A stretch of 64,000 bases of DNA from Nocardioides mangrovicus (lineage in GTDB: Bacteria; Actinomycetota; Actinomycetes; Propionibacteriales; Nocardioidaceae), in contig NZ_RDBE01000001.1 of assembly GCF_003674065.1 (NCBI RefSeq), positions 304,879-368,878 on the forward strand. Direction: 5' to 3'. Positions 1 to 64,000 of this stretch are shown here, piece after piece. The first letter of the stretch is position 1. Each line of letters begins with the position of its first letter. The translations under genes were made by a program, and so were the position numbers. The notes under the pieces were generated by a model, which made no database searches, was not told the origin of the DNA, and saw nothing but the letters and a program-made list of their open reading frames with translations.

Positions 1-890
1 ACCCCACCGCCGTCGACGAGTACGCCGCCCACCTGGTCGGCACCCTCGACGCCCCGCTCGCCGGGTTGCGCGTCGTGCTCGACTGCGCCCAGGGCGCCGC
101 GTCCGTCGTCGGCCCCCGGGCGCTGGCGAGCGCCGGCGCCGAGGTGATCGCGATCTGCGCCTCGCCCGACGGCCTCAACATCAACGACGGCTGCGGCTCG
201 ACCCACCTCGACGTGCTGCGCGCCGCCGTGATCGAGCACGGCGCCGACGCCGGGTTCGCCGTCGACGGCGACGCCGACCGCTGCCTGGCCGTGGACGCCG
301 CCGGCGAGACGGTCGACGGCGACCAGCTGCTGGCGATCCTCGCGCTGGCGATGCGCGAGCAGCAGCAGCTGCGCGAGGACACCCTCGTCGTGACCGTCAT
401 GAGCAACCTCGGCCTGTTGACCGCGATGCGCGCGGCCGGCGTCACGGTGCGCACCACCGCGGTCGGCGACCGCTACGTGCTCGAGGCGATGCGGGCGGGC
501 GGCTTCAACCTGGGCGGCGAGCAGTCCGGGCACGTGATCATGACCGACCACGCCACCACCGGCGACGGCCTGCTGGCCGCGCTGCACGTGCTGGAGCGGA
601 TGGCGCGCACCGGCTCCTCGCTGGCCGAGCTGGCCGGCGTGGTCACCCGGCTGCCGCAGGTGCTGGTCAACGTCCCCGGCGTCGACAAGGCCCGCGCCTC
701 GCACGACCCGGAGGTCAGCGCGGCGGTCGCGCAGGCCGAGGCCGAGCTCGGTGAGCAGGGCCGGGTGCTGCTGCGCTCCTCCGGCACCGAGCCGCTGGTG
801 CGGGTCATGGTCGAGGCCCCCACCGTCGAGCAGGCGCAGGACGTGGCCGACCGGTTGGCCGGGGTCGTGAAGGTGCGGCTGGGGTTGTAG
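1..890 (+). CDS. glmM: Phosphoglucosamine mutase, C-terminal part
   Basis: Converts glucosamine-6-phosphate to glucosamine-1-phosphate for UDP-GlcNAc and peptidoglycan synthesis in the cytoplasm. The reading frame (codons start at base 3) is open from the window edge, so about 295 C-terminal residues of a usual ~450 are present and the phosphoserine domain lies outside. Visible family motifs are the metal-binding loop DGDADR, the sugar-binding GGEQSGH and the phosphate-binding loop [12 protein letters not shown] near the end. glmS, the enzyme one step earlier, lies 4.5 kb downstream on the same strand. The assignment is firm; GlmM rather than a phosphomannomutase is inferred from the loop sequences and context. 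Confidence 0.93.
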
Positions 891-903
891 GCCGGCGCGT
901 CGC

Positions 904-935
904 GGGGGTTTTGCCGGGCACCCGGCAAAACCCCC
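904..935. terminator. Perfect 15-bp hairpin between convergent genes
   Basis: GGGGGTTTTGCCGGG (904-918), a 2-nt loop, and its exact complement (921-935). It sits between the stop of glmM and the stop of the leftward ankyrin gene, so it can serve both strands as a terminator. It is the core of a repeat of about 55 nt that recurs inverted at 56700-56753. Confidence 0.75.
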
Positions 936-975
936 GGAAATTCGCTTCAGAAACGGTCGCGGAGACGAGTTCCGG

Positions 976-2382
976 TCAGTCGACGTCCGTTTCGAGCAGT
1001 TCCGCCAGCTCGGCGTGGCCGGCGTGGTCGGCCCAGCCCGCCGGGGTGGCGTCGAACCGCTCGTCACGCGCGGTCGTCGAGGCGCCGCGCTCGAGCAGCC
1101 AGCGGCACATCTCCTCATTGCCGCGTAGGGCCGCCTCGTGCAGGGCGGTGGTGCGCCAGCGGCCGGGGGTGCTGATGTCGTAGCCCAGCGCCACCAGGGC
1201 CTCGAGCGCTGCGACGCCGTGCAGCTCGGCGGCCAGCCGCATCGCGTCGGGGCGGCGGTCGGGGAGGCCGTCCACAGCCGGATGGCCGGGCTCCGCCGTG
1301 CCCGCGAGCGCGCGGCCGAGCGTCAGGTCGTCCTCGTCGAGGCCGGACGTGTCGGCGCCCGCGTCGGCGAGCAGGGCGGCACATTCGGTCTGGCCGCGGG
1401 TCACGGCCACCTCGTAGGCCGTCGCGTCACCCAGCACCGGGTGGTAGCCGCGGGTGTCGGGGGAGACGCCCGCGGCGAGCAGCAGACTCACCCGCTGCGC
1501 GAACCCCGCGGCGGCCGCCGAGCGCAGGTGCTCGCCCACCATCTGCGCCGGTGAGGGGTACGCCCGGCCGAGCCGGTCGCGCCACGGCGAGGGCCGCTCG
1601 TGCCCGGCGCCGTGGGAGAGCAGCGGCGGCAGGTGGCTGTCGTCGGGCTCGAAGGCGCGGTTGTAGAAGGCCTGGTTGTCGTTGGGGTCGGCTCCGGCGT
1701 CCAGCAGCATCGTGGCCAGCCACACCGCCTGCGGGTGCGGCGGCTCACCGCGCTCGCCGCCGCCCAGCACCCCGGTCAGGGCGGTGAACGGCGAGGGCAT
1801 CCCCTGCCAGAGGAACCCGGCGTCCGGGTCGGCGCCGCGGTCGAGCAGCAGCCGCAGCGTGCCCACGGCGTCGGCCTGCGGCACGCGGGAGTAGCAGAGG
1901 TAGAGCAGCGGCACCCAGGCGTGCGGTCCGCCCTCGGCGCGCACCAGCGACGGGTCCGCGTCGAGCACTGCCGCCAGCTCGTCGGCGCGTCCCAGGGCGG
2001 CGAGCGTGTGCACGGTCGTCCGCGACGGCTCGGGCACCGGCTCGGCGAGCGGCTCGGTGTAGCTGAGCACCGCCGCGCGCAGGAACGCCTCGACGTCGTC
2101 GTCGGCGTCCGACGTCGGTGCCATCGGCCGGCTCAGCGCCTCGCGCTGCCGGACGTCGGCGACCAGGCGCGACCAGCCGGCGTAGCCGTGGGCGCGGGCG
2201 ACGACGCGCTGGGCGCGGCTCAGGGTGACCGGACCCGCGCCGGGGTCGTACCGCTCGACCAGCGAGAGCGCTTGCGGGTCGCCGTCGTCGACGAGGCGGC
2301 GCAGCCGCTTGGCCCGCCGCTTGAGCCACTCCAGCGATGGGTGGTCCGGCAGCCGCCAGTGGGTGGGGTCGTGATCGGGCAC
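976..2382 (-). CDS. Ankyrin-repeat protein
   Basis: 468-residue cytoplasmic protein without signal peptide. The N-terminal third is an Arg/Asp/Ala-rich region that includes a Glu/Pro linker. From about residue 130 ankyrin-type repeats follow, with phrases such as LLLDRGADPDAG, MLLDAGADPNDN, LLAAGVSPDTRG, LLADAGAD, TALHEAALRGNEEMCRWLLERGAS and AGWADHAGHAELAELL. Repeats of this kind bind proteins; no catalytic domain is seen, so the partner is unknown. The GTG start is preceded by a strong AAGGAGG. It is a single gene, convergent with glmM and divergent from the GNAT gene at 2531. Confidence 0.85.
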   Translation of the reverse strand: MPDHDPTHWRLPDHPSLEWLKRRAKRLRRLVDDGDPQALSLVERYDPGAGPVTLSRAQRVVARAHGYAGWSRLVADVRQREALSRPMAPTSDADDDVEAFLRAAVLSYTEPLAEPVPEPSRTTVHTLAALGRADELAAVLDADPSLVRAEGGPHAWVPLLYLCYSRVPQADAVGTLRLLLDRGADPDAGFLWQGMPSPFTALTGVLGGGERGEPPHPQAVWLATMLLDAGADPNDNQAFYNRAFEPDDSHLPPLLSHGAGHERPSPWRDRLGRAYPSPAQMVGEHLRSAAAAGFAQRVSLLLAAGVSPDTRGYHPVLGDATAYEVAVTRGQTECAALLADAGADTSGLDEDDLTLGRALAGTAEPGHPAVDGLPDRRPDAMRLAAELHGVAALEALVALGYDISTPGRWRTTALHEAALRGNEEMCRWLLERGASTTARDERFDATPAGWADHAGHAELAELLETDVD

Positions 2383-2517
2383 GGTGGCCTCCTTCGCGTC
2401 AGGTCCCGATGTCCGCGTGCTCGGGGCGAAAGAGGGGTGTGCAGGGTGAGCTGGTGCTGCTCAGGTGGGCTGAGCCCTGTCCGCGGACCGGAGGCGACCT
2501 GTGCGCCGCGGCCAGCA

Positions 2518-2523
2518 TAGCCT
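2518..2523 (+). promoter_or_regulatory. -10 box TAGCCT of a leaderless promoter
   Basis: TAGCCT ends 7 nt before the ATG at 2531, with no Shine-Dalgarno sequence, so transcription should begin at or next to the start codon. Confidence 0.5.
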
Positions 2524-2530
2524 CGCCGAC

Positions 2531-3571
2531 ATGCAGATCAGCGAGGTCGATCCACGCGACGGGGAGCTGCTGCGGGCCTGGCACGACACCTACGCCACCG
2601 CCGCTTCCCACGAACGGCCGTACGCGGTGCCGTGGCAGTACGAGGAGATCCGCGCCGAGCTGCTCGAGCCCGGTCTTCGCCGCCGCTACTCGGTGCACGC
2701 CGGGGTCGTCGACGGCGAGATGGTCGCGGTCGGTGAGCTGTCGCTGCCCCAGCTGGACAACACCACCTCGGCCTCGCTCAACCTCGGCACGCGCCCCGGC
2801 CGCCGCCGCCACGGGTACGGCGCGGCGATGCTCGAGCACCTGGAGGCGCTCGCGGGCGCGGCCGGCCGCACGCTGCTCAACGCCGAGATCTCCTACCCCT
2901 ATGACGCGTCGACCAGCGCCGACCTGGACTTCGCCACCCGCCGTGGGTACGTCGTGGGCATCGGCGACGTGATGCGCGTGCTCGACCTGCCCGCCGACGA
3001 CGAGTCCCTCGACCGCCTGGCCGCGGAGGCGGCGCCGCACCACGAGGCCTACGAGCTGCGCAGCTACGAGGGCCCGCTGCCCGACGACGTCGTCGGGTCG
3101 TTCGCCGCGCTCAACGCCCTGCTGGAGGTCGAGGCGCCCACCGGCGAGCTGGAGAAGGAGGCGATGAGCCCCGACGTCGCGGCGCTGCGCGAGGAGGAGC
3201 GCGTCCGCACCGCGCAGGGCCGCAGCTGGACCACGACACTGGCGCTGCAGGGCGACGAGGTGGTCGCGCTGACCGTGATGGGCACCAGCGTGCACGAGCC
3301 GCACCGCTGCTACCAGTGGGGGACGCTGGTCTCCCGCGCCCACCGCGGGCACCGGCTGGGAGCGGCGGTGAAGGTGGCGAACCTGCGTGCCTTCGCCCGC
3401 GAGCACCCTGCGGCGCGGACCGTGTTCACCTGGAACGCGGAGGTGAACAGCCACATGGTCGGCATCAACGAGCAGTTGGGCTTCCGCCCCGTCGAGCGCC
3501 TCGCAGAGCTCCAGAAGCGGACCGGGGGACCCCGACCCGCGACCACACCGCCCGCTGCACCACCATCGTGA
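2531..3571 (+). CDS. Tandem GNAT-family N-acetyltransferase
   Basis: 346-residue protein with two GNAT-like halves. The first contains the acetyl-CoA loop RPGRRRHGYGAAMLEHLE (about residues 85-105). The second contains RAHRGHRLGAAVKVANLRAF (about 270-290) followed by NAEVNSHMVGINEQLGFRP, a typical end of the fold. Two-domain GNAT proteins of this size include mycothiol synthase, but nothing fixes the substrate. The ATG at 2531 is chosen because it follows the -10 box. The last 107 nt overlap the 3' end of the convergent DUF389 gene, and its Pro/Ala-rich tail lies in that overlap. Confidence 0.82.
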   Translation: MQISEVDPRDGELLRAWHDTYATAASHERPYAVPWQYEEIRAELLEPGLRRRYSVHAGVVDGEMVAVGELSLPQLDNTTSASLNLGTRPGRRRHGYGAAMLEHLEALAGAAGRTLLNAEISYPYDASTSADLDFATRRGYVVGIGDVMRVLDLPADDESLDRLAAEAAPHHEAYELRSYEGPLPDDVVGSFAALNALLEVEAPTGELEKEAMSPDVAALREEERVRTAQGRSWTTTLALQGDEVVALTVMGTSVHEPHRCYQWGTLVSRAHRGHRLGAAVKVANLRAFAREHPAARTVFTWNAEVNSHMVGINEQLGFRPVERLAELQKRTGGPRPATTPPAAPPS

Positions 3572-4445
3572 GGGTGCCCGCGAGCACCAGCCCGGCGACG
3601 TTGATGCCGAGCTGGACCACCGCGGACCCCACCTCCGACCACACGCCGGCGGCCAGGCACACCGCGGCGGTCCCGACGGCCGGAATGGTCGTGATCGAGA
3701 TGAACACCCCCACCAGCGGTCCGGACTTGTTGGTCGTCAGCGACACGGTGCCCGCGACCCCGGCCAGGCAGGCGACGACGAAGGACCAGCCGTCGGGCTT
3801 GACGATGAAGTCGGTCAGCGCGCCCGTCGAGGCGTCGTGCCGGCTGAAGGCCCCGGCGGCGTAGGCCACGGCCCAGGCGGCGGTGGAGACCGCCACCGCC
3901 GCCCCGAAGCCGACGACGAGCGCGAGCACGGCCCGCGGCAGCAGCGCCGGACGCGGCCGGGCCAGGGCGAAGCAGATCGCCGCGATCGGGGAGAACTCCG
4001 GGCCCACCACCATCGCCCCCACGATCAAGATGGGCTGGTCGAGGATGCGGCCGGCGCCGGCGATGAGCGCGGCCAACGTCATGAACACCAAGAACACCCA
4101 GGTCACCCGCGACTCCGAGCGCAGCCGCTGCTCCACGGCGTCCCACACCACGCCGTCGTCGGGGGCGCCGGGCGCAGCACGCTCGGCGCGGTCGGCCTCG
4201 TCGCTGAGCACGGTGTCGAGCGGCAGCAGGGCGATCGACCCCTCCCGCTCCAGGCCGAGCTCCTTGAGCCGGCCCACCACCACGCTGGCGTTCTCGCGCG
4301 CGACGTCGGCGAGCACGAGGCAGCCCGCGGGCTTGCGGAACGCCTCGGGCACGACCGCGACGTTGGTGACGGTGTCGTCGTCGCACAGCAGGCCGACCAC
4401 CTGGTCGGTCAGCGGTGTGGGGACGCGCAGCTCGAGGTGGAGCAT
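3465..4445 (-). CDS. DUF389 family membrane protein
   Basis: 326 residues. The soluble N-terminal part (about 1-130) is of the kind found in DUF389 proteins. Six or so hydrophobic segments follow, including VTWVFLVFMTLAALIAGAG, ILIVGAMVVGPEFSPIAAICFAL and LVGVFISITTIPAVGTAAVCLA. The VGAMVVGPEFSPI sequence is the family hallmark. The function of the family is not established; transport has been suggested. The start overlaps the coaA stop by one base (TGATG), so the two are probably translated from one transcript. The last ~30 residues are Arg/Gly/Ala-rich and overlap the end of the convergent GNAT gene. Confidence 0.85.
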   Translation of the reverse strand: MLHLELRVPTPLTDQVVGLLCDDDTVTNVAVVPEAFRKPAGCLVLADVARENASVVVGRLKELGLEREGSIALLPLDTVLSDEADRAERAAPGAPDDGVVWDAVEQRLRSESRVTWVFLVFMTLAALIAGAGRILDQPILIVGAMVVGPEFSPIAAICFALARPRPALLPRAVLALVVGFGAAVAVSTAAWAVAYAAGAFSRHDASTGALTDFIVKPDGWSFVVACLAGVAGTVSLTTNKSGPLVGVFISITTIPAVGTAAVCLAAGVWSEVGSAVVQLGINVAGLVLAGTLTMVVQRAVWSRVGVPRSASGALRGARRGGSPTAR

Positions 4446-5395
4446 CACAGCTTCCGCAGCCGCACGTAGCGCACCGAGTGGTCGGAGTCCTTGCGCAGCA
4501 CCAGGGTCGCGCGCGAGCGGGTGGGCCGGATGTTCTCGCGCAGGTTGGGCCCGTTGATCGACGACCACAGCCGGGTCGCCTCCAGCACCGCCTCCTCGTC
4601 GCTGAGCCCGGCGTACTTGGCGAAGTAGGAGGCCGGGTCGCGGAACGCGGTCTCGCGCAGCCGCAGGAAGCGCTCGGTGTACCAGTGCTTGATGTCGCTC
4701 TCGGCGGCGTCGACGTACACCGAGAAGTCGAAGAAGTCGCTCACCGCCAGGCCCGAGCGGCCGTCGGCCTGCACCCGGGCGGGCTGCAGCACGTTGAGGC
4801 CCTCGACGATGACGACGTCGGGATGGCGTACGACCACCTGCTCGTCGGGCACGACGTCGTAGACCAGGTGGGAGTAGGTCGGCGCCGGCACCTCGTCCTT
4901 GCCGGACTTGATGTCGACGACGAACGAGAGCAGCGCCCTGCGGTCGTAGGACTCCGGGAAGCCCTTGCGGTGCAAGATGCCGCGACGCTCGAGCTCGGCG
5001 TTCGGCAGCAGGAACCCGTCGGTGGTGACCAGGGCGACCGAGGGGTGCTCGGGCCAGTGCGCCAGCATCTGCTGCAGCACGCGGGCGGTGGTGGACTTGC
5101 CCACCGCCACCGAGCCCGCCAGCCCGATCACGAACGGGGTCCTCGGCGGCTGCGGCCGGCGGAGGAACTCCTCCTGGGCACGGTGCAGCGCACCCCGGGC
5201 GCGCACGTGGAGGCTCAGGAGCCGCGACAGGGGCAGGTAGACCTGCTCGACCTCGTGGAGGTCCAGCTGGTCGCCGAGCCCGCGCACCTGCTCGATCTCC
5301 GGGGCCGAGAGCGGCGCGACGCCATGATCCCCGTCGGCCAGCGCGGCCCAGGCGGTCCGGTCGAGCTCGACGTACGGCGAGAGCTCGTGCGTCAT
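4445..5395 (-). CDS. coaA: Type I pantothenate kinase
   Basis: Phosphorylates pantothenate, the first and controlling step of coenzyme A synthesis. 316 residues, the usual length for the bacterial CoaA type. The P-loop [18 protein letters not shown] lies at about residue 93, followed by [14 protein letters not shown] and KGFPESYD, and [10 protein letters not shown] in the middle. It is divergent from glmS, with 41 bp between the starts, and leads a two-gene unit with the DUF389 gene. Confidence 0.96.
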
Positions 5396-5423
5396 GGCGA
5401 CGATTGTGGCCTACGGGGCTCTC

Positions 5424-5429
5424 TACACT
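5424..5429 (+). promoter_or_regulatory. -10 box TACACT of glmS
   Basis: TACACT ends 7 nt before the glmS ATG at 5437; no Shine-Dalgarno sequence is present, so a leaderless transcript is likely. Confidence 0.5.
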
Positions 5430-5436
5430 CGTGCCC

Positions 5437-7281
5437 ATGTGCGGAATCGTCGGTTACGTCGGTCAACGGCAGGCTCGCGACGTCGTCGTCGAGGGCCTGC
5501 GGCGCATGGAGTACCGCGGCTACGACTCGGCCGGCATCGCGGTGGTCGCCGACGGCGCGATCGCCGCCGACAAGCGCGCGGGCAAGCTGGCCAACCTGGA
5601 GAAGGCCATCGGGGAGCAGCCGCTGCCGGCCTCGACCACGGGCATCGGCCACACCCGCTGGGCCACGCACGGCGGGCCCACCGACCGCAACGCCCACCCG
5701 CACCTGGGCCCGGCCGGCCGCGTGGCGCTGGTGCACAACGGCATCGTCGAGAACTTCGCGCGGCTGCGCGAGGAGCTGCTGGCCGAGGGCGTCGAGCAGC
5801 TCTCCGACACCGACACCGAGATCGCGGTCCAGCTGGTAGAGCGCGCCGTGGTGGCCGGCTCCGACCTGACCACGGCGATGCAGCAGGTGTGTCGTCGGCT
5901 CGAGGGCGCCTTCACGCTGGTGGCCGTCGACGCCGAGGACCCCGACCGCGTCGTGGCGGCGCGTCGTAACTCCCCGCTGGTGGTCGGCCTGGGGGAGGGA
6001 GAGAACTTCCTCGGTTCCGACGTCGCCGCGTTCATCGAGCACACCCGCGACGCGCTCGAGCTGGGCCAGGACCAGGTCGTCACCCTCACCCGCGACGAGG
6101 TCGTCGTCACCGACTTCGACGGCGGCGCGGCGCAGGGCACCGCCTACCACGTCGACTGGGACCTCTCCGCGGCCGAGAAGGACGGCTACGACTGGTTCAT
6201 GCGCAAGGAGATCTTCGAACAGCCGCGAGCCGTGGCCGACTCGCTGCTGGGCCGCCACACCGACGCCGGTCGGCTGCAGCTGGACGAGCTGCGCCTCTCC
6301 GAGGAGGACCTGCGCGAGATCGACCGCATCATCATCATCGGCTGCGGCACCGCGGGCTACGCCGGCCTGGTGGCCAAGTACGCCATCGAGCACTGGACCC
6401 GCATCCCCTGCGAGGTCGAGCTCTCCCACGAGTTCCGCTACCGCGACCCGATCCTCACCCGCAACACCCTGGTCGTCGCGATCAGCCAGTCCGGCGAGAC
6501 CGCCGACACCCTCATGGCCATCCGGCACGCCCGCGAGCAGCGGGCCAAGGTGCTGGCGATCTGCAACACCAACGGCTCCACCATCCCGCGCGAGTCCGAC
6601 GCCGTCATCTACACCCACGCCGGTCCCGAGATCGGCGTCGCCTCCACCAAGGGCTTCTTGACCCAGATGGTGGCCTGCTACCTGCTCGGGCTCTACCTGG
6701 CGCAGGTGCGAGGCACGATGTACGGCGACGAGATCGCCGCCATCGTCACCGAGCTGGAGCGCGTGCCCGGCCACGTGCAGGCGGTGCTCGACGGCGCCGA
6801 GGAGGTCTACGCCCTCGCCCGCGAGCTCGAGGCCGCCCGGGCGGTGCTGTTCCTGGGCCGCCACGCCGGCTTCCCGGTGGCGCTGGAGGGGGCGCTCAAG
6901 CTCAAGGAGCTGGCCTACATCCACGCCGAGGGGTTCGCCGCCGGCGAGCTCAAGCACGGTCCGATCGCGCTCGTGGAGGACCGGCTGCCGGTGTTCTGCG
7001 TCATCCCCCCGCGAGGCCGCGACCAGCTCCACGACAAGATGGTCAGCGCCATCCAGGAGGTCCGCGCCCGCGGCGCGCGCACCCTGGTGCTCGCCGAGAA
7101 CGGCGACGAGGACGTCGTGCCCTACGCCGACACGCTGCTGCGGCTGCCGCGGGTGCCGACCCTGCTGCAGCCGCTGGTCGCCGTGGTGCCGCTGCAGCTG
7201 TTCGCCTGCGAGCTGGCCACGCTGAAGGGCCACGACGTCGACCAGCCGCGCAACCTGGCCAAGTCCGTCACGGTCGAGTAG
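5437..7281 (+). CDS. glmS: Glutamine--fructose-6-phosphate aminotransferase (isomerizing)
   Basis: Makes glucosamine-6-phosphate from fructose-6-phosphate and glutamine, the entry to amino-sugar and wall synthesis. 614 residues, full length. It begins MCGIVGYVG; Cys2 becomes the N-terminal nucleophile of the glutaminase domain after Met removal. The class II glutaminase domain (about 1-235) has HTRWATHG and HNGIVENF. Two SIS sugar-isomerase domains follow ([25 protein letters not shown], then [18 protein letters not shown]), and the end is LAKSVTVE. The frame is open further upstream, but the family start is fixed by Cys2 and the -10 box. Confidence 0.97.
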
Positions 7282-7291
7282 CGATGCCCGC

Positions 7292-7642
7292 ATGATCGTG
7301 GGCGTCGGCATCGACGTCGTGGACGTCGAGCGCTTCGCGGAGTCGCTCGAGCGCACCCCGCGGCTCTCCGAGCGCCTCTTCACCCCGGCCGAGGCGGCAC
7401 TGCCGCTGAACTCGCTGGCCGCACGGTTCGCCGCGAAGGAGGCGCTGGCCAAGTCGCTCGGCGCTCCCGGCAACCTGGAGTGGCACCACGCCGAGGTGGT
7501 CAAGGAGGTCTCCGGGCGCCCGCTGCTGGCGCTCTCGGGCACGGTGCTCGCCCGCGCCGACGAGCTCGGCGTCACCAGCGTCCACCTCTCGCTGTCGCAC
7601 GACGCCGGCATCGCCAGTGCCGTGGTGGTGCTCGAGGGCTGA
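7292..7642 (+). CDS. acpS: Holo-[acyl-carrier-protein] synthase
   Basis: Transfers 4'-phosphopantetheine from CoA to acyl carrier protein. 116 residues, normal for this short family. Motifs are [12 protein letters not shown] at the start (metal-binding Asp) and [12 protein letters not shown] in the middle (Glu/Lys), with [17 protein letters not shown] at the end. It starts 10 nt after the glmS stop and is probably cotranscribed with it. Its substrate CoA depends on coaA, encoded just upstream of glmS on the other strand. Confidence 0.95.
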
Positions 7643-7649
7643 GGACCGC

Positions 7650-8207
7650 TCAGGAGCGGGTGGCGGCGAGCTCGTAGTCGATCTGGTAGCCACCGTGGTC
7701 GACGTCGTGCACGACCTGCACGAGCACGGCGACCCGGCCCGCGGCGCCGCGCAGGACGCTGCTCCCGGTGACCTGTGCCGGGTCGATGCCCAGCACGCCC
7801 GCCTGTGACCGGACGGCCGCGACCGCCTCGTCCGCGCTGTCGTAGTGGGCGAGCACCAGCAGGTACGCCGGCTCGGCACCCTGGACGCGGGGATGCGGAC
7901 GGCCCACGGGCGCGGTGGTGGCGGTGACCTGGAAGGCGGGCGTGTGCAGCACACCCCCGGGCAGCCGGACGGTCGCGGGGACGGGCGCCTCCTGCGGTGC
8001 GTAGTACAGGGTGCGCGTGCGGCCACCGAGACCGACCGCCTGCCTGGGGTCGCTGCCGGTCAGGTCGAGGTCGACGCGCTGCACCGCCGCGCTCGGGTCG
8101 GAGGTGCCGCCGAAGGTGAGCGTCCCCTCACGCTTCGGCGGATGATCGCCGGCCGAGCACCCGGCCGCGACCAGCAAGCAGCACAGGACACCCGGGACCA
8201 GCCGCAT
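7650..8207 (-). CDS. Putative lipoprotein of unknown function
   Basis: 185 residues. A short basic start (MRLVPG), a hydrophobic stretch and the lipobox VAAGCSAG give a type II signal with Cys at about residue 17, so the protein should be anchored outside the membrane. The mature part is mostly beta-like, with no family I recognise. The ATG at 8207 is preferred over one 18 nt upstream because it places the signal correctly. It converges on acpS with 7 nt between the stops and is divergent from nnr. Confidence 0.72.
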   Translation of the reverse strand: MRLVPGVLCCLLVAAGCSAGDHPPKREGTLTFGGTSDPSAAVQRVDLDLTGSDPRQAVGLGGRTRTLYYAPQEAPVPATVRLPGGVLHTPAFQVTATTAPVGRPHPRVQGAEPAYLLVLAHYDSADEAVAAVRSQAGVLGIDPAQVTGSSVLRGAAGRVAVLVQVVHDVDHGGYQIDYELAATRS

Positions 8208-8232
8208 CCGACGACCCTCGCACACGGGCCGG

Positions 8233-8238
8233 GATAAT
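8233..8238 (+). promoter_or_regulatory. -10 box GATAAT of the nnr-alr-tsa operon
   Basis: GATAAT ends 7 nt before the GTG at 8246, without a Shine-Dalgarno sequence. It is the only promoter-like element seen for the run of genes to 13717. Confidence 0.5.
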
Positions 8239-8245
8239 CGGGACG

Positions 8246-9628
8246 GTGAGACGCGCCCACACCGTGGACCAGGTCAGGTCGGCCGAGGCCGAGCTGATGG
8301 CGAGGCTGCCCGGAGGTGCGCTCATGCAGCGCGCGGCCGCCGGTCTGGCCGCGGCGGTCGCCGACCTGCTCGGCACGTCCTACGGCGCCCGGGTGCTGCT
8401 CCTGGTCGGCGGTGGCGACAACGGTGGCGACGCTCTCTACGCGGGCGTGCTGCTGGCGCGCCGAGGGGTGCCGGTCGAGGTGGTGCGGCTCTCCGAGCAC
8501 GTGCACGAGGCCGGGCTGGCGGCGCTGCGCGCTGTCGGCGGCCGGGTGGTCGCCGTCGGTGAGGCCCACCGGCCCGACCTGGTCGTCGACGGCATCGTCG
8601 GCATCGGCGGGCGCCCGGGACTCAGCGAGCGGGCCGTCGAGGCGCTGGGGCTGTTCCCCGACGTGCCGGTGGTGGCGGTGGACACGCCCTCGGGCGTCGA
8701 CGTCGACACCGGCCGGCTCGACGGCGCCCACGTGAGCGCGGCGGTGACGGTGACCTTCGGCACCCACAAGGTGGCGCACCTGGTGGACCCCGCCGCCGAG
8801 GCCTGCGGCGTGGTGCACCTGGTCGACATCGGGCTCGATCTCCCCGACGCCGCGGTCACCGCCCTGCAGGCCGACGACGTACGCCGGCTGCTGCGCGTGC
8901 CCGGCCCGTTCGACCACAAGTACACGCGCGGCGTGGTCGGTGTGCGCGCCGGCTCCGAGCGGTACCCCGGCGCTGCCGTGCTGTGCACCTCGGGTGCGGC
9001 CTGCGGCATGGCCGGCATGGTGCGCTACGTCGGCTCCGCCGCCGACGCCGTCCGCGCGCGGCACCCCGAGATCGTCGTCGGCGAGGGCCGGGTGCAGGCC
9101 TGGGTGGTCGGCTCCGGCGGGTCCGGCGACGCCGAGCAGGCGCTGGTCGAGAGCCTCGCCGACGGGGTCCCCGTGGTCGCCGACGCCGACGCGATCCAGC
9201 ACGTGCGGCAGCACCGCAGCGACGACCTCGTGCTCACCCCGCACGCCGGTGAGCTGGCGCGGCTGCTCGACGTGGAGCGGACCGAGGTCGAGGCGAACCA
9301 GCTCGAGTACGCCAAGCGGGCCGCCGGCGAGCTGTGGTGCGTGGTGGCGCTCAAGGGCCGGCGGACGCTGGTGGTCGCGCCCGACGGCCGCGTGCGCTCC
9401 AACGGCACGGGTGTGCCGTGGCTGGGCACGGCCGGTGCGGGCGACGTGCTGGCGGGCCTCGTCGGTGCCCTCGTCGCGAGCGGCCTCGACGGCTTCGACG
9501 CCGCCTCGGCCGCGGTCTGGCTGCACGGGGCGGCCGCCGCCGAGGCCTCGGCCGGCGGCCCGATCGTCGCGAGTGACGTCGCCGCGGCCCTGCCCGGCGT
9601 GATCCGCGACCTGGTGAGCGATGGCTGA
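8246..9628 (+). CDS. nnr: Bifunctional NAD(P)H-hydrate epimerase / dehydratase
   Basis: Repairs damaged, hydrated NADH and NADPH. 460 residues. The N-terminal half is the YjeF_N epimerase domain (LLVGGGDNGGDALYAGVLLARRG, then VDTPSGVDVDTG). The C-terminal half is the ADP-dependent dehydratase, ribokinase-like, with the catalytic GTAGAGDVLAGLVGAL at about residues 393-408. This two-domain layout is common in bacteria. It is first in an operon and overlaps alr by 8 nt. Confidence 0.94.
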   Translation: MRRAHTVDQVRSAEAELMARLPGGALMQRAAAGLAAAVADLLGTSYGARVLLLVGGGDNGGDALYAGVLLARRGVPVEVVRLSEHVHEAGLAALRAVGGRVVAVGEAHRPDLVVDGIVGIGGRPGLSERAVEALGLFPDVPVVAVDTPSGVDVDTGRLDGAHVSAAVTVTFGTHKVAHLVDPAAEACGVVHLVDIGLDLPDAAVTALQADDVRRLLRVPGPFDHKYTRGVVGVRAGSERYPGAAVLCTSGAACGMAGMVRYVGSAADAVRARHPEIVVGEGRVQAWVVGSGGSGDAEQALVESLADGVPVVADADAIQHVRQHRSDDLVLTPHAGELARLLDVERTEVEANQLEYAKRAAGELWCVVALKGRRTLVVAPDGRVRSNGTGVPWLGTAGAGDVLAGLVGALVASGLDGFDAASAAVWLHGAAAAEASAGGPIVASDVAAALPGVIRDLVSDG

Positions 9629-10718
9629 GATCCTCGTCGACCTCGACGCGGTGCGGCACAACGTCGCGCGGCTGCGCGAGGTGGTGGCCCCGGCGCAGCT
9701 GATGGTGGTGGTCAAGGCCGACGGCTACGGGCACGGGATGGTGGCCGTCGCCCGCGCCGCCCGGGAGGCCGGGGCCGACTGGCTGGCGGTGGCCACGCCC
9801 GACGAGGCGGTCGCGCTGCGGGGCGCGGGCGACGAGGGTCCGCTGCTGTGCTGGCTGGCCACGCCCGACCAGGACTACCGACCGGCCGTACGCTTCGGGG
9901 TCACGCTCACCGCCTACGACGTGGCGCAGCTCGGGCGGATCGTGGCCGCGGGCGCCACCGACGTGCAGCTGAAGGTCGACACCGGGCTCTCGCGCGGCGG
10001 CTCGACGCTCGCGTCGTGGGCGGGGCTGGTCTCCCAGGCGCGCGACCTGGCGGTGAGCGTCAGCGGGGTCTGGTCGCACCTGGCCTGCTCCGACGAGCCC
10101 GAGCACCCCGCCAACGACGCCCAGGAGCAGGCGTTCCGCGAGGCCCTGGCCACGGCCGAGGAGCTCGGCGTCGACCCCGGTCTGCGGCACCTGGCCAACT
10201 CCGCGGCCGCGCTGCTGCGCCCCGGCTCCCGGTTCGACGCCGTCCGGGTCGGCATCGCCACCTACGGCCTGACCCCCGCGCCGCAGGTGGCCAGCAGCGC
10301 CGACCTCGGGCTGCGGCCCGCGATGACGGTGCGCACCGAGCTGGCGCTGGTCAAGCCGATCGTGGCGGGTGCCGGCGTCTCCTACGGCCACACCTTCGTC
10401 GCCGACCGGCCGATGGAGGTCGCCGTGGTGCCGCTCGGCTACGGCGACGGCGTGCCCCGCCACGCCAGCAGCCGTGCCGAGGTGCTGGTGCGCGGATCGC
10501 GCTGCCCGGTGCTCGGCCGGGTCTGCATGGACCAGCTGGTCGTCGACGTCACCGGGCTCGGTGCGAGGGCCGGCGACGAGGTGGTGCTCTTCGGGCCGGG
10601 CGACGCCGGGGAACCCCTGGCTCAGGACTGGGCCGAGGCGTGCGGGACCATCTCCTACGAGATCGTCACGCGGATCGGCGGCACGCGCGTCGACCGCGCC
10701 TACCGAGGAGTGCGGTGA
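9621..10718 (+). CDS. alr: Alanine racemase
   Basis: PLP enzyme that makes D-alanine for peptidoglycan. 365 residues. The PLP lysine lies in VVVKADGYGHG (Lys32). The C-terminal domain has the catalytic tyrosine in GAGVSYGHTFVADRP, then GYGDGVPRHAS and GRVCMDQLVVDVT. It overlaps nnr by 8 nt and the following hydrolase by 4 nt (GTGA), so it is translationally coupled on both sides. Confidence 0.97.
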   Translation: MAEILVDLDAVRHNVARLREVVAPAQLMVVVKADGYGHGMVAVARAAREAGADWLAVATPDEAVALRGAGDEGPLLCWLATPDQDYRPAVRFGVTLTAYDVAQLGRIVAAGATDVQLKVDTGLSRGGSTLASWAGLVSQARDLAVSVSGVWSHLACSDEPEHPANDAQEQAFREALATAEELGVDPGLRHLANSAAALLRPGSRFDAVRVGIATYGLTPAPQVASSADLGLRPAMTVRTELALVKPIVAGAGVSYGHTFVADRPMEVAVVPLGYGDGVPRHASSRAEVLVRGSRCPVLGRVCMDQLVVDVTGLGARAGDEVVLFGPGDAGEPLAQDWAEACGTISYEIVTRIGGTRVDRAYRGVR

Positions 10719-11773
10719 ACACCTGGGCCAAGCGGGCTCTCGGCCTCGGCGCAGCCGGCCTCGCGGCAGCCTCCGCGGCCGTGGTGGTCGAGCGTCGGGT
10801 CGTCAAGGCGCGCCGGCTCGGCGCCGAGGCGGTCGAGGACTACAAGGCGCTGCGCTCGCCCGCGATCGAGGTCAAGGCCGGCGACGGGACCCTGCTGCAC
10901 GCCGAGGTCGACGAGATCGCGCCGTACGCCAGCGGCGCGCGCCCGGACCCGCGCCGGCCCACCGTCGTCTTCGTGCACGGGTACGCGCTCAACCTCGACT
11001 GCTGGCACTTCCAGCGCAAGGCGATGCGCGGGCGTCACCGGATGGTGTTCTACGACCAGCGCTCCCACGGCCGGTCGGGCCGCTCGCCGCGCGAGCACGC
11101 CACCATCGAGCAGCTGGGCGACGACCTGGCCACCGTCATCGCCGAGCTCGTCCCCGACGGCGACGTCGTGCTGGTGGGTCACTCGATGGGCGGGATGAGC
11201 ATCATGACGTTCGCCGAGCGTCACCCCGAGGTCTTCGCCGAGCGGGTGCGCGGCGTCGGGCTGATCGCCACCACGGCCGGCGGGCTGCGACCTCACCGGG
11301 CGCTGAGCCCGTTCATCCCCGACAAGCTGGGCGACATGGTCGCCCCGCGACTGGTGACCGCCCTGGCCAACGCCCCCGAGCTGGTGGACTCGGCCCGTGC
11401 CCGCGGCTCCAACATCGGCTTCCTGGTGGCCGACCGGTTCGCCTTCGGCCGGGAGGCCCCGGCCACGCAGGTCGAGTTCCTCGACGAGATGCTCGCCGGG
11501 ACGCCCATCCAGGTGCTGGCCGAGTTCTTCCCGGGGTTCCGGACGCTGAACAAGTTCGACGTGCTCGGTACGTTCTCGACCGTGCCCACCACCATCATCT
11601 GCGGCACCAAGGACAAGCTGACCTCGCTGGGCCACAGCCGCAAGATGGCGGCCCGGATCGAGGGTGCCCGGCTGCTCGAGGTGCCTGACGCCGGCCACAT
11701 GGTGATCTTCGAGGCGGCCGACCTGGTCAACACCGCCCTCGAGCAGCTGTTCACGGCGGCGTTGCGGCGATGA
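10715..11773 (+). CDS. Alpha/beta-fold hydrolase
   Basis: 352 residues. An N-terminal hydrophobic segment (LGLGAAGLAAASAAVVVERR) suggests a membrane anchor. The fold shows VVFVHGYALNLDCW (oxyanion loop), the nucleophile elbow VGHSMGGMS, GTKDKLTS (acid region) and a final PDAGHMVIFE with the catalytic His. The substrate is not evident. The gene lies between alr and tsaE in actinobacterial operons of this type. GTG start overlapping the alr stop; its own stop overlaps the next ATG (ATGA). Confidence 0.88.
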   Translation: MNTWAKRALGLGAAGLAAASAAVVVERRVVKARRLGAEAVEDYKALRSPAIEVKAGDGTLLHAEVDEIAPYASGARPDPRRPTVVFVHGYALNLDCWHFQRKAMRGRHRMVFYDQRSHGRSGRSPREHATIEQLGDDLATVIAELVPDGDVVLVGHSMGGMSIMTFAERHPEVFAERVRGVGLIATTAGGLRPHRALSPFIPDKLGDMVAPRLVTALANAPELVDSARARGSNIGFLVADRFAFGREAPATQVEFLDEMLAGTPIQVLAEFFPGFRTLNKFDVLGTFSTVPTTIICGTKDKLTSLGHSRKMAARIEGARLLEVPDAGHMVIFEAADLVNTALEQLFTAALRR

Positions 11774-12693
11774 GGGTCGACCTCGTGGGCCCCGAGCGGG
11801 CAGCCGACGTGCTCGCCGTCATCCACGACGCCTTCGGCGACCGGCCGCCGCTCGACCCCCCGGCGACGGCCACCGACGAGACGTGGGAAAGCGTGCGCGA
11901 CTCCCTCGCCGCGCACGGCGGTCTGCTCGGCGAGGTCGACGGCGAGCCCGTGGCGACCCTGCTCTTCGAGCCCGAGCCCGAGCAGTCGGCGCCTCGAGCC
12001 CCCCGCCTGCTCGGGCTACGACGCGTCGGCACCCTCAAGCAGGGTCGCGGCACCGGCGTCGCCCAGGCACTGGTCGCGGCGGCCGAGGAGGAGGCCGCCC
12101 GCCGCGGCTTCGCCGGCGTCCGCCTGATGGCCCGCGCCGAGCTGCCGGCCACCGTCCGGTTCTGGAACCGGCTCGGGTACGCCGAGGCCGGCCGGGAGGG
12201 TCCGCGGCTCTACCTCCGCAAGATGCTGCCGCTGCGCCTGGACCTGCCCACGGCCGACGACACCCGTGCGCTGGGCGGTCGGCTCGGCGGCGTGCTGCGC
12301 TCCGGCGACCTCGTCATCCTCACCGGCGACCTGGGCGCCGGGAAGACGACGCTCACCCAGGGGCTGGCCGACGCGCTCGGTGTCGCCGGGCACGTCACCT
12401 CGCCCACGTTCGTCATCTCCCGGGTGCACCGCGCCACCGCCGAGGGCCCCGACCTGGTGCACGTCGACGCCTACCGGCTGGGCTCCGGCGCCGAGCTCGA
12501 CGACCTCGACCTGGACACCGACACCGACCGCGCCGTCACCGTCGTGGAGTGGGGCGAGGGGCTGGCCGAGGTGCTGGCCGACGACCGGCTCGAGGTGGCC
12601 CTCGCGCGCGACGAGGACGACGTGCGCCACGCCGTGGTGACGCCGGTCGGCCCACGCTGGTTCGACACCGACCTGCGAGCCCTGGAGGCCTGA
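11770..12693 (+). CDS. tsaE: GNAT acetyltransferase fused to TsaE
   Basis: 307 residues with two domains. Residues 1-150 are a GNAT fold (QGRGTGVAQALVAAAEEEA as acetyl-CoA loop, FWNRLGYAEAGREG near its end). Residues from about 155 are TsaE, the ATPase of the t6A37 tRNA modification complex, with Walker A LTGDLGAGKTTLTQGLA at about 184-200, HVTSPTFVIS, HVDAYRL and VVEWGEG. A Met at 12223, between the domains, could give a separate TsaE. The gene overlaps the hydrolase (ATGA) and tsaB (TGATG). The GNAT part is not RimI, which is encoded separately at 13298. Confidence 0.9.
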   Translation: MRVDLVGPERAADVLAVIHDAFGDRPPLDPPATATDETWESVRDSLAAHGGLLGEVDGEPVATLLFEPEPEQSAPRAPRLLGLRRVGTLKQGRGTGVAQALVAAAEEEAARRGFAGVRLMARAELPATVRFWNRLGYAEAGREGPRLYLRKMLPLRLDLPTADDTRALGGRLGGVLRSGDLVILTGDLGAGKTTLTQGLADALGVAGHVTSPTFVISRVHRATAEGPDLVHVDAYRLGSGAELDDLDLDTDTDRAVTVVEWGEGLAEVLADDRLEVALARDEDDVRHAVVTPVGPRWFDTDLRALEA

Positions 12694-13301
12694 TGCTCCT
12701 CGCCTTCGACACCGCGACCGCACGCGTCACCGTCGCGCTCCACGACGGGGAGCAGGTCGTGGCCACCTTCACCGCCGACGAGCAGATGCGCCACGGCGAG
12801 ATGCTCGCCCCCGGCATCGCCTCGGTGCTCGAGCAGGCCGGCGCCATCACCACCGACGTCACGGCGGTAGCGGTCGGTGTGGGGCCGGGGCCGTTCACCG
12901 GGCTGCGGGTCGGCCTGGTCACGGCGCGCACGATGTCGCTGGCGCTGGGCATCCCCGTCTACGGGGTCTGCACCCTCGACGTGCTCGCGGCCGAGGCGGT
13001 CGACGGCGGCCTCTCGGACTTCGTCGTCGCCTCCGACGCCCGCCGCAAGGAGGTCTACCTCGCGCGCTACGTCGACGGCGCGCGCCACGACGAGCCGGCG
13101 GTGCTCAGTCCCGCGACGGCGGCCACCGACGAGCCGGTGGTGGGCCGGGGGGCGGTGCTCTACCCCGAGGCGTTCCCCGACGCGCGGCGACCGGAGCTGC
13201 CAAGCGCGGCCGTCCTGTGCGATCTGGTGGTGGCCGAGCGCTACCCGCTGGTCGACCCCGAGCCGATGTACCTGCGCCGCCCCGACGCCGCGCCGCGATG
13301 A
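12693..13301 (+). CDS. tsaB: t6A37 complex subunit TsaB
   Basis: Partner of TsaD and TsaE in threonylcarbamoylation of tRNA A37. 202 residues with the ASKHA-type start LLAFDTATARVTVAL, then VAVGVGPGPFTGLRVGLVTARTMSLAL, the most conserved region of TsaB, and ASDARRKEVYLA. It shares one base with the TsaE stop and overlaps rimI by 4 nt (ATGA). Confidence 0.95.
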   Translation: MLLAFDTATARVTVALHDGEQVVATFTADEQMRHGEMLAPGIASVLEQAGAITTDVTAVAVGVGPGPFTGLRVGLVTARTMSLALGIPVYGVCTLDVLAAEAVDGGLSDFVVASDARRKEVYLARYVDGARHDEPAVLSPATAATDEPVVGRGAVLYPEAFPDARRPELPSAAVLCDLVVAERYPLVDPEPMYLRRPDAAPR

Positions 13302-13717
13302 GCATCCGGGCCGCCGGCCCCGACGACGTCGACCGGCTGCTGGCGCTCGAGGAGGACGCGTTCGGCCGCGAGGCGTGGTCGCATCGGCTGGTGCGCGAGG
13401 CGCTGCCGTACGCGCTGGTCGGCGACGGCCCCGACCTCGGCTGGGCGGTGCTCAGCGTCGCCGGCGAGGTCGCCGACCTGCAGCGCATCGCCGCCGGGGT
13501 GCGCCGCACCGGCACCGGCACCCGGCTGCTGGCCGCCGCGCTGGGATCGGCCCGCGACGCCGGCGCCGAGCGGGTGCTGCTGGAGGTCCGCGAGGACAAC
13601 GAGGCCGGCCGCGCGTTCTACGCCGCGGCCGGCTTCGTGGAGATCGACCGGCGGCGGGGGTACTACCGCGACGGGGTCGATGCGCTGGTGCTGGAGCTGG
13701 TGCTCGCCGCTGGTTGA
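13298..13717 (+). CDS. rimI: Ribosomal-protein S18-alanine N-acetyltransferase
   Basis: 139-residue GNAT protein. LQRIAAGVRRTGTGTRLLAAALGSARDAGAERVLLEVREDNEAGRAFYAAAGFVEI is the typical RimI arrangement. Position directly after tsaB and before tsaD is the standard actinobacterial one. It probably acetylates a protein N-terminus; the true substrates in actinobacteria are less certain. The stop codon lies inside a dispersed repeat (13709-13746). Confidence 0.88.
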   Translation: MSIRAAGPDDVDRLLALEEDAFGREAWSHRLVREALPYALVGDGPDLGWAVLSVAGEVADLQRIAAGVRRTGTGTRLLAAALGSARDAGAERVLLEVREDNEAGRAFYAAAGFVEIDRRRGYYRDGVDALVLELVLAAG

Positions 13718-13967
13718 GGAGGCGCGCTGGCGCCGTCTCGAGACCGAGGCCCCTACGGCTCGCTCAGCTCCGCTGGTCTTCCGGCTCGTGCCCCTGGTTC
13801 AGACCAACCCGCTGTTGCTCGGGCTGCTTCTACCGGTCTGCGCCGTGGTGGTCTCGCCGAGACGTCGCATCCTGTCGGGGGAAGACGGCGCTTCGCGCGG
13901 CGCTCTCCGCCAGGATCCGACGTCTCGGCTCCTCTGCTCTTCGCTCGCTGGGCTCGCTTCAGAGCAG
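13709..13967. repeat. Dispersed palindromic repeats at a convergent junction
   Basis: No gene is seen here. 13709-13746 is a REP-like element (GGTTGAGGAGG...CCGTCTCGAGACC) closely matching 16706-16745. 13856-13876 (GCCGAGACGTCGCATCC...) pairs with 13909-13929 to form a long imperfect stem. That stem and its flank 13930-13967 resemble, in the other orientation, 26016-26121. The position between the stops of rimI and the leftward HAD gene fits a bidirectional terminator or 3'-end structure. Confidence 0.65.
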
Positions 13968-13969
13968 TG

Positions 13970-15538
13970 TCACGGCAGGTAGTACGTCGGGTTCGGCAGC
14001 TTGACGGTGCGCTTGCTGAACCCGCCCTTGAGGTCGCTGAACTGGTCGCCGATGTTGTCGACGATCGTGTAGCCCTGCCGCTGCACGTGGTGCCGGCGGC
14101 TGGACTTGTAGGCCACCGTGGAGCCCTTGAACCCGGCCGGCTTGGTGTAGTAGTTCGCGGCCGTGAAGCCCGTGTAGCCGACCTTGGCCAGGTTGGCCAG
14201 GCTGGCGGCCTTCTGCGAGGCGCTGCGACCGGTGATGCCGATGACGGTGCAACCGGCCTGCTGGGCGGCGTTGGCCAGCGAGACCATGCCCGGCACGGCG
14301 GCGAACTTCTGGCCCTGCACCCACTGGTCCTGCAGCGCGGGGTCGAAGACGAACTTCATCAGCCCGACCTCGAGGTCGTAGGTCCACAGCGTGGTGTCGT
14401 CGGTGTCGAGCACCAGGGCCGGCTTGGTGTGCCGGCGCACGCCCACGGCGCAGGCGCGCTGCAGGTAGGCGGTCTCGCGCTTCTCGATGCGCTGCAGCTG
14501 GGTCAGGTAGGGCGACGCGGAGGTGTTGGCGGTGCCGGTGCCGGTGTCGCCGTAGTAGGCCTTGACGGTGGCCTTCACCGAGTCGATGTTGGGGATGCCC
14601 TCGCCGTCGGGCTTCGCGCCGCTGGCGCCGCCGGGCTTCATCGTGAACCGGTTGCGCGGGGCCAGCTTCGGCTGCACCACGCCGGGCAGGTTGGTGCTCG
14701 GCAGGTAGTACGTCGGGTTCGGCAGCTTCACGTAGCGCCGGGCGTAGCCGCCCTGCAGGTCCGACCACTGGTCGCCGAAGTTGGCGACGACCGGGTAGCC
14801 CAGGTCGTTCTGGATGTGGCGCCGGGTGAGGGCCTTGAACTCCACGGTGGAGCACTTCGAGGTCGCGCACTGGATGTAGGACGGCTGCTGCGAGGAGCCG
14901 GTGCCGGTCCACTTGGTGAAGAACCGGTCGGCGGTGAAGCCGCGGTAGCCGACCTTGGCCAGGTTGGCCAGGGTGGCGGCCTTCTGGTCGTCGTTGCGGC
15001 CGGTGACGCCGAAGATCGTGTAGCCCCAGCGCTGGGCGTGGTTGACCAGTCGCACCATGCCGGGCGTGGCCGGGAAGCGCTGCTCCTGCACGTAGGTGTT
15101 CTGCAGCACGGTGTCGAAGTTGAAGTGCATGGCGTGCACTTCCATGTCGTAGGTCATCAGCGTGGTGTCGTCGGTGTCGAAGACCAGCGCCTTCTTCTGC
15201 CCGGCCTTCGGCTTGTGCGCCTTGAGCCAGGTCAGCCACTTCTTCTCGATGCGGCTCATCTGGGTGATGTAGGGGGAGTGCCGCTTGTTGGCGATGCCGT
15301 TGCCGCGGTCGCCGTAGTAGCGGGCGATGGTGGCCTTGACCGAGTCGACGTTGGGGATCCCCTCGCCGTCGGACCGGGCGCCGGACGAGCCGTCGGGCAG
15401 CATCCGGAAGTGCGTGCGTGGTGTCAGGCCGCCGCGGTGGGTGGCGTGGTCGCCGGCGGCGTGCGCCGCGGGGGCCGTGGTGAGAACGAGGGCCGTGAGA
15501 GTGGCGGCAACCGAGGCACGCCGTACCGAGATGGGCAT
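13970..15538 (-). CDS. Secreted protein with two HAD acid-phosphatase-like domains
   Basis: 522 residues. A Sec signal peptide ([24 protein letters not shown], cleavage after AHA) is followed by two homologous HAD domains of the acid phosphatase (class IIIB) type. Each has a nucleophile loop, [15 protein letters not shown] and [15 protein letters not shown], the second motif GVTGRND or GITGRSA, and an end [12 protein letters not shown] or [12 protein letters not shown]. Both copies also repeat EGIPN(V/I)DSVKAT(I/V)..YYGD...NTSASPY and NPTYYLP. The HAD motifs look intact in both, so both may be active. The substrate is unknown. It is divergent from tsaD. Confidence 0.87.
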
Positions 15539-15544
15539 CCGCGC

Positions 15545-15550
15545 AACATA
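15545..15550 (-). promoter_or_regulatory. -10 box TATGTT of the HAD gene
   Basis: Read on the minus strand, TATGTT ends 6 nt before the ATG at 15538; no Shine-Dalgarno sequence, so probably leaderless. Confidence 0.45.
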
Positions 15551-15582
15551 CTCGCGTGGTCGGACATGTCACCATCGTCGGC

Positions 15583-16635
15583 GTGTCAGACGTACCCCTG
15601 GTGCTCGGGATCGAGACCTCCTGCGACGAGACCGGTGTCGGGATCGTCCGCGGCCACGAGCTGCTCGCCGACGCTGTCGCCTCGTCCGTGGAGGAGCACG
15701 CCCGGTTCGGCGGCGTGGTGCCCGAGGTCGCCTCACGCGCCCACCTCGAGGCGATGGTGCCGACGCTGGAGCGGGCCTGCGAGACCGCGGGGGTGACGCT
15801 GGGCGACGTCGACGCGATCGCCGTGACCTCCGGCCCGGGGCTGGCCGGCGCGCTGCTGGTCGGCGTCGCCGCGGCCAAGGCGCTGGCGCTCTCGCTGGGC
15901 AAGCCGCTCTACGGCGTGAACCACCTCGCCTCCCACGTCGCCGTCGACCAGCTCGAGCACGGCGCGCTGCCCGAGCCCTGCCTGGCCATGCTGGTCTCGG
16001 GGGGACACTCCTCGCTGCTGCGCGTGTCCGACGTGACCGGCGACCACGACGGCATCGTGCCGCTGGGCGCCACGATCGACGACGCCGCCGGCGAGGCCTT
16101 CGACAAGGTGGCCCGGCTGCTCGGGCTGCCGTTCCCCGGCGGCCCGCACATCGACCGCGCCGCCCGCGAGGGCAGCGTCACCATCGACTTCCCGCGTGGC
16201 CTCACCTCGCGCCGCGACCTCGAGCGGCACCGCTTCGACTTCTCCTTCTCGGGCCTGAAGACCGCCGTCGCCCGGTGGGTCGAGGCGCGCGAGCGCGCCG
16301 GCGAGCCGGTGCCGGTGGCCGACGTCGCCGCGTCGTTCCAGGAGGCGGTCTGCGACGTGCTGGTGCGCAAGGCGGTCGACGCCGCGGTCACCGAGGGCGT
16401 CGAGGACATCCTGGTCGGCGGCGGCGTGGCCGCGAACTCGCGGCTGCGCGTGCTCACCGAGGAGCGGGCCGCGCAGCACGGCATCCGGGTCCGGGTCCCT
16501 CGGCCGGGACTGTGCACCGACAACGGCGCGATGGTGGCCGCGCTCGGGGTCGAGATGGTCGCTCGCGGCCGGACGCCCTCGGCGTTGAATCTGCCGGCCG
16601 ACTCCTCCCAGCCGGTCACCGAGGTGCTCGTCTGA
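15583..16635 (+). CDS. tsaD: tRNA N6-adenosine threonylcarbamoyltransferase
   Basis: Catalytic subunit of the t6A37 tRNA modification complex; Fe-dependent ASKHA fold. About 350 residues. It begins [17 protein letters not shown], with [18 protein letters not shown] (metal His), [20 protein letters not shown] (second metal His region), [10 protein letters not shown] and [11 protein letters not shown]. The GTG at 15583 puts the family start right after the initiator; a GTG at 15556 in the same frame is the alternative. It lies beyond an inserted HAD gene rather than directly after rimI. Confidence 0.95.
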
Positions 16636-16652
16636 GGGGCGCCGTGGGTGGT

Positions 16653-16745
16653 GGGGTGGTCTCGACGCGCCCGCTCGCCGGGGCTCGCGGAGCTGCTCGA
16701 CTACCGGTGGTCGAGGAGGTCGCCCGCGACCGTCTCGAAACCCCG
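16653..16745. repeat. Pair of REP-like elements between convergent genes
   Basis: 16706-16745 (GGTGGTCGAGGAGG...CCGTCTCGAAACC) closely matches 13709-13746. 16655-16705 (GTGGTCTCGACGCGC...GCTGCTCGACTACC) is a related copy in the opposite orientation, so the two form a large inverted pair between the stops of tsaD and the leftward gene at 16778. Confidence 0.65.
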
Positions 16746-16777
16746 TGACGTCCGCGCCGACGGTGACGACCCGCGGG

Positions 16778-17908
16778 CTACGGCGTCTTCTGGAGGATGT
16801 AGACGTGCTCCTCGGAGCTCGTCACCGCCGTTGCGCGGGCCAGGCTGCCGTCGACGCCGAACCGGACCAGGGCCTGGCGCTGGCCGCGTGAGTCGACGAC
16901 GATCGCCAGCACGTGTGCTGCGTCCTCCCACCGCGGGGCGTAGATGCGGGTGTGGCGGGGCAGCTGCAGCGTCCGGACGACGCCGCCGGTGCGGGCGTCG
17001 AGCAGGGCAAGCGTGCGCGGCGCGCTGCCGTCGGCGAGGCCCAGGGCATAGCGGCCGTCGCTGCTGAAGCCGGTGACCAGCAACCGCGACCGCCAGAGCA
17101 CGCGGTCGGTCGCACTGCTCACCACGGCGTAGTCGCCGCGAGCGGTCTGCCCGGCCACCAGAGCGCCGGCCTCGGACGTGGCGTTGGGTGAGACCAGGGC
17201 CGGCAGCCTGCGGACACGGTCGCCCCCGTCGACCACGCGGCCGCGGCCACGACCGGCGACGGCCACGCCGCCGTCGGGCAGGAACCCGACGACGCCCGTG
17301 ACGTCGGGCACCGCCCGCCGGGTGACCTGCATGCCGCCGTCGGCGAAGCCGCGTGCGATGTCCACGTGCCCGCCGTCGTCGACCCAGGCGGCCCGGCGGC
17401 CGTCGGTCGAGACCGCGGGGGGCGCACCGGGGGTGTAGCGAGCTTCGGGCGTGCCGTCGCCGGCGTAGCGGGTGAGAGCGCTCAGGTCACTGCTCGCCAC
17501 CAGGAACCCGCCCGCGAACGTCGTCCAGCTCTCGTAGGCCTTCTTGCCCGGCACCGGGCGCGTGGTGCCGTCGGCCAGGTGCAGCCGCAGCCCGTAGCCG
17601 TAGCCGATCGCGGGGCGATCGCCCTGGGCCAGGTCGGTCAGCGAGCCGAGCTCGACGACCCGGGGCGCCTGGGTGGGCGTGGGGGCCGCCGGTTGGGGAG
17701 CGTGGTGCCCGCGGCCCAGCTCGCTGCCCACCCCGACCGTGGCCGCCACGGCGACCACCACGGCCACGCCCGCGATGAGGCTGGTGGCCGCGGCGCGACG
17801 CCGCCCGCGCACCTGCGCCGCGCGCCTCTGGACCGTGGCCGGCGACGCCTCGTGCAGCGGCGCGACGTCGGCGCGGTGCTGCAGGGTGCGCTCGATCAGC
17901 GTGTCCAT
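16778..17908 (-). CDS. Membrane-anchored beta-propeller-like protein, partner of the sigma factor
   Basis: 376 residues. A cytoplasmic N-terminus of about 38 residues is followed by one membrane segment (AAATSLIAGVAVVVAVAATVGVG). The outside part has repeated short beta units (TDGRRAAWVDDGGHVDIARG, FLPDGGVAVAGRGRG, FSSDGRYALGLADGS) like a WD40-type propeller. It overlaps the upstream sigma-factor gene by 13 nt. A regulatory or sensing partner is likely from context only; no anti-sigma motif (HxxxCxxC) is present. Confidence 0.75.
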   Translation of the reverse strand: MDTLIERTLQHRADVAPLHEASPATVQRRAAQVRGRRRAAATSLIAGVAVVVAVAATVGVGSELGRGHHAPQPAAPTPTQAPRVVELGSLTDLAQGDRPAIGYGYGLRLHLADGTTRPVPGKKAYESWTTFAGGFLVASSDLSALTRYAGDGTPEARYTPGAPPAVSTDGRRAAWVDDGGHVDIARGFADGGMQVTRRAVPDVTGVVGFLPDGGVAVAGRGRGRVVDGGDRVRRLPALVSPNATSEAGALVAGQTARGDYAVVSSATDRVLWRSRLLVTGFSSDGRYALGLADGSAPRTLALLDARTGGVVRTLQLPRHTRIYAPRWEDAAHVLAIVVDSRGQRQALVRFGVDGSLARATAVTSSEEHVYILQKTP

Positions 17909-18429
17909 GACTCCTCCTGGGTCCAGGTGCCGGCGGTGGCGAGCTCGCCGCGCAGCGTCGCCAGCGCTCGGCTGCACTGCGACTTCACGGTGCCCTCGGA
18001 GACACCGAGCACCCGGGCCACCTCGGCCACCGAGAGCTGCTCGTAGAACCGCAGCACCACCACGGCCCGCTGCTTGCGGCCCAGGACCGACAGCCGCTCC
18101 CACAGCGCCTCCTCGGCGCCGTCGTAGTGCCGGTCCTCCCCGGCCTGCTCGGGCGGGCTGTCGGTGACCACCTCCCGGTGCCGCCGGGCGCGTCGCCACA
18201 GCGAGACGTGCTCGTTGACCAGCACGCGCCGGGCGTAGCCGCCCAGGTCGTCGCGGTCGTGCAGGCGGTGCCAGGCCAGGTAGATCTTGGCCAGCGCGGT
18301 CTGGGTGAGGTCCTCGGCGGTGTGGGGGTCGCCGCACAGCAGGTACGCGGTGCGCAGCAGCCGTGGCTGGGCCCCCTGCATCCAGGCGGCGAACGCCGTC
18401 TCGCGCGCCGTGTCCCGATCCACGTCCAT
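17896..18429 (-). CDS. SigE-family (ECF) RNA polymerase sigma factor
   Basis: 177 residues, with sigma region 2 (LLRTAYLLCGDPHTAEDLTQTALAKIYLAWHRL...GYARRVLVNEHVSLWRR) and region 4 (LGRKQRAVVVLRFYEQLSVAEVARVLGVSEGTVKSQCSRALATLR). It directs RNA polymerase to a specific promoter set. The ATG at 18429 is chosen; a GTG 12 nt upstream is possible. It is cotranscribed with the membrane protein that follows and divergent from the mycothiol dehydrogenase gene, 76 bp away. Confidence 0.92.
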   Translation of the reverse strand: MDVDRDTARETAFAAWMQGAQPRLLRTAYLLCGDPHTAEDLTQTALAKIYLAWHRLHDRDDLGGYARRVLVNEHVSLWRRARRHREVVTDSPPEQAGEDRHYDGAEEALWERLSVLGRKQRAVVVLRFYEQLSVAEVARVLGVSEGTVKSQCSRALATLRGELATAGTWTQEESWTR

Positions 18430-18505
18430 ACCCTCACCCACGCGAGGGGCGGCCGCCTGGTTGCATCCCCTAGGTTCAAGGTGAGACGTCGACGAAGGAG
18501 ATGGG

Positions 18506-19591
18506 ATGCAGCAGGTCCGCGCAGTGGTGGCCAAGGCCAAGGGCGAGCCGGTCACGATCGAGACCATCAACATCCCCGACCCGGGGCCGGGCGAGGCGGT
18601 GGTGCAGGTGCAGGCCTGCGGCGTCTGCCACACCGACCTGCACTATCGCGAGGGCGGCATCAACGACGAGTTCCCGTTCCTGCTCGGTCACGAGGCGGCC
18701 GGGGTCGTGGAGTCGGTGGGGGAGGGCGTCACCGAGGTCGCGCCCGGCGACTTCGTGATCCTCAACTGGCGCGCCGTGTGCGGTGACTGCCGGGCCTGCG
18801 ACCGCGGCGAGCCCTGGTACTGCTTCGCCACCCACAACGCCACGCAGAAGATGACGCTCGAGGACGGCACCGAGCTCTCCCCGGCGCTGGGCATCGGCGC
18901 GTTCGCGGAGAAGACGCTGGTGGCGGCCGGGCAGTGCACCAAGGTCGACCCCTCGGCCCGCCCCGCCGCCGTGGGCCTGCTCGGCTGCGGTGTGATGGCC
19001 GGGCTGGGCGCGGCCATCAACACCGGCAACGTCGGCCGTGGCAAGAGCGTCGCGGTCATCGGCTGCGGTGGCGTGGGCGCCGCCGCCATCGCGGGCTCCG
19101 CTCTCGCCGGGGCGTCGAAGGTGATCGCCGTCGACGTCGACGACCGCAAGCTCGAGGGCGCCACCAAGCTCGGCGCCACCCACACGGTCAACAGCAAGGA
19201 GAAGGACGCCGTCGAGGCCATCCAGGCGCTCACCGACGGCAACGGCGCCGACGTCGTCATCGACGCCGTCGGGCGCCCGGAGACCTGGAAGCAGGCCTTC
19301 TACGCCCGCGACCTGGCCGGCACCGTCGTCCTGGTCGGCGTGCCCACCCCCGACATGAAGATCCCCGAGATCCCGCTCATCGACGTCTTCGGCCGCGGCG
19401 GCGCGCTGAAGTCCAGCTGGTACGGCGACTGCCTGCCCAGCCGGGACTTCCCGATGCTGGTCGACCTCTACACCCAGGGCCGGCTCGACCTCGACGCGTT
19501 CGTCACCGAGGAGATCGGTCTCGACGACGTGGAGGCCGCCTTCGACAAGATGCACTCGGGCGACGTCCTGCGGAGCGTGGTCCTGTTCTGA
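18506..19591 (+). CDS. S-(hydroxymethyl)mycothiol dehydrogenase
   Basis: Zinc alcohol dehydrogenase that oxidises the mycothiol adduct of formaldehyde, a detoxification step special to actinobacteria. 361 residues. Catalytic zinc site [10 protein letters not shown] and GHEAAG; structural zinc cysteines in [15 protein letters not shown]; Rossmann loop [10 protein letters not shown]. Sequences such as [11 protein letters not shown] are characteristic of the mycothiol enzyme. A strong GAAGGAG lies before the ATG. The next gene, a metallo-beta-lactamase protein, is its usual neighbour and starts on its stop codon. Confidence 0.94.
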
Positions 19592-20196
19592 TGGCCGGCA
19601 TCGACCACGGCACCTCGTCGGGCACGTTCTCCCTCGACGGGCAGACCTTCGAGGTCGAGAACAACATCTGGGTGGTCGGCGACGACACCTCCTGCGTGGT
19701 GATCGACGCCCCGCACAGCGTCGACGACGTGCTGGCCGTCGTCGGTGACCGCACGGTGAGCGCCATCGTGTGCACCCACGCCCATGACGACCACGTGCGG
19801 ATCGCGCCCGACCTGCGCGAGGCCACCGGCGCACCGATCCTGCTGCACCCCGACGACCGCCCGGTCTGGGAGCTCACCCACCCCGGCCTGACCTGGGACG
19901 ACGACCTCGCCGACGGCCAGGAGATCGCGGCCGGCGACACGGTGCTGCGGGTGATCCACACGCCGGGCCACGCCCCCGGCGCGGTCTGCCTGTACGCCGC
20001 CGAGCTGGGCTGCGTCTTCTCCGGCGACACCCTCTTCCAGGGCGGACCCGGTGCGACGGGCCGCTCCTTCAGCGACGAGGAGCTGATCAAGGCCTCGATC
20101 CGCTCGCGCCTGTTCGAGCTGCCCGACGAGACCGTCGTCCACACCGGCCACGGCGACGACACCACGATCGGAGCCGAGCGGGCGAACCTCGGGTGA
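19591..20196 (+). CDS. MBL-fold metallo-hydrolase
   Basis: 201 residues with the metallo-beta-lactamase metal motif THAHDDHV, then HTPGHAPGAVCLY, SGDTLFQGGPG and a terminal HTGHGDDTT. This glyoxalase II-like type usually follows the mycothiol dehydrogenase gene and may hydrolyse its S-formylmycothiol product; that role is inferred from position. The ATG overlaps the dehydrogenase stop by one base and its own stop overlaps the next GTG. Confidence 0.9.
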   Translation: MAGIDHGTSSGTFSLDGQTFEVENNIWVVGDDTSCVVIDAPHSVDDVLAVVGDRTVSAIVCTHAHDDHVRIAPDLREATGAPILLHPDDRPVWELTHPGLTWDDDLADGQEIAAGDTVLRVIHTPGHAPGAVCLYAAELGCVFSGDTLFQGGPGATGRSFSDEELIKASIRSRLFELPDETVVHTGHGDDTTIGAERANLG

Positions 20197-20525
20197 TCGC
20201 CCGGCCCGTGTTCGTGGCCGTGTGCGGGGCGAGCCTGTTCGTGCTGTTCCTGCCCGGCTCCGACGTGCCCACGAACGTGCCGGTGAGCGACAAGGTCGTC
20301 CACGCCGGGCTGTTCTTCCTGCTCGCGCTCACCGGTCGCTGGGCCGGGCTGAGCACGGCGACGCTGGCCGTGGAGCTGGTCCTCTACGCCGCCGCCTCGG
20401 AGGTGCTGCAGAGCGTGCTGCCGATCCACCGCGACGGCGACGTCCGCGACGCGCTGGCCGACGTCGCGGGCCTCGCGATGGGCCTGGTCGTGGCCCGTCT
20501 GGTCCGGCGGCGCGCCCTAGGCTGA
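20193..20525 (+). CDS. VanZ-like small membrane protein
   Basis: 110 residues with three to four hydrophobic segments. SDKVVHAGLFFLLALTGRW and ASEVLQSVLPIHRDGDVRDALADVAGLAMGLVVA match the VanZ-like pattern (conserved HxxxF, E..Q, R...D..N/A..G). The role is unknown. Start GTG overlaps the preceding stop (GTGA), so it belongs to the dehydrogenase operon. Confidence 0.78.
   Translation: MIARPVFVAVCGASLFVLFLPGSDVPTNVPVSDKVVHAGLFFLLALTGRWAGLSTATLAVELVLYAAASEVLQSVLPIHRDGDVRDALADVAGLAMGLVVARLVRRRALG
20518..20523 (+). promoter_or_regulatory. -10 box TAGGCT before the lipoprotein gene
   Basis: TAGGCT ends 6 nt before the ATG at 20530; it lies at the end of the VanZ-like gene and would give a separate leaderless transcript. 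Confidence 0.5.
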
Positions 20526-20529
20526 GCGC

Positions 20530-21183
20530 ATGCGTGTCTTGCTCGGGACAGGTGTGCTGCTGGGGGCCGTGCTGACGGCGGGGTGCAGTGCGCACGCCGC
20601 CACGTCGGGGAGCCACAGCTCGGCGTCGACCCCCTCGTCGTCCACGTCCACGTCGTCATCCGCCTCGCCCACCACGGCCGCCACGGGCGTGGCCGCGGGG
20701 TCGGTGCGGCGCGACGACGCCCAGCAGGGCGCCGCCTTCACCACGCCGTCGGGCAACATCACCTGCTGGCTGGAGCGCGCGAAGACCGACGACGGCGACC
20801 CGGAGGCCGGCTGCTCGATCGACGCCCGGTCCTGGTCGGCGCCGCCGTCGGACTGCCAGCTCGCCTACGGCGGCCTCATCGCCGTCACGGGCGACGAGGC
20901 GGCGCGCTTCCTCTGCATCGGCGACATCCCGTCGTGCTTCGTGCCCACCCTGGACCAGCCCAACGCCTGCCACGGACCCAGCGGGCTGTGGTGGCACCGC
21001 ACCGGCGACCCCACCCGGGGCACGGGCCAGTCGGCCGTGGCCGTGCTGTCCTACGGCACCTCCGTGCGCATCGGCCCGGTGGAGTGCACCAGCGCGTCGT
21101 CCGGGGTGAGCTGCGAGAACCACGACACCGGCCGGGGGTTTACGCTGAGCCGGGAGCGCTACACGCTCACGCCGGCGACCTGA
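20530..21183 (+). CDS. Putative lipoprotein
   Basis: 217 residues. The signal RVLLGTGVLLGAVLTAGCSA has a lipobox LTAGC with Cys about residue 18. A Ser/Thr-rich linker follows, then a Cys-containing domain (ITCWLERAK...AGCSIDARSW...FLCIGDIPSCFVPTLDQPNACHG...VECTSASSGVSCEN) whose eight cysteines suggest disulfides. The family is not recognised. The final 17 nt overlap the end of the convergent MFS gene. Confidence 0.75.
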   Translation: MRVLLGTGVLLGAVLTAGCSAHAATSGSHSSASTPSSSTSTSSSASPTTAATGVAAGSVRRDDAQQGAAFTTPSGNITCWLERAKTDDGDPEAGCSIDARSWSAPPSDCQLAYGGLIAVTGDEAARFLCIGDIPSCFVPTLDQPNACHGPSGLWWHRTGDPTRGTGQSAVAVLSYGTSVRIGPVECTSASSGVSCENHDTGRGFTLSRERYTLTPAT

Positions 21184-22540
21184 CCCGCTGTCGGCGCAGG
21201 TCGACCACCCCGACCGCGATCGTGGCCGCGACGAAGAGCAGCGCGGCCACGACGGCGGCGCCGAGGGCGCCGGCGTACGCGTCCGGGCCGCTGCCGTGCA
21301 GGTAGCCGAAGAAGGTGGCGCCGATGACGGCCTGGCCCACTGCGAGGCCGATGCGCTGCGCCGTCTGCAGCACCCCGCCGGCGGTGCTGCCCACGACCGG
21401 GTCGACCTCCATGAGCGTGAGCGCCTGGTTCGGGGTGATGATGCCGCCGTTGCCGATGCCCATCACGAACAGCGGACCGGCCAGCAGCAGCGTCGCGTGC
21501 GAGGTCGGCGCGGTGTGGGCCACCAGGGCCAGCGCGATCGCCCCCACGGCGAAGGTGACGGCGGCGGCCACGATGAGCGGCCGGCCGATCCGGGTGATGA
21601 AGCGACCTGCCGTCGGCGCGGCCACCGCGCTGCCGATCGCGAACGCGGTCACCCCCAGGGCCGACTGCAGCGCCGAGTAGCCCAGCCCCCGCTGGAAGTA
21701 GAGCGCCATCACCAGCGGCAGCCCCGACTGGGCCGGGAAGTACAGCAGCGCCACCACGACCCCGGCCGTGTAGGAGGGCTGGCGGAACAGGCGCAGGTCG
21801 ACCAGCGGGTCCTTCCGCTCGCGCGTGAGCCGCCGCTCGCGTCGCAGGAAGGTCAGCAGCAGCACCACGGCCGGCACCAGCAGCACCAGGGTCACCGGAC
21901 CGAGGGCGTCGAGCTCGACGGCACCGAAGAGCACGCAGAACGTGGCCGCGCCGAGCGTGAGCGCGCCGATGACGTCGAGCCGGTGCCTCATCGCGGTGTC
22001 GGTGCGCGGCAGCAGCCGGTGGGCCATGGCCATCACCAGCAGGCCCACCGGCACGTTGACGAAGAACACCAGCCGCCAGCCCAGCTCCGGGCCGCCCAGC
22101 GCGATGAGGGCGCCGCCGACGAGCGGCCCGAGCGCGGTGGCGACGCCGACGTTGGTGCCCAGCACGCCGAAGGCCCGGCCCCGCTCGGGCCCGGCGAACA
22201 TCTGCTGCACCAGGCCGGAGACCTGCGGGTTGATCAGCCCCCCGGCGATGCCCTGCAGCACGCGGGCCGTGATGAGGATGCGGGCGTCGGGAGCCAGCCC
22301 CGACAGGGCGCTGGTGACCACGAAGCTGCCGATGCCCACCTGGAACATCAGCCGTCGGCCGTGGTCGTCGCCCAGCCGGCCGGCCAGCACCGGCACCAGC
22401 CCGAAGGCCAGCGTGTAGCCGCTGACCACCCACTGCAGCTCCGAGGGGCCGGCGCCGGTGGCGTCGGCGATCGAGGGCAGCGCGACGTTGGTGACGCTGA
22501 CGTCGAGCAGGGTCATGAACAGGGCGCCGCAGCACACCAC
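21167..22540 (-). CDS. MFS (DHA2-type) multidrug exporter
   Basis: About 457 residues with 12-14 membrane segments. Family motifs are TLLDVSVTNVALPSIAD at the N-terminus, ELQWVVSGYTLAFGLVPVLAGRLGDDHGRR (motif A) and ARVLQGIAGGLINPQVSGLVQQMF, typical of EmrB/QacA-type drug exporters. The first usual start codon is GTG at 22540, which shortens the first membrane segment. The upstream in-frame sequence [18 protein letters not shown] looks like the real N-terminus and begins at a CTG (22570) overlapping the stop of the upstream gene. Confidence 0.85.
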   Translation of the reverse strand: MVCCGALFMTLLDVSVTNVALPSIADATGAGPSELQWVVSGYTLAFGLVPVLAGRLGDDHGRRLMFQVGIGSFVVTSALSGLAPDARILITARVLQGIAGGLINPQVSGLVQQMFAGPERGRAFGVLGTNVGVATALGPLVGGALIALGGPELGWRLVFFVNVPVGLLVMAMAHRLLPRTDTAMRHRLDVIGALTLGAATFCVLFGAVELDALGPVTLVLLVPAVVLLLTFLRRERRLTRERKDPLVDLRLFRQPSYTAGVVVALLYFPAQSGLPLVMALYFQRGLGYSALQSALGVTAFAIGSAVAAPTAGRFITRIGRPLIVAAAVTFAVGAIALALVAHTAPTSHATLLLAGPLFVMGIGNGGIITPNQALTLMEVDPVVGSTAGGVLQTAQRIGLAVGQAVIGATFFGYLHGSGPDAYAGALGAAVVAALLFVAATIAVGVVDLRRQRVRSPA

Positions 22541-22566
22541 GAGGGCGAGCCAGCGCTCCCGCGCGC

Positions 22567-23733
22567 TCAGAGCGGTTCCACGAGCAGGGCCGTCCCCTTC
22601 CCGGCGATGCGGGTGAGCACCACCGTCGCGGGCACGTCGCCGGTCAGCGCCAGCCGCCGGCGCAGCTCCTCCGGCACCACCGACACGCCGCGCTTCTTGA
22701 TCGTCAGCGGTCCGACGCCGCGCCCGGCCAGCGCCGCGCGCAGCTGCTTCTCGCGGTAGGGCAGCGTCTCGAGCACCCGGTAGCCGCGGGCGAAGGGCGT
22801 GCGGAAGGCGCCGTCGGCGGTGACGTAGGCGATGTGCTCGTCGACCAGGCCGCCCTCGACGCCGGCGGCCACGGCGGTGACCAGCCCCGCGCGGATCACG
22901 GCGCCGTCGGGCTCGTAGAGGAAGGTGCCGAGGTCGCGCACCTGCGCGCCGGGGTCGTCCTCCTCGGTGAGGGTGGCCAGGCCGCCGTCACCGAGCACGG
23001 TCGCGCGGCGACGGCAGGTGGCCAGCGGGCCGGCCCACAGCGCGGCCTCCTTCACCTCGCCGTGGTCGCTGACCCACTCCGCCTCGACGTCCTCGGGCAC
23101 GAGGTCGTGCGGGATGCCCGGGGCGGTCTTCACGCACGCTGCGCGCGCCAGCAGCCCGGTGACGAAGGACCACGGCGGGGTCCACACGTCGGGGTCGAAG
23201 CTGCGGCCGCTGGTCGTGCGGCGCGCCGGGTCGGCGAACACCACGGCGAAGGGGGCCAGGTCCAGGGCTGTGGCGTCGGCCTGCTGCACGGCCCCGGGCA
23301 GGCCGAGCGCGTCGAGGTTGGCGCGGGCGACCGCGACGCGCAGCGGGTCGAGGTCCACTCCGGCGGCCGTGAGGCCGGCGCGGGCGAAGGCCAGCAGGTC
23401 GCCGCCGATCCCGCAGCCGAGGTCGGCGACCGACGTCGGGTCCGCCGCGGCCATCCGCCCAGCCCGGTGCGCGGCCACGGGAGCGCGCGTGGCCTGCTCC
23501 AGGCCGTCGGGGGTGAAGTACATGCGGGCCGCGTCCTTACCGAACTTGGCCACCGCCCGCTCTCGCAGGTCGACCTGGCCCAGCGCCGCCGCCACCTCGG
23601 CCGGACCGGCCTCGCGCCGCAGTCGCTCCCCGACCCGCAGCGGCGGGTCGCCGTCGGCGACCATCGCGGCCGCCCGCTCGAGCAGCCGACCGCCCTCGGC
23701 GCTCAGCAGCCAGGCGAAGGCGTCGAGGTCCAC
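22567..23733 (-). CDS. Class I SAM methyltransferase with THUMP-like C-terminal domain
   Basis: 388 residues. The Rossmann methyltransferase core has [19 protein letters not shown] (SAM loop, about residues 103-121), [19 protein letters not shown] and [14 protein letters not shown]. The C-terminal ~75 residues ([23 protein letters not shown]...[16 protein letters not shown]) match the THUMP-like domain seen in this family. An RNA target is plausible but not shown. It is divergent from groES and ends on the apparent start of the MFS gene. Confidence 0.83.
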
Positions 23734-23758
23734 AGGGTCAGTCTGGTCGCCGACCCGT

Positions 23759-23785
23759 CTGGCACTCGGTTGGGGCGAGTGCTAG
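23759..23785 (+). promoter_or_regulatory. CIRCE operator 1 (HrcA site)
   Basis: CTGGCACTC-N9-GAGTGCTAG, close to the CIRCE consensus TTAGCACTC-N9-GAGTGCTAA bound by the heat-shock repressor HrcA. A possible -35 (CTGGCA) and -10 (TAGTTT, 23783-23788) fall on it, so repressor and polymerase would compete. Confidence 0.9.
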
Positions 23786-23793
23786 TTTCGGTG

Positions 23794-23820
23794 TTGGCAC
23801 TCTCTCGGTGAGGGTGCCAG
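23794..23820 (+). promoter_or_regulatory. CIRCE operator 2, imperfect
   Basis: TTGGCACTC-N9-GGGTGCCAG, a second CIRCE-like inverted repeat 35 nt downstream of the first. Two copies before groES are known in other bacteria. Confidence 0.8.
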
Positions 23821-23930
23821 CCGCCCGGCCGGCGGCGTGCGACCCCCGCGACGGCGCACGGCGTGCCGGCCCCGGCGGCTCGCACCATCCCACAGGTCCA
23901 CACTCGCTGAAGAAGAAAGAGGTCGACATC

Positions 23931-24227
23931 GTGTCGGTCAACATCAAGCCGCTCGAGGACCGGATCGTCGTGAAGACCCTCGACGCCGAGCAGACCACCG
24001 CCTCCGGGCTGGTCATCCCCGACACCGCCAAGGAGAAGCCCCAGGAGGGCGAGGTCCTGGCCATCGGTCCGGGTCGCATCGACGACAACGGCAACCGCGT
24101 GCCGCTCGACGTCAACGTCGGCGACAAGGTCATCTACTCCAAGTACGGCGGCACCGAGGTCAAGTTCTCCGGCGAGGAGTACCTGATCCTCTCGGCCCGC
24201 GACGTCCTCGCGGTCGTCAATTCCTGA
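23931..24227 (+). CDS. groES: Co-chaperonin GroES
   Basis: 98-residue lid of the GroEL chamber. It reads [48 protein letters not shown] and includes the mobile loop. The GTG at 23931 follows AAGAAAGAGG; the long in-frame upstream extension contains the CIRCE region and is not coding. It is the first gene of the heat-shock operon under HrcA/CIRCE control. Confidence 0.97.
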
Positions 24228-24233
24228 TCCCCG

Positions 24234-24285
24234 GAGGTCGTGTGCTCACGTGGTCGCTCTGACGACCACCTGAGCACACGACCTC
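24234..24285 (+). other. Strong hairpin between groES and groEL
   Basis: Two 23-nt arms (24234-24256 and 24263-24285) pair with a single mismatch around a 6-nt loop. A thymine-rich stretch follows (CGTTTCGTTCGTT), so it could act as a partial terminator or as an mRNA processing site that sets the GroES:GroEL ratio. The groEL Shine-Dalgarno AAGGAG lies just after it. Confidence 0.8.
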
Positions 24286-24299
24286 GTTTCGTTCGTTAA

Positions 24300-25928
<1,629 letters not shown>

Positions 25929-25942
25929 GGACTGAGCTCACC

Positions 25943-25976
25943 AACGGCCCCTCCGCCCTCGGGCAGAGGGGCCGTT
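25943..25976 (+). terminator. groESL terminator
   Basis: AACGGCCCCTC (25943-25953) pairs exactly with GAGGGGCCGTT (25966-25976), loop 12 nt, followed by TGTCGTT; 15 nt after the groEL stop. Confidence 0.85.
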
Positions 25977-26015
25977 GTCGTTCCCGGAGGTGTGAAGACC
26001 AGCAGGCAGTCGCTG

Positions 26016-26121
26016 AGCGAGCCCCGCGAGCGAAGCGACAGGAGCCGAGGCGTCGGGTCTCGATGTCTCTGCTCTCCGCGCGAAGCGCGCGTGCCATAGA
26101 TGTCGAGATGCGACGCCTCGG
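26016..26121. repeat. Dispersed palindromic repeat after groEL
   Basis: CCGAGGCGTCGGGTCTCGAT (26045-26064, pairing on to 26068) is matched by 26098-26121 as an inverted repeat. The flank 26016-26050 (GCGAGCC..GCGAGCGAAG...GGAGCCGAG) resembles the reverse of 13921-13967. The rest of the groEL-YCII spacer (to 26216) shows nothing else recognisable. Confidence 0.6.
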
Positions 26122-26216
26122 CGAGACAACAGCGGCCGGCGAGAACGGCACCGCGGCGCGGTAGGAGCGGGTTGGTCTGAAACGCCGGGCACGACCTTCC
26201 GTCTCCGGAGTTCGTC

Positions 26217-26507
26217 CTACCGGCCCCTCAAGACCCCCATGAGCCTCAGATCCCCCCGCATGACCCCCGAGCTCACCGCCGGGTCCGCCTCCATCACCGC
26301 GCGGGCGGCGGCCTCGTCGTCGGCGGTGAACACGCAGATGCCGGTGTTCTCCGGGCCGAAGGTCGGGCCCGAGAGCAGCAGCGTGCCCGCCTCGAGCAGC
26401 TCGGCCTGGTACTGGGCGTGCCGACCGAACACCTCGCGCTCGGACTCGCTCAAGGTGGCGATGAAGTTCTCGCGGGGCGGATGCAGGAGGTAGACCCACT
26501 CGGCCAT
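26217..26507 (-). CDS. YCII-family protein
   Basis: 96 residues. It reads MAEWVYLLHPPRENFIATLSESE and then FGRHAQYQAELLEAGTLLLSGP with the His/Asp-type active-site region of YciI-like ferredoxin-fold proteins. The enzymatic role is usually unknown. The ATG at 26507 is supported by a TAGGGT box 7 nt upstream. It is divergent from the small GNAT gene. Confidence 0.82.
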   Translation of the reverse strand: MAEWVYLLHPPRENFIATLSESEREVFGRHAQYQAELLEAGTLLLSGPTFGPENTGICVFTADDEAAARAVMEADPAVSSGVMRGDLRLMGVLRGR

Positions 26508-26514
26508 GCCCGGA

Positions 26515-26520
26515 ACCCTA
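26515..26520 (-). promoter_or_regulatory. -10 box TAGGGT of the YCII gene
   Basis: Read on the minus strand, TAGGGT ends 7 nt before the ATG at 26507; leaderless arrangement. Confidence 0.45.
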
Positions 26521-26584
26521 TGTGTTCTCCGGGTCGCAACGCAGGCGACGCGGCCGTGCAACACATCACCGGCAGTGTGGCCGC

Positions 26585-26929
26585 ATGGTGACCTACGACC
26601 TCTCCCGGGACGTCGTCACCGCCCGCGAGGGCGAGGACGTCGTCGGCTCCGCCACCCTCGACCCCGACGGCACGGTCACGGTGGTCGTCTCGGCAGACCA
26701 TCGCGGCCGGGGCGTCGGCAGCGAGCTCTTCCTCGCCACCGCGCGGCTGGCGCGGTCGCTGGGGCGCCAGGACGTCGTCCTGGCCGCCCCGGCCGAGGAC
26801 CGCGGCACGATGGCGATGCTGGCCTCGCTCGGGCTGCGCGGCCTGGCCCGGCTCGACGGCGACGTGCTGCGTGTGCGCGTCTCGGTCAGCGGGGTCCGAC
26901 CGGTGGACCCGGGGACCCAATTGCCCGCC

Positions 26930-26932
<3 letters not shown>
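26585..26932 (+). CDS. Small GNAT-like acetyltransferase
   Basis: 115 residues. TVTVVVSADHRGRGVGSELFLATARLARSLGRQDVVL is the acetyl-CoA loop and helix of a GNAT fold, and the protein is little more than that core. The ATG at 26585 (MVTYDL) is chosen over an upstream in-frame start because the extra residues are Arg-rich and not fold-like. It ends 9 nt before guaB. The substrate is unknown. Confidence 0.7.
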
Positions 26933-28928
<1,996 letters not shown>

Positions 28929-28932
<4 letters not shown>

Positions 28933-30035
28933 ACGACCTGGAGATCGGCGCCGCCAAGCGGGGCCGTCGTGCCTACGCCTTCGACGACATCGCCATCGTG
29001 CCGAGCCGCCGCACGCGCGACCCCGAGGAGGTCTCGATCGCCTGGCAGATCGACGCCTACCGGTTCGAGCTGCCGATCGTGGCCGCGCCGATGGACTCGG
29101 TGATGTCGCCAGCCACCGCCATCGCCCTGGGGCGTCACGGCGGGCTGGGCGTGCTCGACCTCGAGGGGCTGTGGACCCGCTACGACGACCCGACCGACCT
29201 GCTGGCCGAGGTGGCCTCGCTGGGCGGCGACGCCGCGGTGCGCCGGATGCAGGAGATCTACGCCGAGCCGGTCAAGCCCGATCTGATCACCGAGCGGGTG
29301 CGCCAGGTGCGCGACGCCGGGGTCACCGTGGCCGGCTCGCTCTCCCCCCAGCGGACCAAGGAGTTCGCCAAGACGGTGGTGGACGCCGGCGTCGACATGT
29401 TCGTCATCCGCGGGACGACCGTCTCGGCCGAGCACGTCTCCAGCCAGGCCGAGCCGCTCAACCTCAAGGAGTTCATCTACGAGCTCGACGTACCGGTGAT
29501 CGTCGGCGGCTGCGCCACCCACCAGGCGGCGCTGCACCTGATGCGCACCGGCGCGGCCGGCGTTCTGGTCGGCTTCGGCGGCGGTGCGGCGCACACCACC
29601 CGCACGGTGCTCGGCATCGCGGTGCCGATGGCCAGCGCCGTGGCCGACGTCGCCGCGGCTCGCCGCGACTACCTCGACGAGTCCGGTGGCCGCTACGTCC
29701 ACGTCATCGCCGACGGCTCGATCGGCCGCAGCGGCGACCTCGCCAAGGCGATCGCCTGCGGCGCCGACGCGGTGATGGTGGGCTCGCCGTTCGCGCGCGC
29801 CGTCGACGCCCCGGGGCAGGGGTTCCACTGGGGCAGCGAGGCGGTGCACGGCGAGCTGCCGCGCGGCGAGCGGGTCGCGATGGAGCAGGTGGGCACGCTG
29901 GAGGAGATCCTCTTCGGCCCTTCCCGCGTGGCCGACGGCACCATGAACCTGGTGGGCGCGCTGCGCCGTTCGATGGCCACCACGGGCTACACCGAGCTCA
30001 AGGAGTTCCAGCGAGTCGAGGTCGTCGTCCAGTAG
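28929..30035 (+). CDS. guaB3: GuaB3-family IMP dehydrogenase-related protein
   Basis: 368 residues; TIM barrel without the CBS insert. Substrate-binding parts are kept (IVAAPMDSVMSPATAIALGRHGGLGVL; VIADGSIGRSGDLAKAIACGADAVMVGSPFARA). In the loop where IMP dehydrogenase has the catalytic Cys (GPGAICTTR) this protein has GGGAAHTTRTVLG, with His at about residue 222. Classical IMP dehydrogenase activity is therefore unlikely; another purine-nucleotide role or regulation is possible. It usually accompanies guaB in actinobacteria. Confidence 0.92.
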
Positions 30036-30041
30036 GCCCGG

Positions 30042-30047
30042 TAGGCT
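30042..30047 (+). promoter_or_regulatory. -10 box TAGGCT of the nuclease-like gene
   Basis: TAGGCT ends 7 nt before the GTG at 30055; leaderless arrangement. Confidence 0.5.
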
Positions 30048-30054
30048 TGATGGG

Positions 30055-31227
30055 GTGCCTGGGAAGCGTCGGGCCCTGCCTGGCGGGGTGCAGCTGCCGA
30101 AGCTGCTGCTGGTGCTCGCGGTCTGCCTCATCCTGGCCGCCGGCGCCTTCGTGACCCGGGCGCTGCTACCCGGTGGCGACGCCACCAGCACCTCGGCTCC
30201 GGCGTCGACCACCTCGCCCAGTGCCTCCACCGGCGCCTCGAGCAGCGCGTCGAGCAGCGCGTCGGGGAGCGCCTCGGCCAGCTCGTCGGCCGCGCCCAGC
30301 GCCTCGGCCGGTATCGACGCCGCTGCCCTGGGGCAGCAGCAGGCGGTGACGAAGCTGGCCAAGCTCGCCCAGAAGTACAGCAACCAGAAGCGCACCGAGA
30401 AGCCGACGGTCGACTTCACCTTCGGCCAGTTCAACATCCAGGGCGCCATCCACCGCGGCAACGTCGGGCACCGGATGGCACTGGCCGTCTCGCTGCTGCG
30501 CAAGTACCACGTCGAGGTGGGCGCGCTGCAGGAGTTCGAGTCCGGGCAGCGGGCGATCTTCGACAGCATGGCCGGCGGCACCTACGCGCGCTACCCGTCC
30601 GGCGGGAAGTCGCTGGACGCCGAGAACTCGGTGATCTGGGATAAGAGCCGCTTCCAGCTGCTGCAGGGCCAGACCCGGCCCTACCCCTACTTCCACGGCG
30701 CCATCCGCAACATGCCGCGAGTGCTGCTGCGCGACAAGTTGACCGGCGTCTCGTTCTGGGTCACGAGCTACCACAACCCCGCGAACGTCTTCGGCAACGC
30801 CGCCGGCTTCCGCGCCACGGCCGTCTCCCGGCAGATCTCCGACAACAACGCGCTGCGCCAGTCGGTGCAGGCGCCGATCATCGTCTCCGGCGACATGAAC
30901 GACCGGGCCATCTACTTCTGCCGGATGGGCGGCGGCACCGGCATGCACTCCGCCGACGGGTCGAGCTACTCCGGCAACTGCCAGCTCTCGGGGTCACTGT
31001 GGATCGACTGGGTCCTCGGCACCCCCGACGTCTCCTTCTCCGGCTACCTGCGCGATCGCGGCTCGGCGGCCAGGGGCGCCTCGGACCACCCCATCGTCAT
31101 CACCCAGGTGCAGGTCACCGGCCGCCCGGGCGAGGGCCAGTGCGTCGCCGGCTCCGACGGCTCGGTGCCGCAGACCTGCGCCTACCCCACCGGCCTCGAG
31201 TCACCCCCGGCCGACGCGACGCCGTAA
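30055..31227 (+). CDS. Secreted or anchored endonuclease/exonuclease/phosphatase-fold protein
   Basis: 390 residues. An N-terminal membrane segment (LPKLLLVLAVCLILAAGAFVTRALL, residues ~14-38), a Ser/Ala/Thr-rich linker to about residue 85, then an EEP-fold domain. It shows FGQFNIQG, VGALQEFE (metal Glu), VIWDKSRF, SYHNPANVFG, VSGDMNDRAIYF (catalytic Asp/Asn) and a final GASDHPIVITQVQV (Asp-His). The catalytic set looks complete, so a phosphodiesterase or nuclease outside the membrane is likely. The low-complexity linker suggests a surface-exposed, flexible tether. Confidence 0.87.
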   Translation: MPGKRRALPGGVQLPKLLLVLAVCLILAAGAFVTRALLPGGDATSTSAPASTTSPSASTGASSSASSSASGSASASSSAAPSASAGIDAAALGQQQAVTKLAKLAQKYSNQKRTEKPTVDFTFGQFNIQGAIHRGNVGHRMALAVSLLRKYHVEVGALQEFESGQRAIFDSMAGGTYARYPSGGKSLDAENSVIWDKSRFQLLQGQTRPYPYFHGAIRNMPRVLLRDKLTGVSFWVTSYHNPANVFGNAAGFRATAVSRQISDNNALRQSVQAPIIVSGDMNDRAIYFCRMGGGTGMHSADGSSYSGNCQLSGSLWIDWVLGTPDVSFSGYLRDRGSAARGASDHPIVITQVQVTGRPGEGQCVAGSDGSVPQTCAYPTGLESPPADATP

Positions 31228-31313
31228 GTGCGCCGACTGCGCACGTGCGAACGTGGCGCGGCCGTATCCGGCGATCAGGCGTGCCGACGTCGCACGTGTG
31301 CAGTTGGCGCACC
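31228..31313. repeat. Palindromic repeat (GTGCGCC family), copy 1
   Basis: GTGCGCCGACTGCGCACGTG (from 31228, arm to 31253) is mirrored by 31289-31313. It begins right after the stop of the nuclease-like gene and lies just before the stop of the leftward DinB gene. A related element is at 52661-52747, again between convergent stops. Confidence 0.65.
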
Positions 31314-31337
31314 ACCTGACCGGCCGGCTTCCTGCGC

Positions 31338-31877
31338 CTACTGGCCCGTCCGCCCGTCGATGCACTCGCGCAGCAGGTCGGCGTGGCCGACGTGACGGGC
31401 GTACTCCTCGACCATGTGCACCAGCACGTCGCGGACCTGGATCTGCTCGCCGCGCCACTCGACGTAGGCGTCCATGTCGCTCAGCCCTTCGCTCACCCGC
31501 TCGGTGTTGGCCACCTCGGCGCGCCAGTACTCCCAGGCCTCGGCCACGACGGCGTCGTCGGCGACCGCGCCGTTGAAGTCGGCGTCGCGGTCGGCCTCGG
31601 TGCGGTAGCGGCGGGCGGTGTCCTCCCCGGCGAGGCACTGGCGGAACCAGCTCACCTCGACGTCGGCCAGATGCCGCAGCAACCCGAGCAGCGAAAGGGT
31701 CGAGGGCGGCACCGAGCGCCGGGCCAGCTGCTCTGCGTCGAGCCCGTCGAGCTTCATCTCGAAGGTGAGCCGGTAGTTGCGCAGGTAGTCCAGGAGGCAG
31801 CCGCGCTCGTCGGTCGTGGGCTCCCCGCCCCGGGGGTCGTCCGACGGGTCCACCCACATGTCGTTCATGCCCGGCAT
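31338..31877 (-). CDS. DinB-family protein (DUF664 type)
   Basis: 179 residues. Four-helix DinB fold with metal histidines in GLLRHLADVEVSWFRQ and VHMVEEYARHVGHADLLRECIDG. Members include mycothiol-dependent enzymes and many unassigned ones. A paralogue lies at 61574. Starts at 31877, 31868 or 31859 are all ATG in frame; the longest is listed and none has a clear ribosome site. Confidence 0.85.
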   Translation of the reverse strand: MPGMNDMWVDPSDDPRGGEPTTDERGCLLDYLRNYRLTFEMKLDGLDAEQLARRSVPPSTLSLLGLLRHLADVEVSWFRQCLAGEDTARRYRTEADRDADFNGAVADDAVVAEAWEYWRAEVANTERVSEGLSDMDAYVEWRGEQIQVRDVLVHMVEEYARHVGHADLLRECIDGRTGQ

Positions 31878-31944
31878 GCTCTCAGGCCGGCGCCGTCGAA
31901 GAGTCGGGTGCCCGGCCGCGGCGAACGCTGTCGGCGGGGCCTCG

Positions 31945-31950
31945 TACGCT
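31945..31950 (+). promoter_or_regulatory. -10 box TACGCT of mfd
   Basis: TACGCT ends 7 nt before the GTG at 31958; the sequence between is GGGGGGA. Leaderless arrangement. Confidence 0.5.
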
Positions 31951-31957
31951 GGGGGGA

Positions 31958-34900
31958 GTGGACATCTCCGGGCTCGCGCGCGCCGTCCTCGCGCACCCCA
32001 CCCTGGCGCAGGCCGTCGCCGAGGCCGGCAGCGTCCGCACCCTCGACCTCACCGGACCGGCGGCCCTGCGGCCCTTCGTCGTCAAGGGTCTGGTCGACGC
32101 CGGGCGCACCGTGCTCGTCGTCGCGGCGACCGCGCGCGACGCCGAGGACATGGTCGAGGTGCTCGGCGACGTCCTCGACCCGCGGCGGGTGGCCTACTAC
32201 CCAGCCTGGGAGACGCTGCCCCACGAGCGGCTGAGCCCGCGCAGCGACACGGTCGGCCAGCGGCTGGCCGTGCTGCGCCGGCTGCGGCACCCGGGCACGG
32301 AGGCCGACAACGGGCCGATCGACGTCGTCGTCGCCCCGGTGCGCTCGGTGCTGCAGCCGCAGGTGCCGGGCCTGGCCGACCTGGAGCCGGTGGAGCTGCG
32401 GCTGGGCCAGGAGGCCGAGCTCGACGACGTGGTCGCGCGGCTGGCCGCGGCGGCCTACAGCCGGGTCGACCTGGTCGAGCGGCGCGGCGAGTTCGCGGTG
32501 CGCGGCGGCATCGTCGACGTCTTCCCGCCCACCGAGGAGCACCCGCTGCGGGTGGAGTTCTTCGGCGACGAGGTCGACGAGATCCGCACGTTCGCCGTCG
32601 CCGACCAGCGCACGATGGAGAAGGCGCCGCACCTCTGGGCACCCCCCTGCCGCGAGCTGCTGCTCACCGACGAGGTCCGCCGTCGCGCGGCCGCGCTCGG
32701 CCAGGCGCACCCGCAGCTGCGCGACCTGACCGACAAGATGGCCGAGGGCATCGCGGTCGAGGGCATGGAGTCGCTCGCGCCGGTGCTCGTCGACGGCATG
32801 GAGCTGCTGGTCGACCTGCTCCCCGAGACCAGCACGACGCTGCTGCTCGACCCCGAGCGGGTCCGCACGCGCGCCCACGACCTGGTGGCCACCAGCGAGG
32901 AGTTCCTCGGTGCGAGCTGGGCCGCCGCGGCCGGCGGCGGCACGGCTCCGATCGACCTGGGGGCGGCCTCGCTGCGCGAGCTGAGCGACGTCCGCGACGA
33001 CGTGCTCGAGCGCGGCCAGGCCTGGTGGAGCGTCACGCCGTTCGGGCTGGCGGGCGAGAGCGAGTGGGTGCCCGCGGAGGAGTACCGCGGCGACGTCGAC
33101 CGGGCCATCACCGACATCCGGGCCTGGCTGGCCGGCGGCACCCGCGTCGTGCTGCTCAGCGAGGGTCACGGCCCGGCCCAGCGCATGGTCGAGGTGCTCG
33201 GCGACCACGACGTGCCCGCGCGCTTCGTCGACGTCCTCGACACCGAGCCCGTCGCCGACGTCGTCACCGTCACCTGCGCGGCCCTGCCGCACGGCCTGGT
33301 CGACCCGGTCACCCGGCTGGCCGTGCTCACCCGCGAGGACGTGCTCGGCGAGCGCGCCACCACGCGCGACATGCGCAAGATGCCGACGCGGCGCAAGAAG
33401 CAGATCGACCCGCTCGAGCTCAAGGCCGGCGACTACGTGGTGCACGAGCAGCACGGGGTCGGCCGGTTCGTCCAGATGCGGCAGCGCGAGTTCCAGGGCG
33501 CGGTGCGCGAGTACCTGGTGCTCGAGTACGGCCCCAGCAAGCGGGGCGGCCCGAACGACATGCTCTTCGTGCCGGCCGACACCTTGGAGCAGGTCACCCG
33601 CTACGTCGGTGGCGAGCAGCCCTCGCTCGACCGGCTCGGCGGCGGTGACTGGGCCAAGCGCAAGGGCCGCGCGCGCAAGGCGGTCCGCGAGATCGCGGCG
33701 GAGCTGATCAAGCTGTACGCCGCCCGCCAGGCCACCCAGGGCCACGCCTTCGGCCCCGACAGCCCCTGGCAGCGCGAGCTCGAGGACGCCTTCCCCTTCC
33801 ACGAAACCCCCGACCAGCTCACCACGGTCGACGAGGTCAAGCGCGACATGGAGCGCACCGTGCCGATGGACCGGCTGGTGTGCGGCGACGTCGGCTACGG
33901 CAAGACCGAGATCGCGGTCCGCGCAGTGTTCAAGGCGGTGCAGGACGGCAAGCAGGTGGCCGTCCTGGTGCCCACCACGCTGCTGGTCCAGCAGCACCTG
34001 GCCACCTTCGTCGAGCGGTTCTCCGGGTTCCCGGTGGAGGTGCGCGCGCTCAGCCGGTTCCAGACCGACGCCGAGGCGAAGGCCGTGGCCGAGGGGCTGG
34101 CCGACGGCAGCGTCGACGTCGTCATCGGCACCCACCGGCTGCTCAACCCCGACATCCGGCTCAAGGACCTCGGCCTGATCGTCGTCGACGAGGAGCAGCG
34201 CTTCGGCGTCGAGCACAAGGAGCAGATGAAGCGGCTGCGCACCAGCGTCGACGTGCTCTCGATGAGCGCGACGCCGATCCCGCGCACGCTGGAGATGTCG
34301 ATCACCGGCATCCGTGAGATGTCGACGATCACCACGCCGCCCGAGGAGCGGCACCCGGTGCTCACCTACGTCGGCGCCTACGAGGACAAGCAGGTGGCGG
34401 CCGCGGTGCGTCGCGAGCTGCTGCGCGACGGCCAGGTGTTCTTCATCCACAACCGGGTCAACTCCATCGAGAAGGCGGCCCAGCGCATCACCGAGCTGGT
34501 GCCGGAGGCGCGGGTCGCGACCGCGCACGGGCAGATGGGGGAGCACCAGCTCGAGCAGGTGATGCTCGACTTCTGGGAGAAGCGGTTCGACGTGCTGGTG
34601 TGCACCACCATCGTCGAGTCCGGGCTGGACGTCTCCAACGCCAACACGATGATCATCGAGCGCTCCGACACCCTCGGCCTCTCCCAGCTGCACCAGCTGC
34701 GGGGCCGGGTCGGCCGCAGCCGCGAGCGGGCGTACGCCTACTTCCTCTACCCCGCGGAGAAGCCGCTCACCGAGACCGCGCACGACCGGTTGGCCACGCT
34801 GGCCCAGCACTCCGACCTCGGCGGCGGCATGGCCATCGCGATGAAGGACCTGGAGATCCGCGGCGCCGGCAACCTGCTCGGCGGCGAGCAGTCGGGCCAC

Positions 34901-35452
34901 ATCGCCGACGTCGGCTTCGACCTCTACGTGCGCCTCGTGGGGGAGGCGGTCGCGGAGTTCCGGCAGGACGGCAGCGAGCCGGAGACGCTGGAGGAGGTCC
35001 GCATCGAGATGCCGGTCGACGCGCACCTGCCGCACGGCTACATCGGCTCCGAGCGGCTGCGGCTGGAGATGTACAAGCGGCTCTCGGAGGTGCGCAGCGA
35101 CGACGACGTCGCCGTGCTGCGCGAGGAGCTGGTCGACCGCTACGGCGAGCCGCCCGACGAGGTGGTGCGGCTGCTGGCCGTCGCCTCGTTCCGTGCCAGG
35201 TCCCGCAAGGCCGGGCTGACCGAGGTGCAGGCGGCCGGCAAGTTCGTGCGGTTCCATCCCGTGGAGCTGCCCGAGTCGGCCTCGGTACGGCTGCAGCGGA
35301 TGTACCCGAAGAGCGTGGTCAAGACCACGCTGCGTACGATCTTGGTGCCGCGTCCGGCCGCGATGCGCGACGAGCTGCTGCTGGCCTGGGCGCGGCAGGT
35401 GGTCGACGCCGTGGTGGATCCCGCAGGCGCGCCGGCGACCCAGCAGGCATGA
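31958..35452 (+). CDS. mfd: Transcription-repair coupling factor
   Basis: Removes stalled RNA polymerase at DNA lesions and recruits UvrA. 1164 residues, normal length. The N-terminal UvrB-like part has YYPAWETLPHERLSPRSD; the polymerase-interaction domain has LKAGDYVVHEQHGVGRFVQM. The RecG-like translocase has Walker A GDVGYGKTEIAVRAVFKAV, VPTTLLVQQH, the box DEEQRFGVEHKEQMK and QLRGRVGRSRERAYAY. The TRCF domain closes the protein. It heads a block mfd-(lipoprotein)-mazG-(lipoprotein)-eno like that of Mycobacterium. Confidence 0.97.
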   Translation: MDISGLARAVLAHPTLAQAVAEAGSVRTLDLTGPAALRPFVVKGLVDAGRTVLVVAATARDAEDMVEVLGDVLDPRRVAYYPAWETLPHERLSPRSDTVGQRLAVLRRLRHPGTEADNGPIDVVVAPVRSVLQPQVPGLADLEPVELRLGQEAELDDVVARLAAAAYSRVDLVERRGEFAVRGGIVDVFPPTEEHPLRVEFFGDEVDEIRTFAVADQRTMEKAPHLWAPPCRELLLTDEVRRRAAALGQAHPQLRDLTDKMAEGIAVEGMESLAPVLVDGMELLVDLLPETSTTLLLDPERVRTRAHDLVATSEEFLGASWAAAAGGGTAPIDLGAASLRELSDVRDDVLERGQAWWSVTPFGLAGESEWVPAEEYRGDVDRAITDIRAWLAGGTRVVLLSEGHGPAQRMVEVLGDHDVPARFVDVLDTEPVADVVTVTCAALPHGLVDPVTRLAVLTREDVLGERATTRDMRKMPTRRKKQIDPLELKAGDYVVHEQHGVGRFVQMRQREFQGAVREYLVLEYGPSKRGGPNDMLFVPADTLEQVTRYVGGEQPSLDRLGGGDWAKRKGRARKAVREIAAELIKLYAARQATQGHAFGPDSPWQRELEDAFPFHETPDQLTTVDEVKRDMERTVPMDRLVCGDVGYGKTEIAVRAVFKAVQDGKQVAVLVPTTLLVQQHLATFVERFSGFPVEVRALSRFQTDAEAKAVAEGLADGSVDVVIGTHRLLNPDIRLKDLGLIVVDEEQRFGVEHKEQMKRLRTSVDVLSMSATPIPRTLEMSITGIREMSTITTPPEERHPVLTYVGAYEDKQVAAAVRRELLRDGQVFFIHNRVNSIEKAAQRITELVPEARVATAHGQMGEHQLEQVMLDFWEKRFDVLVCTTIVESGLDVSNANTMIIERSDTLGLSQLHQLRGRVGRSRERAYAYFLYPAEKPLTETAHDRLATLAQHSDLGGGMAIAMKDLEIRGAGNLLGGEQSGHIADVGFDLYVRLVGEAVAEFRQDGSEPETLEEVRIEMPVDAHLPHGYIGSERLRLEMYKRLSEVRSDDDVAVLREELVDRYGEPPDEVVRLLAVASFRARSRKAGLTEVQAAGKFVRFHPVELPESASVRLQRMYPKSVVKTTLRTILVPRPAAMRDELLLAWARQVVDAVVDPAGAPATQQA

Positions 35453-35476
35453 CCGGCAGGCACGAGGAGTGATCAG

Positions 35477-36142
35477 GTGAGGCACCCGAAGCGGATGCGC
35501 GGGGCGAAGCTGGTGGCGGCCGCAGCGGCCCTGCTGGCCCTGGCCGGGTGCGGGCACGCCCCGGGCTCGGCGTTCTCGGTCGGCGACCACGCGGTGAGCC
35601 GCAGCAGCGTCGACCAGATCGTCAACGCCGCCTGCGGTGTGCAGCAGCAGACCAAGAGCGCCCGCGCGACACAGGTCTGGGCATTCGTGAACGCGATGCT
35701 CACCGCCACGGTGCAGAACGACTACGGCGACCACGTCGGCGCCAGCTACAGCCGCTCGACCCTGCAGAGCGAGCTGAGCCAGTACCAGGGCTCGGTCGAC
35801 GCGCTGCCCGCCAAGGACCGGGCGGCGGTGACCAGCTTCCTGCGCGAGCAGATCCGCGGCTCGCTCATCGTGCAGAGCGTCGGCACCCAGGTGCTGGCCG
35901 ACAAGGGCGTCAGCAAGCCCACCACGGCCGAGGTCACCAACGCCGGCGACGCCGCCGCCCAGAAGTGGGCGCGCCAGCAGGGCATCACGATCGACCCCCG
36001 CTACAACGCCAAGGACTACGAGGCCGGCGCGGGTGACAGCTCGATCTCCACCCCGGTCTCCTCCTACGCCAAGGCGGCCCAGAAGGGGTCGACCAAGAGC
36101 TCGTATCTCTCCCAGCTGCCCAGCACCCAGCTCTGCGGCTGA
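35477..36142 (+). CDS. Lipoprotein resembling the SurA/PpiC chaperone N-terminal region
   Basis: 221 residues. Signal RGAKLVAAAAALLALAGCGHA with lipobox LALAGC. The mature part is helical (SAFSVGDHAVSRSSVDQIVN..., AVTSFLREQIRGSLIVQSVGTQVLADKGV) and resembles the chaperone domain of SurA-like proteins; no prolyl-isomerase domain follows. A role in folding exported proteins is inferred. GTG start with GAGGAG 7 nt upstream; 24 nt after mfd. Confidence 0.75.
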   Translation: MRHPKRMRGAKLVAAAAALLALAGCGHAPGSAFSVGDHAVSRSSVDQIVNAACGVQQQTKSARATQVWAFVNAMLTATVQNDYGDHVGASYSRSTLQSELSQYQGSVDALPAKDRAAVTSFLREQIRGSLIVQSVGTQVLADKGVSKPTTAEVTNAGDAAAQKWARQQGITIDPRYNAKDYEAGAGDSSISTPVSSYAKAAQKGSTKSSYLSQLPSTQLCG

Positions 36143-36152
36143 CCGAGCCGGC

Positions 36153-36752
36153 GTGAGCGACTCCTCCGCGCTGCTCGACCTCGTCGAGGTCATGGCGCGG
36201 TTGCGGGCGCAGTGCCCGTGGAAGCAGCAGCAGACCCACCGCTCGCTGGCGCGCTACCTGCTCGAGGAGACCCACGAGACGCTGGAGGCGATCGAGTCCG
36301 GCGACGCCGAGCATCTGCGTGAGGAGCTCGGCGACCTCCTCCTGCAGGTGTACTTCCACGCCGCGATCGCGGCCGAGGCCGGCGAGTACGACATCGAGGA
36401 CGTCGCCGCCGACCTGCGGGCCAAGCTGATCCGGCGCAACCCGCACGTGTTCGGCGACGCTGCGGGCGAGCAGCGCTCGGTGCACGAGGTCAACGAGGCC
36501 TGGGAGCACATCAAGCGGGCCGAGAAGCAGCGCGAGCACCCCACCGACGGGCTGCCCGGGTCACTGCCGGCGCTGCTGTGGGCCGACAAGGTGATCGACC
36601 GGATGGGTCGCGACGGCCGCCCGGTGGCCGCCGACCCCGCCTCGACCGAGCTCGGCGAGCGACTGCTCGCGCTGGCCGTCGAGGCGCACGCCGCCGGCGT
36701 CGACGCCGAGCAGGCGCTGCGCGACGCCGTCCGCCACCGGTTGGCCGACTGA
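36153..36752 (+). CDS. mazG: Nucleoside triphosphate pyrophosphohydrolase MazG
   Basis: Hydrolyses nucleoside triphosphates to monophosphates and clears damaged nucleotides. 199 residues with the metal motif LLEETHETLEAIESGDAEHLREELGDLLLQVYFHA (ExxE...ExxD), then RRNPHVFGD and VNEAWEHIKRAEK. The C-terminal half is shorter than the duplicated E. coli enzyme but like other actinobacterial ones. The GTG at 36153 lies 10 nt after the preceding stop. Confidence 0.93.
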   Translation: MSDSSALLDLVEVMARLRAQCPWKQQQTHRSLARYLLEETHETLEAIESGDAEHLREELGDLLLQVYFHAAIAAEAGEYDIEDVAADLRAKLIRRNPHVFGDAAGEQRSVHEVNEAWEHIKRAEKQREHPTDGLPGSLPALLWADKVIDRMGRDGRPVAADPASTELGERLLALAVEAHAAGVDAEQALRDAVRHRLAD

Positions 36753-36796
36753 CCCACCTGGACCGGTACCTACCCACCGGAGCTCCGTGTGGGGAG

Positions 36797-36830
36797 TGAC
36801 GGTTCACCACGGCACCGTGGGGAACCGTCA
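36797..36830 (+). terminator. Hairpin after mazG
   Basis: TGACGGTTC (36797-36805) and GAACCGTCA (36822-36830) pair exactly, with an inner ACGG/CCGT pairing; no T-run. Probably ends the mfd-mazG transcript. Confidence 0.6.
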
Positions 36831-36910
36831 ACGGCCCGCGCCCCGCACCGACTCCACCAATAGCCGCAAAACCCCCACAGCGGACGCGTGGATCGGTCAC
36901 AGTAGCGGTC

Positions 36911-37549
36911 GTGTCCGGACGCCTGCTGCTCGCGCTGTCCAGCCTCGTGCTGGTCGGCGCCTGCGGCATCCCGGGGGCGGTGAGCACCGCCGACCGGCCC
37001 GACATCTCCGCGGCTCCGCCGTCGATGCAGACCTCGCCGTCGGCGCACCCCGTGGTCAAGCACCCGCGGGCCGCGAAGAAGAAGCGGGCCGCGAAGCACG
37101 GCTGGGAGCGGATGCACGACGCGTCCGGCGTCGGCTTCGCCATGCCGAGCCGACACCAGGGCGTCCAGAACGGCCTCGCCACCACGTACGAGGACCTGAG
37201 CAGCCCGATCACCTACCGCGTCGACGTGTTCCACCACGCCTCGGCGAGCCAGGCCGCCCTCGACGCGAGCTCGATGAGGGCCGGGATGACCGCGCTCCTC
37301 ACCAGTGCCGGGTTCCCGAACCCGAGCATCACCAGCACCGGCAGCGGCAGCACCCGCGACTTCACCGTGAACGTGGTCGGCACCGGCATCCAGGCGGACC
37401 TGCTGCGCTACGAGCGGATCCGCACCTACCTGCGCGGCACCACGATGACGATGGTCTGGACCTATGGCGTCGGCAAGGACGGAGCGCCGCTGCGGCACCG
37501 CGTCGACGCCGCCCAGGCCAGGCTGCTCGGCACGGTGCGCTGGGGCTGA
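36911..37549 (+). CDS. Putative lipoprotein
   Basis: 212 residues. Signal SGRLLLALSSLVLVGACGIPG with a VGAC lipobox. A Pro/Ser and Lys/Arg-rich linker (HPRAAKKKRAAKHG) precedes a compact domain (GVGFAMPSRHQGVQNGLATTYEDLSSPITYRVDVFHHASASQAAL...) of no family I can name. In mycobacteria this place holds the transglycosylase lipoprotein lpqU, but this sequence shows no transglycosylase motif. GTG start. Confidence 0.72.
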   Translation: MSGRLLLALSSLVLVGACGIPGAVSTADRPDISAAPPSMQTSPSAHPVVKHPRAAKKKRAAKHGWERMHDASGVGFAMPSRHQGVQNGLATTYEDLSSPITYRVDVFHHASASQAALDASSMRAGMTALLTSAGFPNPSITSTGSGSTRDFTVNVVGTGIQADLLRYERIRTYLRGTTMTMVWTYGVGKDGAPLRHRVDAAQARLLGTVRWG

Positions 37550-37588
37550 GCCCGCGAGCCGGTACGCCGATCCGGACCGGGGCGTGAC

Positions 37589-38923
<1,335 letters not shown>

Positions 38924-38926
38924 CGC

Positions 38927-39493
38927 GTGGCCGCATCGTCGCGACGTCCGCCGTCCCCGGGGTCCAGCCGACCCCGGCGCTCGACGGCTGCCTCGGCGCG
39001 GCCGCGGACCACGGCTCGCACGCCACAGCCGAAGGCAGCCACGGCCACCGAGCGAGTGCGCTCACGGTTCACCGGCCGGATGGCGATCCTCATGGTGGTG
39101 CTCGCCGTGCTGGTCGTCTCCTACGCCTCGAGCATGCGGGCCTACCTGGAGCAGCGTCACCACATCGCCTCGCTGAAGGCCGAGATCGTCTCCTCCCAGA
39201 GCGACATCGACCGGCTGCGCACCGAGAAGAAGCGGTGGAAGGACCCGGCCTACGTCGAGACCCAGGCCAAGCTGCGCTTCGGCTGGGTGATGCCGGGCGA
39301 CACGGCCTACCAGGTGATCGGCAAGGACGGGAAGCCACTAGAGGACTCCGACCGGCTGGCCGACGCCGACACGGTGGTGCGCACGACCCCGAAGCCGTGG
39401 TGGTCCAAGGAGTACGACTCGCTGCAGCAGGCCGACCATCCGCCGGCCGCGACGCCCACCCCGGCCACCACGATCAGACCGCAGTCGAAGTGA
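38927..39493 (+). CDS. FtsB/DivIC-type septum formation initiator
   Basis: 188 residues. A basic, Ser/Pro/Arg-rich cytoplasmic N-terminus (about 50), one membrane segment (MAILMVVLAVLVVSYASSM), a short coiled coil (LEQRHHIASLKAEIVSSQSDIDRLRTEKKRWKDPAYVETQAKLRFG) and a Pro/Thr tail. WKDPAYVE..AR..L/FGWVMPGD is typical of the actinobacterial DivIC-like divisome protein. It is coupled to DUF501 (GTGA). Confidence 0.9.
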   Translation: MAASSRRPPSPGSSRPRRSTAASARPRTTARTPQPKAATATERVRSRFTGRMAILMVVLAVLVVSYASSMRAYLEQRHHIASLKAEIVSSQSDIDRLRTEKKRWKDPAYVETQAKLRFGWVMPGDTAYQVIGKDGKPLEDSDRLADADTVVRTTPKPWWSKEYDSLQQADHPPAATPTPATTIRPQSK

Positions 39494-39960
39494 ACGACCT
39501 GGACGTGGTGGCGGCTCAGCTCGGGCGAGCGCCGCGTGGCGTCCACGAGATCGCCCATCGGTGCCCCTGCGGCAACCCCGACGTCGTCGCCACCGAGCCG
39601 CGGTTGCCCGACGGCACGCCGTTCCCGACCGTGTTCTACCTGACCTGCCCGCGGGCCGCCGGCCGGATCGGCACGCTGGAGGCCTCGGGTCTGATGCGCG
39701 AGATGACCGACCGGCTGGCCGAGGACCCCGACCTCGCCGCGGCGTACGCCGCCGCTCACCGGGCCTACCTCGACGCCCGCGAGGCCATCGCCGAGGTGGC
39801 CGAGATCGACGGGATCTCGGCCGGCGGCATGCCCGACCGGGTCAAGTGCCTCCACGTGCTCGCCGCTCAGTCGCTCGCCCAGGGTCGTGGGACCAACCCG
39901 CTGGGCGACGAGGTGCTCGACGCGGTCGGCGCGTGGTGGGACAAGGGGCCCTGTGCATGA
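39490..39960 (+). CDS. DUF501 domain protein
   Basis: 156 residues. EIAHRCPCGNPDVVATEPRLPDGTPFPTVFYLTCPRAAGRIGTLEASGLM and DRVKCLHVLAAQSLAQG..NPLGD are family hallmarks. The cysteines suggest a metal site. Its function is unknown; the gene is conserved between DivIC-like and ppx genes in actinobacteria. GTG start overlaps the preceding stop. Confidence 0.9.
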   Translation: MNDLDVVAAQLGRAPRGVHEIAHRCPCGNPDVVATEPRLPDGTPFPTVFYLTCPRAAGRIGTLEASGLMREMTDRLAEDPDLAAAYAAAHRAYLDAREAIAEVAEIDGISAGGMPDRVKCLHVLAAQSLAQGRGTNPLGDEVLDAVGAWWDKGPCA

Positions 39961-39970
39961 GGCGGGGTAC

Positions 39971-40906
39971 ATGAGAGTGGCGGCCGTCGACTGCGGCACC
40001 AACACCATCAAGCTGCTGGTCGCCGACCTCGACGCCGACTCGGGTCGCGAGCAGGAGCTGGTCCGTGAGATGCGGATGGTGCGGCTGGGCCAGGGCGTCG
40101 ACCGCACCGGCCGGCTCTCCGAGGCGGCGCTGGAGCGGGTGTTCGGTGCCGTGGACGAGTACGCCGAGATGGTGTCGCGCCACGACGTCGAGGCCATCCG
40201 GTTCTGCGCCACCTCGGCCGTGCGCGACGCCGAGAACGCCGCCGACTTCACCGCCGGCGTCGAGGAGCGGCTCGGCGTGCGGCCCGAGGTCGTCACCGGT
40301 GAGGAGGAGGCGCGGCTCTCCTACGCCGGCGCCACGCGCACGTTGCAGGCCGGGCTCGAGCCGCCCTTCCTGGTGCTCGACATCGGCGGTGGCTCCACCG
40401 AGCTGATCCTCGGGGACGACGACGGCACGGTGCGCGAGGCGCAGTCGCTCGACATCGGCTCGGTACGGCTCACCGAACGCCATCTGGTCACCGACCCGCC
40501 CACGCCCGAGGAGCTCGCGGCGGCCACGGCCGACGTCGACGCAGCCCTCGATGCCTGCCGCGTCGACCCCGACGCCGCCGAGGCCGTCATCGGCGTGGCC
40601 GGCACCGTCACCACCACCGCCGCGGCGGTGCTCGGCCTGACCGCCTACGACCGCACGGTGCTCAACCACGCGGTGGTCGGTGTCTCCGCGGTCGAGGGGA
40701 CGGTCAACCGGCTGCTGTCGATGACGGTGGAGGAGCGCAAGGCGCTGCCGTTCATGCACCCCGGGCGCGCCGACGTCATCGGCGCCGGGGCGTTGATCCT
40801 GCAACGGGTGCTGAGCCGCACCCACGTCCGCTCGATGCTGGTCTCCGAGGCCGACATCCTCGACGGGATAGCGTGGTCGCTGGTGGGAGGAGTCTCGGGT
40901 GGCTGA
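39971..40906 (+). CDS. Exopolyphosphatase / GppA-family phosphatase
   Basis: 311 residues. Ppx/GppA ASKHA fold: VAAVDCGTNTIKLLVADLD, RFCATSAVRDAENA, GEEEARLSYAGA, VLDIGGGSTELILGDD and GVAGTVTTTAAAVLGL. It hydrolyses polyphosphate or pppGpp; short forms of this size in actinobacteria (Ppx2-like) differ in activity, so the exact substrate is open. The ATG at 39971 is preferred; a GTG 18 nt upstream is possible. It overlaps yihY by 8 nt. Confidence 0.92.
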   Translation: MRVAAVDCGTNTIKLLVADLDADSGREQELVREMRMVRLGQGVDRTGRLSEAALERVFGAVDEYAEMVSRHDVEAIRFCATSAVRDAENAADFTAGVEERLGVRPEVVTGEEEARLSYAGATRTLQAGLEPPFLVLDIGGGSTELILGDDDGTVREAQSLDIGSVRLTERHLVTDPPTPEELAAATADVDAALDACRVDPDAAEAVIGVAGTVTTTAAAVLGLTAYDRTVLNHAVVGVSAVEGTVNRLLSMTVEERKALPFMHPGRADVIGAGALILQRVLSRTHVRSMLVSEADILDGIAWSLVGGVSGG

Positions 40907-42002
40907 GGACGACACGGGCCGGCCGGTGGACGGCGGCGTCACGGGCAGCGGCACGGGCCGCCCGGCCGTGGCCTACAACGAGCTCGAGGAGCGACCCGCT
41001 CCCGAGCACCCCGACAAGCCGTCCGGGCCCACGAAGCTGGAGGGCGTCGCGATCCGGCAGGCGCTCTCGCGCACGCTCGCGGAGTTCTCGGCCGACAACT
41101 GCACCGGCCTGGCCGCCGGCCTCACCTACTACGCGGTTTTCGCGATCTTCCCCGCGCTGATCGCGCTGCTCTCGCTGCTCGGCGTCGTCGGCCAGGCCGA
41201 CAGCTCGATCAAGGCCGTGCTCGACGTGATGCGGCCGTTGGTCAGCGACGGGTTCCTGACCAACCAGGTGCGTCCGTTCGTGGAGAACCTGGCCACCGCC
41301 CAGGGCGCCGGCATCGGTCTGGTCGTCGGCATCGTGCTGGCGCTGCTCTCGGCCTCCGGCTACGTCGCCGGGTTCCGGCAGGCGATGAACACCATCCTCG
41401 AGGTCGAGGAGGGTCGTCCGATCTGGATCCTGCGCCCGCTGCAGTTCCTGGTCACCCTCGTCGCGGTGGTGCTGATCGCGGGGGCGCTGGTGATCCTGGT
41501 CGTCAGCGGCTCGGTCGCCGACTCGATCGGCAGCAAGATCGGCGTCGGTGACCAGACCGTGCTGGTCTGGAACATCGCCAAGTGGCCGGTGCTGCTCGTC
41601 ATCGTCGTGCTCGTCGTGGCGCTGCTCTACTACGCCACCCCGAACGTCAAGCAGCCACACATCCGCTGGGTGTCGGTGGGCGCGTTCGTCGCCATCGTGA
41701 TCTGGCTCGTCGCCTCGGTCGGGTTCGCCTTCTACGTCGCCAACTTCGGCAGCTACAACAAGACCTACGGCTCGCTGGCCTTCGTGATCGTGGCGCTGCT
41801 GTGGATCTGGATCACCAACGTCGCGCTGCTCTTCGGCGCCGAGCTCGACTCCGAGCTCGAGCGCGTCAGGGAGCTCCAGGCCGGCATCGCGGCCGAGGAC
41901 CAGCTGCAGCTCCCGCTGCGTGACGACCGCCAGATCAAGAAGGCCGAGGCCAAGCACGAGTTGCTCCTCGAGCGGGCCCGCGACCTGCGCCGCGCCCGCT
42001 GA
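40899..42002 (+). CDS. YihY/BrkB-family membrane protein
   Basis: 367 residues with six membrane segments. Family phrases are NCTGLAAGLTYYAVFAIFPALIALLSLLG, VLALLSASGYVAGFRQAMN and LAFVIVALLWIWITNVALLFGAELDSELERVRELQ. The N-terminal ~50 residues are a hydrophilic Pro/Glu tail. Not an RNase despite the old name; the function is unclear. GTG start with GGGAGGAG. Confidence 0.92.
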   Translation: MAEDDTGRPVDGGVTGSGTGRPAVAYNELEERPAPEHPDKPSGPTKLEGVAIRQALSRTLAEFSADNCTGLAAGLTYYAVFAIFPALIALLSLLGVVGQADSSIKAVLDVMRPLVSDGFLTNQVRPFVENLATAQGAGIGLVVGIVLALLSASGYVAGFRQAMNTILEVEEGRPIWILRPLQFLVTLVAVVLIAGALVILVVSGSVADSIGSKIGVGDQTVLVWNIAKWPVLLVIVVLVVALLYYATPNVKQPHIRWVSVGAFVAIVIWLVASVGFAFYVANFGSYNKTYGSLAFVIVALLWIWITNVALLFGAELDSELERVRELQAGIAAEDQLQLPLRDDRQIKKAEAKHELLLERARDLRRAR

Positions 42003-42028
42003 CCCTGCCGCTCGCCACCGGGGACGCC

Positions 42029-42352
42029 TCAGCCGAAGTACAGCCCCCGGTGCAGCCGGCACCCCGGGTTGAACCCCGCCCCGCAGCGGGGGCAGCTGTT
42101 GTCGCACGACAGGTACTCGGCGATGGTGAGCCGCTCGTGGCACACCCCGCACAGCGCGGCCGTCTCGTCCTCCGACCCGGGTGGCCAGGTCACCGCCGGG
42201 TGGTCGGCAGCCTCGTCGTGGCAGGTCCGACAGGGGTAGTACGGCGTGCAGCAGGCCAGCCGGATCGCGACGACGTCGAGCACTGAACCCCAGTGCACGC
42301 AACGCGTCTGCGCGTCGAGCAGCCGCCCGCGCACGGTCACGTCGTCGGTCAC
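42029..42352 (-). CDS. CHY zinc-finger protein
   Basis: 107 residues. TRCVHWGS, ACCTPYYPCRTCHDEAADH, ALCGVCHERLTIAEYLSCDNSCPRCGAGFNPGCRLHRGLYF carry the Cys/His set of the CHY zinc finger, as in the yeast Tim13-assembly factor Hot13. A zinc-binding role is clear; the biological job in bacteria is not. Confidence 0.88.
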   Translation of the reverse strand: MTDDVTVRGRLLDAQTRCVHWGSVLDVVAIRLACCTPYYPCRTCHDEAADHPAVTWPPGSEDETAALCGVCHERLTIAEYLSCDNSCPRCGAGFNPGCRLHRGLYFG

Positions 42353-42398
42353 GGGAGGCGAGACTAGCCCCGGGGCGCGCGTCGGGTGGTCCCGTGCC

Positions 42399-42728
42399 CT
42401 AGGCGTCGGGCTGGTCGAAGACGTAGTAAGCGTTCGACTCGGGTCCCCGGACCCCGGCGACCCGACCGCCCGGAATGGCGTACGGCGGCGAGATCAGGTC
42501 GACGCCGGGATGGCTCGCCAGCCACTCCGCGAGGTCGTCGACGAGGTACATCGGTCCCGGTGGCTGCTCGGTCAGCGACAGCATGACCTGGCCGACCCGG
42601 CCGGGCATCCAGAACGAGACCGTGTCGTCCCCCTCCCGCCAAGCCTCGTCGAAGCCCAGCTGGTCGCGGTAGTAGGCGGTCGCGGCCGCCAGGTCGGTGA
42701 CGGGAGCGTAGTAGAACGTCAGTCTCAT
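42399..42728 (-). CDS. VOC (glyoxalase-like) family protein
   Basis: 109 residues with one VOC module: RLTFYYAPVTDLAAATAYYRDQLGFDEAWREG...VMLSLTEQPPGPMYLVDDLAEWLASHPGVDLISPP and NAYYVFDQPDA. Metal-dependent lyase, dioxygenase or resistance functions occur in the family; none can be chosen. It is divergent from a TetR regulator 51 bp away, so is probably its target. Confidence 0.82.
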   Translation of the reverse strand: MRLTFYYAPVTDLAAATAYYRDQLGFDEAWREGDDTVSFWMPGRVGQVMLSLTEQPPGPMYLVDDLAEWLASHPGVDLISPPYAIPGGRVAGVRGPESNAYYVFDQPDA

Positions 42729-42738
42729 GATGGCTCCA

Positions 42739-42771
42739 TAACGTGGTTACGGAATACGTAGGAGAGCTACG
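42739..42771. promoter_or_regulatory. Candidate operators of the TetR regulator at 42780
   Basis: TAAC-GTG-GTTA (42739-42749) and CGTAG-GAGAG-CTACG (42757-42771) are inverted repeats in the 51-bp divergent spacer. The second overlaps the -10 of tetR, fitting autorepression. Confidence 0.4.
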
Positions 42772-42773
42772 AT
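42768..42773 (+). promoter_or_regulatory. -10 box TACGAT of the TetR gene
   Basis: TACGAT ends 6 nt before the GTG at 42780; leaderless arrangement. Confidence 0.5.
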
Positions 42774-42779
42774 AGCCTC

Positions 42780-43322
42780 GTGGAGGGATGGGTGCCAGTG
42801 CCGGGGACCACCTCGGGTCGACTGGTCCAATCGGCTCTGGACCTCTTCGGCCGCGACCGGTACGAGGACGTGTCGGTCCAGGCGATCGCCCGTCACGCCG
42901 AGGTGACCACGGGTTCGCTGTACCACCACTTCGCCAGCAAGGCCGGGCTCTACTCCCTGGTCCGTCGTGACGTGGAGCGACGGGTCGCGGATCGGCTCGA
43001 GGGAGCTGCTGCCCTCCAGGGCGGCGGTCCTCGCCGCGAGCTCTCCGCGATCGTGCTGGTCGGATTCGACTACGTCGTCAGAGCAGGGCTGACCAGGCTG
43101 CTGGCCCAGGAGTGGCCCACGGAGGCCCGATCGCCGGACGGCGACCAGCTGGTCGCCGTCATCGCCGAGGTGGTCGCCAGCCCGGAGCTGGGTCTCCTCG
43201 TGGGCGCGGCCTGGCGCGAGTCGCTGCGAATGACCGCGGAGAACCCCGTCGCCGAGGCGCGCGAGGCCCTCAGGACGCTGCTCGGCACGAGCCTCGTGCC
43301 ACGGCCGGCCGGCACCCGGTAG
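42780..43322 (+). CDS. TetR/AcrR-family regulator
   Basis: 180 residues. The N-terminal helix-turn-helix reads RLVQSALDLFGRDRYEDVSVQAIARHAEVTTGSLYHHFASKAGLYSLVRRDVERRV. The ligand domain is of the AcrR-C kind (ELSAIVLVGFDYVVRAGLTRLLAQEWP). It probably represses itself and the divergent VOC gene. Confidence 0.88.
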   Translation: MEGWVPVPGTTSGRLVQSALDLFGRDRYEDVSVQAIARHAEVTTGSLYHHFASKAGLYSLVRRDVERRVADRLEGAAALQGGGPRRELSAIVLVGFDYVVRAGLTRLLAQEWPTEARSPDGDQLVAVIAEVVASPELGLLVGAAWRESLRMTAENPVAEAREALRTLLGTSLVPRPAGTR

Positions 43323-43375
43323 GGCCTGTCCACGTCGATGAGAGGGTGAGCTGTGATCCGCGAGCGGGCAGTGCT

Positions 43376-44644
43376 GTGAACCTGGGCCGGGAGATCCAGG
43401 GCCGCATCTACCAGGCCGGGGTGTTCGGCCGGCGTCCGGCGGTGCCCACCGAGCCGGTCGCGCTCGAGGTCGCCGCCCACCGGGCGATGTCGCCGCAGGC
43501 GTGGAGCTACGTGGCCGGCGGCGCGGGGCAGCAGCGCACCGTGGCGGCCAACGTCGCGGCGTTCGCACGCCGGCGCATCGTGCCCCGCATGTTCGTCGAC
43601 GTCGCCGAGCGCGACCTCGGTGTCGACCTGGGCCGCATCGCCGGCGGTCGCCGCTGGCCCGTGCCGCTGGCGCTGGCCCCGATCGGGGTGCTGGAGATGG
43701 CGCACCCCCAGGCCGAGCACGCGGTGGCCCGCGCCGCCGCCGCCACCGGCGTCCCGATGGTGCTCTCGACGCAGGCGTCGGTGCCGATGGAGCAGGTGGT
43801 GCCCTCGCTGGGCTCGACGCCGCGCTGGTTCCAGCTGTACTGGAGCCGCGACGAGGACGTCGTGGCCTCGTTCCTCACCCGGGCCGAGGCGATCGGCGCC
43901 GAGGCGATCGTGGTCACGCTCGACACCCACCTGCTGGGCTGGCGCACCCACGACCTCGACCTGGCCTACCTGCCGTTCGCGCGGGCCGAGGGCATCGCGC
44001 AGTACACCTCCGACCCGGTCTTCCGGCGGCTGGTGGACAAGCGGCCGCCCTCGTCCGAGCCCACGCCGCGCCCGACGCTGGCCGCCGTGCGGGCGCTGGT
44101 GTCGATGGCCCGGCACTACCCGGGCCCGCTGCTGGCCAACCTGCGCTCGTCCCGCCCGCGCGCCGCGGTGGAGACGTTCCTCGACGTCTTCTCCCGCTCC
44201 GACCTCACCTGGGACGACCTCGCCCGGCTGCGCGAGATGACCTCGCTGCCGATCCTGGTCAAGGGCCTGCAGCACCGCGACGACGCCCGGCTCGCTCTGG
44301 AGCACGGCGTCGACGGGATCGTCGTGTCCAATCACGGCGGCCGGCAGGTCGACAACGCCGTGGCCTCCCTCGACGCGCTGCCCGGCATCGCCGAGGAGGT
44401 GGCCGGCCGCGTGCCGGTGCTCTTCGACTCCGGCGTCCGCAGCGGCGCCGACGTCGCCGTGGCCCTCGCCCTGGGCGCCGACGCCGTCCTGATCGGCCGC
44501 CCCTACGTCTACGGCCTCGCGCTCGCCGGCGAGGCCGGCGTCCGCACGGTGCTGGAGAGCATCATCGCCGAGCTCGACCTGACGCTGGCGCTCAGCGGCG
44601 TCGCCCGCGTCCAGGACCTCACCGCCGACCTCCTCGACGGGTGA
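43376..44644 (+). CDS. FMN-dependent alpha-hydroxy-acid oxidising enzyme
   Basis: 422 residues, family of lactate dehydrogenase (LldD), lactate monooxygenase and glycolate oxidase. FMN and active-site phrases are RRIVPRMFVDVAERD, LAPIGVLEMAHPQAEHAVARAAAATGVPMVLSTQAS, WFQLYWSRDEDV, LVKGLQHRDDARLALEHGVDGIVVSNHGGRQVDNAVASLDALP (catalytic His) and FDSGVRSGADVAVALALGADAVLIGRPYVYGLALAGE. An insert between the barrel strands fits lactate 2-monooxygenase, but the substrate is uncertain. GTG at 43376 is chosen; 43346 is possible. Confidence 0.87.
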   Translation: MNLGREIQGRIYQAGVFGRRPAVPTEPVALEVAAHRAMSPQAWSYVAGGAGQQRTVAANVAAFARRRIVPRMFVDVAERDLGVDLGRIAGGRRWPVPLALAPIGVLEMAHPQAEHAVARAAAATGVPMVLSTQASVPMEQVVPSLGSTPRWFQLYWSRDEDVVASFLTRAEAIGAEAIVVTLDTHLLGWRTHDLDLAYLPFARAEGIAQYTSDPVFRRLVDKRPPSSEPTPRPTLAAVRALVSMARHYPGPLLANLRSSRPRAAVETFLDVFSRSDLTWDDLARLREMTSLPILVKGLQHRDDARLALEHGVDGIVVSNHGGRQVDNAVASLDALPGIAEEVAGRVPVLFDSGVRSGADVAVALALGADAVLIGRPYVYGLALAGEAGVRTVLESIIAELDLTLALSGVARVQDLTADLLDG

Positions 44645-44665
44645 GCCGGAGCTGGCGGGCGAGAC

Positions 44666-44671
44666 TAGTCT
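44666..44671 (+). promoter_or_regulatory. -10 box TAGTCT of the tRNA gene
   Basis: TAGTCT ends 7 nt before the first base of the mature tRNA, so the transcript could start at or beside position +1 of the tRNA. Confidence 0.4.
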
Positions 44672-44678
44672 GCGCACG

Positions 44679-44754
44679 GCCCCGGTATCCCAACGGCAGA
44701 GGAAGAGGTCTTAAAAACCTCCCAGTGTGGGTTCGACCCCCACCCGGGGCACCA
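44679..44754 (+). tRNA. tRNA with UAA anticodon (Leu codon UUA), short variable loop
   Basis: The acceptor arms GCCCCGG (44679-44685) and CCGGGGC (44744-44750) pair over 7 bp; discriminator A; CCA is encoded. Anticodon stem GAGGT/ACCTC encloses CTTAAAA, so the anticodon is TAA (44712-44714). T-arm GTGGG-TTCGACC-CCCAC is perfect. The D-stem has three pairs plus a C-A mismatch. The variable region is only five bases (CCAGT), whereas leucine tRNAs normally have a long extra arm. The anticodon is unambiguous; charging with leucine is not certain. Confidence 0.85.
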
Positions 44755-44825
44755 GACGACCGTGAACCGAGTCACCGGCTCTCGTCGGTCCGCCAGCTCG
44801 CGACGGTGTGCTGAGGGTCTGGCGA

Positions 44826-44862
44826 CACCGCCTCAGCAGGGTGGGTCCCTGATGAGGCGGTG
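44826..44862. terminator. Bidirectional terminator hairpin
   Basis: CACCGCCTCA (44826-44835) pairs with TGAGGCGGTG (44853-44862), extended inside by CAGGG/CCCTG. It lies 72 nt after the tRNA and 7 nt before the stop of the leftward reductase gene. Confidence 0.75.
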
Positions 44863-44868
44863 CGGCCC

Positions 44869-45486
44869 TCAGCGGATCTGCGCGCCGAGCGAGACGTCCC
44901 ATCCGGCGCCGTTGCGTGCCAGGCCCATGAGGAGGATGGCGGCCCACTCCAGGACGTAGGTCATCTCCAGGCCTCCGGTGTCCAGGGGGCGCAGGTCGAG
45001 GCTCCGGGCGAAGGCTGCGAACTGCGCCCGAGCGCCCTCGTCGTGGCCGGCGAAGAGGACGTCGAGGGGTGTCGCCTGGGCCAGGACGTCTCGGAACGTG
45101 GTGTTGAAGGCCTTGAGGACGTGCGCGCTCGGGGGTGCTGCCGCCGCGATCTGCTGGGTCACCGAGTGCCCTTCGGTGGTGACGACGCCGGTGCCGTCGT
45201 CGTTGAACGGGTTGGTGATGTCCACCAGGGTCTTCCCGGCCAGCGCGTCGCCGTGATCGCGCACTGCCTCGACCGCCCCTTGGTGGAGGACGGCGAGGAA
45301 GACGAGGTCGCCGTTCGGCTCGGCGCCGTAGGTGCCGACATGTGCGCCGTCGCCGATGGTCTCGACGGCGGCCCGCGCCTTGGTCCGGTCGCGGCCGATG
45401 ATCTCGACGGTGTGGCCGTATCGGGCCGCCCGGATGCCGATGGCGGTGGCCATGTTCCCGGTGCCGATGATGCTGATGGTGGTCAT
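44869..45486 (-). CDS. NAD(P)-binding oxidoreductase, F420-dependent NADP reductase-like
   Basis: 205 residues. Rossmann start ISIIGTGNMATAIGIRAARYGHTVEIIGRD, then GDLVFLAVLHQGAVEAV, LVDITNPFNDDG and HVLKAFNTTF..VL. This is the fold of F420-dependent NADP reductases (Fno-like) and related enzymes; whether it uses F420 cannot be told. It is divergent from a TetR regulator 137 bp away. Confidence 0.85.
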   Translation of the reverse strand: MTTISIIGTGNMATAIGIRAARYGHTVEIIGRDRTKARAAVETIGDGAHVGTYGAEPNGDLVFLAVLHQGAVEAVRDHGDALAGKTLVDITNPFNDDGTGVVTTEGHSVTQQIAAAAPPSAHVLKAFNTTFRDVLAQATPLDVLFAGHDEGARAQFAAFARSLDLRPLDTGGLEMTYVLEWAAILLMGLARNGAGWDVSLGAQIR

Positions 45487-45517
45487 GGGTGTCTCTCTCG
45501 TGTGCGGCGGGTGGGTG

Positions 45518-45610
45518 GTCGAGGGCGCTCACGGCGAGGCTCGCGCCCTGGTAGTCGGCGTAGCGGAGGGGTGCCTCGACTTATTCCGGAGGCGACCCTC
45601 GACTTCCGGG
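45518..45610. promoter_or_regulatory. Repeated GTCGAGG motifs in a divergent spacer
   Basis: GTCGAGGG at 45518-45525 and its reverse CCTCGAC at 45574-45580 and 45597-45603; the last two continue as near-direct repeats (CCTCGACTTATTCCGGA / CCTCGACTTCCGGG). Candidate binding sites for the TetR protein at 45623. Confidence 0.4.
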
Positions 45611-45616
45611 TACGAT
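45611..45616 (+). promoter_or_regulatory. -10 box TACGAT of the second TetR gene
   Basis: TACGAT ends 6 nt before the GTG at 45623; the intervening AGGA may be too close to act as ribosome site. Confidence 0.5.
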
Positions 45617-45622
45617 CAGGAA

Positions 45623-46285
45623 GTGAGCGCGGGCGACGGCGAGCGGGGACAGCGGCCCCTGCGACGTGATGCGCGCGAGCACAGGGCGAGGCTGGTGGCA
45701 GCTGCGCAGCGCGAGTTCGCGGCCCGCGGCGTCGATGCCTCGTTGGAGAGGGTGGCGCGCGAGGCGAAGGTGTCCACCGGCACCCTGTACCGCCACTTCC
45801 CCACGCGACTGGACCTGCTGATGGCGGCTTTCCGGCCCCGGATCGAGGAGTTCGGAGCCCAGGCCGCGCAAGCGTTGTCGACGGCCGATCCGTGGAAGGC
45901 GTTCGTGTCCTACCTGGAGAACCTGTTCGCCACCCAGGCCGGAGATCGCGGCTTCAACGACTTCTTGTCCCGTCGATTCACCGACAGCGCCGAGACCGAA
46001 CGCATCCACGACCAGATGTGCGACCAGATCGCCGAAGTCCTCGAGCGGGCGCAGAACGCCGGCGCCGCTCGCGCCGACATCACCCGAGCCGACATCGTCA
46101 ACCTCATCTGGTCCGTCGGCCCGGTCATGGACGCCACGCGCGACACCGCGCCACAGGCGTGGCGCCGCTACCTCCACCTCATGCTCGACGCCTACCGGGC
46201 GGAGCGGTCACACCGGCTCGCCGAACCCCCCATGACCGACCAGCAGCTCTACGACGCGATGGTCGCCCTCAATGACAGGACGTGA
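45623..46285 (+). CDS. TetR/AcrR-family regulator
   Basis: 220 residues. Helix-turn-helix region RARLVAAAQREFAARGVDASLERVAREAKVSTGTLYRHFPTRLDLLMAAFRP. The C-terminal part (AWRRYLHLMLDAYRAE) resembles SbtR-like regulators. Likely target: the divergent reductase gene at 44869. Confidence 0.9.
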   Translation: MSAGDGERGQRPLRRDAREHRARLVAAAQREFAARGVDASLERVAREAKVSTGTLYRHFPTRLDLLMAAFRPRIEEFGAQAAQALSTADPWKAFVSYLENLFATQAGDRGFNDFLSRRFTDSAETERIHDQMCDQIAEVLERAQNAGAARADITRADIVNLIWSVGPVMDATRDTAPQAWRRYLHLMLDAYRAERSHRLAEPPMTDQQLYDAMVALNDRT

Positions 46286-46344
46286 CGACTCCTCGACGCG
46301 CCCGGCCCGGTCTCGTCGTCGAGTGAGGTGGGCCGTCGGGCCCG

Positions 46345-46998
46345 TCAGTAGTCGGCGACGATGTGACGCTTGTCGCCGGGGTTCGCCGGGTCGTAGTGCA
46401 CGAGCACCTGCTGCCCCTGCGCCGGCGGCGAGTAGGTCGTGCGGTGGTCCACCCAGTATCGCGTGTCCCCGGCGCTGTCGACGAACCTGACGACGATGCG
46501 CCACCGCGGCACGTTGTTGACCGACTCGGACGTCGAGACCTCGGTGATGAGTCCCGCGACGGCTGCCCCGTGGGCGCGAACGTCGTCGCGGCGCGCCCGG
46601 GCCCGCCGCTTGAGCCAGACCGTCGACGCTCCCACGGCCAGCACGAGCACTCCGGCGATCGCGATGCCCAGGCCGCCGGCCGCGGATCCACCACCGATGC
46701 GGTATCCCAGCCCTGCCACCACCAGGTCGGCGCCCACCAGCCCGACCAGCAGCGGGCCCAGCACCGAGGAGGTGCGCCAGCGATAGGGCAGCACGAAGCC
46801 GCTCAGCACCAGCAGCAGGATCGAGAGGAACTGGCCCACGAAGAGCGCGACCACGTGTGTGCCGCCCTGCGGCCCGTCACCGTCGGCGCCACCCCATCCC
46901 CAGCCGGCGACGCCCGCAGCGACGAGCGCCAGCAGGCATGCGAGGGCGGCCGCCCCTACTCGAGGACCCGTCGGCGCCGACGGATCACGTAGGGACAC
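46345..46998 (-). CDS. DUF3592-containing membrane protein
   Basis: 217 residues. Four hydrophobic segments (AAALACLLALVAAGVAGWGWG; VVALFVGQFLSILLLVLSGFVLP; VLGPLLVGLVGADLVVAGLG; GLGIAIAGVLVLAVGASTVW) are followed by a soluble part like DUF3592: AAVAGLITEVSTSESVNNVPRWRIVVRFVDSAGDTRYWVD...GQQVLVHYDPANPGDKR. Function unknown. GTG start. Confidence 0.8.
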   Translation of the reverse strand: MSLRDPSAPTGPRVGAAALACLLALVAAGVAGWGWGGADGDGPQGGTHVVALFVGQFLSILLLVLSGFVLPYRWRTSSVLGPLLVGLVGADLVVAGLGYRIGGGSAAGGLGIAIAGVLVLAVGASTVWLKRRARARRDDVRAHGAAVAGLITEVSTSESVNNVPRWRIVVRFVDSAGDTRYWVDHRTTYSPPAQGQQVLVHYDPANPGDKRHIVADY

Positions 46999-47046
46999 GA
47001 GGCCAAGTCTGGCAAACGGTTCGTCGCCGCGAGGCGGATCGCACGT

Positions 47047-48594
47047 TCATCCTCGCGCCACGCGCAGCGCCGGGATCCGGCCCAGGCAGCCGGCGCGTGG
47101 TCGACGTCGCGGGTCGGTCAGGAACCGGCGTACGACACGGGCGCCGCAGGTGGTGGCGTCCAGTGCGACCAGGTGGACGTTGTTCGCGGCCACGTACGCC
47201 TGCGCAGCGGGGCCGATCTGCGCGGCCACGTGGGCGCCGCCGACGGCCGGGGTGAGGGAGTCGAGCTCGCCGTTGAGCACCAGCACGGGCACGCCGGTGG
47301 CGTCCATGCTGGCGCCGTCGGGCACCGGCGGGTCGGCTGCGTGGGTAGGCGTCGGCCAGTCCAGGCAGGCCGTGTAGGTCTCGGTGTAGGGCAGCATGCG
47401 CAGCCACTCGCGCGTCGTGAACGGCGCGAAGGTGTCGGCCGGCAGGGCGGCGATCGAGGCATCGAGCTGCTGCCGTCGCTGCGCCGGTGCGGCTCCCATG
47501 TCGAACAGCTGCGGGTAGTCGCTGCACGCCACGGCGAAGTAGAGGCCGTCGGAGTAGTACGACGCGGGCGTGCGCACGTAGTCGCTGTAGTCCTCGGCGA
47601 TGTCGCGGGCGTAGAGCCGGCGCAACGCTCGCAGGTCGCCGTGGCGGAGGTACGCACGCAGCGCCGGGTCGAGGTGCTCGTAGGGGTACGTGTCGTAGCC
47701 GGCGTCGTTGACGATGTTGACCAGGGCCGTCACGTCGCGGCCGTCGTGGTGGCGCCGCAGCCGTCGCACCGTGCGGCCCAGGCGCCGCCAGGTGGAGCCG
47801 TGGCAGTGCGCCGCGCGGCGGCACACGATGTCGAAGGCGCGATGCGCCGTGGTGGGGGTGGTGCGGTACCACGGGTCGAGGTCGCGCGCCTCGTAGGCCG
47901 AGTCGAGCACCACCGAGCGCAGCCGACCCGGATAGCGGGAGAGGAACGACTGCGCGACGTAGGTGCCGTAGGAGTCGCCGTACAGGTCGACCGTGCCAAG
48001 GCCTAGCGCGTCGAGCACCCGGGCGAGGTCGCGGGCGGTGTTCGCGGTGGTGAAGAGGTCCGAGGCGTGCACGTAGCTGCCATCGGCCCGACGGAAGGTG
48101 TGGTCCAGCTGCTGGCCGCAGGCGGCCACCCGGGACGGGATCCGTGGCGAGGGCACGCGCAGCCACTGCAGGCTGCGGCAGTCCAGCGGCGTCGAGCGGC
48201 CGGTGCCGCGGGCGTCGACCACGAGCAGGTTGCGGTGTCGGCGCAGCCCGCCGAGCATCGCGGCGTAGTCGGCCGCCGTGCCGGTCGAGGGGTAGCCGGG
48301 ACCGCCCTCCTCCGCCACGACGGTGCCGGTGGGGCGGCCGCGTGCGGGCAGCCAGCCGAAGCCGATCCGGATCGTCCCTGCCGAGGCGTCGGTGTAGTCC
48401 AGCGGCACGTGTAAGGACCCGCACCAGGCGGCCACGCCGAGCCGGCACCGGTGCAGCGCGAGCGAGCCGACGCGGCGCGGGGTGACCGCGTGCACCACCG
48501 ACGTCGTCGCCGAGACCAGCAGCACGGTGACGAGTCCGACCAGCAGGCGACGACGCATGGCGGCGATGATCCGCTTGCGCGGTGGTCGCGGCAA
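47047..48594 (-). CDS. Secreted alpha/beta hydrolase, tripeptidyl-aminopeptidase-like
   Basis: 515 residues (502 if the ATG at 48558 is used). Signal RRRLLVGLVTVLLVSATTSVVHA. The family of Streptomyces tripeptidyl aminopeptidases and proline iminopeptidases is shown by VPLDYTDASAGTIRIGF, VVAEEGGPGYPSTG (oxyanion loop), LLVVDARGTGRSTPLDC, the nucleophile LYGDSYGTYVAQSFLSRYPGRLRSVVLDSAYEARD, the acid loop VLVLNGELDSLTP and a late His in ANNVHLVAL. All three catalytic residues appear present. Extracellular peptide hydrolysis is likely. Confidence 0.87.
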   Translation of the reverse strand: MPRPPRKRIIAAMRRRLLVGLVTVLLVSATTSVVHAVTPRRVGSLALHRCRLGVAAWCGSLHVPLDYTDASAGTIRIGFGWLPARGRPTGTVVAEEGGPGYPSTGTAADYAAMLGGLRRHRNLLVVDARGTGRSTPLDCRSLQWLRVPSPRIPSRVAACGQQLDHTFRRADGSYVHASDLFTTANTARDLARVLDALGLGTVDLYGDSYGTYVAQSFLSRYPGRLRSVVLDSAYEARDLDPWYRTTPTTAHRAFDIVCRRAAHCHGSTWRRLGRTVRRLRRHHDGRDVTALVNIVNDAGYDTYPYEHLDPALRAYLRHGDLRALRRLYARDIAEDYSDYVRTPASYYSDGLYFAVACSDYPQLFDMGAAPAQRRQQLDASIAALPADTFAPFTTREWLRMLPYTETYTACLDWPTPTHAADPPVPDGASMDATGVPVLVLNGELDSLTPAVGGAHVAAQIGPAAQAYVAANNVHLVALDATTCGARVVRRFLTDPRRRPRAGCLGRIPALRVARG

Positions 48595-48606
48595 GAGCCA
48601 TTCTCT

Positions 48607-48626
48607 ACTAACCTAGGTGACTAACC
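48607..48626. promoter_or_regulatory. Direct repeats ACTAACC in a divergent spacer
   Basis: ACTAACC at 48607-48613 and 48620-48626 flank TAGGTG, 13 nt apart, in the only AT-richer stretch between the peptidase gene (-) and the micro-gene at 48650 (+). Promoter or operator; no known site recognised. Confidence 0.35.
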
Positions 48627-48649
48627 AGACCAAGGGAGCGGAGAAGCCG

Positions 48650-48790
48650 ATGACCGACGCCGCCGAGGTGCAGGACCGGGCGGACCGCGCGGCGAGCGCG
48701 CTCGCCCTGCTGTTCGCCAGGCGTCCCGAGCTACGGGGGATCCACGCACCGGCCGACCTGGCCGAGGACGCGCTGCGCTGGTGCGCGTGA
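48650..48790 (+). CDS. 46-residue micro-protein coupled to the LicD fusion gene
   Basis: It reads MTDAAEVQDRADRAASALALLFARRPELRGI and ends DLAEDALRWCA. AAGGGAGCGG lies 5-15 nt upstream of the ATG, and the stop overlaps the next gene's GTG (GTGA) as in the operons elsewhere in the window. The peptide is a likely helix pair with no recognised family. It may be a real small protein or a leader that couples translation. Confidence 0.55.
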   Translation: MTDAAEVQDRADRAASALALLFARRPELRGIHAPADLAEDALRWCA

Positions 48791-50595
48791 GCGCGATCAG
48801 CGTCGACGAGCGCCGGCTGGCGCTGCCCACCCGCATCAGGGGCCCGGTGGTCGTGCGCTTCGACGGCCGCTACGTGTGGTCGTTCGTCCCCGACCGCGAC
48901 GGTGCGCGCTGCGCCACCGGGCGCACGCCGGCCTGGCACGTGCCGTGGCCCGCTCCGCTCTCGCCGCTCCTCGACGGCACCGCCACCGTGCGGCTGGAGG
49001 GCCGCGGCAACGGCCTCGTGCACTTCGAGGAACCGGTCGCCTTCCGCAACAACCCGCGGGTCCTCACGCTCGAGGACGGCCGCGGCGCGCGGCTCTCGGT
49101 CGACCGCGCGGGTCACCTCACCCGGGTCTTCGGGGCCACCGACGGCGGCGACCGGGCCGCCGTCGTCGCCGGCACCGCGCGGGCCCTGGCCGACCTGCGC
49201 GAGCGGGTCGGCATCGATGCCCATCTCAGCTACGGCGCGCTGCTCGGGGCGGTGCGCGAGGGCCGGATGATCGACCACGACTCCGACACCGATCTGGCCT
49301 ACCTGAGCCGCCACACGCACCCGGCCGACGTCGTCCGTGAGTCCTACCGCATCGAGCGCGAGCTGCGGGCGCTCGGCTGGAAGGTGGTGCGGATGTCGGG
49401 CGCCGACCTCAAGCTGTTCCTCCCGCTCGACGACGGCCGCTCGGTGCACGTCGACGTCTTCGCCGCCTTCCACGTCGGCGAGACGTTCTTCCAGCTCGGC
49501 GGCCGCAGCGGCCGGCTCCCCGCATCGGCACTCACGCCCGCCTCGACCGTCGTCCTCGAAGGCGTCGAGCTCGCGGCGCCCGCCGATCCCGCGCAGGTGC
49601 TGGCCTTCCTCTACGGCGCCGGCTGGCGCGTGCCCGACCCCTCCTTCCAGCCCGACGACCCGCCGGACGGGGTGCGGCGGCTCGACGGCTGGCTGAGGGG
49701 TGCACGCACCGACGTCGTGGAGTGGAACGAGCTGTTCCGCGACCGCCGCCGCGAGCTGCCGCGCGGTGGCTCCGGGTTCGCCAGGTGGGTGGACTCCCGG
49801 TCGCCGGCGGGCTCCGAGGTGGTCGACCTCGGCTCCGGCAACGGTCGCGACGCGGTGTTCCTCACCCGCCGCGGCCACCGCGTCCGCGCCTACGACTACT
49901 CCGGCGCCGCGATCCGGCAGACCCGTCGGCGGCTGCGTCGGCTGGGCGACGCCGGGGCCGAGGTCGGCGTGCTGCCGCTCAACGACCTGCGCGCCACCCT
50001 GCTCGCGGCTGCCGAGCTGGCGCGCATCGAGCGGCCGCCGACGATCTACGCCCGGCAGCTGCTGGGCTGCCTCGACGCCGAGGCGCGCGACAACCTGTGG
50101 CTCCTGTGCGCCACCGCGCTGCGACGCGGCGGCACGGTGGTCGCGGAGTTCCTCGCGTCCGGACCCGACGCCGAGCCGGCCGACGCCACCGGCCTGGTGC
50201 GTCGGCTCGACCCGGCGGTGGTCGCCGCCGAGGTCGAGCGTCACGGCGGTCGGGTGGACCAGATCGACGTCGGTCCCGGCGAGGGCTTCCTCGACGAGCC
50301 CGACCCGTACGTCGCGCGCCTCGAGGCGCGCTGGCTCACCACCACTCAGCACTGGCCCACCACGTCGCAGAAGGAACCGATCACCATGACCGCTCCCACC
50401 CGCCGCCGGCTCACCGGCCTGCCCACCTGGCTGCGCGAGCTGGCCCGCTCGGTCGAGGAGAACCGGCGCCTCAACCGTCGCGTGGCCGAGCTGACCGACG
50501 TCGTGGCCGAGCTGCTGGTGCCGCTCGCCGACCGCGACGAGGCCCGGGCTCGCGAGCTGCTCCAGCGCTACCGGGAGTCGACCCTGGCGCCCTGA
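48787..50595 (+). CDS. LicD-type nucleotidyltransferase fused to a SAM methyltransferase
   Basis: 602 residues in three parts. Residues ~1-115 are beta-rich and unassigned. Residues ~115-290 are LicD/nucleotidyltransferase-like (ADLRERVGIDAHLSYGALLGAVREGRMIDHDSDTDLAYL, with the Asp pair of the fold). Residues ~325-500 are a class I methyltransferase (EVVDLGSGNGRDAVFLTRRGHRVRAYDYS). The C-terminal ~60 residues form a coiled coil (LPTWLRELARSVEENRRLNRRVAELTDVVAELL). A role in decorating wall or capsule polymers is inferred from LicD relatives. A GTG at 48781 is an alternative start. The 3' end overlaps the convergent methylase by 28 nt. Confidence 0.75.
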   Translation: MSAISVDERRLALPTRIRGPVVVRFDGRYVWSFVPDRDGARCATGRTPAWHVPWPAPLSPLLDGTATVRLEGRGNGLVHFEEPVAFRNNPRVLTLEDGRGARLSVDRAGHLTRVFGATDGGDRAAVVAGTARALADLRERVGIDAHLSYGALLGAVREGRMIDHDSDTDLAYLSRHTHPADVVRESYRIERELRALGWKVVRMSGADLKLFLPLDDGRSVHVDVFAAFHVGETFFQLGGRSGRLPASALTPASTVVLEGVELAAPADPAQVLAFLYGAGWRVPDPSFQPDDPPDGVRRLDGWLRGARTDVVEWNELFRDRRRELPRGGSGFARWVDSRSPAGSEVVDLGSGNGRDAVFLTRRGHRVRAYDYSGAAIRQTRRRLRRLGDAGAEVGVLPLNDLRATLLAAAELARIERPPTIYARQLLGCLDAEARDNLWLLCATALRRGGTVVAEFLASGPDAEPADATGLVRRLDPAVVAAEVERHGGRVDQIDVGPGEGFLDEPDPYVARLEARWLTTTQHWPTTSQKEPITMTAPTRRRLTGLPTWLRELARSVEENRRLNRRVAELTDVVAELLVPLADRDEARARELLQRYRESTLAP

Positions 50596-51626
50596 GCGGC
50601 CGCGGCCACCTTGTCCCGCGGGCCGGCGACGAACACGTACTCGGTGTTGCGCAGCCGTCCGGTCTCACCCACACGCTCACCGGCCGGGTTGAAGACGCCG
50701 ATCTGCGCGCCGACGTAGCGCCGGGCGTCGAAGGCGAGCACCTCGACCGCCTCGTGGCCGGCCCCGCGCAGCCAGCCGGTGATCTGCTCGGCGCTCACCC
50801 ACGCCTCGTCGTTGTAGGAGACGACGACCACCTCGGCCCGCACCCGCCCGAGCAGCGAGGCGAGTGCCGCCGGCATCTCGCGCTTGCGGTTGAAGACGCT
50901 CCTGCCCACCTCCTCGCGGGCGTCGACCCGCTTGCAGGCGATGCCGTAGTGGGCCGGTGAGTCCCAGCGCACGAGGGTCTCCCAGACGTGGTAGTTCGTG
51001 AAGTAGCGGTGCTGGTTGTAGGGCGGGTCGAGGTAGGCCAGGTCGACCGCCGGGAGCGTGTCGGCGACCTGCGAGGCGTCGGCCAGCAACGCCGTGCCGG
51101 TGCCGGGCAGCAGCTCGGGCCGGCGCAGCTTCAGATCGCGGAACGAGCGAGGCGCCCACTGCTTGAGATAGGCCATCTGCAGGCCCGTGGTCGAGTCCAC
51201 CCGGTCCGCGGCCAGCAGCAGGCTGGTCAGCAAGATGGCGTGGAGGGGCGTGCCGGCGTGGTCCTCGATCGCGTCGCGGATCGCGTCGATGCGTGCGCCG
51301 TTGGGGGGCTGGAAGTACCGCGAGCGCCGGCAGAAGGTCTCGGTGACGTAGCCGGGACGTCCGGGCAGCGCGGCCAGGCGGGCGAGGGCGTCGTCGAGGG
51401 CGGCAGGATCGACGAGGCACGCGTCGGTGGCGACGTAGCAGTCGGCCAGCACCTTGCTGTAGGTCGCGCAGTCCACCGCGGTGACCTGCAGCCCGGTCCG
51501 CTTGAGCTCCTGGGCGACGCGGGTGGTGCCGGTGAACAGGTCGAGGGCGGTGCGCGCGCCCACCGCCCGCGCGATCGCGCCCAGAACCGGTACCAATCGG
51601 CGTTTGGAGCCGAGATACTTGAGCAC
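50568..51626 (-). CDS. D12-class (Dam-like) adenine DNA methyltransferase
   Basis: 352 residues. The family start VLKYLGSKRRLVP (FxGxK-type SAM motif) is followed by ALDLFTGTTRVAQELKRTGLQVTAVD and the catalytic motif LAYLDPPYNQHRYFTNYHVWETLVRWD (DPPY). It transfers methyl to N6 of adenine in a short target. No restriction endonuclease is near, so it is a lone enzyme here. The GTG at 51626 matches the family start and has TACCGT 8 nt upstream; longer starts would run into the divergent promoter. Confidence 0.88.
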   Translation of the reverse strand: MLKYLGSKRRLVPVLGAIARAVGARTALDLFTGTTRVAQELKRTGLQVTAVDCATYSKVLADCYVATDACLVDPAALDDALARLAALPGRPGYVTETFCRRSRYFQPPNGARIDAIRDAIEDHAGTPLHAILLTSLLLAADRVDSTTGLQMAYLKQWAPRSFRDLKLRRPELLPGTGTALLADASQVADTLPAVDLAYLDPPYNQHRYFTNYHVWETLVRWDSPAHYGIACKRVDAREEVGRSVFNRKREMPAALASLLGRVRAEVVVVSYNDEAWVSAEQITGWLRGAGHEAVEVLAFDARRYVGAQIGVFNPAGERVGETGRLRNTEYVFVAGPRDKVAAAAQGARVDSR

Positions 51627-51706
51627 GATCCATGACGGTAGGCGGGGGAGCGGTCGCGGGAACACCGCCTCGCCGTGGATCGTTCCCACAGCACAAGGAG
51701 GCTCAC

Positions 51707-52570
51707 ATGCAGAGCAACAACCCCGTCTTCCGTCGCGCCGAAGGATTCAACGGCAAGGCCTACGACGGCTACGGCGACCCGTCCACGTGGAGCACCGGCG
51801 CCGGCCAGACCACCGTCGCCACCCCCACCAGCCCCTACACCCACCAGTCCGACCAGGGCCGGATGACGGTCGACTCGGTCGTGCAGAAGACCGGGCTGAC
51901 GCTCGGTGTCGTGCTCGTCGCCGCCGTGATCACCTGGATCGTCACCGGCAACGTGGTCAGCCAGGACGCCTTCGGCGAGGACTACGTCAACTCCTCGCTG
52001 GCCGGCGGCCTCTACGCCGCGATCCTCGTCGGTGCGCTCGGCGGGTTCGTGCTCTCGCTGGTGAACTCGTTCAAGCGCGTGGTGAGCCCCGCGCTCGTCA
52101 TCGCCTATGCCGCGTGCGAGGGCCTGTTCATCGGCGGCATCAGCAAGCTCTACCAGCTGCAGTTCGGCCCGGGCGTCGTCACCGGCGCCGTGGTCGGCAC
52201 GGTGGCCGCGTTCGCGGGCACGCTGGCGGCCTACAAGTTCTTCAACATCAAGGTCACCGACAAGTTCCGCCGCGCGGTCACCGCCGCGATGTTCGGCTTC
52301 GTGGGCCTGGTGGTGCTCGACATGGTGCTCGGCTTCTTCGGCTCCGCGATCGGCTTCAACGGCTTCGGCACGCTGGGCCTGATCATGAGCGTCGTCGGCC
52401 TGGTCATCGCCATCTTCATGCTGATGCTCGACTTCGACTTCGTCGAGCGCGGTGTCGCCGCCGGCCTGCCCGAGCGGGAGTCCTGGCGCGCGGCGTTCGG
52501 CCTGACCGTCACCCTGATCTGGATCTACATCCAGCTGCTCCGGCTGCTGGCGATCCTCTCGCGGCGGTAA
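51707..52570 (+). CDS. Bax inhibitor-1/YccA-family membrane protein
   Basis: 287 residues. A soluble N-terminus of ~60 residues (QSNNPVFRRAEGFNGKAYDGYGD) precedes seven hydrophobic segments, among them LTLGVVLVAAVITWIVTG, AAILVGALGGFVLSLVNSF, PALVIAYAACEGLFIGGISKLY and LIMSVVGLVIAIFMLMLDFDFVERG. The last carries the family's acidic residues. These actinobacterial members usually read NPVF/NPA near the N-terminus. The function is not established. Strong AAGGAGG before the ATG. Confidence 0.92.
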   Translation: MQSNNPVFRRAEGFNGKAYDGYGDPSTWSTGAGQTTVATPTSPYTHQSDQGRMTVDSVVQKTGLTLGVVLVAAVITWIVTGNVVSQDAFGEDYVNSSLAGGLYAAILVGALGGFVLSLVNSFKRVVSPALVIAYAACEGLFIGGISKLYQLQFGPGVVTGAVVGTVAAFAGTLAAYKFFNIKVTDKFRRAVTAAMFGFVGLVVLDMVLGFFGSAIGFNGFGTLGLIMSVVGLVIAIFMLMLDFDFVERGVAAGLPERESWRAAFGLTVTLIWIYIQLLRLLAILSRR

Positions 52571-52586
52571 GCAGCCCGATCACCGG

Positions 52587-52620
52587 CCCAGCAGCCCTCC
52601 ACGTGAGGGCTGCTGGGCTT
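52587..52620 (+). terminator. Intrinsic terminator of the Bax-inhibitor-like gene
   Basis: CCCAGCAGCCCTC (52587-52599) and GAGGGCTGCTGGG (52605-52617) pair perfectly, loop 5 nt, followed by CTTCTTC. Confidence 0.9.
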
Positions 52621-52660
52621 CTTCGCGTCGTGAGTGGGTGGGGTTGCGCGGGGGGTCCGA

Positions 52661-52747
52661 TCGCCAAAGTCGTGCACTTGCGAAGTTGTGGCTGCGACAT
52701 GTCGGACTTGCGCCCCGCGTTCCTTCGCAAGTGTGGAGTTGGCGCAC
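52661..52747. repeat. Palindromic repeat (GTGCGCC family), copy 2
   Basis: TCGCCAAAGTCGTGCACTTG (from 52661, arm to 52685) is mirrored by 52723-52747 (CTTCGCAAGTGTGGAGTTGG and on). It resembles 31228-31313 in arm sequence and layout, and abuts the stop of the leftward epimerase gene. Confidence 0.65.
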
Positions 52748-52748
52748 C

Positions 52749-53615
52749 TCAGAAGTAGCTGCCCGCCTCCAAGTCGGCGATCAACCCCGCCCGGCTCGGC
52801 TCCCAACCCAGCCGCTCGCGAGTGAGGTCGCTGGAGGCCGGGATGTCGGCGGCGAAGAAGGCGCCCAGCCAGCCGAAGTGCTCGGCAGGTCGCGGCTCCA
52901 CCGGCAGCCCGAGACCCTCGCCGATGGCGGTGGCGATGTCGCGCGCCGCCACTCCCTCCTCGGCGATCGCGTGCACGATCGGCATGGTCGGGTCCTCGAC
53001 CGCACGCCGGACGAGCTCGCCGGCGTCGAGGCGATGGACGGCGGGCCAGCGGTTGGCGCCGTCGCCGACGTAGGCCGAGACTCCGCTCTCGCGCGCGATC
53101 TCGACCAGCCGGGCAGTGAAGCCGTGGTCGCCCGCGCCGTGCACCGTCGGGGCGAACCGGGCCACCACGGGGTGCAGCCCACGGTCGGCGAGGGAGAGGG
53201 CGAGGTCGGCGTTGGCCAGCCGCGGGTGGCCCGATGGCTCGGGCCGGTCCTCCTCGGTGCCGGGGCGGCCCGTGGCCAGGCCGAGGGTTCCCGAGGCGAT
53301 GAGCAGTGTGCCGCCCTCGGGCAGCGCCTCGCCGACGGCGGCGATGACGCCCCGGTCGAGCTCGGCGGCCTCGGCCATCTGGCTGAAGTCGTGGTGGTAG
53401 GCGAGATGGACGACCGCGTCGACGCCTGCCGCGGTCTCGCGCAGCCCGTCGGGTTGGTCGATGCTGCCGCGCAGAACCTCGGCGCCCAGCTCGGCCACGT
53501 GCTCGGCCGAGGCGTCAGAGCGGGCCAGCCCGACGACGTCGTGCCCGGCCGCGACCAGCTCGGCGACGGCGGCCGACCCGATCCAGCCCGATGCTCCGGT
53601 GACGAAGACCTTCAT
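52749..53615 (-). CDS. NAD-dependent epimerase/dehydratase (atypical SDR)
   Basis: 288 residues. Rossmann start MKVFVTGASGWIGSAAVAELVAAGHDVVGLARSD, VDAVVHLAYHHDFSQM, and the extended-SDR middle region. The usual YxxxK catalytic pair is not seen, as in the atypical 3-beta-HSD-like group. The ATG at 53615 has AGGAGG before it. It is divergent from a TetR gene with twin operators between them, so is the likely target. Confidence 0.88.
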   Translation of the reverse strand: MKVFVTGASGWIGSAAVAELVAAGHDVVGLARSDASAEHVAELGAEVLRGSIDQPDGLRETAAGVDAVVHLAYHHDFSQMAEAAELDRGVIAAVGEALPEGGTLLIASGTLGLATGRPGTEEDRPEPSGHPRLANADLALSLADRGLHPVVARFAPTVHGAGDHGFTARLVEIARESGVSAYVGDGANRWPAVHRLDAGELVRRAVEDPTMPIVHAIAEEGVAARDIATAIGEGLGLPVEPRPAEHFGWLGAFFAADIPASSDLTRERLGWEPSRAGLIADLEAGSYF

Positions 53616-53625
53616 GGTTCCTCCT

Positions 53626-53677
53626 GATGTCATGGTGTGACATCACTGTACCTCGCCATGTCACGCTGTGTCATCAC
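53626..53677. promoter_or_regulatory. Twin operators for the TetR regulator
   Basis: GATGTCATGGTGTGACATCA... (53626-53646, containing the inverted repeat GATGTCA-TGGTG-TGACATC) and CATGTCACGCTGTGTCATCA... (53657-53677) are near-identical 21-bp sites, 31 bp apart. The first lies over the epimerase leader, the second just upstream of the tetR -10. Confidence 0.75.
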
Positions 53678-53683
53678 TACGAT
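53678..53683 (+). promoter_or_regulatory. -10 box TACGAT of the third TetR gene
   Basis: TACGAT ends 6 nt before the ATG at 53690; leaderless arrangement, directly beside operator 2. Confidence 0.5.
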
Positions 53684-53689
53684 GGGGTG

Positions 53690-54244
53690 ATGGGTCGCTG
53701 GGAGCCGGACGCCGCCGAACGGCTGCGCCTGGCCGCGCGCGACCTGTTCGTGGAGCAGGGGTTCGAGGAGACGACGGTCGCCCAGATCGCCGAGCGGGCG
53801 GGGCTGACGCCGCGGACCTTCTTCCGGTACTACCCCGACAAGCGCGAGGTGCTCTTCGCCGGATCGGATCAGCTGGAGGAGGCGATGGCCGCCGCGGCCC
53901 GCGCAACCGCTCCCGAGGCGACGGCGTGGGACGCCGTGGCGGCGGCGCTGACCGCCGGTGCCACCATGATCGGCGGCAGCCGAGCCTGGTCGCGTCAGCG
54001 CCAGGACATGCTGCTCGACCATGCCGACCTGCAGGGCCGCGAGCTGACGAAGCTGGCCAGGCTGGCGACCATCCTCGCGGGAGTCCTGCGCGAGCGCGGC
54101 GTGGCCGACGTCGAGGCCGAGCTGGTGGCCGAGGCGGCCCTCACGGTCTTCCGGCTGGGGTTCGCCGCGTGGCTCGAGGAGCCGGGCGACCGGACGCTGG
54201 CCGAGGTCATCGGCGAGCGGCTGGACCTGCTCCGTCGGCTGTGA
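53690..54244 (+). CDS. TetR/AcrR-family regulator
   Basis: 184 residues. Helix-turn-helix ERLRLAARDLFVEQGFEETTVAQIAERAGLTPRTFFRYYPDKREVLFAGSDQLEE, the RTFFRYYP form common in actinobacteria. It probably represses itself and the divergent epimerase through the twin sites. The last 38 nt overlap the convergent SGNH gene. Confidence 0.92.
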   Translation: MGRWEPDAAERLRLAARDLFVEQGFEETTVAQIAERAGLTPRTFFRYYPDKREVLFAGSDQLEEAMAAAARATAPEATAWDAVAAALTAGATMIGGSRAWSRQRQDMLLDHADLQGRELTKLARLATILAGVLRERGVADVEAELVAEAALTVFRLGFAAWLEEPGDRTLAEVIGERLDLLRRL

Positions 54245-55250
54245 CCGGGTCGGGCTCGCGGGAGTCGGGAGCCTCGGCGGTGGTGTGGTGGCGACGCCGG
54301 CGCATGAAGGTGACCCAGCGCCCGCCGACGCCGTGGGCCCTGCCGGCGACGTCGGTGCCGTCGAGCTCGGCGCCCGGCGTGCGCGCCGCGCGCGCCGCGG
54401 CCTTCGCGACCGGCATGACGCCCTCGCCGCGCCGGGCGACCGGGTAGTCCTCGTCGTCGGGGGCCAGCCCGAGGGAGGCGAGCACGGAGGGGATCAGTAC
54501 CGCTGCCAGCGAGGCGTAGCCGGTGGCGGAGGGGTGGAAGCGGTCGGGGCCGAAGTAGAGGCCCGGCTCGGCCGCGAAGTCCGGCCCGAGGATCGAGGCC
54601 AGCGACACGGTGCGCCCGCCACTCTCGACCGTGACGATGGTCTGCGCGGCCGCGATCCGGCGCGACCAGGTGCGGGCCAGCAACTTCAGCGGCTGCGGGA
54701 TCGGCCGGACGGTCCCCAGGTCGGGACAGGTGCCGACGACCACCTCGACGCGGGCCTCGCGCAGCATCCGCACCGCCTCGGCCAGCTGGCGCACCGAGGC
54801 CGAGGGCAGCACGCCGTGGGTGACGTCGTTGGCGCCGATGAGCACCACCGCGACGTCGGGGCGCGTCGGCAGCGCGCGACCCACCTGCCCGGCCAGCTCG
54901 CTGGAGCGCGCGCCCACCCGGCACAGCGTGCGGAGGAAGACCCGCCGCCCGGACTGCTGGGAGAGGCCCGAGGCCAGCACGGCGCCGGGCGTCTCCTCGA
55001 CGCGCTGCACGCCGTAGCCGGCGGCGCTGGAGTCGCCCAGCAGCACCATGCGGATCGCCGGCCCGGGCCGGTCGCGGCCGTACCAGCCGGTGGCGTCGGG
55101 CACGCGGCCCTGGGTGTGGCCGATGAGGTGGCGCGCGATGCGGGCCTCGGCGGCGATGACGCCGAAGATCGAGGCGCCGATGACCGAGAGCCCACCGCCC
55201 CCGTACGCCGCCGCGGCGGCGAGCTTGCGCGCTGCACCGGCCCGACCCAT
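54207..55250 (-). CDS. SGNH/GDSL-type esterase
   Basis: 347 residues. The N-terminal hydrophobic stretch (AAAAAYGGGGLSVIGASIFGVIAAEA) is a signal or anchor. SGNH blocks are seen: MVLLGDSSAAGYGVQ (Ser), ARSSELAGQ, VVLIGANDVTHG (Asn) and FGPDRFHPSATGYASLA (Asp/His). Esterases of this group lie next to cbs in mycobacteria too. The ATG at 55250 is chosen; 55259 is possible. The C-terminal ~75 residues are basic and probably disordered. Confidence 0.87.
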   Translation of the reverse strand: MGRAGAARKLAAAAAYGGGGLSVIGASIFGVIAAEARIARHLIGHTQGRVPDATGWYGRDRPGPAIRMVLLGDSSAAGYGVQRVEETPGAVLASGLSQQSGRRVFLRTLCRVGARSSELAGQVGRALPTRPDVAVVLIGANDVTHGVLPSASVRQLAEAVRMLREARVEVVVGTCPDLGTVRPIPQPLKLLARTWSRRIAAAQTIVTVESGGRTVSLASILGPDFAAEPGLYFGPDRFHPSATGYASLAAVLIPSVLASLGLAPDDEDYPVARRGEGVMPVAKAAARAARTPGAELDGTDVAGRAHGVGGRWVTFMRRRRHHTTAEAPDSREPDPVTADGAGPAARR

Positions 55251-55274
55251 ATGCACCATCGTAAGAACCGTCGA

Positions 55275-55280
55275 TAGCGT
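55275..55280 (+). promoter_or_regulatory. -10 box TAGCGT of cbs
   Basis: TAGCGT ends 6 nt before the cbs ATG at 55287; leaderless arrangement. Confidence 0.45.
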
Positions 55281-55286
55281 GGCCGT

Positions 55287-56657
55287 ATGCAGTACGCGGA
55301 GAGCCTGCTCGACGTCATCGGCAACACCCCCTTGGTGCGCCTGAACCGCACCGCCGACGGCGCCGCGCCGCTGGTGCTGGCCAAGGTCGAGTACCTCAAC
55401 CCGGGCGGCTCGGTGAAGGACCGCATCGCGGTGCGGATGATCGACGCCGCCGAGCGCTCCGGTGAGCTCCAGCCGGGCGGCACCATCGTCGAGCCAACCT
55501 CCGGCAACACCGGTGTCGGGCTGGCGCTGGTGGCCCAGCAGCGCGGCTACCGGTGCGTGTTCGTCTGCCCGGACAAGGTCAGCGAGGACAAGCGCAACGT
55601 GCTGCGTGCCTACGGGGCCGAGGTCGTCGTCTGCCCCACCGCGGTGGCCCCCGAGCACCCGGACTCCTACTACAACGTCTCCGACCGGCTCTCGAAGCAG
55701 CCGGGCGCCTGGAAGCCCAACCAGTACGCCAACCCGAACAACCCGCTCTCGCACTACGAGCAGACCGGTCCGGAGATCTGGCGGCAGACCGAGGGGCGGA
55801 TCACCCACTTCGTGGCCGGCGTCGGCACCGGCGGCACCATCAGCGGCACGGGGCGCTACCTGAAGGAGCAGAACGATCAGGTCCAGGTGATCGGCGCCGA
55901 CCCGGCGGGCTCGGTGTACTCCGGCGGCAGCGGCCGTCCATACCTGGTCGAGGGGGTCGGCGAGGACTTCTGGCCCGAGACGTACGACCGCACCGTCGCC
56001 GACCGGATCATCGAGGTCTCCGACGCTGACTCCTTCGCCTTCACTCGCCGCCTCGCCCGCGAGGACGGCCTGCTGGTGGGCGGGTCCTCGGGCATGGCGG
56101 CCTTCGCGGCGGTGCAGCTCGCGCACGAGCTCGACGACCCTGAGGCGGTGATCGTCGTCCTGCTGCCCGACTCCGGGCGCGGCTACCTGACCAAGGTGTT
56201 CAACGACGACTGGCTGGCCTCCTACGGCTTCCGCCCCGGCGGCGCGCAGCCGCAGCAGACCATCGGCGAGGTGCTGCGCGCGAAGAAGGGCGACATCCCC
56301 GCCCTGGTGCACACCCACCCGAACGAGACCATCGCCGAGGCCGTGCACATCCTGCAGGAGTACGGCGTCTCGCAGATGCCCGTCGTCCGCGCCGAGCCGC
56401 CGGTGATGGCCGCGGAGGTGGCCGGCTCGGTCTCCGAGCGCGACCTGCTCGACGCCCTGTTCACCGGCCAGGCCCGGCTGGCCGACACCATCGAGCAGCA
56501 CATGGGCGACCCGCTGCCGACCGTCGGCGCCGGCGTCCCCGTCGGCGAGGCCGTCGGCCGCCTCGAGCAGGCCGACGCGCTCCTGGTCCAAGACGACGGC
56601 CGCCCCGTCGGCGTCCTCACCCGGCAGGACCTGCTGGCGTTCCTGGCCCAGGCCTGA
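55287..56657 (+). CDS. cbs: Cystathionine beta-synthase
   Basis: PLP enzyme joining homocysteine and serine to cystathionine (reverse transsulfuration). 456 residues. The PLP lysine lies in NPGGSVKDRIAVRMIDAAE, followed by EPTSGNTGVGLALVA, GVGTGGTISGTGRYLKE and VGGSSGMAAFAAVQ. A CBS-domain pair occupies about residues 335-455 (KGDIPALVHTHPNETIAEAVHILQEYGVSQMPVV; GDPLPTVGAGVPVGEAVGRLEQADALLV), a possible regulatory ligand site. Confidence 0.95.
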   Translation: MQYAESLLDVIGNTPLVRLNRTADGAAPLVLAKVEYLNPGGSVKDRIAVRMIDAAERSGELQPGGTIVEPTSGNTGVGLALVAQQRGYRCVFVCPDKVSEDKRNVLRAYGAEVVVCPTAVAPEHPDSYYNVSDRLSKQPGAWKPNQYANPNNPLSHYEQTGPEIWRQTEGRITHFVAGVGTGGTISGTGRYLKEQNDQVQVIGADPAGSVYSGGSGRPYLVEGVGEDFWPETYDRTVADRIIEVSDADSFAFTRRLAREDGLLVGGSSGMAAFAAVQLAHELDDPEAVIVVLLPDSGRGYLTKVFNDDWLASYGFRPGGAQPQQTIGEVLRAKKGDIPALVHTHPNETIAEAVHILQEYGVSQMPVVRAEPPVMAAEVAGSVSERDLLDALFTGQARLADTIEQHMGDPLPTVGAGVPVGEAVGRLEQADALLVQDDGRPVGVLTRQDLLAFLAQA

Positions 56658-56699
56658 GCCCCGAATTCGGACGGGTACCTACCGAAACTCTTCTCGTCG

Positions 56700-56753
56700 A
56701 CCGAATCTGGAGCGAATTTCTCGGGGTTTGCCGGGCACCCGGCAAAACCCCCG
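56700..56753. repeat. Inverted copy of the 904-935 hairpin repeat
   Basis: The reverse complement of 56700-56753 matches 901-956 over about 55 nt, including the hairpin GGGGTTTGCCGGG/CCCGGCAAAACCCC (56723-56751) and the flank AGAAATTCGCT..CAGA. It lies between the stop of cbs and the stop of the leftward cobalamin-type gene. Confidence 0.75.
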
Positions 56754-56939
56754 CCGACCGACCAGCCACCCCACCCTGACCCGAACAGGCCATTTCCACC
56801 CCGGACCGCACTCTCGGCATGACCAGGGCCCTGTCCGGAACGTACGATTTATCCGAGACCGGACCTGCTTGGAGGCCTGGGGGCCGAACCCTCAGTTTTT
56901 CTCCCTCACGGGTGTTCGGCCTCTCGGGAGAGGGACGGT
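56754..56939. other. Gene-free stretch with several short inverted repeats
   Basis: No gene seen. GTCCGG (56833-56838) / CCGGAC (56859-56864), CAGGGCCCTG (56824-56833) and GGCCGAAC (56882-56889) / GTTCGGCC (56914-56921) could fold. The bases CGTACGATTT are AT-rich relative to the surroundings. A 3'-end structure or small RNA cannot be told apart. Confidence 0.35.
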
Positions 56940-57845
56940 TCAGGTGGTGGGGGGAAACCCACGTCTCCCCATCACCAACCGTTCCGCCGGCTCGGCTCGG
57001 TCCTCCTCGTGCAGCAGTGCGGCGAGCGTCTCCACCCCGTCGACCAGCCGCGGCCCGGGCCGGGCGAACAGGCCGTTCGCGTCGACGGCGTGCACCGGCA
57101 CGCCGGGCACCTCGCCGCTCGCCTCGACATCGCGGGCGAGCGCCGTCGCGCCAGCCATGTCGTAGCCGCACGGCGCGCAGACGATGAGGTCGGGTCGCGA
57201 GGCGCGGACGTCGTCCCAGCCGATGCGGTACGACTTCTCGCCGGCTCGGCCCAGCACCGGCTCGCCGCCGGCCAGCGACACCATCTCGGGTACCCAGTGC
57301 CCCGGCGCGAACGGCGGGTCGGTCCACTCCAGCAGTGCCACGCGCGGCCGCGGCCGGTCGGCCACCCGTGCGCCCACCGCCTCGAGTCGTGCCTGCAGCG
57401 ACGTCACCAGCGCGTGAGCCTCATCTGACCGGCCGGTGGCGCGGCCGATGACGTGGACCGACTCGAGCACCTCGGCCAGCGTGTGCGGGTCGATGGTCAG
57501 CACCTCGGCCGTGCAGCCCAGGTGGGCGAGCGCGTCGTCGACGACGCTGACGTCCACGGCGCACACCGCGCACAGGTCCTGGGTCACCACCAGGTCGGCG
57601 TCGAGGCCCGCCAGGGCGTCCTCGTCGAGGTGGTAGAGGTCCTCGCCGCGACTCATCGCACCGCTCACCCACGCGTCGATCCCGGCCGCAGTGAGGCCCT
57701 CGGGCATGGCGCTGGTGGACACCACCGGACGCTGCCGCGCGGCCTCGGGGACGTCGCACTCGAAGGTGACGCCGACGACGTCCTCACCGGCCCCGAGGGC
57801 GAACAGGATCTCGGTGGTCGAGGGGAGTAACGAGACCACGCGCAC
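56940..57845 (-). CDS. Cobalamin-binding-type substrate-binding protein (BtuF-like)
   Basis: 301 residues. VRVVSLLPSTTEILFALGAGEDVVGVTFECDVP, LVVTQDLCAVCAVD and RPDLIVCAPCGYDM are the phrases of the BtuF/TroA-type fold. No export signal is present with the GTG at 57845, so this is the cytoplasmic-looking variety common in bacteria, and vitamin B12 binding is only a family guess. A TTA leucine codon lies at 57828-57830 (sixth codon). No B12 transporter or riboswitch is adjacent. Confidence 0.8.
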   Translation of the reverse strand: MRVVSLLPSTTEILFALGAGEDVVGVTFECDVPEAARQRPVVSTSAMPEGLTAAGIDAWVSGAMSRGEDLYHLDEDALAGLDADLVVTQDLCAVCAVDVSVVDDALAHLGCTAEVLTIDPHTLAEVLESVHVIGRATGRSDEAHALVTSLQARLEAVGARVADRPRPRVALLEWTDPPFAPGHWVPEMVSLAGGEPVLGRAGEKSYRIGWDDVRASRPDLIVCAPCGYDMAGATALARDVEASGEVPGVPVHAVDANGLFARPGPRLVDGVETLAALLHEEDRAEPAERLVMGRRGFPPTT

Positions 57846-57912
57846 TCGCAAAGTCTCGCACCGTGTGTTTGGGTGGGGGACCGCTCGCCCAGCGCTCGGA
57901 GGCTGACAGCAC

Positions 57913-58553
57913 GTGTGGGACTTCATCGTCGATCGCCGATCACAGCTGCTCATCAACGCGTTCAACCACGTCTACCTCGTGCTCCTCGCCGTCGTCTTCG
58001 CCACGATCATCGCCGTGGCGCTGGCGGTCCTGGTGACGCGCATGCCGCGCCTGGAGCCGCTGGCCAACGCGGTCAGCGCCATCGGGCTGACAATCCCGTC
58101 GTTCGCCCTGATCGGGCTGCTGCTGCCGGCCACGGGGCTGGGTGACACCACCGCGCTGGTCGCGGTCACCTTCTACGCGACGCTGCCGATCCTGCGCAAC
58201 GCCATCGTCGGGCTGCAAGGCGTCGACGCCAACCTGATGGAGTCCGCGCGCGGCATGGGGCTGAGCGAACCGGCCGCCCTGCTGCGGGTCCGACTGCCGC
58301 TGGCCTGGCCGGTGATCCTGGCCGGCATCCGGGTCTCGGTGCAGATGTCGATGGGCATCGCGGCCATCGCCGCCTACGTGCTCGGTCCGGGCCTGGGGGT
58401 CTGGATCTACACCGGCCTGACCCAGATCGGCGGCAAGAACGCCGTCAACTACGCCCTCACGGCCACGATTGCGATCGTCGTGCTGGCCCTCCTGCTCGAC
58501 CTGCTGCTGATCCTCCTCGGCCGGGTCACCACCTCGAAGGGAATCCGGGTCTG

Positions 58554-58554
<1 letters not shown>
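57913..58554 (+). CDS. Osmolyte (glycine betaine/choline-type) ABC permease 1
   Basis: 213 residues, five to six membrane segments. It is OpuCB/ProW-like: LVTRMPRLEPLANAVSAIGLTIPSFALIGLLLPATGLG and the cytoplasmic loop LPILRNAIVGLQGVDANLMESARGMGLSEPAALLRVRLPLAWPVILAGIRVSVQMS (EAA motif). GTG start with GGAGG upstream. First gene of a four-gene transporter operon; overlaps the ATPase gene by one base (TGATGA). Confidence 0.92.
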
Positions 58555-59808
<1,254 letters not shown>

Positions 59809-59816
<8 letters not shown>

Positions 59817-60594
59817 GACCCGACCGAGCAAGCGGGTCGCCGCGAAGCGCAGCGGGCTCGGCGCCGGTGCGGCGATCGAGCTGCTCGGCATCCCCATCAT
59901 CGTGCTGGTCGGCTTCGCGGCCTACGCCTGGTGGCACAGCGTCGCCGACCTCGACTTCGTGGAGAAGAGCTCGCTGGCCTGGGGCGACGTGTGGCTGCAG
60001 ATCTGGCAGCACGTCCGGTTGACGCTGGTCGCCTCGGCGATCGTCGTCGCGGTCGCCGTGCCGCTCGGCATCCTGCTGACCCGGCCCCGCACGAAGTTCC
60101 TCGCCCCCGGCGTGGTCGGCGTGGCGAACGGGGGCCAGGCGGCCCCGGCGATCGGCCTCCTGGTCCTGTTGTTCCTGTGGCTCAACGGCGATCTGTCGGG
60201 CTTCTGGACCGCGATCTTGGCCCTCGCCCTCTACGGGATCCTGCCGGTGCTGCGCAACACCATCACCGGACTGCAGGGCGTCGACCCGACGTTGGTCGAG
60301 GCCGGTCGCGGCATCGGCCTCTCAGGTCGGGCTGTGCTGTTCCGCATCGAGCTCCCGCTCGCGATCCCGGTGATCATGGCCGGCATCCGCACCGCCCTCA
60401 TCCTCGTCGTCGGCACCGCCTCGTTGGCCTCGTTCATCAACGCCGGCGGTTTGGGCGGCGTGCTGACCGCGGGCATCACCCTCTACCGCTACCCGGTGAT
60501 GGTCGCCGGCGCCGTCCTGGTCGCGCTGCTGGCGTTGCTGGTGGAGTGGGTGGGTCGCGTGCTCGAGCTGATCGCCCGACCGAAGGGCATCTGA
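59809..60594 (+). CDS. Osmolyte ABC permease 2
   Basis: 261 residues. A longer N-terminus with one extra membrane segment (IELLGIPIIVLVGFAAYAWW), then the OpuCD-like core: VPLGILLTRPRTKFLAPGVVGVANGGQAAPAIGLLVLLFLWL and LPVLRNTITGLQGVDPTLVEAGRGIGLSGRAVLFRIELPLAIPVIMAGIRTALILVVGTASLASFINAGGLG. It overlaps the ATPase gene by 8 nt. Confidence 0.92.
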
Positions 60595-61577
60595 TGATGC
60601 GCGCGCTCCGGCTGGCCGTCGTGGCCGCCCTCGTGGCGATCAGCACGTCGGCCTGCTTCGGGCTGGGCACCGCCGGCGGCTACGTGCCCACCGGGAAGCT
60701 CTCTGGCGCGGTGGCCGACGTGAAGAGCCTCGAGGGGGTGAACCTCTCGGTGGGCTCGAAGAACTTCTCCGAGAACATCCTGCTCGGCAAGATGGCCATC
60801 ATCCTGCTCCAGTCCGACGGGGCGAAGGTCAAGGACCTCACCAACATCCCGGGCAGCGCCTCCGCCCGCCAAGCTATGCTCGACGACCAGATCGACGGCA
60901 TGTGGGAGTACACCGGCACCGGCTGGATCACCTATCTCGGCCACGAGAAGCCGATCCCCGACGAGGAGAAGCAGTACACCGCCGTCCGCGACGAGGACCG
61001 CAAGAAGAACGGCCTGGACTGGCTGCAGCCGGCGCCGATGAACAACACCTACGGCTTCGCGGTCACCGCCGCGACGGCCAAGAAGTTCAACATCACCAAG
61101 CTCTCCCAGCTCAAGGACGTGCCACAGAACGAGCGCACCTTCTGCGTGGAGTCCGAGCTGATCAACCGTCCTGACGGGCTCAAGGGGATGCTGCAGACCT
61201 ACGGCGTCCCGCTCGGCTCGGGCGTGCCGCGCAGCAACCTGAAGACCTACCAGACCGGCGCGATCTACGACGCCACCGCCAAGGGCTCGTGCAACTTCGG
61301 CGAGGTGTTCACCACCGACGGCCGCATCGTCGCCCTCCACCTGAAGGTGCTCGAGGACGACAAGTCGTTCTTCCCCAAGTACAACGTGTCGTTCGTGGTG
61401 CAGAACGCGATCTTGAAGAAGTACCCGCAGATCGAGAAGCTGTTCGCTCCGGTGAGCAAGAAGCTGACCAACCAGGTGCTGCTCAAGCTCAACGCGAAGA
61501 TCGACGTCGACGGCGACGAGCCGGCCGAGGTCGCCTACGAGTGGCTCAAGCAGAACGGGTTCGTGAAGGACCAGTGA
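60594..61577 (+). CDS. Osmolyte-binding lipoprotein of the ABC transporter
   Basis: 327 residues. Signal LRLAVVAALVAISTSACFG with lipobox STSAC. Mature OpuCC-like fold: VNLSVGSKNFSENILLGKMAIILLQSDGAKVKDLTNIPGSASARQAMLDDQIDGMWEYTGTGWITYLGHEKPI, APMNNTYGFAVTAATAKKFNI and the late SFFPKYNVSFVVQNAILKKYP. Choline, carnitine or betaine are likely ligands. ATG at 60594 overlaps the permease stop; 60597 is also ATG. Confidence 0.93.
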   Translation: MMRALRLAVVAALVAISTSACFGLGTAGGYVPTGKLSGAVADVKSLEGVNLSVGSKNFSENILLGKMAIILLQSDGAKVKDLTNIPGSASARQAMLDDQIDGMWEYTGTGWITYLGHEKPIPDEEKQYTAVRDEDRKKNGLDWLQPAPMNNTYGFAVTAATAKKFNITKLSQLKDVPQNERTFCVESELINRPDGLKGMLQTYGVPLGSGVPRSNLKTYQTGAIYDATAKGSCNFGEVFTTDGRIVALHLKVLEDDKSFFPKYNVSFVVQNAILKKYPQIEKLFAPVSKKLTNQVLLKLNAKIDVDGDEPAEVAYEWLKQNGFVKDQ

Positions 61578-62086
61578 CGGAACGTCTCGACCCTCCGCTC
61601 CAGGGCAACGAGCGCGAGGTGCTGATGGGCTACCTGGACTATCAGCGTGCGACCCTGTGGCAGAAGGTGAGCGGCCTCGACGGCACCCAGCTGGCGAGGG
61701 TGCTGCCACCCTCGGACATGACGCTGGGCGGGATGCTCAAGCACTGCGCCCTCAACGAGGACTACTGGTTCTGCCACCGGGCGGCGGGCGGTCCCGAGGG
61801 CGAGCCGTGGGACTCGGTGGACTGGGACGCCGACCGCGACTGGGACTGGCACTCGGCCGCGCAGGACTCACCCGAGGAGCTGCTCGGGCTCTGGCACGCC
61901 GCCGTCGAGCGGGCCCGCGCTGCCGTCGCCGACATCGACCTGGCGACGCCGGCCGTCATCGGGCGCCGCGACGGGGAGCGCCCCAGCCTGCGCTGGATCG
62001 TGGTCCACATGGTCGAGGAGTACGCCCGCCACAACGGCCACGCCGACCTGATCCGCGAGTCGATCGACGGTGTCACGGGGGAGTAA
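61574..62086 (+). CDS. DinB-family protein (DUF664 type)
   Basis: 170 residues. LGGMLKHCALNEDYWFCHRAAGG (first metal His) and VVHMVEEYARHNGHADLIRESIDGVTGE (second His set) match the paralogue at 31338. GTG start inside the preceding stop (GTGA), so it is cotranscribed with the transporter though not obviously part of it. Confidence 0.87.
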   Translation: MTERLDPPLQGNEREVLMGYLDYQRATLWQKVSGLDGTQLARVLPPSDMTLGGMLKHCALNEDYWFCHRAAGGPEGEPWDSVDWDADRDWDWHSAAQDSPEELLGLWHAAVERARAAVADIDLATPAVIGRRDGERPSLRWIVVHMVEEYARHNGHADLIRESIDGVTGE

Positions 62087-62129
62087 CAAACCCCGCGGAA
62101 CAACCGTGAACTGACACGCGGGACGAACG

Positions 62130-62159
62130 CGGACAAAGTCTCCCAGTTGCCGGTATAGA
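62130..62159 (+). promoter_or_regulatory. Probable promoter of the MKEL-repeat unit
   Basis: CGGACA (62130-62135), an 18-nt spacer and TATAGA (62154-62159). TATAGA is the most AT-rich -10-like box between the DinB stop (62086) and the VOC gene (62604). Confidence 0.4.
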
Positions 62160-62408
62160 CGTGCGGTACTGGCGTTTTCGGTGGTACCTATGGGCCTGAC
62201 CGACGGGGGCCGGCCGAGCACAGGAGGGTGCATGCGGGACCCCGTCGCGCGCGCATCGTCGCGCTCATCTGCTCCGGCCCGATCGCGTCGGCCACGTTCA
62301 TGTGGTGTCCGCACCGTTCCCGGCGCGAAGTGCCACATGCCGCACGCCCGTACAGCCAGAGGTCGTGCGGTGTCCGATCCATGCGGACCCGCGAGGGAGG
62401 TGGCATCG

Positions 62409-62456
62409 ATGAAGGAGCTCATGAAGGAGCTGATGAAGGAGTTCATGAAGGAGTGA
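62409..62456 (+). CDS. 15-residue MKEL-repeat peptide
   Basis: It reads MKELMKELMKEFMKE, then TGA. Four tandem 12-nt units of ATGAAGGAG(C/T)T(C/G)-type repeat head to tail. GGGAGG at 62395-62400, 8 nt before the ATG, is a good ribosome site. Met/Leu/Phe at i, i+3, i+4 give an amphipathic helix. In the same frame a longer version of 74 residues could start at 62232 after AGGAGG, but its upstream part is Arg/Ser-rich and not protein-like. Each repeat also contains an internal AAGGAG before a further ATG. No known family. Confidence 0.5.
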   Translation: MKELMKELMKEFMKE

Positions 62457-62473
62457 CCTCCTCATGCCTCCGC

Positions 62474-62514
62474 ACGGAGCCGGCCGGGGTACCCCCGTTC
62501 CCGGCCGGCTCCGT
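62474..62514 (+). terminator. Hairpin after the MKEL-repeat frame
   Basis: ACGGAGCCGGCCGGG (62474-62488) pairs perfectly over 15 bp with 62500-62514, loop 11 nt; the tail TCTCCACTTCC is pyrimidine-rich. It starts 18 nt after the stop of the peptide and 90 nt before the VOC gene. Confidence 0.75.
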
Positions 62515-62603
62515 CTCCACTTCCTGGGGGGACACAGGCACCACCGCCGGTCGCACGCTGGGTCCCGTTCCGCGTCTCGGGCACGTACGCAAGGACCCCT
62601 GGC

Positions 62604-63035
62604 ATGACTGTGCGACTGAACCCCTACTTGAGCTTTCGCGGCACTGCTCGAGAGGCGATGACCTTCTACCAGTCCGTCTTCGGCGGTGAGCTCACGCTGA
62701 CGAGCTTCGCCGAGTCCGGCGCCCTCCAGGTGCCCGCGGAGGAGGCCGAGTGGGTGATGCACGGCCAGATCCGGCTCGACGACGTGCTGACCCTGATGGG
62801 TGCCGATGCCCCGACCGTCGCCGGTTCCGCGGCGGTCGGCGAGCAGCCCGACCCCGGTGGGTTCTCGGTCTGCCTCAACGGCGACGACGAGCCGCTGCTG
62901 CGCCTGTGGTGGGAGGGCCTGCGGCTCGGGGCGCAGATCCAGGAGGAGCTGAGCCAGGCGCCCTGGGGCGACTGGTTCGGCATGCTCGTCGACCGCTTCG
63001 GTGTGCACTGGATGGTCAACATCACGACCTCGTGA
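62604..63035 (+). CDS. PhnB-like VOC family protein
   Basis: 143 residues. RLNPYLSFRGTAREAMTFYQSVFGGELTLTSFAESG...VMHGQIRLDDVLTLMGADAP, and the late QAPWGDWFGMLVDRFGVHWMVNI, which is typical of PhnB/3-demethylubiquinone-9-methyltransferase-like VOC proteins. These have no proven enzymatic role in most bacteria. Confidence 0.9.
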   Translation: MTVRLNPYLSFRGTAREAMTFYQSVFGGELTLTSFAESGALQVPAEEAEWVMHGQIRLDDVLTLMGADAPTVAGSAAVGEQPDPGGFSVCLNGDDEPLLRLWWEGLRLGAQIQEELSQAPWGDWFGMLVDRFGVHWMVNITTS

Positions 63036-63059
63036 CGGCGCCGGTCACGACAGCACGAC

Positions 63060-63755
63060 TCACGACACGGTGACGGTGCGCTCGGCGGCCCCGCGCATCG
63101 CGCGCATCGCCGCGGCGAGCTGGTCGACGCTCCATCCGGTCTCGGTCGGCACCAGCTCGCCCACGGCGTCGCCGGTGGACCAGGCGCAGGTCGCTGCTTC
63201 GCCACGCGAGGTGCTCATGCAGATCCCGGCGGCGTCGCTGCCGGCCGCGACCTCCTCGACGTCGTAGCCCGCGGCCCGGGCGCTGCGGGTGAAGGCGTCG
63301 ATGAACTCGCCCGGGTCGCCGGCGGTGTCGATGGCGGCGCCGACGAAGACCACCGGGCCCGTCGGTCGCCCCGTGGCCGCGGTGTCGGCGACGTAGGCCC
63401 CGCCCACGACGCCGGCCAGCTGCTGGCCGAACCGATCGCGGAAGCCCTGCTGGGCGGTGCTGATCCGGCTGCTCAGGTCGGCGGTCGGGGTGGCGTCGCG
63501 GCTGAGCGCGCCGGCGTGGTCGGGCAGGTGCAGCGATCTGGAGCTGTGCTGCCCCGCGTGGACGGCGAGCGCCCCCAGCGTCGCTGCGATGACCAGCAGC
63601 GCGAGCCCGCACAGCGCGATCGGCAGCATCAGCGCGCGCTGGGCACGCGTGTCGTCGCCCGCGGCCGCGACCCAGCGCTCGTAGGACTGCCGCTGGCGCG
63701 GCAGGCGTACGACCGGTGCGGCGCGCTCCCCGGCAACGCGCGTCGTCTCCAGCAT
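63060..63755 (-). CDS. Single-pass membrane protein of unknown function
   Basis: 231 residues. A basic cytoplasmic N-terminus (VAGERAAPVVRLPRQRQSYERWVAAAG), one membrane segment (ALMLPIALCGLALLVIAATLGALAVHAG) and an outside domain (GPVVFVGAAIDTAGDPGEFIDAFTRSARAAGYDVEEVAAGSDAAGICMSTSRGEAATCAWSTGDAVGELVPTETGWSVDQLAAAMRAMR). Two Cys suggest a disulfide. The family is not recognised. ATG at 63755 follows a G-run. Confidence 0.75.
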   Translation of the reverse strand: MLETTRVAGERAAPVVRLPRQRQSYERWVAAAGDDTRAQRALMLPIALCGLALLVIAATLGALAVHAGQHSSRSLHLPDHAGALSRDATPTADLSSRISTAQQGFRDRFGQQLAGVVGGAYVADTAATGRPTGPVVFVGAAIDTAGDPGEFIDAFTRSARAAGYDVEEVAAGSDAAGICMSTSRGEAATCAWSTGDAVGELVPTETGWSVDQLAAAMRAMRGAAERTVTVS

Positions 63756-63923
63756 GCGGATGACCCCCCATGAATCGTGGTCGTCATCCTGCCCAGTCCC
63801 ACGGACAGTGCCAACGTCACGTGGGGTACTTGTCCGGAAAACCCGGAAGGTCTGGCCGTTTGGTCTGAAACGGACATTGCGGGCGTAGGTCGACAGCCGA
63901 CCCACTCAGCCCCACCGGATCGG

Positions 63924-64000
63924 TCACAGCCGGTCGGTGAGCCGCGGCCGCGTCGAGCTCGGGGTCGGCTCCGGGGTCGGCTCCGGGGTCGGCTCCGGGG
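63924..64000 (-). CDS. C-terminus of a protein with a PEPT-repeat tail, cut by the window edge
   Basis: Reading leftwards from the edge the frame gives PEPTPEPTPEPTPSSTRPRLTDRL and a stop at 63924. The 12-nt tandem repeat CTCCGGGGTCGG (63957-64000) is its coding basis. Such Pro-rich tails occur in exported actinobacterial proteins. Frame choice rests only on the repeat and stop. Confidence 0.5.
   Translation of the reverse strand, partial: PEPTPEPTPEPTPSSTRPRLTDRL

What the first reader, a model, noticed from the sequence alone, without database searches (positions are those of the whole stretch)
62087..62603. Stand-alone unit encoding a tandem-repeat MKEL peptide
Between two ordinary genes lie a TATAGA promoter-like box, a 250-nt leader, four head-to-tail 12-nt units ATGAAGGAGxTx that read MKELMKELMKEFMKE, and a perfect 15-bp terminator-type hairpin 18 nt after the stop. 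Every unit is at once an ATG, an amphipathic peptide repeat and an internal AAGGAG ribosome-binding sequence. The last unit and the following CCTCCTCAT can pair (ATGAAGGAG / CTCCTCAT). It could be a small membrane-active peptide, a translational decoy, or a leader-type regulator. I know of no described element of this form.
Basis: partly seen in the sequence, partly recalled or inferred. Interest (0 to 1): 0.75.

Follow-up and report, generated by a model that had tools for sequence, protein, structure and literature searches.

The report
Fifteen-codon repeat peptide micro-gene
Between two ordinary genes of a GC-rich bacterium lies a 15-codon reading frame, MKELMKELMKEFMKE, with the strongest ribosome-binding match before any ATG in the 11% of that genome examined and a perfect 15-base-pair hairpin just after its stop; it is likely a real but lineage-private tiny gene whose peptide is predicted to form an amphipathic helix, and the searches found no relative of it.

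Summary
The repeat, frame and hairpin are real and where stated. The 15-codon frame 62409-62456 has a perfect Shine-Dalgarno (GGAGGTG). It is the best match of 6395 ATGs in 464 kb of this genome, and one of only 2 of 51 strong-SD mini-ORFs with a hairpin of at least 12 bp within 60 nt of the stop. This favours a translated micro-gene.

Other points weaken. "RBS in every unit" is normal Lys-Glu coding here (82 of 87 K-E pairs are AAGGAG; GGAG lies 3 nt before the next ATG). The leader is as structured as shuffled sequence, and the fold predicts the Shine-Dalgarno to be paired. No consensus promoter was found, and the hairpin lacks a U-tract.

No relative was found in 23 congeners, 340 family genomes, one genome for each of 84,980 species (exact pattern), viral contigs or phages. 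Classical attenuation is not supported: no antiterminator competes, and modelled ribosomes on the MKEL frame leave the hairpin intact. A ribosome relay into the VOC gene remains possible.

Verdict: probably a young lineage-specific small-protein gene; modest interest.

The parts
61574..62086 (+). Upstream gene: mycothiol-S-transferase (DinB-like) family, following the OpuC-type ABC genes
   Evidence: Pfam PF04978 E 2.2e-40; OpuAC PF04069 E 2.5e-63 at 60597-61574
62154..62159 (+). TATAGA, weak -10-like box; promoter role unproved
   Evidence: Only TATAGA in the window on either strand; no consensus promoter found
62166..62408 (+). Putative leader, if transcription starts near 62166
   Evidence: No excess structure: z 0.06 for 62163-62408; same-frame GC3 0.64-0.67 upstream of the ATG, so not coding in this frame
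62396..62402 (+). Shine-Dalgarno region (GGGAGGTGG) 5' of the MKEL start; last GAGG ends 8 nt before the ATG
   Evidence: -16.4 kcal/mol with anti-SD, 1 of 434 + strand window ATGs, 1 of 6395 in 464 kb; spacing
62409..62456 (+). 15-codon ORF MKELMKELMKEFMKE with stop TGA; three 12-nt units plus 9 nt
   Evidence: GC by codon position 0.40/0.00/1.00
62457..62471 (+). Anti-SD-like CCTCCTCATGCCTCC, able to pair with a repeat unit or with the SD
   Evidence: Base-pair probabilities
62464..62607 (+). Possible second small ORF (47 codons) whose TGA overlaps the VOC start (ATGA)
   Evidence: SD -9.3 kcal/mol and GC 0.81/0.70/0.70, so not codon-selected; chance control 22 of 1476
62474..62514 (+). Perfect 15-bp hairpin, terminator-like but without U-tract
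   Evidence: one of 12 perfect stems of 14 bp or more in 464 kb
62604..63035 (+). Downstream gene: VOC / glyoxalase-like family, with its own AAGGA 8 nt before the ATG
   Evidence: PF00903 E 2.9e-5; relatives align from residue 1

Best explanation
A 15-codon frame, MKELMKELMKEFMKE, with the strongest Shine-Dalgarno match of the 6395 ATGs examined and a perfect 15-bp hairpin 17 nt after its stop, is likely a self-contained micro-gene whose peptide is predicted to form an amphipathic helix. Likely working: a short transcript from somewhere upstream (promoter not identified) is translated from ATG 62409 and would end at or near the hairpin; the peptide would act in trans by laying one hydrophobic face (Met/Leu/Phe) on a membrane or a partner protein. 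The 12-nt array most likely grew by in-frame slippage. Shown: frame, SD rank, hairpin, absence of relatives in the collections searched. Inferred: transcription, translation, termination, helix, function.
For: SD energy -16.4 kcal/mol, best of 6395 ATGs in 464 kb; spacing 8 nt, inside the 5-9 nt bulk of strong-SD gene starts. Of the 17 other ATGs with SD -13 or better, 10 open ORFs of at least 100 codons, so such SDs usually mark genes. One of 2 of 51 strong-SD mini-ORFs with a hairpin of at least 12 bp within 60 nt. GC3 1.00 and GC2 0.00 in the frame, against GC3 0.64-0.67 just upstream. Hydrophobic moment 0.54 against shuffle mean 0.25 (1.4% of 20,000 shuffles as high). The differences between units keep a hydrophobic residue (CTC, CTG, TTC).
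Against: No relative in 23 congeners or 340 family genomes, nor in viral contigs or phages; the two genome-collection hits are read in another frame by longer ORFs. No consensus promoter. The hairpin lacks a U-tract; a paper title seen in a reference list says mycobacterial RNA polymerase needs one. The full-length fold predicts SD and ATG to be paired with 62286-62299 at probabilities of 0.9-1.0 apart from one SD base. GC3 of 15 codons made of copied units is barely independent evidence. Similar arrays are common in this genome. Most new short ORFs translated in M. tuberculosis were judged not under selection (PMC9094748, abstract and section 15).
Confidence: 0.45

Rival explanations
1. A non-functional proto-gene: the hairpin is likely just the 3' end of the OpuC-MST operon transcript, and the repeat is a slippage array that happens to be translatable, with no selected product.
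For: No relatives. Strong hairpins right after the OpuC operon are seen in 2 of 4 close OpuAC relatives, L058 (GGAGCCGGCC type, about 20 nt after the match) and L060 (about 90 nt after). Arrays are common (39 TRF rows of score 70 or more). Pervasive translation without selection is documented (PMC9094748).
Against: It does not explain the best SD of 6395 ATGs at the right spacing directly before the array. The hairpin is 387 nt from the MST stop but 17 nt from the MKEL stop.
Confidence: 0.3
2. A cis-acting ribosome relay for the VOC gene: ribosomes ending at TGA 62456 would restart at ATG 62464 (7 nt on), translate 47 codons through the hairpin and so melt it, and stop on the ATGA that opens the VOC gene.
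For: ATG 62464 has AAGGAG 10 nt upstream. Modelled ribosomes on this second frame remove all 15 hairpin pairs in 3 of 3 positions. ATGA overlap is described as the commonest coupling motif, and coupling persists, weaker, to about +40 nt (PMC12548453, passages). Only 22 of 1476 ATGA sites end an ATG frame of 40-55 codons.
Against: The 40-55 band was chosen after seeing 47 codons. ATGA follows from a Met-Thr start, present at 5 of the 16 VOC relatives printed. The second frame has GC3 0.70, not coding-like. VOC has its own SD-like AAGGA. None of 16 VOC relatives has a strong-SD mini-ORF followed by a hairpin upstream.
Confidence: 0.13
3. A classical attenuator leader peptide for the VOC gene: stalling in the MKEL codons would switch hairpin formation.
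For: Order uORF, hairpin, co-directional gene fits. Actinobacterial attenuators of this outline exist (PMC1262725 abstract; PMC13236596 passages).
Against: No competing structure: forbidding the two arms to pair with each other costs 42.1 kcal/mol and nothing replaces them; ribosomes modelled at 5 of 5 positions on the MKEL frame leave 15 of 15 pairs. No run of one amino acid tied to the VOC gene.
Confidence: 0.04
4. A ribosome or sRNA decoy: four AAGGAG units would bind anti-SD-like sequence as RNA, the peptide being incidental.
For: Units are SD-like (-8.4 to -8.7 kcal/mol before the inner ATGs) and can pair with CCTCCTCAT downstream.
Against: AAGGAG is this genome's normal Lys-Glu spelling (82 of 87). 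No Rfam match at gathering cut-off; with a loose cut-off only two sub-threshold snoRNA matches on the other strand.
Confidence: 0.03

Closest known systems
Lineage-specific short ORFs translated in actinobacteria (M. tuberculosis sORFs; PMC9094748, abstract and section 15 seen)
   Same: Short frame, no annotation, no wide conservation, in a GC-rich genome
   Different: Here a very strong SD, a pure four-residue repeat and a hairpin after the stop; no expression data
Actinobacterial attenuator leader peptides (ilvB, trp; PMC1262725 abstract, PMC13236596 passages)
   Same: uORF followed by a strong hairpin upstream of a co-directional gene
   Different: No antiterminator, no regulatory codon run matching the downstream gene, no conservation, no U-tract
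Translationally coupled ORF chains (PMC12548453, passages seen)
   Same: Short stop-to-start gap (+7) and an ATGA overlap
   Different: The linking ORF is not coding-like; coupling untested
In-frame 12-bp minisatellites inside coding regions
   Same: Period 12, copies differing at few positions; several in this genome
   Different: The array is nearly the whole ORF rather than a tract inside a long gene

Membership tests
Bacterial small-protein gene (sORF) | Good ribosome-binding site at proper spacing | tested here: met
   Strongest SD of 6395 ATGs, spacing 8 nt
Bacterial small-protein gene (sORF) | Frame or peptide conserved between species | tested here: not met
   0 of 23 congeners and 0 of 340 family genomes with three MKE-type units; 91-aa read-back frame: 18 candidates, none at E 1e-3 or better
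Bacterial small-protein gene (sORF) | Evidence of translation | not testable with these tools
   Needs ribosome profiling or a tagged copy
Transcription-attenuator leader peptide | Mutually exclusive antiterminator | tested here: not met
   42.1 kcal/mol cost with no replacement; 15 of 15 pairs kept under 5 ribosome masks
Transcription-attenuator leader peptide | Terminator between uORF and co-directional gene | tested here: inconclusive
   Hairpin present, no U-tract
Transcription-attenuator leader peptide | Regulatory codons linked to the downstream gene | tested here: not met
   No run of one amino acid; downstream gene is VOC-like
Intrinsic terminator | Strong G+C-rich hairpin | tested here: met
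   15-bp perfect stem
Intrinsic terminator | U-tract after the stem | tested here: not met
   Next bases CTCCACTTCC; terminator scan 0 in 61500-63200
Known structured RNA (Rfam 15) | Covariance-model match above gathering score | tested here: not met
   0 in the window
Type I toxin peptide (definition recalled) | Hydrophobic membrane-spanning peptide | tested here: not met
   Mean hydrophobicity -0.21 over 15 residues
Type I toxin peptide (definition recalled) | Antisense RNA partner | not tested
   No expression data

The most novel reading that the evidence does not exclude
The MKEL micro-ORF is the first stage of a two-step ribosome relay: its own last repeat unit is the ribosome-binding site for a second ORF, whose translation melts the hairpin and hands ribosomes over at ATGA to the VOC gene, so that the number of repeat units tunes expression of a neighbouring gene by slippage.
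Probability: 0.08. Interest if true: 0.65.

Novelty: new member of a known kind. Interest (0 to 1): 0.3.

Why it matters
If translated, it would be one of the simplest gene products known to me: a four-residue unit repeated under a near-perfect ribosome-binding site, a plausible snapshot of a gene being born from a slippage array. It would be a clean test case for whether such micro-genes do anything. If not, it is a caution: in GC-rich genomes every Lys-Glu pair looks like a Shine-Dalgarno.

Tried and rejected
Internal-RBS array or decoy: rejected on codon bias and spacing. Classical attenuation: rejected on folding. Long ORFs through the region: the 91-aa frame from GTG 62181 and the 153-aa frame from GTG 62228 have non-coding GC3 (0.67 and 0.70); the 91-aa frame has no protein relatives. 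A 35-bp match elsewhere in the genome (L005) lies in a sugar-binding-protein-like ORF and was taken as chance. The two one-mismatch family hits lie within longer ORFs (L036: a 230-aa ORF reading RPMKELVKEDL; L037: several overlapping ORFs) and were taken as chance. The two genome-collection hits L055 and L056 lie in longer ORFs that read the same DNA as EGVDEGVD and GGNEGGNE; an MKEL-type frame is also open there as a 48-aa (L055) and, with MKEA/MKEV, a 148-aa (L056) overlapping ORF, taken as shadows. Plasmids: query 61574-63032 hit 85 records; in the 20 rows listed the matches cover the MST or the VOC gene, none the intergenic unit. Synteny: none of 29 MST loci from other genomes holds OpuAC or VOC in its flanks (flanks about 1.5 kb, one shorter). 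Arrangement search in relatives: none of 4 OpuAC, 16 VOC and 12 MST loci (12 of the 29) shows a strong-SD mini-ORF followed by a hairpin. An earlier version of that search took minus-strand loci in the wrong orientation and is superseded. Literature: six searches; 'MKELMKEL' occurs in 0 papers of the held library; two multi-term searches returned nothing. A 15-residue peptide is below the size limits of the structure and protein-family tools, so no fold was predicted. Strain-level variation in unit number could not be tested.

Full report
What is there. Between a mycothiol-S-transferase-family gene (61574-62086) that follows an OpuC-type ABC transporter operon and a VOC-family gene (62604-63035) lie 517 bases that hold a 15-codon frame, MKELMKELMKEFMKE, at 62409-62456 and a perfect 15-bp hairpin at 62474-62514. 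The DNA array is three 12-nt units plus 9 nt. It is unique in the genome.

Is it more than chance? Tandem arrays of this score are ordinary in this genome: 39 of 267 TRF rows in a 464-kb sample (11% of 4.11 Mb; the window plus 20 stretches) have score 70 or more, overlapping rows included. The ribosome-binding site is not ordinary. The sequence GGGAGGTGG before ATG 62409 binds a recalled anti-SD with -16.4 kcal/mol, the best of 434 ATGs on the + strand of the window and of 6395 ATGs on both strands of the sample. Its last GAGG ends 8 nt before the ATG; of 56 strong-SD gene starts in the sample, 37 have 5 to 9 nt. Of the 17 other ATGs with SD of -13 or better, 10 open ORFs of at least 100 codons, so a strong SD is a fair but imperfect mark of a gene. 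Of 51 mini-ORFs of 6-50 codons with SD of -12 or better, only this one and one other (L097, 43 codons) have a hairpin of at least 12 bp within 60 nt of the stop.

Coding signal. GC by codon position is 0.40/0.00/1.00 in the MKEL frame, while the same frame upstream has GC3 0.64-0.67. This is what a gene looks like here (the 46 gene-like ORFs of the window average GC3 0.94), but the units are copies, so the evidence is thin. The unit differences (CTC, CTG, TTC) keep a hydrophobic residue. As a helix the peptide has hydrophobic moment 0.54; 1.4% of 20,000 shuffles reach it. Mean hydrophobicity is -0.21, too polar for a membrane span.

Lys-Glu is written AAGGAG in 82 of 87 cases in 289 gene-like ORFs, so the 'RBS in every unit' follows from the peptide; and GGAG lies 3 nt before the next ATG, seen at 3 of 56 gene starts. 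The leader 62163-62408 folds no better than shuffles (z 0.06; 105 of 200 shuffles as good or better), while 62163-62470 gives z -1.79 (5 of 200) and 62163-62520 gives z -3.28 (0 of 100), the hairpin being the obvious reason. In the full-length fold the SD and ATG are predicted to be paired with 62286-62299; without the leader the SD pairs with 62454-62461 or with 62466-62471. This counts against easy initiation, although predicted pairing is general in RNA this rich in GC. No consensus promoter or terminator is found in 61500-63200, and no TANNNT in 62087-62409. The hairpin has no U-tract; a 2014 paper title seen in the reference list of PMC8355165 says mycobacterial RNA polymerase requires one.

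Relatives. The 517 bases match nothing in 23 congeners; a 35-bp second match is in the own genome. Two exact units occur in none of 23 congeners; with one mismatch, 2 of 340 family genomes have a single site, inside longer ORFs. Three MKE-type units with free codon choice occur in none of 340. One exact scan of 84,980 species genomes gave two sites that longer ORFs read in other frames. Viral contigs gave 0, phages no match, and 18 candidate proteins for the 91-aa read-back frame gave none at E 1e-3 or better. The neighbourhood is not conserved: OpuAC or VOC lies beside none of 29 MST relatives. So absence in relatives says the unit is private or young; it cannot show that it is functionless.

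Mechanism. I commit to a lineage-private micro-gene with a trans-acting amphipathic peptide (0.45). Transcription, translation, termination and function are inferred. A functionless proto-gene beside an ordinary operon end is the main rival (0.30): hairpins follow the OpuC operon in 2 of 4 close relatives, and most newly found short ORFs in M. tuberculosis were judged not to be under selection (PMC9094748, abstract and section 15). A relay through the second small ORF 62464-62607 into VOC is possible (0.13): modelled ribosomes there remove the hairpin in 3 of 3 positions while 5 of 5 positions on MKEL do not, and only 22 of 1476 ATGA sites end an ATG frame of 40-55 codons; but that band was chosen afterwards, ATGA follows from a Met-Thr start (5 of 16 VOC relatives printed show it), and the ORF is not coding-like. 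A classical attenuator is disfavoured, since forbidding the arms to pair costs 42.1 kcal/mol without a substitute; the documented M. tuberculosis ilvB1 case depends on such a substitute (PMC13236596, passages).

Novelty. The sequence is new to every collection searched, and 'MKELMKEL' is in no paper of the held library. The kind, a short species-specific ORF, is known. Hence 'new member of a known kind', interest 0.3.

Noticed in passing
window 907-932 (exact) and 56724-56749 (one mismatch); 46 places genome-wide: A palindrome GGTTTTGCCGGGNNNCCGGCAAAACC occurs at 46 places in this genome (39 exact, 7 with one mismatch), five times as pairs 61-62 bp apart: a REP-like repeat family.
   Followed up: partly
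G000:C2:413432, C2:711905, C19:611970, C1:647537: A second palindrome, ACGTCATACGYCCCGGTCGC with 4-nt loop, 20-22 bp arms in the two sampled copies, at four places in this genome.
   Followed up: partly
window 63952-64000: Another 12-bp tandem array (CGGGGTCGGCTC, 3.4 copies to the window end); the next 13 bases of the contig read N.
   Followed up: no
L097:3751 (- strand): A 43-codon strong-SD ORF rich in Cys and His (CECGQALDCCHGQHCPRC) followed 29 nt on by a 13-bp hairpin: looks like an ordinary small zinc-binding-type protein.
   Followed up: no
window 62457-62471: CCTCCTCATGCCTCC between stop and hairpin is anti-Shine-Dalgarno-like and is predicted to pair with a repeat unit or with the SD itself, depending on how much leader is present.
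   Followed up: partly
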